Positions 1 to 43,115 of a DNA stretch of 43,115 nucleotides are shown here, one piece after another. The notes below the pieces were generated by a model. That model saw only the letters and a list, made by a program, of their open reading frames with translations. It did not search any database and was not told where the DNA came from. A program made the translations under genes and the position numbers. The DNA is from Roseiflexus sp. Lineage in GTDB: Bacteria; Chloroflexota; Chloroflexia; Chloroflexales; Roseiflexaceae. Where the stretch lies: NCBI GenBank assembly GCA_017743475.1, contig JAGHYV010000039.1, forward strand, positions 1-43,115. Direction: 5' to 3'. Position 1 is the first letter of the stretch. Each line of letters begins with the position of its first letter.

Positions 1-56
1 TCCGCGAGGGCGGGCGCACCGTCGGCGCAGGCGTCGTCTCGTCGATTATCGATTAA
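1..56 (+). CDS. tuf: Elongation factor Tu, C-terminal end (partial)
   Basis: Only the last 17 codons and the TAA stop (54-56) are inside the window. The frame beginning at base 3 reads REGGRTVGAGVVSSIID, which is the highly conserved C-terminus of bacterial EF-Tu domain 3. EF-Tu delivers aminoacyl-tRNA to the ribosome as a GTP complex. Its position directly before secE-nusG-rplK-rplA-rplJ-rplL is the common bacterial order. The rest of the gene lies upstream of the window. Confidence 0.93.
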   Translation, partial: REGGRTVGAGVVSSIID

Positions 57-70
57 CGACGCATATAAAT

Positions 71-121
71 CCAGGCGCCTGCTGTGGCCTGACCTTCTTC
101 AGGTCCCGGATGGGCGCCTGG
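71..121 (+). terminator. Hairpin between tuf and secE, probable terminator or processing site
   Basis: A perfect 9-bp outer stem pairs CCAGGCGCC (71-79) with GGCGCCTGG (113-121). An inner 5-bp stem pairs GACCT (91-95) with AGGTC (101-105) around a TCTTC loop. It is followed by TTTAT only, so the U tract is weak. It lies 14 bases after the tuf stop and 30 before secE, so it may lower read-through from tuf rather than fully terminate. Confidence 0.6.
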
Positions 122-151
122 TTTATGTCTCGCCAGTAGAAAGTATGATCA

Positions 152-406
152 ATGACGGTCGTTAAAGACAAAGAAAAAGAGTCGCAGAATCCGCTTGTGC
201 GCGCATTTCAGCAGTCTGTTGTCCAACCACTGCGTGAGTCGCGCGCAGAAATGCGCAAAGTCGTCTGGCCCACGCGCGAGGAGACGATACGTCTGACAAT
301 CGTCGTTATTCTGCTCTCGGCGATTATGAGTGCTATCCTGTTTGCAGCGGATGCTCTCTTCTCATGGCTGCTGCTTCTGCTGCAAAGTGCAGTTGCAAAT
401 CTATAA
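152..406 (+). CDS. secE: Preprotein translocase subunit SecE
   Basis: This 84-residue protein is the small essential SecE subunit that clamps the SecY channel in the cytoplasmic membrane. The sequence has the SecE pattern: a charged amphipathic N-terminal part, the conserved block EMRKVVWPTREET (about residues 33-45), and one C-terminal membrane segment (about 48-80). A single membrane segment is the usual form outside the enterobacteria. ATG at 152 has only a weak upstream purine stretch (AGTAGAAAG). nusG starts 24 bases after the stop, the usual secE-nusG pairing. Confidence 0.95.
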   Translation: MTVVKDKEKESQNPLVRAFQQSVVQPLRESRAEMRKVVWPTREETIRLTIVVILLSAIMSAILFAADALFSWLLLLLQSAVANL

Positions 407-430
407 CGTCTTTCGTAGGCGAGGAAAGCT

Positions 431-1015
431 GTGACAGAAGAGAAAAAAAATCAGGAAACACGAACCGAGTCGGAGATGCGTGATGATGACCGCCGATGGT
501 ATGTCATTCACACCTACTCCGGCTACGAGAACAAAGTAAAACAGAATTTGCTCCATCGTATCGAAACGATGGAGATGCGCGATCAGATTTTCAATGTGAT
601 CGTGCCGACCGAAGAAGAGATTGAAATCAAAAATGGTCAGCGCCGCACTGTCCAGAAAAAGGTCTTTCCTGGATATGTGCTGGTGCAGATGAAAATGAAC
701 GACAACTCGTGGTATGTCGTTCGCAATACTCCAGGCGTGACCAGTTTCGTCGGGCACGGGAATAAGCCGACGCCACTCGAGGAGAGTGAGGTGAAAGCTA
801 TCCTGCGCCAGATGGAGCAGGAAGCGCCTAAGGTGAAGGTGAGCTATCAAGTCGGTCAGGCGGTCAAGATTACGGACGGTCCGTTTACCGACTTTGAGGG
901 AGTCGTGGATGCTATCGACCACGAGCGTGGCCGGGTGCGTGTGCTAGTCTCGTTTTTCGGTCGCGAAGCACCAGTGGAACTGGACTTCCTCCAGGTGACG
1001 CGCCTGGTCGAGTAG
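431..1015 (+). CDS. nusG: Transcription termination/antitermination factor NusG
   Basis: NusG binds the RNA polymerase clamp through its N-terminal NGN domain and contacts Rho or ribosomal protein S10 through its C-terminal KOW domain. The 194-residue product begins with a charged extension, then RRWYVIHTYSGYENKVK (NGN start, about residues 21-37). The VFPGYVLV motif is at about 77-84, and the KOW segment (VKITDGPFTDFEGVVDAID) is near 145-163. The start is GTG at 431, chosen because GAGGAAAG lies 3-10 bases upstream. It sits between secE and rplK as in most bacteria. Confidence 0.97.
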   Translation: MTEEKKNQETRTESEMRDDDRRWYVIHTYSGYENKVKQNLLHRIETMEMRDQIFNVIVPTEEEIEIKNGQRRTVQKKVFPGYVLVQMKMNDNSWYVVRNTPGVTSFVGHGNKPTPLEESEVKAILRQMEQEAPKVKVSYQVGQAVKITDGPFTDFEGVVDAIDHERGRVRVLVSFFGREAPVELDFLQVTRLVE

Positions 1016-1041
1016 TTGTACGTCTATAAAAGGAGCGCTCT

Positions 1042-1467
1042 GTGGCCAAAAAGGTTACCGGAGTTGTCAGGCTGCAACTGCCTGCCGGAAAAGCGACGCC
1101 AGCACCACCGGTCGGTCCCGCATTAGGCGGTTACGGCATCAATATTATGGCGTTCGTGAAGGAGTATAACGAAAAGACTGCTTCACAGGTGGGAAGTGTC
1201 GTTCCAGTCGAAGTGACGATCTATTCGGATCGCTCGTTCACAATTACGCTGAAAACGCCGCCGGCTGCCGACCTACTGCGCAAGGTCGCTGGCATCGAAA
1301 AAGGTTCTGGTATGCCTAATCGCAAGATCGCCGGAACGATCACGAAGAAGCAGTTGCGCCAGGTTGCCGAACAAAAAATGGCGGATTTGAACGCGCTCGA
1401 CATTGAAGCCGCTGAAAAAATCATTGCTGGCACTGCGCGCAGTATGGGGATTAAAATCGTCGATTGA
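1042..1467 (+). CDS. rplK: 50S ribosomal protein L11
   Basis: L11 forms the base of the ribosomal stalk with 23S rRNA of the GTPase-associated centre. The 141-residue length is standard. Recognisable blocks are [19 protein letters not shown] near residues 12-30, the [12 protein letters not shown] segment, and the C-terminal RNA-binding part ending [13 protein letters not shown]. The start is GTG at 1042, preceded by AAAGGAGCGC. It is 26 bases after nusG and 53 before rplA, so it is cotranscribed with rplA. Confidence 0.97.
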
Positions 1468-1520
1468 GACGCTAATGTGGGAGGGGTTGCCCCCGATAGC
1501 ACCACAAGGAGTTCTGTTGT

Positions 1521-2243
1521 ATGCCACGCCGACACGGTAAAAAGTATCTTGAGGCGCTCAAAAAGATCGACCGGCAGCGTCTCTATACACCGGAAGAAGC
1601 GATCAGACTTCTGAAGGAAACGTCGTTTACAACGTTCGACCCAACAGTCGAGGTCCATCTACGACTCGGTATCGATCCGCGCCATGCCGATCAAACGATC
1701 CGTTCAACGGTTTCGTTGCCGCATGGTACCGGTAAGACGGTTCGCGTGCTGGTGTTCGCTCAGGGCGAGGCGGCTCAGGCTGCGCGTGAAGCTGGGGCAG
1801 ATTTCGTCGGCGCCGATGACCTGATCGCTCGAATCGACAAGGAGAACTTCTTCGATTTCGATATCGCTATCGCCACTCCCGATATGATGGGGAAGGTGGG
1901 TCGCCTGGGACGTAAACTCGGTCCACGCGGGCTGATGCCAAACCCGAAGAGTGGGACGGTCGTGCAACTGGATGATCTTCCGCGCGCGATCCGTGAGGTG
2001 CGGGGTGGACGCGTCGAGTTTCGCAATGATAAGACTGGTCTGCTGCATGTGGCAGTGGGTAAGTTGAGTTTCAGCGAGCAGCAGATCTATGAGAATATCG
2101 CTGCGCTGATGGAGGCGGTGAAGGCTGCCCGTCCATCTGCTGCGAAGGGAACGTATATCAAGAGCGTCACATTCACTAGTACAATGAGTCCGGGCATCCG
2201 GGTCGATCCCTCAGCAGCGCAGGCTATGAAGCCAGCAGTTTAA
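1521..2243 (+). CDS. rplA: 50S ribosomal protein L1
   Basis: L1 binds 23S rRNA at the mobile L1 stalk and helps release deacylated tRNA. In many bacteria it also represses its own rplK-rplA mRNA. The protein has 240 residues and carries the conserved [18 protein letters not shown] motif (about residues 130-147). ATG at 1521 follows ACAAGGAGTTC, a good ribosome binding site. Downstream there is a 226-base leader before rplJ, so rplJ-rplL are under separate control. Confidence 0.97.
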
Positions 2244-2469
2244 TGATTCGGTCCTGCTCAGCATTTTCCGATAGGGAGGTGCTATCGCGTGTTGTAACGC
2301 TGGGTTCCAGCGAAATATATAAAGCGCCGCAGACAGCGGGTGCGTTTGCTTAATGGCTATGTGCCGCCCGCCGAGGCAGCTTCCCAGGTTGATGCGAATG
2401 TGAGTTCGCGGGTTGCTGCATCTGTGTGCGGCAACCCGCGTTTTTTATCTCTCAGAAAGGGGGTGAACC
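2244..2469 (+). ncRNA. L10 leader region upstream of rplJ (autoregulatory mRNA leader)
   Basis: This 226-base non-coding stretch between rplA and rplJ is where bacteria carry the L10 leader, an mRNA structure bound by L10-(L12)4 to repress rplJL. The location is right, and the segment ends in a textbook intrinsic hairpin (2407-2446) before rplJ, which suits attenuation. I assign the leader from position and the attenuator. I did not confirm the full Rfam L10_leader fold. Confidence 0.7.
2407..2446 (+). terminator. Attenuator hairpin in the rplJ leader
   Basis: CGCGGGTTGC (2407-2416) pairs perfectly with GCAACCCGCG (2431-2440) across a 14-base loop and is followed by TTTTTT (2441-2446). This is a strong intrinsic terminator lying 23 bases before the rplJ start. 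It therefore probably acts as a conditional attenuator controlled by L10 binding upstream. Confidence 0.85.
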
Positions 2470-3030
2470 ATGCCAACTCAGCGCAAAATAGAAACCGTTG
2501 CTGATCTGAAGCAACGTCTCAAGCGGATGCAGGTGACCGTTGTGGCCGATTATCGCGGGCTTTCGGTTGCGGATATGACCGAACTGCGCAAAAAGTTGCG
2601 CGAGAGCGGCGCCGAATTTGTCGTCGCAAAGAATACATTGACCCTGATCGCGGCACGTGAAACGGGTCATGAGGCGATCGAGCCGCTACTGGTGGGACCA
2701 ACGGCGCTGGCGTTCGCATATGACGATGTGCCGAAGTTCGTCAAAGCAATCAATGAGTTCAATCGCGGTCCCAAGAAGATAATCGTGCGCGGCGGACTGG
2801 TCGGTACGATGCTTCTCAATGAGAATGTGCTCGACACTGTCGCCAGTCTGCCGACCAGAGAAGAGGTTCGTGCGCAGGTGCTCGGGGGGCTTGCCGCGCC
2901 GGTTACCGGTCTGGCAGGTATCATCGCCGCGCCAGTCAATGATATTGTCAATCTGCTCGACGCAACGTCGAAGAGCATTCTGTATGCGCTTCAGGCGCGT
3001 ATCGATCAGTTACAGCCGTCCGCATCGTAG
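2470..3030 (+). CDS. rplJ: 50S ribosomal protein L10
   Basis: L10 anchors the L7/L12 dimers to the ribosomal stalk base. The 186-residue product shows the N-terminal L10 block (VVADYRGLSVADMTELRKKL, about residues 24-43) and a C-terminal helix ending YALQARIDQLQPSAS that recruits L12 dimers. It is slightly longer than the usual 165-175 residues because of the tail. ATG at 2470 follows AAAGGGGGTG, a strong ribosome binding site. rplL follows after 86 bases. Confidence 0.96.
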   Translation: MPTQRKIETVADLKQRLKRMQVTVVADYRGLSVADMTELRKKLRESGAEFVVAKNTLTLIAARETGHEAIEPLLVGPTALAFAYDDVPKFVKAINEFNRGPKKIIVRGGLVGTMLLNENVLDTVASLPTREEVRAQVLGGLAAPVTGLAGIIAAPVNDIVNLLDATSKSILYALQARIDQLQPSAS

Positions 3031-3116
3031 TTCATTCTCTCCTGTGCCATGCAGCGAGAGGAAGACGAATCCTGAATACTATGTTTACTACAAGCAGATA
3101 AGGAGTACTACTACCT

Positions 3117-3539
3117 ATGGCAAGCGCAAAGGTCGAAGCAGTCATTGCCAGTATCGAGGCGCTGAACGTCCTTGAACTGGTCGAGTTGAAGAAGGAACTG
3201 GAGTCGCGCTGGGGCGTCACCGCGGCGGCCCCGGTTATGCCAATGGGCGGAATGGTGATGCCAGCAGCAGCAGCGGCGCCCGCCAGTGGTGATGGTGCGG
3301 CTGCGGCAGCGCCCGCCGTCGAGGAGAAGACTGAGTTCGATGTTATTCTGTCGGCAGTTGGTCCGAATAAGATCCAGGTCATTAAGGCAGTGCGCGAACT
3401 AACGAACCTGGGTCTGAAAGAGGCAAAAGACCTGGTCGAAAGCGCGCCGAAGCCAGTGAAGGAAGGGGTGAGCAAGGAAGAGGCGGAAGCCGCAAAGGCG
3501 AAACTGGTCGAGGCTGGGGCAACTGTCGAGATCAAGTAG
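3117..3539 (+). CDS. rplL: 50S ribosomal protein L7/L12
   Basis: L7/L12 is the multicopy stalk protein that recruits translational GTPases. The N-terminal dimerisation domain (about residues 1-33, with [11 protein letters not shown]) is followed by a long Ala/Met/Pro-rich hinge (about 34-68). The conserved C-terminal domain has [20 protein letters not shown] and [20 protein letters not shown]. At 140 residues it is about 20 longer than the E. coli protein, all in the hinge. ATG at 3117 is preceded by AAGGAG. It ends the operon before a strong hairpin. Confidence 0.97.
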
Positions 3540-3559
3540 TCTTTTCTGCACGAACGCGC

Positions 3560-3593
3560 ACACGGCGTCGCCCCATCCCCGGCGACGCCGTGT
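3560..3593 (+). terminator. Strong hairpin ending the ribosomal protein operon
   Basis: ACACGGCGTCGCC (3560-3572) pairs perfectly with GGCGACGCCGTGT (3581-3593), a 13-bp stem with an 8-base loop, 21 bases after the rplL stop. There is no U tract, so termination may be assisted or the hairpin may protect the 3' end. Bases 3594-3646 hold nothing I recognise. Confidence 0.75.
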
Positions 3594-3646
3594 ATGCTGT
3601 GGAATATCACAACAACACCCGCAATCTAGCATAAGCGTAACAGGCG

Positions 3647-3871
3647 TTACCAGCGTTTGGACGACGGTGAGCATGTAGTGGGTGACGCACTGAGCGGCGC
3701 AATCGACGCCCGAATCCTGTTCACAACGATCTGATGATGCGAACCATGCTGTGCTTCCCAGGTAGGAATACCAGCGGTGCGTTCAAGTTTGATTGCACCG
3801 ATGCGTAGCAATGCCTCCAGGTCATCGCCGTCGGGCGTATGTGGGTCGGACTCGCTGTCACCTCCAGTCAC
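3647..3871 (-). pseudogene. Possible out-of-frame C-terminal end of cysS
   Basis: This 74-codon reading frame begins with a GTG whose last bases are part of the cysS stop (GTGA overlap). Read as a continuation of cysS in the -1 frame, it supplies roughly 80 more residues. That would bring CysRS from 401 to about 475-480 residues, near the usual bacterial length of about 460. The segment IKLERTAGIPTWE loosely resembles the conserved CysRS C-terminal IxLEDTPxGTxW block. Codon choice in this frame is ordinary for the window. It could be a real frameshift, a sequencing error, or a small coupled gene of unknown function. Confidence 0.4.
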
Positions 3872-5073
3872 GTCGCCGCCCAGAAGCCAAAAACATTCGC
3901 CATATTACGGAGCGCGGATTGGGCAGCGCTCACATCGTACCCTGACGAAGCCGCTTCGAGAATGGCGCCGCTCAGAGCGCTAATCTGCGCGAGCGCCTTC
4001 GGCGTATCGAGGTCATCATCAAGCGCAGCAAAGTATGCCTGGCGGAACGGTTCCGGATTCAGCTGCTCGCCTCTGGGATCGCCCTGTACTGCCAGTGCTG
4101 CTCTGAGTTGTCCAACCTTCTGTTCCACCTGCGGTACGTCGGATCGCACATACTCGAAATCGTCACGGTAGGGGAACGAGAGCAGATACCAGCGAAGTGC
4201 ATCGGCGCTGTGCTGCCTGAGCGCATCCTTGATAAACACTAGATTTCCGAGCGACTTGCTCATCTTCTGACCGTCGAGCCATGCTAGCCCTCCGTGAACC
4301 CAGAAGCGGACAAAGGGACGTTTGCCAGTATACGGTTCACTCTGCACAATTTCGGAAGGATGGTGCGGGAAGATCAGATCGCGCCCGCCGCCATGAATGT
4401 CGAGTTGCGGACCGAGATAGCGAGTTGCCATTGCCGTACACTCAATATGCCATCCGGGACGTCCCCTTCCCCATGGGCTGGGCCAGGTTGGTTCGCCCGG
4501 ACGACTGCGCTGCCAGAGCACAAAATCGAGCGGATCGTCTTTGAGCGGGTCGTTCGGATTGTTGCCGCGTTCGTTCGCCAGCGCAAGCAGTTCCTCATAT
4601 CCGCTCACCCGCGCCATTGCTCCATAGTTCGGTTCGGTTGAGACGTCGAAATAGACATTCCCATTCCGCACGTAGGCATGCCCCAGTTCGATCAATCGTT
4701 CGATGATCAGGATCATTGTGGCGATTTCTTCCGAAGCCTTTGGGAAGAAATCTGGAGGGATCAGGTTGAGTGCGCGACAGTCTTTGACGAACTGCTCCGT
4801 CTCACGACGCGCCAGTTCGTCCCACGGGATGCCGTCACGCGCAGCGCGCTCGAACAATGGGTCATCAACGTCGGTGATATTCTGACAGTAGCGAACTGTA
4901 CCGCCGCAGTGACGAATATAGCGGATGAGCACATCGAAGATCAGAAACGTATGGGCGTGACCAACGTGCGTAGTATCGTAGGGAGTGACGCCGCAGACGT
5001 AAAGCGTGAGCGGGCGGTCGCGCGGGATGAGCAACTCGGCTTTCTGTCCGCGCAGGGTGTCGAATAACCACAT
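3868..5073 (-). CDS. cysS: Cysteinyl-tRNA synthetase, apparently short at the C-terminus
   Basis: This class I synthetase charges tRNA-Cys. From ATG 5073 (MWLFDTLRG) it gives 401 residues. Zinc ligands fit C27, C212, H237 and E241. The HIGH-type motif is HVGH (36-39) and the KMSKS loop is at 270-274. The upstream in-frame extension is not CysRS-like; AGGAGG lies 12 bases before ATG 5073, an unusually long spacing. The protein ends at FGFWAAT, before the anticodon-binding C-terminus normally present. That missing part may be encoded in the -1 frame just downstream (3647-3871). It lies divergent to a glycosyltransferase gene. Confidence 0.9.
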   Translation of the reverse strand: MWLFDTLRGQKAELLIPRDRPLTLYVCGVTPYDTTHVGHAHTFLIFDVLIRYIRHCGGTVRYCQNITDVDDPLFERAARDGIPWDELARRETEQFVKDCRALNLIPPDFFPKASEEIATMILIIERLIELGHAYVRNGNVYFDVSTEPNYGAMARVSGYEELLALANERGNNPNDPLKDDPLDFVLWQRSRPGEPTWPSPWGRGRPGWHIECTAMATRYLGPQLDIHGGGRDLIFPHHPSEIVQSEPYTGKRPFVRFWVHGGLAWLDGQKMSKSLGNLVFIKDALRQHSADALRWYLLSFPYRDDFEYVRSDVPQVEQKVGQLRAALAVQGDPRGEQLNPEPFRQAYFAALDDDLDTPKALAQISALSGAILEAASSGYDVSAAQSALRNMANVFGFWAAT

Positions 5074-5143
5074 GATTAAGCATGTCCTCCTGAACTGGGA
5101 CGAGGGATGCGATAGAACCAGGTGTGGAAGCAGCACTGGTTGT

Positions 5144-5152
5144 ATTATAGCA
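5144..5152 (-). promoter_or_regulatory. Extended -10 element for cysS
   Basis: On the minus strand the sequence reads TGCTATAAT, a perfect TGn plus TATAAT extended -10, about 70 bases before the cysS start. No convincing -35 is visible. The 141-base gap to the divergent glycosyltransferase start (5215) holds no other recognised element. Confidence 0.6.
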
Positions 5153-5214
5153 CAGGGGCGCGTGCATTACAGAGAGACGCAGGCGCCCTGCACGCAATTA
5201 CATCGAGCGACCCA

Positions 5215-6327
5215 ATGCATACAGGCATTGATATCAGCCGGATAGCAACAACGGTGCGCACTGGTACGGAGCAGTACACCTGCGAAGTGCTGGCGGCGAT
5301 TGCCCGGCGTGACACGACCAATACCTACACGCTATACTGTCACCGCCTGCCGACGACGCTGCCGCCGATCGGCGCGAACATGAGTGTGCGTTGCATCCCG
5401 CTGCCGCGCCTCTGGACGCACGTGCGTCTCTCGGTCGAAGTGCTGCGCCATGCACCAGATGTGCTGTTCATCCCGGCGCATGTGCTGCCACTCGGCGCGC
5501 CTCTCGTTCGCCGGATGCGCACTGTTGTGACAATCCACGACCTGGGGTACCTCCGGTATCCCGAAGCGCATACCACTGCGCAACGGCTCTACCTGCGCCT
5601 CTCGACGGTCTGGAGCGCACGCGCTGCTAGCCATCTCATTGCAGTCTCAGCGGCGACACGCAATGATCTTGTGCGTCTGGCAAAGGTATCGCCCGCCAGA
5701 GTGACCGTTGTGCATCACGGCGTGGCGGATCGCTTTCACCAGCCGGTTGTCGATCTGGAACGCGCCAGGAAGATCGCTGGCGGGAATGAACCGTACTTTC
5801 TGTATGTTGGAACGGTGCAACCACGCAAGAACCTGGAACGGGTCATCGAGGCATTCGCCAATGCAAGCGCGCAACTGACCAACCAGGGGCGAACGCCGGT
5901 GCTGGTGATTGTCGGCAAGCGCGGCTGGTTGAGCGAACGGATCGCACAACGCGCAGCCACGCTGGGCATCGCGGATCGCGTGCGGTTTGTCGGGTATGTG
6001 GCGGATGAAGACCTGCCGGCGCTCTATCGCGCATCGCTGGCGTTCGTCTTCCCGTCGCTGTACGAGGGGTTCGGCATGCCAGTGCTCGAAGCGATGGCGT
6101 GTGGCACACCGGTGCTGACCTCGAACAGTTCGTCGCTGCCCGAAGTCGCCGGGGATGCGGCGCTGCTGGTTGATCCGCACGACACCGGAGCGATTGCAGC
6201 AGGAATGGTTCGCCTGGCATGTGATCAAGCGCTGCGCGAGGAGTTGCAACAGCGCGGTTATTGGCGTGCAGCGCAGTTCACATGGGATCGATGCGCTGAA
6301 GAGACATTGCGCGTTTTGTATAGTTAG
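5215..6327 (+). CDS. GT4-family glycosyltransferase
   Basis: The protein is predicted to transfer a sugar from a nucleotide-sugar donor with a retaining GT-B fold (Glycos_transf_1). ATG 5215 ([21 protein letters not shown]) is chosen because the fold starts there; further upstream codons are not family-like. It has 370 residues. Motifs include [10 protein letters not shown] in the N-terminal Rossmann domain, the donor-domain start [18 protein letters not shown], and the EX7E region [19 protein letters not shown]. No signal peptide or membrane segment is seen. The MFS gene follows 11 bases later, so the two are probably cotranscribed. Acceptor and product are unknown. Confidence 0.88.
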
Positions 6328-6338
6328 AAGGAGGATGT

Positions 6339-7574
6339 GTGTTTTCGTTTGCCGCCCGCGCCCGCGCGACGATTGCGCGGATTTCGCCACAGGTGTGGCG
6401 CGTGCTGACGCACAGTTTGCTCTTCGGGCTGGCTGGCAGCATTGCCGATCTGCTCTTCAATTTCTATCTGGTAAGCCTGGGGTATGGGGCCGACACTGCC
6501 GGATTGATGGCGACTGTCTATCGCGGCGCAGGGGCAATGCTCGGTCTCCCGCTCGGCATCCTGATCGACCGGTTTGGTGCACGAGCGTTGCTGGTGGTGG
6601 GCGCTATCGGTTTCGGTATCGCATATGCGCTGGTGTTGATGGTATCGCAACTTTGGGCGCTGATCCTGTTTGTCTTTCTGGCTGGTGCAGCAAATGTTCT
6701 AACACTTACGGCAGTCGTGCCGCTGCTTACCGGGATCACCGACGAAGAGGAGCGGGCGGCAGTATTTGGCATGAATGCGTCAGCTGGACTGATCATTGGT
6801 CTGGTTGGGAGCGGTGTAGGCGGATTGCTTCCCGGAACGGCAGCACTCTTCCTGGGAGTGGCGACAAACGATACTGCCGCTTACCGGATGGCGCTGTCAA
6901 TCGTGGTTGTGCTGAGTTGTCTCTCGGCGCTGCCGGTGTTGATCGGATTCCGCCCCAGGCAGTTAGTGTTCTCACCGGCGCCCCTTGTAGCAGTACCCCA
7001 ACGACACATACCGCCGATGCGCCTGGTGCGCTTTGCACTTCCTTCGCTCCTGCTCGGCATCGGCGGTGGGTTGTTCCTGCCATTCCAGAATCTCTTCTTT
7101 CGCACTGTCTTCGGACTGAACGACGCAGTCGTTGGTGTGATGCTGGCGATGGGCGCACTGGGCATGGGGCTTGGTGCGCTGATGGGTGCGCCAGTAGCTG
7201 CTCGTCTGGGGTTGCGCCGGGCTGCCAGCGCCCTGCGCTTTGGGGTGGTATTCGCTGTGGCGCTGATGTTCGCGCCAGTATTGCCAGTGGTAGTTGTGGG
7301 GTACATGTTGCGCGGCGCTTTCGTTGCAGCCAGTTATCCGTTGAATGATGCGCTAGTGATGCAGTTGACCCCATTACGGCAACGCGGTATTGCTACCAGT
7401 CTTATGAGTGTCCTCTGGTCACTCGGCTGGTCGGCATCGGCGTGGATCAGCGGGCAGATTCAGGTTCACTACGGCTTTACGCCGGTGCTCGCCGCATCGC
7501 TTGTGGCGTATGCGCTCTCAGCTTGGACGATCTGGACGATACGGGAGAGGGAGGGTCAGAACGTTGCACGCTGA
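6339..7574 (+). CDS. MFS-type transporter
   Basis: This 411-residue integral membrane protein has about 12 hydrophobic segments in two halves, as in the major facilitator superfamily. The motif-A-like loop GILIDRFGARALLVVG (about residues 70-85) follows the second segment of the first half, and a matching GAPVAARLGLRRA loop occurs in the second half. The start is GTG 6339 with AGAAGGAGG just upstream. It lies 11 bases after a GT4 gene. The substrate cannot be told from sequence. Confidence 0.85.
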   Translation: MFSFAARARATIARISPQVWRVLTHSLLFGLAGSIADLLFNFYLVSLGYGADTAGLMATVYRGAGAMLGLPLGILIDRFGARALLVVGAIGFGIAYALVLMVSQLWALILFVFLAGAANVLTLTAVVPLLTGITDEEERAAVFGMNASAGLIIGLVGSGVGGLLPGTAALFLGVATNDTAAYRMALSIVVVLSCLSALPVLIGFRPRQLVFSPAPLVAVPQRHIPPMRLVRFALPSLLLGIGGGLFLPFQNLFFRTVFGLNDAVVGVMLAMGALGMGLGALMGAPVAARLGLRRAASALRFGVVFAVALMFAPVLPVVVVGYMLRGAFVAASYPLNDALVMQLTPLRQRGIATSLMSVLWSLGWSASAWISGQIQVHYGFTPVLAASLVAYALSAWTIWTIREREGQNVAR

Positions 7575-7686
7575 ACGGTGGGTGTTGAATGTTGAAACGT
7601 TGACTGTTGAATGGTGGGTGTTGAACGTTGAAACGTTGACTGTTGAACGGCGGAACGTTGAACAGTGGAAGGTTGAACGTGCAACA
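7564..7686 (+). repeat. GTTGAAC heptamer array with a 36-bp tandem repeat
   Basis: The gap between the converging MFS and miaA genes is filled by degenerate 7-8 base units around GTTGAAC/GTTGAAT. Within it a 36-base unit starting GTGGGTGTTGAA is tandemly duplicated (starts at 7578 and 7614) with only T/C differences at the heptamer ends. The array runs into the 3' end of the MFS gene. No gene or clear terminator is seen. Confidence 0.85.
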
Positions 7687-8610
7687 CTAAACATTCCCTC
7701 CAATTGATTGGCGGACAATCGCAGCTGCCTGCTGCTGGAGATTGGGTGCGTCGGCGGGGAGGGTCAACACGTTGGGCAATCGTCGGAACCAGGCGGGTTG
7801 ACGACGGGCGAAGGCGTGGGTATCGTACTTGAGACGGGCAATGGCTTCGTCGAGCGTGATGCGCCCCTCGAAGTATGGACGAAATTCACGATACCCCAGT
7901 CCTGACATTGAGGGCAGGTCCCAGTGATAGCCGCGTTCCAGCAGTCGGCGCACCTCGTCGAGCAAACCGGCGGCAATCATTGCTTCTACACGCGCATCGA
8001 TACGGGCATACAATACGGGTGCGGGCAGGGTGAGCCAGATCGTTACAATGCGGTAGGGCGGCGGTTGAACGGAACGCTGCTCCGAAATTGGTTTGCCGGT
8101 GGCTTCGTATACTTCGAGTGCGCGGATAATGCGGCGAATGTTATTGGGAGGAATGCTGGCGGCGGCAACCGGATCAATTTCCGCCAGACGTGTGTACAAT
8201 GCTGCTGCGCCGAGTTCTGCCGCCTGACGCTCGAGCGCGGCGCGTATATCGGGTCTGGGTGCCACACGCGGCAATTGCCAACCCTGAAGAACTGCTGCAA
8301 GGTATTGACCGGTTCCGCCAACGAGGAATGGTAACCGTCCCCGCGCTGCAATGTCGGCAATGGCTGCGGTGGCAAGATCCTGATAGACCGCCAGCGAGAA
8401 TGCTTGGTCCGGATCGACGATGTCGATCAGATGATGGGGAATAGCAGCGCGATCGGAAGGGGTGGGCTTGGCAGTGCCAATATCCATCCCCCGGTACACC
8501 TGGCGTGAGTCCGCCGAGACGATCTCGCCGTTAAACTGCTGCGCCAGTTGGATGCTCAGCGCCGTCTTTCCAACTGCAGTAGGACCGACGATGGCGATCA
8601 GTGGAATCAT
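7687..8610 (-). CDS. miaA: tRNA dimethylallyltransferase
   Basis: MiaA transfers a dimethylallyl group to N6 of A37 in tRNAs reading codons that begin with U. The 307-residue protein has the P-loop GPTAVGKT (residues 9-16), the signature DSRQVYRGMDIGTAKP (about 34-49), and PHHLIDIVDP. The catalytic/tRNA-binding LVGGTGQYL block and the C-terminal RQPAWFRR segment are also present. ATG at 8610 is a clean start. It lies 46 bases downstream of the PHP-domain gene on the same strand and is probably cotranscribed with it. Confidence 0.96.
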   Translation of the reverse strand: MIPLIAIVGPTAVGKTALSIQLAQQFNGEIVSADSRQVYRGMDIGTAKPTPSDRAAIPHHLIDIVDPDQAFSLAVYQDLATAAIADIAARGRLPFLVGGTGQYLAAVLQGWQLPRVAPRPDIRAALERQAAELGAAALYTRLAEIDPVAAASIPPNNIRRIIRALEVYEATGKPISEQRSVQPPPYRIVTIWLTLPAPVLYARIDARVEAMIAAGLLDEVRRLLERGYHWDLPSMSGLGYREFRPYFEGRITLDEAIARLKYDTHAFARRQPAWFRRLPNVLTLPADAPNLQQQAAAIVRQSIGGNV

Positions 8611-8656
8611 CGTACAAGCCTCTACGGGCGCAGCGGTGCTGCGCTCCTACTTCTCC

Positions 8657-9559
8657 TCAACCCACCCAGATCGGATTGGTCCACGCTTTTCTCCCGGCAT
8701 CATCGACGACTGTAACCCGGATGTATGGCACCTCTCCGATCCATGGCACGGAGAGCGTGCATGAGGTAATCGCCTGCCCCAACTGCCGTTGCGCGCGATC
8801 GTCTGGACCGATGACGAAGACGGCGCGCGCCGGTGAACAGCGCACCGTCAGGTGCCGTTCCGTAATGTCGATGTCTTCGATCTGCGGTCCCTGGGTCGAG
8901 TAGAAAGCGCCCTGTTTCAACGCTTCCAGGATCGCTTCAGGAGAGAGTTCTTCGGCGCGAACCTCCACCCAGGCAACGAACGTATCGGGACGAAAGGAGA
9001 AGTGCGCATCATCGGCGGCGTATGCCAGTAATCGCCTTCCCCGCGCCAGCAACATATCGCAGAAATACCATCCGTCACCCCGGTCATTGTCCCACACAGC
9101 AGTCGCATTGAATACCTCGACGGCGTGCGCTGCTTCGATAGACAGACCATCGTCGAGGGTCAGCGTGTACCAGGCAGGATGCGCAATTCCGACGAATGCT
9201 CCGGCTGCGGCAGCGCGCGCAGCGAGCGCTGGTCCTGTCTCATCGGGCGTTGGCGGTGCAAAGTCGTGTGGCAGGCCAACTGCGATAATGTGCCACAATC
9301 GACCGGCAGACGTCTGCGGGGCGTGCAGTTCAGCGCCGGGCAGGGTGGTGAAGCGCGCATCACGGAATGCACGGGTATCGGTGATCGGAAAGTTGTACTG
9401 GGGAAGAAAATGGTCGGTCAGCGCCAAAAAATCGTACCCTTGCGCGCGATAGGCGGCGATCACCTCCTCCGGAGGCAGTTCACCGTCGGAACGGTTAGAA
9501 TGGGTGTGCAGGTTGCCACGGTAGAAGCGTCCTGGCTTGCGAAACGGCAGGTTGTCCAT
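8657..9559 (-). CDS. PHP-domain metal-dependent phosphoesterase
   Basis: The protein is predicted to be a PHP (polymerase and histidinol phosphatase) hydrolase with a trinuclear metal site. From ATG 9559 (preceded by GGAAGGAGGGG) it has 300 residues. The N-terminal motif RGNLHTHSNRSDGELPPEEV gives HxH, followed by DFLALTDH. GIAHPAWY and EVFNA supply later metal ligands, and VAYADDAH-type residues (YAADDAHF) complete the site. The last 80 residues form a C-terminal domain with WVEV and AFYSTQGP, as in CehA/McbA-like and nucleic-acid-associated PHP proteins. The true substrate is unknown. Confidence 0.85.
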   Translation of the reverse strand: MDNLPFRKPGRFYRGNLHTHSNRSDGELPPEEVIAAYRAQGYDFLALTDHFLPQYNFPITDTRAFRDARFTTLPGAELHAPQTSAGRLWHIIAVGLPHDFAPPTPDETGPALAARAAAAGAFVGIAHPAWYTLTLDDGLSIEAAHAVEVFNATAVWDNDRGDGWYFCDMLLARGRRLLAYAADDAHFSFRPDTFVAWVEVRAEELSPEAILEALKQGAFYSTQGPQIEDIDITERHLTVRCSPARAVFVIGPDDRAQRQLGQAITSCTLSVPWIGEVPYIRVTVVDDAGRKAWTNPIWVG

Positions 9560-9637
9560 CGAACCCCTCCTTCCTCTCCCTTGCTCAAGTGCTATAGTAG
9601 ACGTATTGTAACTCAGGCGAGGAAAGCAGGTTATCAA

Positions 9638-9882
9638 TGTTTGCTAATTGGAACACGTGTGAAGATTGAGAATTGGAATCCGGTATGCCGAACTAACCGT
9701 GAGGCTAGTATAAACCGGTATTCGCCTTTGCCTTGGAGCTGAATCCCTTGGCTAGATGGGGCAAAGCCCGCCTGCGCAGGCTATACTAGATCATGTCATT
9801 TCTTCAAAGACCATAAGCTCTCTGCTGGGCGGGGCCAAGCCCGCCTGCGTGGCTAGAGCCGAATAATTGCCTGACAACCGCG
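9638..9882. repeat. Intergenic stretch with two copies of a dispersed repeat
   Basis: No gene is visible in this gap. It contains GGGGCAAAGCCCGCCTGC at 9758-9775 and a near copy GGGGCCAAGCCCGCCTGC at 9831-9848. The first is the exact inverse of GCAGGCGGGCTTTGCCCC at 30040-30057, 20 kb away. Each copy is followed by a GGCTA-type segment. It looks like decayed pieces of a dispersed intergenic element. Confidence 0.7.
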
Positions 9883-13045
<3,163 letters not shown>

Positions 13046-13326
13046 TGTGTTCAACGTTCAACGTGCCCCTTGCCTACCCCTGCAACTTTTTTCCCTTCAG
13101 AACCCTTGATATTGGGCGGCATCTCCAGCGCAGGCAGCAACCACTCTACTGCCGACGGGACAACGCAGCACAGAGTCATGGGGCAAGATCTCACCGCTCG
13201 GGGACATCCTGTGCCCCTTCCCACGGGTAACGTTCAGCGTTCAACCTGCAACCCTCGTGCCTCTTGACTCAATAAACACGTAGGAACCGCTATAACGTTC
13301 AATGTTCAACGTGTAACGTGCAACTC
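13046..13326 (-). repeat. Repeat-rich gap between lgt and the AlkP-like gene
   Basis: No gene is seen. CAACGTTCAACGTG near 13052-13065 is a fragment of the TTCAACG heptamer family. Two related blocks follow at about 13231-13270 and 13295-13340: each has CGTTCA..GTTCAAC, then TGCAACYCTCRTGCCTCTTG, about 70 bases apart. The second copy overlaps the last codons and stop of lgt. The blocks look like a decayed duplication. Confidence 0.7.
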
Positions 13327-14157
13327 TCATGCCTCTTGCCTCTGACCATGCCTCCGGTAGAGCAGCGTAGCCGCACTGACGATAGCTGCAAACGAAAGAA
13401 TATGCACGACGTTGAACGGCGTTCCGGGGAAAAACCATGAGTCAGTACGTAGAAACTCGATAAAGAAGCGCCCCAGCGGATACCACACCAGATACATGAG
13501 CAACACATCGCCATCGCGCAGTCGGTTGCCGTAGCGACGCCAGACGAAAAAGATCACTGTAAAGCCGATCAGGTTCCAGAGCGATTCGTACAGAAAAAGC
13601 GGGTGGAAGCGGGTCGTTTCCGGGAATGCTGCCAGGTCGCGGTACGGACCGATGCGATGTTCGGCGTCGATACGCAACCCCCACGGCAGGATCGTTGGCG
13701 GACCATAGAGTTCCTGGTTGATGAAGTTTGCCCAGCGACCGACCGCCTGTCCCAGCGGCAGACCGAGCGCAATTGCGTCAGCATACACGAGGAGTGGCAC
13801 CTTCCGCACGTGTGCAAACGCCCATAATCCAAGCGCGCCAAAGATGAACCCGCCAAAAATGTGCAGGCCCCCTTCCCATACCGCTAGAATGCTCACCGGA
13901 TTGCTCAGAAAGCGCCCCAATCCCTCCGGTCCACGCGGCGACTGGATGAACACATAGTAGAGGCGCGCACCGATCAACCCCGGAATCAACACCCAGAGCA
14001 ACAAGTCCCACACCGAGTCGCGGTCGAACCCGCGTCGCTCAATATGGTGGGAACCGACCCACGCCGCCAGCATAACGCCAGTTATGATCAGCACGCCATA
14101 CCAGCGCAGCGTCAGCGGACCGAGTTGAATAATGACGGGATCAACGGGAGGATACAT
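13327..14157 (-). CDS. lgt: Prolipoprotein diacylglyceryl transferase
   Basis: Lgt moves a diacylglyceryl group from phosphatidylglycerol to the lipobox cysteine of prolipoproteins in the cytoplasmic membrane. The 276-residue protein has about seven hydrophobic segments and the Lgt signature GRWANFINQE (140-149). Also conserved are RWYGVLI near 18-24, GARLYYVF near 63-70 and the GGLHIFGG loop at about 96-103 with the functional His. ATG 14157 lies 3 bases after the sulfatase-like stop, so the two are translationally close. The 3' end overlaps a degenerate repeat. Confidence 0.95.
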   Translation of the reverse strand: MYPPVDPVIIQLGPLTLRWYGVLIITGVMLAAWVGSHHIERRGFDRDSVWDLLLWVLIPGLIGARLYYVFIQSPRGPEGLGRFLSNPVSILAVWEGGLHIFGGFIFGALGLWAFAHVRKVPLLVYADAIALGLPLGQAVGRWANFINQELYGPPTILPWGLRIDAEHRIGPYRDLAAFPETTRFHPLFLYESLWNLIGFTVIFFVWRRYGNRLRDGDVLLMYLVWYPLGRFFIEFLRTDSWFFPGTPFNVVHILSFAAIVSAATLLYRRHGQRQEA

Positions 14158-14160
14158 AGG

Positions 14161-15699
14161 TTATTCAAGATATCCCAGTTCTCTTAAGCGCCGCTGCACT
14201 GTCGGATCATCAACCCCCTCAGCACGTCGGATGAGCGGCGCTGCGGCATCGGCGCGGCGCACAAAGGCACTGAGGCGCGCCTGAAGTTCTTCGACTCGTT
14301 CTGGCAACATCGTTGCCAGATTAATCGTTTCACGAGGATCGGCATCGAGATCGTACAACTCAACCTGGTCTTCCCCGGTCTGGATCAGTTTGTGTGAACC
14401 GCTGATCACTGCGCGGCGCGGTTGATCGAAGCGACGCGCACGCGCCAGATCGGGCTGGCGTCGCAGCATGATTCCCAGAACGTTTTGCAGCGGCTCCGCC
14501 TCACTGAAGACCGTGCCACCATCGGGATCGGCAGCGGGCGACTGCGCCAGCGAGCGATCACGCTCAATGCTGCTGGCAAGCCTGGCAGCGCTTAGCAGTG
14601 TGTGGAAGACTCGCCGCGACGACACCGGATGATCCACCACTGCACCTCGTGGAAAGTCACCATCTGGATCGCGTACTATCAGTGGCACATGGATCAGCTC
14701 GTTGTAGACCGACACCGTATGCCCGACGAGACCTTTTTCACCCAGGTGATCACCATGGTCAGCGCATATCAGCAACAGGGTGCGGTCAAGCGCACCACTC
14801 TCGCGCATGCGGCGCAGGAACATGCCAAGATGCGCATCCTGCGTAGCGACCTCAGCGTCGTATACATCGCTGAGCACATGGTGATATCGTTCGTCCGCTC
14901 CAGAGAGTGGGGCAAGCCAGCCGAATACATCACCGTTGAAGCGACGCACATAGCGCGCCGCTTCCCGGTCGCGGATCACGTCTGGCGCGAACCGTTCGAG
15001 CATCCGCCGATCCGGATGGTACGGCGTATGAACGCCCATCAGGTTGATAAAGGCAAAAATAGGCTGACCCGGCTCAACACCGCGCCGTTCGATCAGCAAA
15101 CGCGCAGCATCATTAAGCGATTTAGGCGTATTCCCCTTGAAACTGAGTGCCGTCTGCCATATTGGCACCATCAATGGCGTAAACGCGAATTCCAGCATCA
15201 GTTCAGAGTGCGCAAATGAGTTCTGAATACGATTAAGCATTGCTGCCAGGCGCCCCTTGAACCACTGGCGATAACGACTGATCAATCCTGGATGCGCGCC
15301 TGCCTGATTCGGGTACGAGGTTAGCAGACCGCTGTAATTCAGAAAACTCTCAAAACCGCGCCGCAATCCGTTATTGACAACACCCACCAGCGGGTTATTG
15401 CAGAATGCCGCCGTCATATATCCGCCTTCACGCAGACGTTCTGCCAAGGTCGGAATGCCGGAAGGGAGCGCCGCCGACGATTGGTTGGTCACATGCTCCG
15501 ATGGATAGAGACCAGTAAACATCGAAGCGTGCGATGGGATCGTCCACTGCGCAGTGGCAAAAGCACGACGGAAGAGAGTCGCTTCAGCTGCCAGCTCATC
15601 GAGGCAGGGCGAGATCGGTCGAGAGTAGCCGTAGCACGAAAGTCTATCGCAACGCTGGGTGTCCAGCACGAGCAGCACAATATCGGGGCGCCGACTCAC
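14161..15699 (-). CDS. Sulfatase-fold hydrolase lacking the formylglycine cysteine
   Basis: This 512-residue protein of the sulfatase family starts with PDIVLLVLDTQRCDRLSCYG, giving the metal-binding Asp residues. The nucleophile region reads AQWTIPSHASMFTG: the position normally holding the Cys or Ser converted to formylglycine (C/S-x-P-x-R) is Thr, and the Arg is His. Downstream ICADHGDHLGEKGLVGH supplies further metal ligands. It is probably a phosphohydrolase or phosphotransferase rather than a true sulfatase. The start is GTG 15699 with GGAGGATTATTT upstream. lgt follows after 3 bases. Confidence 0.83.
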   Translation of the reverse strand: MSRRPDIVLLVLDTQRCDRLSCYGYSRPISPCLDELAAEATLFRRAFATAQWTIPSHASMFTGLYPSEHVTNQSSAALPSGIPTLAERLREGGYMTAAFCNNPLVGVVNNGLRRGFESFLNYSGLLTSYPNQAGAHPGLISRYRQWFKGRLAAMLNRIQNSFAHSELMLEFAFTPLMVPIWQTALSFKGNTPKSLNDAARLLIERRGVEPGQPIFAFINLMGVHTPYHPDRRMLERFAPDVIRDREAARYVRRFNGDVFGWLAPLSGADERYHHVLSDVYDAEVATQDAHLGMFLRRMRESGALDRTLLLICADHGDHLGEKGLVGHTVSVYNELIHVPLIVRDPDGDFPRGAVVDHPVSSRRVFHTLLSAARLASSIERDRSLAQSPAADPDGGTVFSEAEPLQNVLGIMLRRQPDLARARRFDQPRRAVISGSHKLIQTGEDQVELYDLDADPRETINLATMLPERVEELQARLSAFVRRADAAAPLIRRAEGVDDPTVQRRLRELGYLE

Positions 15700-15739
15700 A
15701 AATAATCCTCCTCCGAAAACCGCTGGTTCGGATGAATGT

Positions 15740-15748
15740 AGTATACCA
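15740..15748 (-). promoter_or_regulatory. Extended -10 element for the sulfatase-lgt genes
   Basis: The minus strand reads TGGTATACT, a TGn extended -10 with a near-consensus hexamer, 41 bases before the GTG start at 15699. No clear -35 is visible. Confidence 0.5.
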
Positions 15749-15791
15749 CGTCAAGCGCCTGCGCATAACGTGGAGTGTGACGTAGGACGCA

Positions 15792-15903
15792 CTGGGAGAT
15801 AGAGATACACTCGCCTGTAACGCACTGCGTGTAGTATCGTATAAGCCAGGTAAAGCAGTGCCTGACTGGAATAGAGACGCACTTGCCTGTAACACACTGC
15901 GTG
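15792..15903 (+). repeat. Duplicated 38-40 bp block upstream of the fumarase-like gene
   Basis: Two copies at 15792-15831 and 15866-15903 share ATAGAGA, CGCCTGTAACGCACTGCGTG or TGCCTGTAACACACTGCGTG, 72 bases apart. They differ by a 2-base gap and a few substitutions. They fill the 270-base divergent region between the sulfatase-like gene and the + strand fumarase-like gene. They may be a decayed repeat or a pair of regulator sites. Confidence 0.7.
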
Positions 15904-15970
15904 ACCAGGAGCGCGCTGAAATTGTGTTAACATAGCAGTATGGACATCCCCAACGGAGAGGAGGAAACCA

Positions 15971-17425
15971 GTGTCCGAAGCATTCCGCATCGAGAGGGAC
16001 TCGCTCGGTGAAGTAAGAGTGCCAGCGAACGCACTCTATGGAGCACAGACGCAACGCGCTGTCATGAACTTTCCAGTCAGCGGCATGCGTCCATACCCGG
16101 CATTCGTCTGGGCGCAGGCGATGATCAAGCGCGCCGCGGCGGAAGTCAACCGTGATCTAGGACTATTCAACGATGTCACAATTGGCGACCGCGTTATCAG
16201 CGGGCGACAGATCGCCGATGCAATCATCCAGGCAGCGGACGAAGTGCTCCAAGGACAACACGCCGATCAATTCGTTGTTGACCCATTCCAGGCTGGCGCA
16301 GGCACTAGCCATAACATGAACCTCAACGAAGTGATTGCCAATCGCGCGAACCAGATCCTCGGCTTTGCGCTTGACGATCCGAAGAAGCCGGTCAGCCCAA
16401 ACGACCATGTTAACATGGCGCAGAGCACTAACGACACCATTCCAACTGCCATCCGCCTTGGCTGTCTCTGGCGCCTCAATGAATTGCTTGCCGCTATTGA
16501 TCGGCTCGCTGATGCACTCGAAGCTAAGGCACGGGAGTTTGATCCGGTCGTCAAATCGGGACGTACTCATTTGCAGGATGCCGTACCGATACGATTGGGA
16601 CAGGAGTTTGGCGCGTATGCACTGGCGGTGCGCAATGATCGTGAGCGGATCGAGAGTGCCGCCAACCGGCTGCGACGACTGGGCATTGGCGGCACAGCCG
16701 TCGGCAGCGGGTTGAATGCGCATCCCGAATACCATGAGCGAATGATCAAGCTCCTGTCGAAGTTGACCGGTCAGGAACTGCGCTCAGCAGGCAACCTGTT
16801 TGAAGCGATGCAGAACATGGCCGATCCGGCAGACTTTTCGGCGTCGCTACGCACACTGAGTATCACCCTGACCCGCATTGCCAATGATCTCCGTCTGCTT
16901 GCATCAGGACCAACGACCGGTCTGGATGAAATCCGGCTACCAGCGGTTCAACCCGGTTCGAGCATCATGCCCGGTAAAGTCAATCCAGTGCTGGCGGAAA
17001 TGCTGAACATGGCGTGCTTCCATGTGCAGGGATGCGATCTGACTGTTTCGCTCGCAGCGCAAGCCGGGCAACTCGAATTGAATGTGATGATGCCGATCAT
17101 CGCTCATAACCTGTTCGAGATGATGCACGTCCTCATTGGCGCTATCAACGCCTTCACCGAGAAGTGCGTGGTCGGCATTACCGCCAATCCCGAAAAGGCG
17201 GCTGGATGGCTGGCAAAGAACCCGATCCTGGTAACGGCGTTGAATCCGGTGATCGGGTACCTCAATGGCGCTGCGGTCGCCAAAGAAGCGCTGGCAACCG
17301 GCAAGACAATCAAGGAGGTGGTGGTTGAGAAGGGTCTCCTATCACCAGAACAGGTCGATGAACTGCTCAATGTACGCGCTATGACCGAAGGCGGCATTAT
17401 GGGCATCAGCGGCGGTGGCAGTTAA
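15971..17425 (+). CDS. fumC: Class II fumarate hydratase (fumarase/aspartase superfamily)
   Basis: The protein is predicted to interconvert fumarate and malate, in the TCA cycle and in the 3-hydroxypropionate bi-cycle if that operates here. The 484 residues contain GAGTSHNMNLNEVIANRA, GRTHLQDAVPIRLGQEF and the signature GSSIMPGKVNPV. The Gly in MPGKVNP favours fumarase (aspartase has MPAKVNP), while the GAGTS block is more aspartase-like, so L-aspartate ammonia-lyase is the main alternative. The start is GTG 15971 with GAGGAAACCA upstream. It is transcribed alone or with the ArsA-like gene 79 bases downstream. Confidence 0.8.
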   Translation: MSEAFRIERDSLGEVRVPANALYGAQTQRAVMNFPVSGMRPYPAFVWAQAMIKRAAAEVNRDLGLFNDVTIGDRVISGRQIADAIIQAADEVLQGQHADQFVVDPFQAGAGTSHNMNLNEVIANRANQILGFALDDPKKPVSPNDHVNMAQSTNDTIPTAIRLGCLWRLNELLAAIDRLADALEAKAREFDPVVKSGRTHLQDAVPIRLGQEFGAYALAVRNDRERIESAANRLRRLGIGGTAVGSGLNAHPEYHERMIKLLSKLTGQELRSAGNLFEAMQNMADPADFSASLRTLSITLTRIANDLRLLASGPTTGLDEIRLPAVQPGSSIMPGKVNPVLAEMLNMACFHVQGCDLTVSLAAQAGQLELNVMMPIIAHNLFEMMHVLIGAINAFTEKCVVGITANPEKAAGWLAKNPILVTALNPVIGYLNGAAVAKEALATGKTIKEVVVEKGLLSPEQVDELLNVRAMTEGGIMGISGGGS

Positions 17426-17446
17426 GCACTAGCGCATACGTAATCA

Positions 17447-17475
17447 CGACAGGCGTATCTCCGCCACGCCTGTTG
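17447..17475 (+). terminator. Hairpin after the fumarase-like gene
   Basis: CGACAGGCGT (17447-17456) pairs with ACGCCTGTTG (17466-17475), 10 bp including one G-U, around a 9-base loop. There is no U tract, so this is a weak or assisted terminator. Confidence 0.5.
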
Positions 17476-17504
17476 CCCGTCGGTACGAAGGACGTTTAAT
17501 AACC

Positions 17505-18611
17505 GTGGCAAACATTCTGGTGTACACTGGTTCTCCTGGGATTGGCATCAGCGTGGCTGCAGCCGCAGAGGCGGCGCGCGCTGCTGATGCTGGAAAGCGT
17601 ACGCTGCTGTTTGCGTACCGATCTACAGTGGGGCTGAGCGCACTCCTGGGTGTTCCCATTGGCAGCACGCCAACCGAAGTAGCGCCGCGTCTTGAAGCAA
17701 TGGTGCTTGATACCCGCAGCGAACTTGCTGCTGCCTGGAATGAGACGCGCACGACGCTGCCCCCGCCCTTCAGCGCCCTTGCTGGTGATGAATTGCCGCA
17801 ACCGCCTGCCTCTGATGCTGCATTCGCGCTGCTGCGCCTCCGTGAACTCGCTCCTCAATATGAGCGCATCGTTGTGGACGCAGGACCGCACCACGCCCTG
17901 ATTGAGGCGCTCGGCGTTCCCGATAATCTGCGCTGGATTGCAAAGTGGCTCATTGGTCTCAACGGTCAACCAGCGCAGGGACCGTTACTGCCGGGAATGC
18001 TGCTGCCGCCAGAGTTCACCAGCAATATGCGCCGTGTGCTGAAAGAAGCGGAACGATTGCGCAGTCTGCTCGATGCGCCTACAAGCAGCGTCTGTTACGT
18101 GTTACGCCCCGATGCCGCTGCACTAGCAGAAGCGCGACTGGCGATTCCCGCCATTCAACTCCATGGTCTGGCAATCGGCGCCCTAGTTGCCGGTCCGCTG
18201 CTGCCGACCAACCCAGATGACGCGCGCCTGGCGCCGCTCGAACGGTTGCAGGCAGCGCTGGTTGACGAAGCCGCAGCGCTCTGGAGGACACGACCACTGT
18301 TCAAACTCGACATCGGGGCGACTACCGGTGGTCATATGCCATTGCTGCTTGCCGGACGGGCGATGGGGGATGCTGGCGCGGCAAACGTGCGTGCGCCGAT
18401 TGGCAACGATTATCACGGTGAACCGGCGCTGACCATTGAACTACCTGGCCTGCCGCAGGGCGCGATTGGGTTGACGCTGAGCGGGGATGACCTGATCGTG
18501 CGGATCGGACCGTACCGGCGGTGCATACCGCTGCCGACCCGCCTGCGTGGAACCAGCGCGATCCGCGCTACCCGTGAGGGAGATTTGCTTATCGTGCGAC
18601 GACGAACGTAG
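17505..18611 (+). CDS. ArsA/Get3-like protein with a degenerate ATP-binding site
   Basis: The 368-residue protein has the layout of bacterial ArsA-family ATPases. The N-terminal P-loop region reads TGSPGIGISVAAAAEA where family members have GKGGVGKT, so both the deviant-Walker A lysine and the P-loop lysine are missing. RTLLFAYRSTVGLSALLG corresponds to the Walker A' segment, and RIVVDAGPHHALIEALGVP to the DxAPTGHxLRLL region. The last about 70 residues (ALTIELPGLPQGAIGLTLSGDDLIVRIGPYRR) match the Hsp20-like domain that ends many bacterial ArsA proteins. It probably binds a client or partner without hydrolysing ATP. GTG 17505. It converges with the DA1-like gene, 13 bases apart. Confidence 0.75.
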   Translation: MANILVYTGSPGIGISVAAAAEAARAADAGKRTLLFAYRSTVGLSALLGVPIGSTPTEVAPRLEAMVLDTRSELAAAWNETRTTLPPPFSALAGDELPQPPASDAAFALLRLRELAPQYERIVVDAGPHHALIEALGVPDNLRWIAKWLIGLNGQPAQGPLLPGMLLPPEFTSNMRRVLKEAERLRSLLDAPTSSVCYVLRPDAAALAEARLAIPAIQLHGLAIGALVAGPLLPTNPDDARLAPLERLQAALVDEAAALWRTRPLFKLDIGATTGGHMPLLLAGRAMGDAGAANVRAPIGNDYHGEPALTIELPGLPQGAIGLTLSGDDLIVRIGPYRRCIPLPTRLRGTSAIRATREGDLLIVRRRT

Positions 18612-18624
18612 CCTCCTTACGAGA

Positions 18625-19350
18625 TCATCGCACACCAGCGCGCCGCATGTACTCCAGTATGCCTGCTGGACCGATCTGCGCTTCGAGCGCCAGCATGCGT
18701 TCGAGCAATGGACGGTAGGGGTGGTTCGACTCGCGCATGGCAGCGGCAGCTTTGTGACTGCCCAGGTAACTAAGGTGGTGATACGCCACCCATTCGGCAA
18801 ATCCTTCAATCAGATCATGGTCACTAAGGAGCGGGCAGTTTTCGCCCTGCCATGCGTGGGCGTATTCGTGCGCCACAACAGTGCGGAAGAGGAGTTTGGG
18901 CAAGCCGTAGAGCATGTAGATGATCCGCAACCGACCGTGACGCTGGTAGAGCCCCAGCGCTGGCGCTTCGCCCGGTTGCGGCGGCTTATCCTGCGCCCGC
19001 ACTGCTGCCAGCGTCGGCGCATCCACCAGCCGGAAGTCGACCCCAACTCGCAACACCATCCCCAATTGCGCAACGATTGCTACCACCGTTTCATCGAACA
19101 ACTGCCGCGCAATTGATGGATCGTAGATTGCCGTCGCGTGGCACGTTTCACACAACCGGCGGCCATCGTGCAGCGTCCAGTAGCGGTTCCCCAGTGGAGC
19201 GGAACAGACATCGCAGCGACCACGCTCGCGAATGCAGCGCGCACAGTAGCGTTCACGCCGCCCGTGGATGAAGTAGTATCCATCGATCAGTAGCGCTCCG
19301 CACGCTGCACAGCGGAGCGCCTCCGGAATGTTGATCGAATGAGTCGTCAC
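18625..19350 (-). CDS. DA1-type protein: LIM-like zinc modules plus HExxH metallopeptidase
   Basis: The 241-residue protein starts with two zinc-ribbon/LIM-like modules: C14-x2-C17 with C36-x2-C39, and C46-x2-C49 with C67-x2-C70. A C-terminal domain contains HEYAHAW (161-167) and IEGFAEWVAY (E182), forming an HExxH plus distal Glu zinc-peptidase site. This order is that of the DA1 family, known in plants as ubiquitin-activated peptidases and present as uncharacterised bacterial homologues. The start is GTG 19350. It is divergent from a sirtuin gene with a palindromic site between. The cellular substrate is unknown; there is no signal peptide. Confidence 0.8.
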   Translation of the reverse strand: MTTHSINIPEALRCAACGALLIDGYYFIHGRRERYCARCIRERGRCDVCSAPLGNRYWTLHDGRRLCETCHATAIYDPSIARQLFDETVVAIVAQLGMVLRVGVDFRLVDAPTLAAVRAQDKPPQPGEAPALGLYQRHGRLRIIYMLYGLPKLLFRTVVAHEYAHAWQGENCPLLSDHDLIEGFAEWVAYHHLSYLGSHKAAAAMRESNHPYRPLLERMLALEAQIGPAGILEYMRRAGVR

Positions 19351-19403
19351 CTTCTGTGCCCTGGCATACTCTTCACACGTCTGGCATCATCCACCTGAAA
19401 GCG

Positions 19404-19432
19404 TACCACATGTGGCGAATATGTGGTATTAT
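19404..19432. promoter_or_regulatory. Inverted repeat overlapping an extended -10 in the DA1/sirtuin divergent region
   Basis: TACCACAT (19404-19411) and ATGTGGTA (19421-19428) form a perfect 8-bp inverted repeat with a 9-base spacer, a dimeric-regulator operator pattern. The right arm overlaps TGGTATTAT (19424-19432), a TGn extended -10 pointing to the sirtuin gene. A repressor bound here would block that promoter. Confidence 0.5.
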
Positions 19433-19553
19433 GGTGAATGAAACGTTATTCATCTCTATCCTACCATGTCGGGCATAACGCCAGACAACCAGCAAGTGCC
19501 TGATCGTGCTGCCAGCGATGGCGGCGTGTCAAACGATTGATGGTGTGCAGGGT

Positions 19554-20339
19554 ATGATGGAAACAGGTGTGGATCAGGCAGCAATCAAGCACGCCGCCAA
19601 TCTCCTTGGTCGTGCATACAGCGCCGTTGCCATCACCGGTGCGGGCATTAGCACACCCTCTGGCATCCCTGATTTTCGTGGTCCTGATGGCGCGTGGAAG
19701 CATGTCGACCCGTCAGTAGTTGCATCGTTGCAGAACTTTCTGCGCAATCCGCGAGCATTTTACGACTGGTTCCGACCTTTGCTCGATCGCGTACTGGCGG
19801 CTGCACCCAATGCGGCGCATTATGCTCTGGCGGCACTCGAACAGCGCCAGATGCTCAAGGCCATCATTACGCAGAACTTCGACGGGTTGCATCAGCGTGC
19901 CGGGTCGCGAGAGGTCTATGAACTGCACGGGCATCTGCGTACTGCTACATGCCTGGAGTGTGAGCGACAGATTCCGACCCAGGCGTTATTGCCCGGGATC
20001 CGTCGTGGGGAAACGCCGCGCTGCTCCTGTGGTCATCCGCTCAAACCCGATGTGGTGCTGTTCGACGAGATGCTGCCGCGCGGATTGTACTGGCTGGCGC
20101 GTCGCGCTGTTGAGCACGCTGATGTCATTATCGTTGCCGGAACATCGCTCGAGGTGTTCCCGGTCAATGACCTGCCAGCGCTGGGTTTGCGCCGTGGTGC
20201 AAAATTGATTATCATCAATAATGGACCGACATATCTGGATGAGCGCGCTGAGGTGGTCATTCGCGGCGATGTTGCGATTGTATTGCCAGAACTGGTGAGG
20301 CAGATCACCGAGGCGCCCATCCTCGAACGATCACGATAA
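19554..20339 (+). CDS. Sirtuin-type NAD-dependent protein deacylase
   Basis: The SIR2 family removes acyl groups from lysines using NAD+. Motifs are AITGAGISTPSGIPDFRG, the catalytic TQNFDGLHQRAGS and ELHGHLRTATC, with zinc cysteines in CLEC and CSC. GTSLEVFPVNDLP and IINNGPTYLDERA follow at the NAD site. Start is uncertain: ATG 19554 (or 19557) fits the family start, while the frame stays open to a GTG at 19506. From 19554 it has 261 residues. prfB begins 14 bases after its stop, so the two are probably cotranscribed. Substrates are unknown. Confidence 0.9.
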   Translation: MMETGVDQAAIKHAANLLGRAYSAVAITGAGISTPSGIPDFRGPDGAWKHVDPSVVASLQNFLRNPRAFYDWFRPLLDRVLAAAPNAAHYALAALEQRQMLKAIITQNFDGLHQRAGSREVYELHGHLRTATCLECERQIPTQALLPGIRRGETPRCSCGHPLKPDVVLFDEMLPRGLYWLARRAVEHADVIIVAGTSLEVFPVNDLPALGLRRGAKLIIINNGPTYLDERAEVVIRGDVAIVLPELVRQITEAPILERSR

Positions 20340-20353
20340 GTAAGGAGTGTTGT

Positions 20354-21461
<1,108 letters not shown>

Positions 21462-21483
21462 TAACGACGGGCAATGCCTTAGC

Positions 21484-21515
21484 AACAGGGACGGAGTGTG
21501 ACCGTCCCTGTTTTT
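21484..21515 (+). terminator. Intrinsic terminator after prfB
   Basis: AACAGGGACGG (21484-21494) pairs perfectly with CCGTCCCTGTT (21502-21512), an 11-bp stem with a 7-base loop, overlapping a TTTTT run (21511-21515). It lies 22 bases after the prfB stop. The remaining gap to the converging receiver gene (21609) holds nothing else I recognise. Confidence 0.9.
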
Positions 21516-21608
21516 GGTGCGATAGATGCGCTTCTTGCGTAACGCAGCATAGTGTTGAAGAAACTGTTGTGAGGTTCAACCAATGTTCCCCTTCCCCATG
21601 CCGAATCA

Positions 21609-21977
21609 TCAATTCAGCATCGTCTGGATCAGGCTCAGCACCTGCTCGATATCAAACGGCTTCTGAATGATGACGGCGCCTTCGGCTTCAAGGTCGGCAA
21701 ACCAGGGTTTCCGATTCAAGGCGGTTATAATAAAGATTGGGATGCCATCCTCCTGGAGCTGGTCCTTCATGCGCTGAAAGGCTTCAACGCCATCCATCTG
21801 CGGCATCATAATGTCACAGATCACCAGGTTCGGGCGCAGGGATACAAGTTTCGTGATTCCCTCCTGGCCATCGCTGGCGACCTCGACACGATACCCCGCT
21901 TCACGCAACGCAATCTCCAGCACGGTTTGCATCGCCGGATCATCGTCAATAACCAGAATAGTAGGCTGTTCATCCAT
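21609..21977 (-). CDS. Single-domain response regulator
   Basis: The 122-residue protein is a stand-alone CheY-like receiver. Acidic residues D11-D13 lie in ILVIDDDP, the phospho-acceptor is D55 (LVICDIMMPQMDG), and the switch residues are T85 and K106 (IIQKPFD). ATG 21977 is chosen because the receiver fold starts there and GGAAG lies upstream; the reading frame extends upstream with non-family sequence. It is divergent from a histidine kinase gene and could be phosphorylated by it, acting through protein contacts since there is no output domain. Confidence 0.9.
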   Translation of the reverse strand: MDEQPTILVIDDDPAMQTVLEIALREAGYRVEVASDGQEGITKLVSLRPNLVICDIMMPQMDGVEAFQRMKDQLQEDGIPIFIITALNRKPWFADLEAEGAVIIQKPFDIEQVLSLIQTMLN

Positions 21978-22079
21978 GAGCGCTTCCTGCTGATCGTGCT
22001 GAGCAAAGGGACGAGTCTGGTCAGGCGGCGTGGGAGCAATGGTACGAAGAAGCGAACCGACCTGACGACGGGCGCGCCC

Positions 22080-22088
22080 ATTATAGCA
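22080..22088 (-). promoter_or_regulatory. Extended -10 element for the single-domain receiver gene
   Basis: The minus strand reads TGCTATAAT, identical to the element upstream of cysS, about 103 bases before the ATG at 21977. Confidence 0.6.
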
Positions 22089-22115
22089 CGAAGCGCAGCG
22101 CCGTCTGGTAGATGT

Positions 22116-22124
22116 TGGTATAAT
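22116..22124 (+). promoter_or_regulatory. Extended -10 element for the kinase-receiver-kaiBC direction
   Basis: TGGTATAAT, a perfect TGn-TATAAT, lies 52 bases before the kinase start at 22177 and 31 bases from the divergent -10. The two back-to-back promoters could share regulation. Confidence 0.6.
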
Positions 22125-22176
22125 AGAGCAGACATGCACGCACCCATCTACCTACACGCAGATGCCAGGTTGACCC

Positions 22177-23382
<1,206 letters not shown>

Positions 23383-23417
23383 CGCCCGGTTGCGTGAGTC
23401 TCGTCAGGGTTTGAGGT

Positions 23418-24269
23418 ATGCACGCGGGAACCGATAGACCGCTTGAAATCCTGCTGGTCGAAGACAACCCTGGCGATGCGCGACTTGCTGCCGAGGCGTT
23501 TGCTTCGGCGCGGATTGGTACGTTTACGCTCACTCATGCCGAACGGTTGACAGAAGCGATTCAACTTTTGCAGCAACGCTCGTTCGACGCGATTGTGCTC
23601 GATCTCTCGTTGCCGGACAGCGGCGGGCTGGATACTCTAAAGCGCGTCCTGCACCACGCACCTGATATACCGGTCGTTGTGTTGACCATGCTGAGCGACG
23701 AATTGCTGGGGATTCAGGCAGTAAATGCTGGTGCGCAGGACTATCTTCAGAAGGATGGGTGCGTGCATGAATCACTGGCGCGCTCGGTGCGCTATGCTGT
23801 CGAGCGTCAGCGCTTGCTGCGCCAACTTCAGCACGCTCGTCAGCAGGAACAACTGGCGCGCAGCGCGCATGAGATTGCTGCCGTCGAACAACTGTCGCAC
23901 GATACACGCACCTCGGTAACAGCGCAACTGTACAGCGCGCTGCCGCTGCGCGATGCGCAACCGGACCTGTTCTCAGAATTGGTGGCACAGTACGGGCACA
24001 TCCTTGATCAGCGCCTGGAACAGCGCGCCTACAAAATTGAGACAAACACCTCCGATACACTGCGTGAGATTGCGAATCAACTGGGCTTTCTTCGCGCTGG
24101 TCCGCGCGATGTGGTTGATGTCCATACGCACGCCATTCGCCAGCGGGTGCGGGGTGCAAGTGTGATGCGTGTGCAGGCGTATGTTGAGGAGGGACGACTG
24201 CTCGTGCTCGAATTGATGGGATACCTGGTATCGTACTACCGCGCCTACGCGCTTGGCGGTATCCATTGA
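23418..24269 (+). CDS. Rcp-type receiver protein with unrecognised C-terminal domain, beside kaiBC
   Basis: The 283-residue protein has a canonical receiver (about 8-125): E15-D16, phospho-acceptor D62 in VLDLSLPDSGG, T90 and K112. A likely coiled-coil follows (about 128-160, rich in Gln, Leu and Arg). Then comes a helical C-terminal domain (about 165-276) with REIANQLGFLRAGPRDVVDV and YVEEGRLLVLELMGYLVSYYR. I do not recognise this domain with certainty. The layout, receiver plus helical C-terminal domain next to kaiB, recalls KaiA, but the receiver is functional-looking rather than a pseudo-receiver. ATG 23418. It is probably the partner of the upstream kinase. Confidence 0.75.
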   Translation: MHAGTDRPLEILLVEDNPGDARLAAEAFASARIGTFTLTHAERLTEAIQLLQQRSFDAIVLDLSLPDSGGLDTLKRVLHHAPDIPVVVLTMLSDELLGIQAVNAGAQDYLQKDGCVHESLARSVRYAVERQRLLRQLQHARQQEQLARSAHEIAAVEQLSHDTRTSVTAQLYSALPLRDAQPDLFSELVAQYGHILDQRLEQRAYKIETNTSDTLREIANQLGFLRAGPRDVVDVHTHAIRQRVRGASVMRVQAYVEEGRLLVLELMGYLVSYYRAYALGGIH

Positions 24270-24271
24270 TT

Positions 24272-24443
24272 GATCTATGACTTCACTGCAAAAACGCATC
24301 GCAGAGACGCCGAGAGCGCAGAGAACTTCAAAAATATGCGCGGCGAAGCGTGAGGTGTTGGAGCGACTCGCTATAGCATCTTCCTCTGCGAACGCTGCGC
24401 CTCTGCGGTGACATACCCTTTTTGCAGTGGACTTATCTATGAT
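24272..24443. repeat. Imperfect inverted-repeat element upstream of kaiB
   Basis: The left arm (from 24274) reads TCTATGACTTCACTGCAAAAA followed by CGCAGAGACGCCGAGAGCG. The right arm (to 24443) is its imperfect reverse complement, with CGCTGCGCCTCTGCGGTGA then TTTTTGCAGTGGACTTATCT. The element is about 170 bp with no reading frame of note, like a non-autonomous inverted-repeat element. Bases 24444-24502 precede kaiB and contain GGGGAAG as its ribosome binding site. Confidence 0.7.
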
Positions 24444-24502
24444 ACCATTTATGGCGATGTCGGCAGACGCACATCAGGACCGTTCAAAGGGGAAGCGAAC
24501 TG

Positions 24503-24808
24503 ATGACGAGTAAATTTGTCCTCAAGCTTTACGTCACCGGTCAGACGCCGCGCACTGAGCGGGCGATCCAGAACCTGCGACGAATCTGCGAGCAGAATCT
24601 TGGCAGTCAGTATCAGTTGTTCGTGATTGACGTGCTGGAGCAACCGCACCTCGCCGAACAAGAGCGGATCCTGGCGACGCCGACACTGATCAAGGAACTG
24701 CCGCCGCCAGTCCGGCGCATTATTGGAGATCTTTCCGATACGCTCAAAGTGCTGCAAGGTTTGGATCTGCCAGTCCATCCCTCGAGCACAGGAGGAACGC
24801 AGGAGTGA
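24503..24808 (+). CDS. kaiB: Circadian clock protein KaiB
   Basis: KaiB is a fold-switching thioredoxin-like protein that binds the KaiC CI ring. The 101-residue length matches the cyanobacterial protein (102). The start [22 protein letters not shown] and the segment [33 protein letters not shown] are the KaiB family pattern, including the cis-proline region [12 protein letters not shown] 24503 follows GGGGAAG. Its stop overlaps the kaiC start (GTGA), so the two are translationally coupled. Confidence 0.96.
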
Positions 24809-26337
24809 GTCTGAATCTGCGCCAACCAGCCATCGAAAAACTGCCAACCGGCATTAGTGGCTTTGACCTGATCGCTAATGGCGGGATTCCCGCCGGTCGA
24901 ACCACGCTCGTCTCCGGAACTGCTGGCAGTGCCAAAACGGTCTTTGCTGCCCAGTTTCTCGCCGAAGGCATTCGCAAATATGGCGAGCACGGGGTATTTG
25001 TCACTTTCGAAGAACCACCCTCGGATATCCGCCGCAACATGGAATCCCTCGGGTGGGATATTGCGACCTGGGAGAGTGAGGGTAAGTGGGCGTTTGTGGA
25101 CGCCTCGCCCCAACCCGGCGAGGAAATGCTCTTCGCTGGCAACTACGATCTTGGCGCACTGCTGGCGCGGATCGAAAATGCGGTTCGTCGCATTGGCGCC
25201 AAACGCCTGTCGATGGACTCGCTCGGCGCAATTTTCACGCAGTTCGCCGATAGCGCCGTTGTGCGTCGTGAACTGTTCCGTATTGTCTCGGCGCTGAAAC
25301 GCTTGGGTGTCACTGCTATCATGACCGGTGAACGCACCCAGGAGTACGGCGATATTGCACGCTACGGCGTCGAAGAGTTCGTGGCAGATAATGTCATTAT
25401 TCTGCGCAACGTGCTGGAGGACGAAAAGCGCCGCCGCACCATTGAGATACTGAAGTTTCGCGGCACCTCGCACCAAAAAGGGGAGTTCCCGTTTACCATC
25501 ATCTCCGGTGAAGGAATGGTGGTGATACCGCTATCTGCAATCGAACTCAAACAACGCTCGTCCGATATTCGCGTGACCTCCGGCAACCCCGAACTCGACC
25601 GCATGTGCGGCGGGGGTTTCTTCCGCGACTCGATCTTGCTCGTGTCGGGCGCGACAGGTACTGGCAAGACGCTGATGACCACTGAGTTCATGGCAGGCGG
25701 AGTCAGGCGAGGTGAGCGCTGCCTGTTGTTTGCGTTCGAGGAGAGTCGCGAGCAGTTGTTCCGCAATGCCACAGGGTGGGGTATCGATTTTGAGCAGATG
25801 GAGCGGGATGGATTGCTGCGTGTCGTCTGTGAGTATCCCGAAACCGCCGGGCTTGAGGATCATCTGATTGCAATGAAAAAGTTGATCCAGGAGTTCCGCC
25901 CCAATCGCGTGGCAGTGGATAGCCTCTCTGCACTCGAACGCGTCTCGACCATCCGCGGCTTCCGTGAGTTTGTGATCAGTCTCACATCATTTATCAAGCA
26001 TCAGGAGATTGCCGGTCTGTTTACAGCAACTACCCCTAGCCTGATGGGGGGTGAGTCGGTGACGGAGACCCATATCTCGACGTTGACCGACTCGATCATT
26101 CTGCTGCGCTATGTTGAGATGTTTGGCGAGATGCGCCGCGGGTTGACGGTGCTGAAGATGCGCGGCTCGATGCACGATAAGGATATCCGCGAGTTTACTA
26201 TCGATAATCGCGGCATGCACATTGGTCGCCCGTTCCGCCAGGTGACCGGTATTCTGTCTGGCAATCCAATCCATATCGCGCCTGGCGAAATCGACCGGAT
26301 GAACCAGTTGTTCAACGATGAAGAGCCGCAGACGTGA
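24805..26337 (+). CDS. kaiC: Circadian clock ATPase/kinase KaiC
   Basis: KaiC is a hexameric double-RecA ATPase that times by CI ATP hydrolysis and CII phosphorylation. The 510-residue protein has the CI P-loop GTAGSAKT (38-45; Ala43 where Gly is usual), the CI catalytic pair in VTFEEPPSD, and the CII P-loop GATGTGKT (282-289) with [10 protein letters not shown]. The phosphosites are conserved: T420, S425 and T426 in [12 protein letters not shown] match T426, S431 and T432 of S. elongatus. The C-terminal [14 protein letters not shown] block and a short A-loop-like tail are present. GTG 24805, with AGGAGG upstream. No kaiA is visible in the window. Confidence 0.96.
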
Positions 26338-26413
26338 GACGGGTGGTCAACGATATTCGTAACCCTGCGAGTCTGACGGTAGAACAGACCCTGCGCATAC
26401 CACGGAGATTGCC

Positions 26414-27895
26414 ATGAATCGCGCCGATGTGTTGAGCGACCTGCGACGCGTTGTTGGACCGCGCGCTGTCATCGATGACGCTGCCACGCTGCTGACCTAT
26501 GAAGCGGATGGTTGTGTACTGGATACACATCCGCCCAACGTCGTTGTGCTGCCAGCAACCACCGAGGAAACTGCGGCAGTCGTGCAGATCGCCAACCGCG
26601 CCGGGATGCCGATTGTACCACGTGGCGCAGGTACCGGTCTGTCCGGCGGTGCGACGCCAATCCACGGCGGGATTGTGATCTCGACAGCGCGGATGGAACG
26701 GGTGCTAGAAGTGGATGTGCGCAATCGACGAGCGCGGGTGCAACCAGGGGTGATTAACTGGGAACTGTCACAATACTTGGGGCAGTACGGGTATACGTTC
26801 ATGCCTGACCCATCCTCCCAGAAGGCGTGCACCATCGGCGGCAACATTGCTAATAACAGTGGCGGACCGCACTGCCTCAAGTATGGCATGACTACCAACC
26901 ACGTCCTGGCGCTGCGCGTAGTGCTGCCCGATGGCAACGTCATCTGGACTGGCGATGGACGACAGGATGGTATTGGTTATGATCTGGCAGGTGTGTTGAC
27001 TGGCAGCGAGGGAACGTGCGGCATTATTACTGAGGCATGGGTGCGAATAACGCGTCTGCCAGAAGCGTTGCGCGTGGTGCTGGCACTGTTCCCAGATATT
27101 CCATCGGCGTCGCAGACGGTTTCGACGGTTATTGCGCGCGGGTTCCTGCCAGCTGCGCTGGAAATGATGGATCACCTGGCAATCCGCGCTGTGAACGGCA
27201 TGTATCGCCTGGGGCTGCCGGATAGTGCCGGAGCAGCACTGCTGATCGAACTCGACGGTGTCAACGATGGACTGGACGACCTGCTCGCCGAAATTACCGG
27301 CATCTGCCGCGATTTCGGCGCGATGGAGGTGCGTCCGGCGAAAACCGCCGCCGAACAGGCGCAGGTCTGGGCAGCGCGTAAAAATGCATTTGGCGCTATG
27401 GGACGCCTGGCACCGACGTACTACCTGGTCGATACAGTTGTGCCGCGCACGCGCCTGCCGGCGACGCTGGCGCGCGTCAGTGAGGTGTCGCGCGATTACC
27501 GCCTGCCAATTGCGAATGTCTTTCACGCGGGTGATGGCAACCTGCATCCGCTCATTCTGTTCGACCGGCGCGATAAAGGGCAACTCGAACGTGCGCTTCT
27601 TGCCGCTACCGACATCCTGCGCGAGTCGATCAATCAGGGCGGCGTGATCAGCGGTGAGCACGGGATTGGCGTCGAAAAGCGCGATTACATGGATCTGCTG
27701 TTTACAACTGACGATCTGGCAGCGATGGCCGGTTTGAAGCGCAGTTTCGATCCGCGTGAAATCTTCAACCCCGGCAAGATTTTCCCGAAGGGGGTCGGAT
27801 GTGGCGAACTGGCTGCGCTGCGCCGACGCGGCTTGCCAGCTGCTGAACTGATCGGCGCTGACACGGGCAGTGTGCCGTCAGGAACGTGGTTGTGA
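26414..27895 (+). CDS. glcD: Glycolate oxidase subunit GlcD-like FAD-linked oxidase
   Basis: The protein is predicted to oxidise glycolate (or D-lactate/another 2-hydroxyacid) with FAD. The 493-residue protein has the PCMH-type FAD domain with VPRGAGTGLSGGATPIHGG and GGNIANNSGGPHCLKYG. The C-terminal FAD-oxidase domain has VFHAGDGNLHPLILFD and SGEHGIGVEKRDYM with substrate/metal His residues. ATG 26414 follows CACGGAG. It begins 76 bases after kaiC. glcE lies 0.8 kb downstream, separated by a Uma2-family gene; no glcF is seen in the window. Confidence 0.88.
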   Translation: MNRADVLSDLRRVVGPRAVIDDAATLLTYEADGCVLDTHPPNVVVLPATTEETAAVVQIANRAGMPIVPRGAGTGLSGGATPIHGGIVISTARMERVLEVDVRNRRARVQPGVINWELSQYLGQYGYTFMPDPSSQKACTIGGNIANNSGGPHCLKYGMTTNHVLALRVVLPDGNVIWTGDGRQDGIGYDLAGVLTGSEGTCGIITEAWVRITRLPEALRVVLALFPDIPSASQTVSTVIARGFLPAALEMMDHLAIRAVNGMYRLGLPDSAGAALLIELDGVNDGLDDLLAEITGICRDFGAMEVRPAKTAAEQAQVWAARKNAFGAMGRLAPTYYLVDTVVPRTRLPATLARVSEVSRDYRLPIANVFHAGDGNLHPLILFDRRDKGQLERALLAATDILRESINQGGVISGEHGIGVEKRDYMDLLFTTDDLAAMAGLKRSFDPREIFNPGKIFPKGVGCGELAALRRRGLPAAELIGADTGSVPSGTWL

Positions 27896-28041
27896 GAGGT
27901 GAGGTTGAACGTTGCATGTCGAGCGTTTGTGGTGCGAAATTCAGGTTGACGGCGGGAACGTGCGAAGGTCCGTAGAGACGGTGCAAGGAAATGTCTGTCC
28001 GCGATATTGGATACGCAACGGCGCAACGATAAGGTTTGAAG

Positions 28042-28683
28042 ATGCAGACGGTGAACGGTTATCCGACTCCAGAGAATACGCCAATAAAACAGAGTGTGTC
28101 TGCAACGCCTCAGACCTGGGAGGAGTTTCTTGCCTGGCATGATGAAGATGTCCACGCCGAGTGGGTGGATGGAAACGTTATCATGATGTCCCCTGCCAGC
28201 AGCGAGCATCGACTCCTCAAACTCTTTCTGGTGCAGGTCCTGGGTCTCTACCTGGAGCAGCGACCACAAGGCGTGCTGCTGGATGCGCCTTTTCTGATGC
28301 GTCTGCCGGAGCGCCCAAGCGGGCGTGAACCGGATATTCTTTTCATTGCCCACGAACGGGTTCACCTGATCCAACCGACATTCCTCGACGGTGCAGCAGA
28401 CCTAGTGGTGGAAATTATTTCGCCGGAGAGTGATGAGCGCGACCGTGGCGAGAAGTTTATTGAATACGAAGCGGCAGGCGTGCGTGAGTACTGGCTCATC
28501 GATCCGCTCCGTGAGGAGGCGATGTTTTACCAGTTAACGCACCAGGGTCGCTATCGCCTGATCGTTCCATCACCGGATGGCGTGTACCACTCTGCCGTTA
28601 TCGCCGGGCTATGGTTGCACGTCGAATGGCTCTGGCAGCGACCGCCGGTGTTGCGTGTCCTGAAAGAACTGGGCGTCCTATGA
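28042..28683 (+). CDS. Uma2-family (DUF820) putative PD-(D/E)XK protein
   Basis: The 213-residue protein shows the Uma2 pattern: TWEEFLAWHDEDVHAEWVDG near the N-terminus, REPDILFIAHERVHLI, and DLVVEIISPESDERDRGEKF followed by EYEAAGVREYWLIDP. These give the D and ExK-type residues of a restriction-endonuclease fold. Its function is unknown, and such genes occur in many copies in cyanobacteria and Chloroflexota. ATG 28042 is preferred over the TTG two codons earlier because AAGG lies 7 bases upstream. Its stop overlaps the glcE start (ATGA), so it is translated with glcE. Confidence 0.85.
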   Translation: MQTVNGYPTPENTPIKQSVSATPQTWEEFLAWHDEDVHAEWVDGNVIMMSPASSEHRLLKLFLVQVLGLYLEQRPQGVLLDAPFLMRLPERPSGREPDILFIAHERVHLIQPTFLDGAADLVVEIISPESDERDRGEKFIEYEAAGVREYWLIDPLREEAMFYQLTHQGRYRLIVPSPDGVYHSAVIAGLWLHVEWLWQRPPVLRVLKELGVL

Positions 28684-29963
28684 ATCTGATCGAGACACTC
28701 CGCACTGCTCTTCCCCCTGATACAGTCCAGGATGATGCCCCAACGCTGGAAGCGTTCAGCGTGCAGGGGGTGCGCCCCCTATGCGTCGTTACGCCTGGCA
28801 ACGTCGAGGAACTCCAGGTAACGCTGCGCATCGCCGCAGAGCGCCGCGCAGCGCTGGCGGCGTGGGGCGGCGGAACGCAACAACTGATCGGCGCGCCGCC
28901 AACCCGCCTCGATCTGGTGGTGCGCACAACGCAGCTTAACCGGGTGCTGGCGCACACTCCCGATGACCTGACGATTTCCGTCGAGGCGGGAATGACGTTT
29001 GGCGCACTCCGCACCTATCTGGCGCAGCATAGGCAAATGCTGGCGCTTGATCCGCCGTTGCCGGATCGGGCGACGATTGGCGGGTTGATCGCCACCGCAA
29101 CCGACGGACCGCGACGGTTGGGGTACGGCACGCTGCGCGATGTGCTGATCGGGATTGCAGTGGTTGAAGTCGGTGGGCGACTCTCACGCGGCGGCGGCAT
29201 GGTGGTCAAGAACGTCAGCGGCTTCGACATGATGAAACTCTACCTGGGAAGTTTCGGCACGTTGGCGGTCATTGCCAGCGCAAATTTCAAACTGTTGCCG
29301 CAACCGCGCGCGACAGGAACAATCCTGTGCCGATTCAACGACCCTAAACCGGCGTTTGCCGCACTCGACGAACTCGACGGCACCCAACTGGCGCCAGTCG
29401 CCGCTGAATACCTGAACCGCAGCGCGCTCGCTGCTATGGGGCAATCCGGTGTCTGCGCGCTGGCACTGGCAGCCGAAGGCCTGCCACAGGCAGTTGAACG
29501 TCAGATAAACGATATGAGTGCCATTATGCGGCGCCATGGCGCGCCATCAATTGAGCGGCTGGACAGTAGTGAGGCGGAGGCGCTCTGGTCAGCCATTGCC
29601 GACCTGCCGCAAACCGCAACGCTCGCTGCAGATGAAGCCGTGGTAAAACTGTCGGTGTTACCGGCTGATGTGGCATCCGCCATCGCACAGTGTGAAGCGT
29701 CCGCTGCGCGCGTCGGCTCATCGGTTGCCATCAACGCACGGGCGCTCAATGGTGTGATGTACGCCAGAGTACGACCGGTTACCGCTGCTGCACTCACAAC
29801 CTTGACAGCCGAACTGCCGGGTCTTCAGTGGGTGGCAACGAAGCTGCCCGATACGCCGCGCTGGGGGGCGCCGCCGCAGGGTCTCGATGTCATGCGGCGC
29901 ATCCGCGAAGAATTCGATCCGCTGCGATTGCTCAATCCAGGACGGTTTTTGCCAGGGGTGTGA
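28680..29963 (+). CDS. glcE: Glycolate oxidase subunit GlcE-like FAD-binding protein
   Basis: The 427-residue protein starts MNLIETLRTALPPDTVQDDA and has a PCMH FAD-binding domain. The motifs are LAAWGGGTQQLIGAPP, SVEAGMTFGALRTYL, PDRATIGGLIATATDGPRR and KNVSGFDMMKLYLGSFGTLAV. This is the GlcE pattern rather than GlcD: it is shorter and lacks the GEHGIG block. ATG 28680 is chosen because the family begins there and it overlaps the preceding stop. GlcE normally works with GlcD and the Fe-S subunit GlcF. Confidence 0.88.
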   Translation: MNLIETLRTALPPDTVQDDAPTLEAFSVQGVRPLCVVTPGNVEELQVTLRIAAERRAALAAWGGGTQQLIGAPPTRLDLVVRTTQLNRVLAHTPDDLTISVEAGMTFGALRTYLAQHRQMLALDPPLPDRATIGGLIATATDGPRRLGYGTLRDVLIGIAVVEVGGRLSRGGGMVVKNVSGFDMMKLYLGSFGTLAVIASANFKLLPQPRATGTILCRFNDPKPAFAALDELDGTQLAPVAAEYLNRSALAAMGQSGVCALALAAEGLPQAVERQINDMSAIMRRHGAPSIERLDSSEAEALWSAIADLPQTATLAADEAVVKLSVLPADVASAIAQCEASAARVGSSVAINARALNGVMYARVRPVTAAALTTLTAELPGLQWVATKLPDTPRWGAPPQGLDVMRRIREEFDPLRLLNPGRFLPGV

Positions 29964-30277
29964 ATCGGCATTCGACCGAGGGCTTATCGCAGCCGATAGC
30001 CGATGGTCGAGAGGGTCACCGTTGGAGTGCGTGCTCTGTGCAGGCGGGCTTTGCCCCGGAGAGCCGGAATAGAACACGGATCGGCACGGATACGACGGAT
30101 CAGCACGGATGAAGTTTTGTCTGGAATAGACTGCGCAGGCGGGCTTCGCATTCCATAGCCGAGGGCTTTAGCCCGGCGGCAAGGGCTTCCGGGCACGATG
30201 CACGCTCCCAGGCATGATGCGTACTCCCGACAAGTTAAGTGCAGGGACAGTCTGATGCGATCATTGGCAGGAAGACG
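29964..30277 (+). repeat. Gap with dispersed GCAGGCGGGCTT repeats
   Basis: No gene is seen. GCAGGCGGGCTTTGCCCC (30040-30057) exactly matches the inverse of 9758-9775, and GCGCAGGCGGGCTTCGCATT starts at 30133. Both sit near GGAATAGA (30064 and 30123). CACGGATCGGCACGGAT-type units lie between them, and GGCACGATGCACGCTCCC resembles GGCATGATGCGTACTCCC just downstream. The stretch looks like a mosaic of decayed repeats. Confidence 0.7.
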
Positions 30278-30994
30278 ATGGAGTCGTCAATAACCACGAG
30301 TGAATGGACCGGACTGGGCATTTCGTATGCTTACGCTATCGGATTGCTGCTGACCGGCGAAGCGTTGCATCGTTTTGCTGGGTTGCCTGCCGACCTGACG
30401 CGCAAGATCATCCATATTGGTGCAGGGATGTGGGTCTTCGGCGTGCTGGCGCTCTTCGACCGCTGGGAGATCGGCATCATTCCCTTCGCCACCTTCATCT
30501 TCGTCAACTTCATTCTCTATCGCTATCGGGTTGTGCGAGCAATGGATCGGGAGGACAGTTCGCCCGGTACGATTTACTTCGCGCTGGCAATCACGCTAAT
30601 CTTTGCGTTCCTGTGGCGTCCACAGGGTCCTGTTGATCGCGGAGTGGCGGCGACAGCTGGTGTGATGGCGATGACATGGGGCGATGCACTGGCGGCGCTC
30701 GTGGGTCAGCGCATCGGACGGCACAGGTACACCATCGGGCAGAGTAGCCGGACACTGGAAGGGTCTGCGGTCATGTTTGCGGTCAGCGCGATAGCGATGC
30801 TGCTTACCATGCTGTTTCTCCCAGAATCGGCGCTGGCGCCATTCGCTCCGACCGTCGAGCCGGTGCGCGCCGTTCTGGCTGCTCTGCTCGGTGCCATCGT
30901 CGCTACTGTGGTCGAGGCAGTATCGCCGCATGGAACCGATAACCTGAGCGTGCCGATTGCGGCAGCAGCCATCGCGTTTCTGGCAGGAATCTGA
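30278..30994 (+). CDS. Phytol/polyprenol kinase-like CTP-dependent membrane kinase
   Basis: The 238-residue integral membrane protein belongs to the phytol kinase/dolichol kinase (CTP transferase) family. It has about six or seven hydrophobic segments. The family motifs include LTRKIIHIGAGMWVFG, a conserved basic/His block after the second segment, AMTWGDALAALVGQRIGRH and SRTLEGSAVMF. VVEAVSPHGTDNLSVPIAAA follows near the end. ATG 30278 has AGGAAG upstream. In a phototroph a likely role is phosphorylation of phytol or related isoprenoid alcohols for (bacterio)chlorophyll or quinone metabolism; the substrate is not proven. It converges with msrA, 1 base apart. Confidence 0.82.
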   Translation: MESSITTSEWTGLGISYAYAIGLLLTGEALHRFAGLPADLTRKIIHIGAGMWVFGVLALFDRWEIGIIPFATFIFVNFILYRYRVVRAMDREDSSPGTIYFALAITLIFAFLWRPQGPVDRGVAATAGVMAMTWGDALAALVGQRIGRHRYTIGQSSRTLEGSAVMFAVSAIAMLLTMLFLPESALAPFAPTVEPVRAVLAALLGAIVATVVEAVSPHGTDNLSVPIAAAAIAFLAGI

Positions 30995-30995
30995 C

Positions 30996-31556
30996 TCAGC
31001 GCTTCGATTTGAGGCGTTCAGAGAATTGTTTTCGCGCTTTCATCACCTTTGGCGCAATGACAGCTATACAATACCCCTGGTATGGATTCTTTGCAAAATA
31101 TTCCTGGTGATACTCTTCTGCTTTCCAGAACTCTGTAAATGGCTTCACTTCAGTCACGATTGGCGCCTTCCAGATTTTTGCCGCGTTCAATGCAGCGATG
31201 GTTTCTTCGGCAATCCGGCGCTGATCTTCGTTGTGGTACAGAATAATCGAACGATACTGCGGACCAACGTCGGCGCCCTGACGGTTGGGCGTGGTCGGGT
31301 CGTGAATGCTGAAAAAGATGTCCAGCAGGTCGCGAAATGTGATGACCTGTGGATTGAACGTGATCTGCACGACTTCGGCGTGACCGGTTCTGCCGGTGCA
31401 GACTTCTTCATATGTCGGGTTGGGCTTGTGCCCGCCAGCATACCCTGATTCGACGCTGATGACCCCTTCGATCTCGTCGTACACAGCTTCGAGACACCAG
31501 AAACACCCGCCGCCCAGCGTGGCGACGTCGCGGTTGGGAACAATTGTATCGGTCAT
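30996..31556 (-). CDS. msrA: Peptide methionine-S-sulfoxide reductase
   Basis: MsrA repairs the S-epimer of methionine sulfoxide. From ATG 31556 (AGGAGTTCTT upstream) it has 186 residues. The catalytic motif [13 protein letters not shown] is at about residues 15-27, followed by [28 protein letters not shown] and the C-terminal PYQGYC with a possible recycling Cys. The frame extends 28 codons upstream without family similarity. There is no signal peptide, so it is cytosolic. Confidence 0.95.
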
Positions 31557-31727
31557 AAGAACTCCTGAGTGCCGGAATACATGTTCATACGCAATAGTAT
31601 ACGTCACCTGCACCCGACGGATGTCGCCAGCATGCAACATGCGCTCTCAACTGCCAGGAGGGGCGCACCCGCGCTGCAACCCCCGCTGGTAACTGTTCAC
31701 ACTTGGGGTCATCCACAACCCCGGGAG

Positions 31728-31754
31728 TGCGGGCGTCCCGCCCGCATCGTGTCT
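31728..31754. repeat. GCGGGCGTCCCGCCCGCAT repeat copy
   Basis: AGTGCGGGCGTCCCGCCCGC here closely matches a segment near 42483-42503. It forms its own GC-rich inverted repeat (GCGGGCG/CGCCCGC). The surrounding 31557-31879 gap has no gene; it also carries the promoter for the deacetylase gene. Confidence 0.65.
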
Positions 31755-31828
31755 CCGAGAGCATCTTGCCCTCGCTCCAGGAGATATGCGAACACGCACC
31801 CCCGCTGCTGTGTCTTCAACCGACAGTA

Positions 31829-31837
31829 TGCTATAAT
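31829..31837 (+). promoter_or_regulatory. Extended -10 element for the polysaccharide deacetylase gene
   Basis: TGCTATAAT, identical to the cysS and receiver-gene elements, lies 43 bases before the ATG at 31880. Confidence 0.6.
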
Positions 31838-31879
31838 GCGCCGTCTGAACGAAGGTGAAACCAGACATCGGAACCAGCC

Positions 31880-33739
31880 ATGAAACGAACGCGGCATGCG
31901 GGTATTCTTGGAGCGGTCGCGCTTGGACTTATTCTGATGAGCACTGTATTCGTCGCAGTGCAGGAGCGGATGGGGAGCTGTGCGACTGTGCCATTGATCG
32001 CTGACGATCTGCTGGGCGCGCCCGATTTTTCCAACCTGGCGCCCGGTACGCCGACCGGCGTTCTGTTGCCGGTCGGCTGGAGCGCAGCAGCGAGCGGCGT
32101 GCAGGTTGGCGACTTTACCGTTTCCGGCACAGGGCGCTCGTTCCAACTCCTCGGCATCGCCAACCACCTCCGCACGCCCCCGGTCGCCGTGCAACCCGGC
32201 GTGTCGTACTGCGCCGTCGCGCAGGCGCTCGCCGACTCGTCTTCGGCAACACGGGTGCGCCTCGGATTTCACTGGCTCGACGCCAGCGGCAGCATCCTGC
32301 GCGTCGACTGGAGCAGTTGGCAGGAGGTGCGGCGCTGGAATGGATCAACTGACACTCAATCCTGGTCGCTGATCGGCGGAGGGTTCATCGCTCCCCCTGA
32401 AGCCACGCATCTTGCGGTAACGTTCCATCCCGCATCCGATGATCGGGTCTACCTCGACCTGATCCGCATCCAGCGCGGGCAATTCCCGCACGCTGGCGAG
32501 ATGCCGCCAGCACCGCCTGAGCGACCTGCCGGGATTGAGGCGCTTCCCTGGCCCAACGGCACACGCGCGGCGCTCTCATTTTCGTTCGATTGGGAAACGA
32601 CAATGGGCGGGTTGATCCATTCGCGTTCGGTCGATGACCCAAACGTCGATCAGGACCCGCTCATGCGAGGAATGCGGATGCGCCAGGGGATTACGACAAC
32701 GCTGGACATCTTCCGACCATACAGCATCCGCGCCACCTACTACGCAACCGGGTACAATTTCCTGACCGGCAACCGCAATCAGCGGCGTTTCATGGGAGAC
32801 CCGACGTTCACGTGGGCGAACCGCGCCAACCGCTGGCAAACCGACATCTGGCAGCAGCAACCCTGGTTCTCGCCCGATCCATATGGTACGGTAGAGACTG
32901 ATCCTGCCTGGTATTTTGGCGACCTGATCCCGCTGGTGCAGCGCGAGGGGCACGATATTCAGAGCCATACATTCAGCCACCTGTACGGTGGGCTTGCAAG
33001 CGCTGAGGAATGGCGCAGCGATCTCTCCGAATGGCAGCGCGTTGCTGCAGAACACAATATCCCGCCAGCGCGGTCGCTGGCATTTCCGTGGAGCAGCAGC
33101 GCCGGAATGAGTTATGCCAACTGGCAAGTGCTTGCAGAGGCGGGTATCACATCAGTGACGCGCACAAACTGGAATCCGCGCCAACCGCAGTACCACCTGG
33201 TGAGCAGGGATGAACCGCACTGCCGACCGGTTCCTGGACACGAAACGATCCTCGCCTGCCCGGATTTCCACCTGACGGAGCAGAGTGTCGCAGACGCGCT
33301 AGTTATGATCGAGCGTGCCATCAACACTGGCGGCATGATCGACCTGTGGGCGCACACCGAAGAAGTCGTCTCTCCGGCGCAGATTGCCTCCTGGCACAGC
33401 GTTGTGCGCTATGCCGCCGGGCGCCGCGATGCAGGCGATCTGTGGATTGCGCCGCTAGCAGAGATCGCCGACCGGCAACAGGCAGTGGCGCTGGTGCGCA
33501 TCGAATGGCGCGAATCGGAACCAGTTCACAATATGTCCTCAAACGCACCGTTGCGTTTCCTGGTTACGAACCATAGCGTACATGACCTAGAAGGATTGAC
33601 ACTCAACCTGCCGTCTGCCATCCGCCAGGCGACGTTGCGCGGCGAACAGAGCAACGCAACGCCTGTTGTTCGTGGTACGTTGCTGATATTCGATCTGGCA
33701 GCCGGTGAGACCATCGAGGTGACGGCATGGTTGGGTTAA
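31880..33739 (+). CDS. Exported NodB-type polysaccharide deacetylase
   Basis: This 619-residue protein begins with a basic residue cluster and a hydrophobic segment (about 7-27), a signal peptide or anchor. The next about 185 residues form a beta-rich, carbohydrate-binding-like region (FQLLGIANHLRTPPVAVQPG). The NodB domain follows: ALSFSFDWETTMG carries the catalytic Asp pair region and GHDIQSHTFSHLYG the metal-binding His pair. LAFPWSSS and DLWAHTEE follow. The last about 80 residues form another beta-rich domain. It probably removes N-acetyl or O-acetyl groups from surface polysaccharide, in line with the polymer genes downstream. Confidence 0.85.
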   Translation: MKRTRHAGILGAVALGLILMSTVFVAVQERMGSCATVPLIADDLLGAPDFSNLAPGTPTGVLLPVGWSAAASGVQVGDFTVSGTGRSFQLLGIANHLRTPPVAVQPGVSYCAVAQALADSSSATRVRLGFHWLDASGSILRVDWSSWQEVRRWNGSTDTQSWSLIGGGFIAPPEATHLAVTFHPASDDRVYLDLIRIQRGQFPHAGEMPPAPPERPAGIEALPWPNGTRAALSFSFDWETTMGGLIHSRSVDDPNVDQDPLMRGMRMRQGITTTLDIFRPYSIRATYYATGYNFLTGNRNQRRFMGDPTFTWANRANRWQTDIWQQQPWFSPDPYGTVETDPAWYFGDLIPLVQREGHDIQSHTFSHLYGGLASAEEWRSDLSEWQRVAAEHNIPPARSLAFPWSSSAGMSYANWQVLAEAGITSVTRTNWNPRQPQYHLVSRDEPHCRPVPGHETILACPDFHLTEQSVADALVMIERAINTGGMIDLWAHTEEVVSPAQIASWHSVVRYAAGRRDAGDLWIAPLAEIADRQQAVALVRIEWRESEPVHNMSSNAPLRFLVTNHSVHDLEGLTLNLPSAIRQATLRGEQSNATPVVRGTLLIFDLAAGETIEVTAWLG

Positions 33740-33941
33740 GGAATGCGCAGGTACGGACGCACACTACCTGGCAATTCCATCCAGGCGATTATCTGGTTGT
33801 TGTAATCTTTATCTTCACAACCGTAGTTCCCATATCTGGCTATCGGACGTCGTTGAACAACGACTCGCAGAGACCCCGGAGTTGTATATTGTGACGGAAG
33901 TTGACGGTGTTGTTGTCGTAGGATTTCGCTAGACTGCACAT
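33740..33941 (+). other. Intergenic stretch upstream of the Wzz-ABC permease gene
   Basis: This 200-base gap is more AT-rich than its surroundings. It holds a near-perfect palindrome, GTCGTTG-AA-CAACGAC (33849-33864), which could be an operator or a small hairpin. No gene and no clear promoter are visible. The start codon at 33942 has no convincing ribosome binding site. Confidence 0.4.
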
Positions 33942-35756
33942 ATGGCACACCTTGCGACGCCGGCAACCTGGATCGTGGCATTGAGCCGCCAGCGCGGACC
34001 ACTGCGGTTGTACCAGTGGCTCTGGCTGCTGATCTGCACGCTTGGCGGGCTGGCAATAGCAGCGCCGCGCATCCTCTCCCAACCGATCCGCTATGAAACG
34101 CTGGCAACAGTGCAGATCGATGTGGCAGGACGGTACCATGAGTTGTACACCGACAGCCAGCCGGACGACGACTATCGGGCAGTCGAGGCGCAGGCGCTCG
34201 AACTGTTGAAAGCACGCCATCCTGACCTTGGCGGTCCAACCTATGCGGTGCGCTTTGCGCCGCAGTCCGATGGGCGCATCGACATTATCGCCACCGGTCG
34301 GACACCGCTCGAAGCGCAGATGCTGGCTGACGAAGCGGCGGAAACCCTGGCGCGCGCGGTGCGCGCCGCTGGCGGACGCGAGATTCTGCGCAATCTCATG
34401 GGATGGGAACTGACCGAAGCGCTCCAGGGGCGTCAGCCGGAAACGACCTTCCAGCGCCTGCTGCGCGAAATCATCCGGACACAGGCGTTTCCGCTCAACC
34501 GGGCTGTCGAGCCGGTCTCGGCGTACATGACCGTTGATCAACTGCCGCGTGAAGAACTGAGCGACCTGGCGCGCGCGCTGGAGGTCCGCGAAGAACAGTT
34601 GAGGCGTATCGATATTCCCGCACTTGAGATGAGTCGCACGACTGCAACCAGCGCTGCGCTCCGGCAGATCGATGCCGACCTGTTGCGCCTGACAGCGGGA
34701 AGGCAGGCGATCCGTGACGCGCTGGCATACCTGTATCGCAACCTCAGCGCTGCCTTCCCCCCCGATGCACCCAGCGACGCCTACCGCGCGATCCGGGCGT
34801 CGCTGCCGGAACGCGCCGTTGATCGCCGTATCCCACTGCTCCTCTCGGTGGCAACGCTAGTCGGGCTGGTCTTCGGCGCAGCCGGTGTAGCAGTGGATCG
34901 CAGCGCTGGCGTCATGCGCAAAATTCTGGAACTCTGGATGTATCGTGAATTGATCCGCAACCTTGTGATCCGCGATTTGCAGGTGCGGTATAAAGGCAGC
35001 GTGCTTGGCTATCTCTGGACGCAACTGGCACCCCTGCTGCTCATGCTCGTCTTCTGGTTCGTCTTTAGCGCTTTCTTCCAGGCAGACATCGCCATGTTCC
35101 CGGTGTTCATTCTGGTCGGTCTACTGCCGTGGAACTTTGCCAGCGAAGCGGTAAGCGGCGGTACGCGCAGTGTGATCGATAATGCGCCGCTGGTCAAGAA
35201 GGTGTTCTTTCCCCGCGAGGTGCTGCCGCTGGTCTCGGTGCTGTCCAGTCTGGTGAATTTCGTACTGTCGCTGCCGATGCTGCTGCTGGTCATGGCGGCA
35301 GTTCAGGCGATGTACGCACCTTTGCGAGCAACGGGCAACTGGACGAACTTCTCGTGGACGTTCGTCTATCTGCCGGTGTTGATTGGCATTCAGACGCTCT
35401 TTCTGTCCGGGGTGGCGTTGTTCCTCAGTGCGCTAGCGGTGCGCTACCGCGATACCGTTCACCTGATCGGCATCTTTATTCAGTTCTGGTTCTTCCTTAC
35501 ACCGGTCATCTATGCCCTTGATCGGGTTGCCGGTCCGCTGGCGCAACTGGTGCGCTGGCTGAACCCGATGGCGTCACTGGTCGAGTTTTACCGCGAAATT
35601 CTGTATGGAAACGCTGTCGCCTTTGGTCAGATTCCGACCCCAAACCTCCCTGCGCTCGATAGCGTACTGCGTGTTCTGTTAACCGCCCTAGCGACCCTGG
35701 CGATTGGCTACTGGTATTTCCAGCGTCGCAGTGGTGAGTTTGGCGAGCGGTTGTAG
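33942..35756 (+). CDS. Fusion of a Wzz-like chain-length domain and an ABC-2 polysaccharide permease
   Basis: The 604-residue protein has two parts. Residues 1-325 look like a polysaccharide co-polymerase: a membrane segment at about 25-45, a long extracytoplasmic region with a Wzz-like start (YETLATVQIDV), helical stretches, and a second membrane segment at about 300-322. Residues 328-604 are an ABC-2 permease of the Wzm/KpsM/TagG type: ELIRNLVIRDLQVRYKGSVLGYLWTQLAP and six hydrophobic segments with LNPMASLVEFYREILYG. Such exporters need a Wzt-type ATPase, and none is visible here. Fusing chain-length control to the export channel is unusual. Confidence 0.82.
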   Translation: MAHLATPATWIVALSRQRGPLRLYQWLWLLICTLGGLAIAAPRILSQPIRYETLATVQIDVAGRYHELYTDSQPDDDYRAVEAQALELLKARHPDLGGPTYAVRFAPQSDGRIDIIATGRTPLEAQMLADEAAETLARAVRAAGGREILRNLMGWELTEALQGRQPETTFQRLLREIIRTQAFPLNRAVEPVSAYMTVDQLPREELSDLARALEVREEQLRRIDIPALEMSRTTATSAALRQIDADLLRLTAGRQAIRDALAYLYRNLSAAFPPDAPSDAYRAIRASLPERAVDRRIPLLLSVATLVGLVFGAAGVAVDRSAGVMRKILELWMYRELIRNLVIRDLQVRYKGSVLGYLWTQLAPLLLMLVFWFVFSAFFQADIAMFPVFILVGLLPWNFASEAVSGGTRSVIDNAPLVKKVFFPREVLPLVSVLSSLVNFVLSLPMLLLVMAAVQAMYAPLRATGNWTNFSWTFVYLPVLIGIQTLFLSGVALFLSALAVRYRDTVHLIGIFIQFWFFLTPVIYALDRVAGPLAQLVRWLNPMASLVEFYREILYGNAVAFGQIPTPNLPALDSVLRVLLTALATLAIGYWYFQRRSGEFGERL

Positions 35757-35916
35757 AGAACTGAGAACCAAGAACCGAGAACCAAGAACCGAGAACCAAG
35801 AACCAAGAACCAAGAACCAAGAACCGAGAACTGAGAACCGAGAACCAGGAACTGAGAACTGAGAACCAGGAACCGAGAACCAGGAACCAGGAACTGAGCA
35901 TTGAGAACTGAGAACT
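35756..35916. repeat. Array of 23 RRGAACY heptamers
   Basis: Twenty-three uninterrupted 7-base units (GAGAACT, AAGAACC, GAGAACC, AGGAACC and variants, one GAGCATT) start on the last base of the permease stop codon. Purines vary at positions 1-2 and C/T at position 7. The reverse strand is an open but meaningless frame of repeated Ser-Trp-Phe units. Bases 35917-35957 contain nothing recognised. Confidence 0.95.
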
Positions 35917-35957
35917 GAATTGACTCGTGATTTGGTGTTACAAACGATGCTGGTGTT

Positions 35958-38063
35958 ATGAAAACTTCGCTCGTCCAACCCTACACACTGCTTTCTGCAC
36001 AGTCTGTGCTACGTCTTCGATCTGCTCCTTTCGATAGGGCGATCTGCGACTCTGTTGCTACCGTCGCTCCCACCATCATGTCGCCCGAGCAGCAGGCGCT
36101 TCGCGCGGAACAGGCTGTCGCGCCGTGCTCGCCGCGTGCGCTCATGGCAGAAGTTCAACCTTCAACCCTCAACCTTCAACCTTCAACTCCCAATCCTCAA
36201 CCCTCAACCTTCAACCTTCAACCCCCAACCCCCAACTCGCAACGCCCACCCATCACGATCATCATCCTCACATGGAATGGTCTCGAATATACCCGCCGTT
36301 GCATCGAGAGCATTCGTGCCCACACCCACGATATAGCGTATCATCTGCTAGTGGTGGACAACGGAAGTAGCGATGGAACGCTGGCGTGGTTGCGCTCACA
36401 ACCAGAGATCAGGGTAATAGCCAATGAGCGCAACCTGGGATTTGCGCGGGGCAACAATCAGGGCTTAGCAGCAACTCCGCCGGATCACGATGTGCTGCTG
36501 CTCAATAACGACACACTGATTATTCAGGATCACTGGCTTGCGCATTTGAGCGATGTGGCGCATAGCCATCCTGCATATGGTATCGTCGGATGTACATTGC
36601 TACATCCCGATGGATCGCTCCAGCACGCCGGTACTTACATGCCAACGGATAGTTTCTGGGGATACCAGATCGGTGGCGGCGAAGCATACATCGGGCAATA
36701 TCCCGGCGTGCGCGAGGTCGAGGGGATCACAGGCGCGTGCATGTACATCCGACACGACGCACGCGCACTGTTGGGCGGTTTCGATGAAGCGTACACCTCG
36801 TACTTCGAGGATACCGACTACTGTCTGCGAGCACGTCAGGCGGGGTTCAAGATCGTCTGCACTGGCGGCGTTCAGGTGGTGCATTTCGAGAATACCAGCG
36901 CCAGGATCAATAATGCATCGTGGCAGGCGATGTGGGACAGGGGGCGGGAAACGTTTACCCGCAAATGGCGCGCTTTCTACGAACAGAAGTACTACCGTGC
37001 CATTGTCTGGCACTCACTAGTGGCGTCGCCGTCCGGGTATGCGACGTCGTCGCGTGAACTTGTGCTCGAACTCGACCGTTGTGGTATCGATGTGCGCCTG
37101 GCGTGCATCTGGGGGAATGATTTCACCGAACCGCTCACGGGTGATCCGCGGATCGACCAGTTGCGCACCCGCCCAAAAGATGTCCGATTGCCACAGGTGG
37201 TGTACCACCAGGGCGATTCGTTCATCAAGAATAGCGGACGTTACCGCATCGGCTATACGATGCTGGAAACCGACCGCCTGCCGGACGAGTGGGTCTCTCA
37301 GGCAAACCAGATGGACGAGATCTGGACGCCAACCCACTGGGGGGCTGAGGTCTTCCGCGCCAGCGGCGTGAAACGTCCGATCTTCGTTATTCCGCTGGGG
37401 ATCAATCCGAATTATTTTCATCCCGGCATTCAGGGGCGTAAGCCCGGCAACCGTTTCGTCTTCCTGTCGATCTTTGAGTGGATCGAGCGTAAAGCACCGG
37501 AAGTGTTGATCCGCGCCTACCAGCAGACATTTCGCCGTAGCGATGATGTGTTGCTGCTGCTCAAAATCTTCAACTACGACCCCAGTCTCGACATCGCTCG
37601 ACGCATTGGCGACCTGATCCGCAGTGATGGTCCGCCTGTCGTGGTGTTACCTAATCAGCAGATCGCTGCGTACCAACTTGGCTGTCTGTACCGGAGCGCT
37701 GATTGTTTCGTGTTGCCGACGCGCGGCGAAGGGTGGGGTATGCCAGTGCTGGAAGCAATGGCGTGCGGACTACCGGTTATCTCCACCGATTGGGGTGGAC
37801 AGACGGCATTTCTCAACGCAAACGTCGCCTATCCTCTACGCATTCGTGGTCTCGTTCCGGCTGAAGCGCGGGCGCCGTACTACCGGGGGTTGCGCTGGGC
37901 TGATCCCGATTTTGACCATCTCTGCGCGTTGATGCGCCACGTGTATGATCATCCTGACGAAGCGCGCGCGGTCGGTGCGCGCGCAGCCGCTGAAGCCGCC
38001 GCCCGCTGGACATGGGCGCACGCGGCAGCCACGATCATTGAGCGCCTGGAAGCGATTGGGTGA
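35958..38063 (+). CDS. GT2-GT4 two-domain glycosyltransferase
   Basis: The 701-residue protein carries a GT2 (GT-A) domain at about residues 97-340: ITIIILTWNGLEYTRRCIESI, VVDNGSSDGTL, LLNNDT and FEDTDYCLRARQAGF. A GT4 (GT-B) domain follows at about 346-700, with HSLVASPSGYATSSRELVLEL and [21 protein letters not shown]. The start is uncertain: ATG 35958, 36078 and 36144 are in frame, none with a strong ribosome binding site. A translated heptamer array (36154-36244) gives a Pro/Ser/Asn/Gln-rich linker before the GT2 domain. It probably adds two sugars to a surface polysaccharide. The next GT4 gene overlaps its stop. Confidence 0.88.
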   Translation: MKTSLVQPYTLLSAQSVLRLRSAPFDRAICDSVATVAPTIMSPEQQALRAEQAVAPCSPRALMAEVQPSTLNLQPSTPNPQPSTFNLQPPTPNSQRPPITIIILTWNGLEYTRRCIESIRAHTHDIAYHLLVVDNGSSDGTLAWLRSQPEIRVIANERNLGFARGNNQGLAATPPDHDVLLLNNDTLIIQDHWLAHLSDVAHSHPAYGIVGCTLLHPDGSLQHAGTYMPTDSFWGYQIGGGEAYIGQYPGVREVEGITGACMYIRHDARALLGGFDEAYTSYFEDTDYCLRARQAGFKIVCTGGVQVVHFENTSARINNASWQAMWDRGRETFTRKWRAFYEQKYYRAIVWHSLVASPSGYATSSRELVLELDRCGIDVRLACIWGNDFTEPLTGDPRIDQLRTRPKDVRLPQVVYHQGDSFIKNSGRYRIGYTMLETDRLPDEWVSQANQMDEIWTPTHWGAEVFRASGVKRPIFVIPLGINPNYFHPGIQGRKPGNRFVFLSIFEWIERKAPEVLIRAYQQTFRRSDDVLLLLKIFNYDPSLDIARRIGDLIRSDGPPVVVLPNQQIAAYQLGCLYRSADCFVLPTRGEGWGMPVLEAMACGLPVISTDWGGQTAFLNANVAYPLRIRGLVPAEARAPYYRGLRWADPDFDHLCALMRHVYDHPDEARAVGARAAAEAAARWTWAHAAATIIERLEAIG
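36154..36244. repeat. Array of 13 YYCAACC heptamers inside a coding region
   Basis: Thirteen 7-base units (TTCAACC, CTCAACC, CCCAACC and variants) lie within the GT2-GT4 gene. Three units make 21 bases, so the translation is a 7-residue repeat, STLNLQP, STPNPQP, STFNLQP. No start codon occurs between the array and the GT2 domain, so the array must be translated. Confidence 0.92.
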
Positions 38064-39316
38064 TGCACATCGGCGTTGACATCTCGCTCCTGCGTATTGC
38101 TCAGGCAGGCGTGTTGACCTATCATCGGTCGCTGCTCAACCACCTGGTGCGTGCAGGACGCGACTGTCGCTTCACGCTGATCGACGTGCTGCCGCTCAAC
38201 CCCGGTCGTTCGATGCCGCCGCTGGCGGCGCTCGGTGCGCCGAATGTGCGGGTTATTCGCTGCCCCGGCATTCGACGCAGCTACCTGAGCGCGCTTCCCG
38301 CGTTTCGTGACGGGATCGCGCATACCGTCGCCGCACAGATCGACCACGCCCTCGATCCGATCTGGGCGCTCCTGGCACGTGCCGAGATGGGACTGGAACT
38401 CAGAGGCGCCTCACGGTTCGTCGAGGTGTTTCACGCCTCCGATCAACTCCCCTTCGCTCCACCTGGCGCTGCCGTCGTGCTGACCATCCACGATCTGACA
38501 ACGCGCCGCTTCCCTGACATGCACGTCGCAGAGAATGCAGCGCTGCACGCAACCAAGGAGCGATTCGCCCGCGACCGCGCCGACCGGATTATCGCCGTAT
38601 CGGAGGCGACCCGCCGTGACATCGTGAGCGAACTGGGTATTCCGCCCGAACGAGTCAGCGTGGTGTATGAAGCGGCAGATGCGCGCTTCCGTCCCCACAC
38701 GCCGGACGAGACACGCACAATCCTGGAGCGGTACGATCTGGCGCATGGTGCATATGTGTTAAGCGTCGGCACCCTCGAACCGCGAAAAAACCACGTCCGC
38801 CTGATCGAAGCGTATGCGATGCTCCACGACAGATATGCGCCAGCCGAACATCTGCCACCACTAATCATCGCTGGTGGCAATGGATGGAAGTACGACGCAA
38901 TCCTGGCAGCACCGGAACAGACCGGCGTCGCCGGGTTCGTCCGGTTTCTTGGGCGCGTCCCCGATGATGACCTGCCCGCGCTGATTGCCGGATCGCGCGT
39001 GTTTGTGTATCCTTCGTTGTATGAAGGATTCGGGTTGCCACCGCTGGAAGCGCTCGCCTGCGGTGTACCGGTGGTTGTGTCGCACGCAGCGTCGCTCCCT
39101 GAAGTGGTTGGCGACGCCGGGCTATACTGCGACCCGTATGACCCGCACGATATTGCACGCCAGATAGCGGCGCTGCTGGAAGACAACGATCTGGCGCTGC
39201 GCTTACGCTATGCCAGTGTTATACGCGCACGGCAGTTCTCGTGGGAGCGCGCCGCCCGTGAGACGCTCGCAGTCTACGCACAGGCGCGTGATGAACGAAA
39301 GGCGAGGCAACGATGA
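38063..39316 (+). CDS. GT4-family glycosyltransferase
   Basis: The 417-residue GT-B enzyme starts MHIGVDISLLRIAQAGVLTYHR. The N-terminal domain has AAVVLTIHDLTTRRFPDMH and RADRIIAVSEATRRDIV. The donor domain has YVLSVGTLEPRKNHVRLIEAY and the EX7E segment YEGFGLPPLEALACGVPVVVS. ATG 38063 overlaps the previous stop by one base (TGATG); a GTG one codon earlier is also possible. The following gene overlaps its stop (ATGA). Three genes are thus translationally coupled, which points to one polysaccharide assembly unit. Confidence 0.9.
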   Translation: MHIGVDISLLRIAQAGVLTYHRSLLNHLVRAGRDCRFTLIDVLPLNPGRSMPPLAALGAPNVRVIRCPGIRRSYLSALPAFRDGIAHTVAAQIDHALDPIWALLARAEMGLELRGASRFVEVFHASDQLPFAPPGAAVVLTIHDLTTRRFPDMHVAENAALHATKERFARDRADRIIAVSEATRRDIVSELGIPPERVSVVYEAADARFRPHTPDETRTILERYDLAHGAYVLSVGTLEPRKNHVRLIEAYAMLHDRYAPAEHLPPLIIAGGNGWKYDAILAAPEQTGVAGFVRFLGRVPDDDLPALIAGSRVFVYPSLYEGFGLPPLEALACGVPVVVSHAASLPEVVGDAGLYCDPYDPHDIARQIAALLEDNDLALRLRYASVIRARQFSWERAARETLAVYAQARDERKARQR

Positions 39317-39930
39317 CGATCTACTGGGTTAATGTTGATACTCAGGATGCGCTGACCCTCATGGCAGCGGTCGAGCGCGCACTGGAAACTGGCGATACCG
39401 GGACGCCGCCGCCGCCAGGGGTTGCCGCTTCGCCCGCTGCACCCGTCAACCCGACCGATGTCTACCTGCACGACAATATGGCAATCGCACGCGCCGTCTG
39501 GTCGGTCGACCCCCACCGTATTGTTCTGTCGAGCCGACCGGGATTGGCAGCAGCAATCAACGCCTTTCAGCGCCTGGTGCGCAAGGCGACATGGTGGTAT
39601 GCCCTACCGCAGTGGTCGCAGATCAGCGAGTTCCATGGTGCCGTTGTGCGCGCGCTCGATGCGCTAATCGAAAAGGAACGAATGCTGGACACGCGAATGC
39701 GCGACATTGAGCAGATGCGGTTACAGGCGCATTTGTTTGCTCTGCAACAGCAGATCGCTGTACTGCGTGCCAGGAACGCCGAACTGGAGAGCCGCCTCGC
39801 CGCGTTGGAAGCGCAACGCGCACCCCACCAGCGCGTCGAACAAACTGGTTCGTCACTCATCGACGGGAACGAACTGCCGACAAACCCTCAAGGTGATATA
39901 ATGTCCGATGGTGCGTCACAATACCACTGA
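39313..39930 (+). CDS. Coiled-coil protein of unknown function in the glycosyltransferase unit
   Basis: I do not recognise this 205-residue protein. The N-terminal half has MTIYWVNVDTQDALTLMAAV, a Pro/Ala-rich stretch (about 32-47) and VYLHDNMAIARAVWSVDP. The middle part, AAINAFQRLVRKATWWYALPQ, has paired tryptophans. A long heptad-like coiled coil follows (about 105-177, IEKERMLDTRMRDIEQMRLQA and LFALQQQIAVLRARNAELES). There is no signal peptide or clear membrane segment. Its start overlaps the GT4 stop, so it may be a scaffold or partner of the glycosyltransferases or permease. Low certainty on role, higher that it is a gene. Confidence 0.75.
   Translation: MTIYWVNVDTQDALTLMAAVERALETGDTGTPPPPGVAASPAAPVNPTDVYLHDNMAIARAVWSVDPHRIVLSSRPGLAAAINAFQRLVRKATWWYALPQWSQISEFHGAVVRALDALIEKERMLDTRMRDIEQMRLQAHLFALQQQIAVLRARNAELESRLAALEAQRAPHQRVEQTGSSLIDGNELPTNPQGDIMSDGASQYH
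39894..39902 (+). promoter_or_regulatory. Extended -10 element upstream of the HD-GYP gene
   Basis: TGATATAAT, a perfect TGn-TATAAT, lies inside the 3' end of the coiled-coil gene, 174 bases before the HD-GYP start. Between them TCAGGCGCCTGA (40002-40013) is a perfect 12-base palindrome that could be an operator. Confidence 0.5.
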
Positions 39931-40075
39931 TGCGGTTGTCCTTGTGCACAGCACGGTCGGGAGGCGCCAGATTGTTCGATAATAAATAGGAGTGTTCGCG
40001 TTCAGGCGCCTGACTGCCGCACAGCGATCACACACAGCACCGGCTATCTCGTGCGTCAGGTAAGGATGATGTCAG

Positions 40076-42007
40076 ATGCCGCCAAAGAAACCTGAACGAT
40101 CATCACGGCGAAAGGTTACCCTACGCGAACTGTCCGACCTTTATGACCGCCTTCTCAAGCGCGAGGCGCAACTGCGTGCTGCACTCTACAGTATCGGCGA
40201 TGCACTTATGATCACGGATACCGAAGGGGCTATCACGTTGATGAACCCTGCCGCTGAACGTCTGACCGGATGGACCGAATCCGAGGCGCTCGCGCTTCCA
40301 ATCGAACAGGTTTTCCGTATTGTTGATGAAGACACTCGCGCGGTCATCGAAAATCCAGTCGCACGCACGCTGCGCACGGGTATGGTCGCCCGGTTGAACC
40401 ATCGCACACTACTGATCAGCCGCGACGGGCGCGAAATTCCGATAGCCGATGCTGGTTCACCAATCCGAGATGAGTCGGGCGATATGACAGGAGTAATTTT
40501 GACGTTCTACGACCAGACGCTGGTGCGCGCTGCCCTGCAGGCGGCGCAGATGGCGCGCGAGTTTGCCGAGAATATTATCGCAACCGTGCGTGAGCCGTTG
40601 CTTGTCCTCGACAGTAGTCTGCGCGTCGTGTCGGTTAACCATGCCTTCTACCGCATGTTTCGCACGACTCCCGAAGAGACGCTTGACCGTCGGATTTACG
40701 AATTGGGCAACCAGCAGTGGAACATCCCCGATTTGCGGCGTCTGCTAGAGGAGATTCTTGTCCGGGATAGCCACTTCGATGGCTACGCCGTCACCCACGA
40801 GTTTGAGCACATCGGTCGGCGCACGATGCTGCTGAACGCCCGTCGCATTCGCCATTCCAGTGAGTTGATCCTCCTGGCAATCGAAGACATTACCGAACGC
40901 ATCCAGGCAGAGCAGAAGGTGCAGTCTCACCTTCAACGGTTGCGCGCGCTGCGCACGATCGATCAGGCGATCATCTCTGCCTTCGATATGCGCGTGACGC
41001 TCGACATTCTGCTTGAGCAGATCAGAACCCATTTGCACGTCGATGCCGCTGCTTTCCACCTGCTCGATCCGCATACGCAAACGCTCACCTGTGCCGCCGC
41101 TCACGGCTTCCAATCACGCGCTATCCAGCAGATCACGCTGCGTACTGGAGAAGGGTACGCCGGGCAGGTCGCACTCGGTCGACGAATGATGTTTCTTGCC
41201 GATCTGCGCACGTCCGATCAGAGTCAGTTCTATTTGTCCTGGATGCATCCCGACACGTTTGTGTCATACTGCGGCATTCCGTTGATCGCTAGAGGTGAGA
41301 TCAAAGGAGTGCTCGAAATCTTTCACCGCACTCGCCTTGATCCTGAACAGGATTGGTTTGACTTTTTAGAAGCATTGTCCATGCAGGCAGCGATCGCAAT
41401 CGACAGCATCGAGTCATTTGAAACGCTACAACGCTCAAACGCTAATCTCGTGCTGGCATACGAAGCAACAATCCGAGGATGGGCGCACGCGCTGGACCTG
41501 CGCGACAGAGAGACGGAAGGGCACTCGCAACGAGTCACAGAGTTGACGGTGCAACTGGCGCGCGCAGCCGGTCTGAGCAACGAACAGATCGCCCACATCC
41601 GGCGCGGTGCTCTCCTGCACGATATCGGGAAACTTGGTATACCCGACTCGATCCTACTCAAACCTGGTAGTCTGACCCCGCAAGAATGGGCGATTATGCA
41701 GCGGCATCCAGAGTATGCTTTTAGCATGCTCTCTCCAATAGAATACCTGCGTCCAGCGCTCGACATCCCGTACTGCCATCACGAACGATGGGATGGTACA
41801 GGATACCCGCGCGGTCTGAAGGGGGATCAGATACCACTGGCAGCTCGTCTCTTCGCTGTTGCTGATGTGTGGGACGCGCTTCAGTCAGACCGTCCGTACC
41901 GCGCACGCTGGTCCCGCGATCAGGCGCTGGAGTACATCCGGTCACAGGCGGGGAAGCACTTTGACCCCGACGTGGTAGAACTCTTCCTGAAGGTTATTGG
42001 CGCGTAA
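40076..42007 (+). CDS. PAS-PAS-GAF-HD-GYP cyclic-di-GMP phosphodiesterase
   Basis: The 643-residue protein has two PAS domains (about 30-150 and 165-280; ALMITDTEGAITLMNPAAERLTGW starts the first), a GAF domain (about 295-450) and an HD-GYP domain (about 455-643). The HD-GYP motifs are intact: HD at 515-516 in GALLHDIGKLGIPD, HHERWDGTGYP with GYP at 576-578, and AVADVWDAL. It should hydrolyse c-di-GMP in response to signals sensed by PAS/GAF. There is no membrane segment. ATG 40076 has AAGGATGATG upstream. Placed after the polysaccharide genes, it may link c-di-GMP to surface polymer or gliding. Confidence 0.92.
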   Translation: MPPKKPERSSRRKVTLRELSDLYDRLLKREAQLRAALYSIGDALMITDTEGAITLMNPAAERLTGWTESEALALPIEQVFRIVDEDTRAVIENPVARTLRTGMVARLNHRTLLISRDGREIPIADAGSPIRDESGDMTGVILTFYDQTLVRAALQAAQMAREFAENIIATVREPLLVLDSSLRVVSVNHAFYRMFRTTPEETLDRRIYELGNQQWNIPDLRRLLEEILVRDSHFDGYAVTHEFEHIGRRTMLLNARRIRHSSELILLAIEDITERIQAEQKVQSHLQRLRALRTIDQAIISAFDMRVTLDILLEQIRTHLHVDAAAFHLLDPHTQTLTCAAAHGFQSRAIQQITLRTGEGYAGQVALGRRMMFLADLRTSDQSQFYLSWMHPDTFVSYCGIPLIARGEIKGVLEIFHRTRLDPEQDWFDFLEALSMQAAIAIDSIESFETLQRSNANLVLAYEATIRGWAHALDLRDRETEGHSQRVTELTVQLARAAGLSNEQIAHIRRGALLHDIGKLGIPDSILLKPGSLTPQEWAIMQRHPEYAFSMLSPIEYLRPALDIPYCHHERWDGTGYPRGLKGDQIPLAARLFAVADVWDALQSDRPYRARWSRDQALEYIRSQAGKHFDPDVVELFLKVIGA

Positions 42008-42040
42008 CCAAACACTGCCGACTGATTTCTGCGATTCGCT

Positions 42041-42397
42041 CTACTCGCGTGGGATCAGCGCCCCCGGCGGAGCGTTGACAATCTCCGCCTCGATCGGTTC
42101 TGCTGGTGCTGCGGCAGGTGTATCAGGCGCTGCTGCTTCAGATGTCAGCGGCTCGATGTCAAGATGCTCAACCGACGCTTCATGCTTCTCCGAAGCTGCC
42201 TCCACCTGTTGTGCGTGCTGTTCGCCGACCGATGAACCAGGGGGCAGGTTGAGGATTGCCACCTCGTGATCGTCGTGTGCCTCTTCGTGATCGTGGTGAT
42301 GCGACACACCGTACTCGGTGATCAGGCTGGCGCGTTTGATGCGCCGATCATATTCGCGGTAGACGGCATCGGCAATGCGCTGGAGTAGACCTGACAT
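42041..42397 (-). CDS. Small His/Glu-rich hypothetical protein
   Basis: From ATG 42397 (MSGLLQRIADAVYREYDRRIKR) the protein has 118 residues. A short amphipathic helix is followed by a His/Asp/Glu-rich patch HHHDHEEAHDDHEVAIL (about 33-49), a possible metal-binding segment. An acidic Ala/Pro-rich tail ends NAPPGALIPRE, and LPPGSS and APPGAL look like a repeated element. The start is set by the extended -10 at 42438-42446, 41 bases upstream; the longer open frame runs into repeats. No family is recognised. Confidence 0.6.
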   Translation of the reverse strand: MSGLLQRIADAVYREYDRRIKRASLITEYGVSHHHDHEEAHDDHEVAILNLPPGSSVGEQHAQQVEAASEKHEASVEHLDIEPLTSEAAAPDTPAAAPAEPIEAEIVNAPPGALIPRE

Positions 42398-42437
42398 ACG
42401 CACGTGCCCCTGCTGAAGCGGTTGATACTGCGTTGGT

Positions 42438-42446
42438 ATTATACCA
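42438..42446 (-). promoter_or_regulatory. Extended -10 element for the His-rich gene
   Basis: The minus strand reads TGGTATAAT, 41 bases before ATG 42397. It abuts a short RRGAACY heptamer fragment (about 42444-42468, CCAGAACCAGGAACCAGGAA). Confidence 0.6.
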
Positions 42447-42475
42447 GAACCAGGAACCAGGAACCGGAGATTCGG

Positions 42476-42679
42476 GAGCCGGGTGCGCGGGCGTCCCGCC
42501 CGCATGCTCGCCCGCAGCGCGCGCCCCCGCACCTGGTCAGGACACGGGAGGGCGACCGTCGCCTGGAACCGCATGCCCGCCCGCAGCGCGCGCCCCCGCA
42601 CTGCCTGGGTACGCGGACGTCCTCTCTCAAGGGGAGCGTTCTTGGGTACGATACGCGGTTTGCGGCATTCCCGTGTGCG
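42476..42679. repeat. GC-rich repeat cluster, first copy of the flanking direct repeat
   Basis: GCGCGGGCGTCCCGCCCGCA (from 42484) matches the 31728 copy. GCATGCTCGCCCGCAGCGCG (from 42502) recurs almost exactly at 42571. From 42571 to about 42679 a block of about 109 bases, including GCGTTCTT and ATACGCGGTTTGCGGCATTC, recurs at 43007-43115. Confidence 0.85.
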
Positions 42680-42696
42680 TTTGCTCCCTCTTCCCC

Positions 42697-42924
42697 CCAA
42701 CCCCCTTCTCCCACACGTTCAAGGGCGGACAGAAAATATGTGCGATACACATTTCGAGCAGCATCAGAACGCCGTAGCGGGCAGGTTTGGAATCCGCCCC
42801 TACTGATGCGGCGCGTAGAGGCGGACGGAATGGCGGATTGCGCATTGCAATGCTGGAAAACGTGTCTTTGCTCAAATGTTCTGTCCGCCCTTAAACTCCC
42901 ACACGGGGAGAAGGTGGAGGTTGG
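42697..42924. repeat. Inverted-repeat element between two direct repeats
   Basis: The core AAGGGCGGACAGAA (42721-42734) has a perfect inverse at 42879-42892. The arms extend outward with gaps through CCTTCTCCC and CCAACC to 42697 and 42924. An inner pair, CCGCCCCTAC and GTAGAGGCGG, lies near the centre. The element is about 228 bp, has no credible gene, and resembles a non-autonomous inverted-repeat element. Confidence 0.8.
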
Positions 42925-43006
42925 GCGTCCTGAAGCCCAAAACGAGCGAAGGAACGCAGGCGCCTCCAAAAAACCTATCCTTGTACGGTGCACAAGCGTC
43001 CCACCC

Positions 43007-43115
43007 GCCTGCCCACCCGCGGCGCGCGTTCCCCCACCGCCTGGGTGCGCGGGCGTCCCCTCTCAAAGGGAGCGTTCTTTGGGCGCGATACGCGGTTTGC
43101 GGCATTCCCGTGCGC
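43007..43115. repeat. Second copy of the about 109-bp flanking direct repeat (runs to the window edge)
   Basis: This block matches 42571-42679 with scattered substitutions, sharing GCCTGGGT, TCTCAA, GGGAGCGTTCTT and GATACGCGGTTTGCGGCATT. It is cut by the window end, so its length is a minimum. Confidence 0.85.

Follow-up and report, generated by a model that had tools for sequence, protein, structure and literature searches.

In a Roseiflexus sp. genome, a single gene joins a polysaccharide co-polymerase (PCP) domain of the KpsE/Wzz type to a complete Wzm-type permease, and the encoded chain is probably the permease of an ABC-dependent glycan exporter in which the PCP domain forms an outer vestibule or clamp. 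The gene lies in the window, by which we mean the whole stretch of 43,115 nucleotides that was analysed (GCA_017743475.1, contig JAGHYV010000039.1, positions 1 to 43,115 of the forward strand). The open reading frame starts with ATG, contains no internal stops and encodes 604 amino acids; it is listed in Table 1 with the parts of its product and the neighbouring features. A search of the literature, limited to open-access papers, found no description of such a PCP-permease fusion.

Table 1. Positions of the fusion gene, of its parts and of nearby features in the window
Feature	Position	Strand	Basis
Fusion gene, PCP-like domain + Wzm-type ABC-2 permease	33942..35756	+	Single ORF; full-length homologues in 63/82 Chloroflexales genomes
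TM1 of PCP-like part	34008..34076	+	Residues 23-45; hydropathy and AlphaFold2 model
Alpha/beta "dome", strands 1-3 and helix	34092..34298	+	Residues 51-119; model; Wzz-profile alignment spans 25-148
Long helix	34305..34424	+	Residues 122-161; model; carries the most conserved stretch, RAAGGREILR (141-150)
Helical hairpin, "crown"-like arm	34548..34745	+	Residues 203-234 / 237-268; model; invariant D208, R211, E214
TM2 of PCP-like part	34830..34904	+	Residues 297-321; model and alignment
Junction and permease interface helix	34905..34991	+	Residues 322-350; length invariant in alignment
Wzm/TagG-type ABC-2 permease	34917..35753	+	Residues 326-604; PF01061 at 338-555, E 4.8e-17; 7k2t fold match
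Polysaccharide deacetylase gene, upstream partner	31880..33739	+	PF01522; in other genera a homologue immediately precedes the fusion at nearly every locus
Site of ~1.54-kb deletion relative to sister Roseiflexus genome G065	33829..33844	.	blastn, window vs L040
7-bp tandem repeat (GAGAACC) in place of the relatives' Wzt gene	35756..35915	+	TRF period 7, 22.9 copies
GT2 + GT4 bifunctional glycosyltransferase, downstream	35958..38063	+	PF00535, PF13692
GT4 glycosyltransferase, downstream	38060..39316	+	PF00534, E 2.4e-34

A Wzz-related domain precedes a Wzm-type permease

Both an ABC2_membrane domain (PF01061) and the Wzm fold are present in the C-terminal half of the fusion protein. The closest solved relatives of this half in a PDB sequence search are the WzmWzt structures 6m96 and 7k2t (E 2.5e-17), and fold comparison against the same structures gave TM-scores, on the target, of 0.79-0.85 (0.85 for 7k2t).

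Residues 1-325 contain two hydrophobic segments by hydropathy, modelled as helices 23-45 and 297-321. The Pfam model of Wzz, PF02706, does not match the window protein at its gathering threshold, GNVR does not match the N-terminal half, and Pfam and NCBIfam scans of this half gave nothing above threshold; among 28 relatives of the window protein, five are matched by PF02706 (best E 0.0011). Profiles were built from the N-terminal halves of 28 fusion relatives (A1) and from 21 genuine PF02706 proteins of related genomes (A2), and hhalign detected homology between the two with a probability of 95.9% (E 5e-9) over residues 25-148, which comprise TM1 and the beta domain. Reversal of either profile lowered the probability to about 5%, and of 20 block-shuffled decoys, 17 scored 2-21% and the other three 60-72%. 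These three high scores probably stem from a portion of the genuine signal and not from noise, because all of these decoys include residues ~110-142, a segment short enough to survive block shuffling. When 400 Chloroflexota genomes were searched with A1, the weak matches outside the fusion family were two-TM proteins, and seven of the eight distant matches scanned in other Chloroflexota also match PF02706 (E <=0.0011, best 3.7e-13). Searched against PDB sequences, the N-terminal profile returned nothing significant, the best PCP being Wzc (E 2.4), and NCBIfam gave no usable match for assigning the domain by sequence to PCP-3 rather than PCP-1/2. These data indicate that the Wzz resemblance of residues 1-325 is real but remote.

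The AlphaFold2 model of the N-terminal part (mean pLDDT 91, pTM 0.83) runs from TM1 (23-45) through a strand (51-59), a helix (76-92), two further strands (102-107 and 112-119), a long helix (122-161), a helical hairpin (203-234/237-268) and a last strand (280-284) to TM2 (297-321). The two TM helices thus flank one domain, presumably on the extracytoplasmic side, and the model shows an alpha/beta dome, a final strand right before TM2 and a long helical arm; the order of elements (TM1-b1-a-b2-b3-long helix-hairpin-b4-TM2) is that of the KpsE layout described in PMC11041684. In a Foldseek comparison with the PDB, all 50 of the 50 matches listed are PCPs (Wzz, WzzE, FepE, Wzc, and KpsE with KpsMT), and these matches extend from TM1 to TM2. 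The VIA-align Z score alone (values of 7-8.6) does not separate PCPs from unrelated alpha/beta proteins (8.6 vs 8.4), although the PCP alignments cover 160-230 residues and those of the unrelated proteins 75-100, in the dome only. The link to Wzz and the PCPs is established by the profile-profile and Foldseek comparisons, not by the VIA-align Z score. Taken together, these results describe a domain with a PCP-like fold and a Wzz-related profile that lies outside the Pfam Wzz family as currently modelled. The claim of the first-pass annotation, a Wzz-like part and a complete Wzm-type permease in one polypeptide, is therefore borne out by the profile link, the PCP fold and PF01061; "Wzz-like" holds by profile and fold, but not by PF02706 or GNVR for the window protein itself.

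Conservation within the domain is uneven. At 0.15 bit, the stretch RAAGGREILR (141-150) of the long helix varies less than any other part of the N-terminal half in terms of entropy, and D208, R211 and E214 of the hairpin are invariant in the alignment. PCP proteins carry a proline/glycine-rich motif at TM2 (P-x2-P ... G-x3-G); here the TM2 glycines G308 and G312 occur in 41/41 and 36/41 sequences, and prolines precede TM2 at position 289 in 38/41 and at 292 in 27/41, with a spacing unlike that of the classical motif.

The fusion is widespread in the order Chloroflexales

The class was surveyed in 158 genomes, 82 of which belong to four families (f1-f4) of the order Chloroflexales, whose members are filamentous green bacteria. 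Full-length fusions were found in 63 of these 82, pieces of the fusion in nine more (many at contig ends), and a fusion also in one genome outside the order (G087). Within the genus, five genomes carry the gene in full length, the present one included. Given its presence in five genomes of the genus and in four families of the order, the fusion is neither a chance occurrence nor a join made by sequencing or assembly. The first-pass annotation had named close relatives with two separate genes, together with an artefactual join here, as an outcome that would count against it; neither was seen, and the same fusion does occur in other Chloroflexota. Standalone Wzm relatives (37-44% identity by tblastn) belong to other families of the class, and nearly all of them have a Wzt gene downstream. 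Across the 400-genome sample of the phylum, the strong N-terminal matches all lie within frames of 574-737 amino acids, and in intact loci the N-terminal domain was never found as a separate gene and each time shared its reading frame with the permease.

Named carriers in a collection of 84,980 species include Roseiflexus, Chloroflexus, Oscillochloris, Chloroploca and Viridilinea; one fusion record titled Thermoflexus clusters with Roseiflexaceae in the permease tree. This tree requires two changes, and one change suffices in 34% of the bootstrap trees; the permease sequences may thus fit a single origin of the fusion or two. Genome G051 (family f4) contains two full-length copies, on C256 and C26, each ~42-43% identical to that of the window.

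The junction has a fixed length

G308 in TM2 and R349 in the first permease helix are separated by 41 residues in all 41 aligned sequences, and in the same alignment lengths vary elsewhere on both sides of the junction. In the full-length model, TM2 (297-322) continues directly into helices 324-333 and 335-350. In the published KpsMT-KpsE structure, the end of KpsE TM2 touches the interface helix of KpsM where this helix begins, and the topology of the fusion suggests that its fusion point coincides with this subunit contact, the arrangement of the domains being unsure in a full-length model with a pTM of only 0.60.

A Wzt-type ATPase accompanies the fusion

A Wzt-type ATPase is encoded closely downstream of the fusion (within ~1.3 kb, often from +0 bp) in 30 of 33 loci, the count covering loci with enough sequence from lineages other than Roseiflexus and its sister (G061); separation of the two genes is confined to these two lineages. 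On the fusion's contig in this Roseiflexus there is no ATPase gene, so the earlier remark that none is nearby is correct for the contig; the ATPase is nevertheless not missing. Its ortholog lies on another contig of the same genome (G000:C188:53617-54831), and a loss of Wzt from Roseiflexus was accordingly rejected. In the single-contig sister genome G065, the Wzt ortholog is 3.1 Mb away from the fusion. The C188 Wzt is 61% identical to the Chloroflexus Wzt that adjoins the Chloroflexus fusion, and both combine ABC_tran with Wzt_C, a sugar-binding C-terminal domain (PF14524, E 4.4e-27 in the C188 protein). On the grounds of this orthology, the fusion and the unlinked Wzt of Roseiflexus are likely partners.

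The genus also has a second Wzt, encoded in G065 (G065:C1:5129746-5130825; L172 3349-6000) within a frame of 883 amino acids that is far longer than a usual Wzt, with a standalone Wzm ~6 kb away.

Comparison with known polysaccharide exporters

KpsE, a PCP-3 protein of ABC-dependent export, forms an octameric cage around KpsMT (PMC11041684, PMC12220298). The fusion appears to share with the KpsMT-KpsE capsule exporter of S. thermodepolymerans (8tsh, 8tt3, 8tun) a PCP fold on the outer face of a glycan permease and a contact of the PCP part, through its TM2, with the interface helix of the permease, and like KpsE its PCP domain is associated with an ABC-2 glycan transporter. However, KpsE is a separate protein present in eight copies per KpsM dimer (8:2), whereas the domain of the fusion is covalently attached in a ratio of 1:1. 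Furthermore, KpsE works with the outer-membrane protein KpsD, whereas a search for OPX outer-membrane exporters (PF02563), positive in 4 of 14 control genomes, detected none in six fusion-carrying genomes, the present one included. A third difference is that the Wzt of the fusion has a sugar-binding domain. This Wzt with Wzt_C, together with permease fold and sequence, is shared with the Wzm-Wzt O-antigen transporter (6m96, 7k2t; A. aeolicus); known Wzm proteins, in contrast, have no extra N-terminal domain, whereas the permease of the fusion is preceded by ~325 residues with two additional TM helices. With Wzz, WzzE and Wzc (PCP-1 and PCP-2; 6rbg, 8p3p, 7nhr), the fusion has in common the plan of TM1, dome, helical arm and TM2. 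Those proteins are unfused and act with Wzy in the Wzy-dependent route, whereas the fusion locus has a permease instead, and the domain of the window is not detected by PF02706 and contains no kinase.

The first-pass annotation regarded Wzz-type folds as confined to the Wzy route and read a Wzz-type part in an ABC system as a hybrid of two pathways. The former does not hold, PCP-3 belonging to ABC-dependent export (PMC11041684, PMC12220298), and the latter was overstated. Because KpsE and other PCP-3 proteins already function alongside ABC exporters, the fusion is better regarded as a union of two subunit types known to cooperate than as proof of a pathway hybrid. What is new is the covalent PCP-permease fusion, its intrinsic 1:1 ratio, its pairing with an O-antigen-type Wzt and the lack of a detected outer-membrane exporter.

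Proposed mode of action

In the exporter that we propose, two copies of the fusion and two of a Wzt with a C-terminal sugar-binding domain, here the orphan at C188, would assemble into a transporter that flips and extrudes a lipid-linked glycan of cytoplasmic origin, for whose synthesis the glycosyltransferases encoded nearby are probably responsible. TM1 would lead outward, the dome and helical arm would stand on the outer face of the membrane, and TM2 would return and run without a flexible linker into the cytoplasmic interface helix of the permease, so that the covalent junction would copy the contact described above for KpsE and KpsM. The outer domain would most likely be a vestibule or clamp that receives the emerging glycan and guides it through the wall. 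Cryo-tomograms of Roseiflexus castenholzii reveal no outer membrane, and an examination of Chloroflexales genomes turned up neither LPS genes nor bamA (PMC7332563). A PCP-type domain would thus serve ABC export in bacteria in which these genes were not found and OPX was not detected, so that its task there must be something else than docking to an OPX-type outer-membrane pore.

The fusion fixes the number of PCP domains that each channel can itself carry. Since KpsE forms an octamer per KpsM dimer and a transporter built from the fusion contributes no more than two domains, a single transporter cannot by itself form the closed cage of KpsMT-KpsE. It is conceivable, albeit somewhat doubtful, that the fusion is a dimeric, ring-less co-polymerase, in which the two PCP domains, one on each half of a Wzm dimer, make up a twofold clamp above the exit and couple ATP-driven extrusion to extracellular handling or length control of the glycan, with no outer-membrane exporter. 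If so, it would be a third coupling of a PCP to export, besides Wzz-Wzy and KpsE-KpsM. How PCPs act, and whether they need large rings, is still argued; one PCP domain per permease, conserved across the order, makes the stoichiometry directly testable, and if the fusion and Wzt were active with two domains, an octameric cage would be unnecessary for PCP-assisted ABC export.

A role in which the PCP domain measures or limits the emerging glycan at the permease, as Wzz does with Wzy, is unlikely. The fold is shared with PCP-1/2 domains, which regulate chain length (PMC12220298), and the nearly invariant motif of the long helix is compatible with contact to a glycan or a partner. However, the PCP-3 proteins of ABC systems are assigned to the export translocon, and synthesis and export are presumed to determine chain length jointly (PMC12220298); moreover, the partner Wzt brings a sugar-binding domain of its own. 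Such a domain is the usual ABC-pathway link between export and the chain end, and in ABC O-antigen export it is the known coupling device (PMC9445017). Still less probable is a mixed cage, in which the two fused domains would seed a larger ring that separate PCP proteins complete to a KpsE-like octamer: KpsE octamers do surround one KpsM dimer, and this genome has five PF02706 loci outside the window, but none of the five shares a contig with the fusion or with its Wzt, and their Wzz proteins are highly divergent from the fused domain. That the domain is an unrelated two-TM extracellular domain, with a PCP likeness owed merely to a common arrangement, is very improbable, for although it has no Pfam or NCBIfam match above threshold and other alpha/beta proteins reach a similar VIA-align Z over the dome alone, the independent sequence-profile link stands well above the decoys and every listed Foldseek match is a PCP aligned from TM1 to TM2.

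Genes surrounding the fusion

In the loci of relatives, glycosyltransferase genes likewise lie downstream of the fusion, sometimes with methyltransferase domains. By blastn, positions 31745-33828 of the window match the sister locus L040 up to its position 8361, and positions 33845-35918 match it from 9904. The ~1.54-kb deletion lies between the deacetylase gene and the fusion and has removed most of a gene for a multi-TM membrane protein, of which a short in-frame start is left; this gene is kept in G065, G067, G069 and G061. A 7-bp repeat (TCAACCC, 36155-36248) is translated within the N-terminus of the glycosyltransferase encoded at 35958-38063. Positions 39313-39930 encode a coiled-coil protein of 205 amino acids, with no family match above threshold, which is also found beside glycosyltransferases in G065 (86%).
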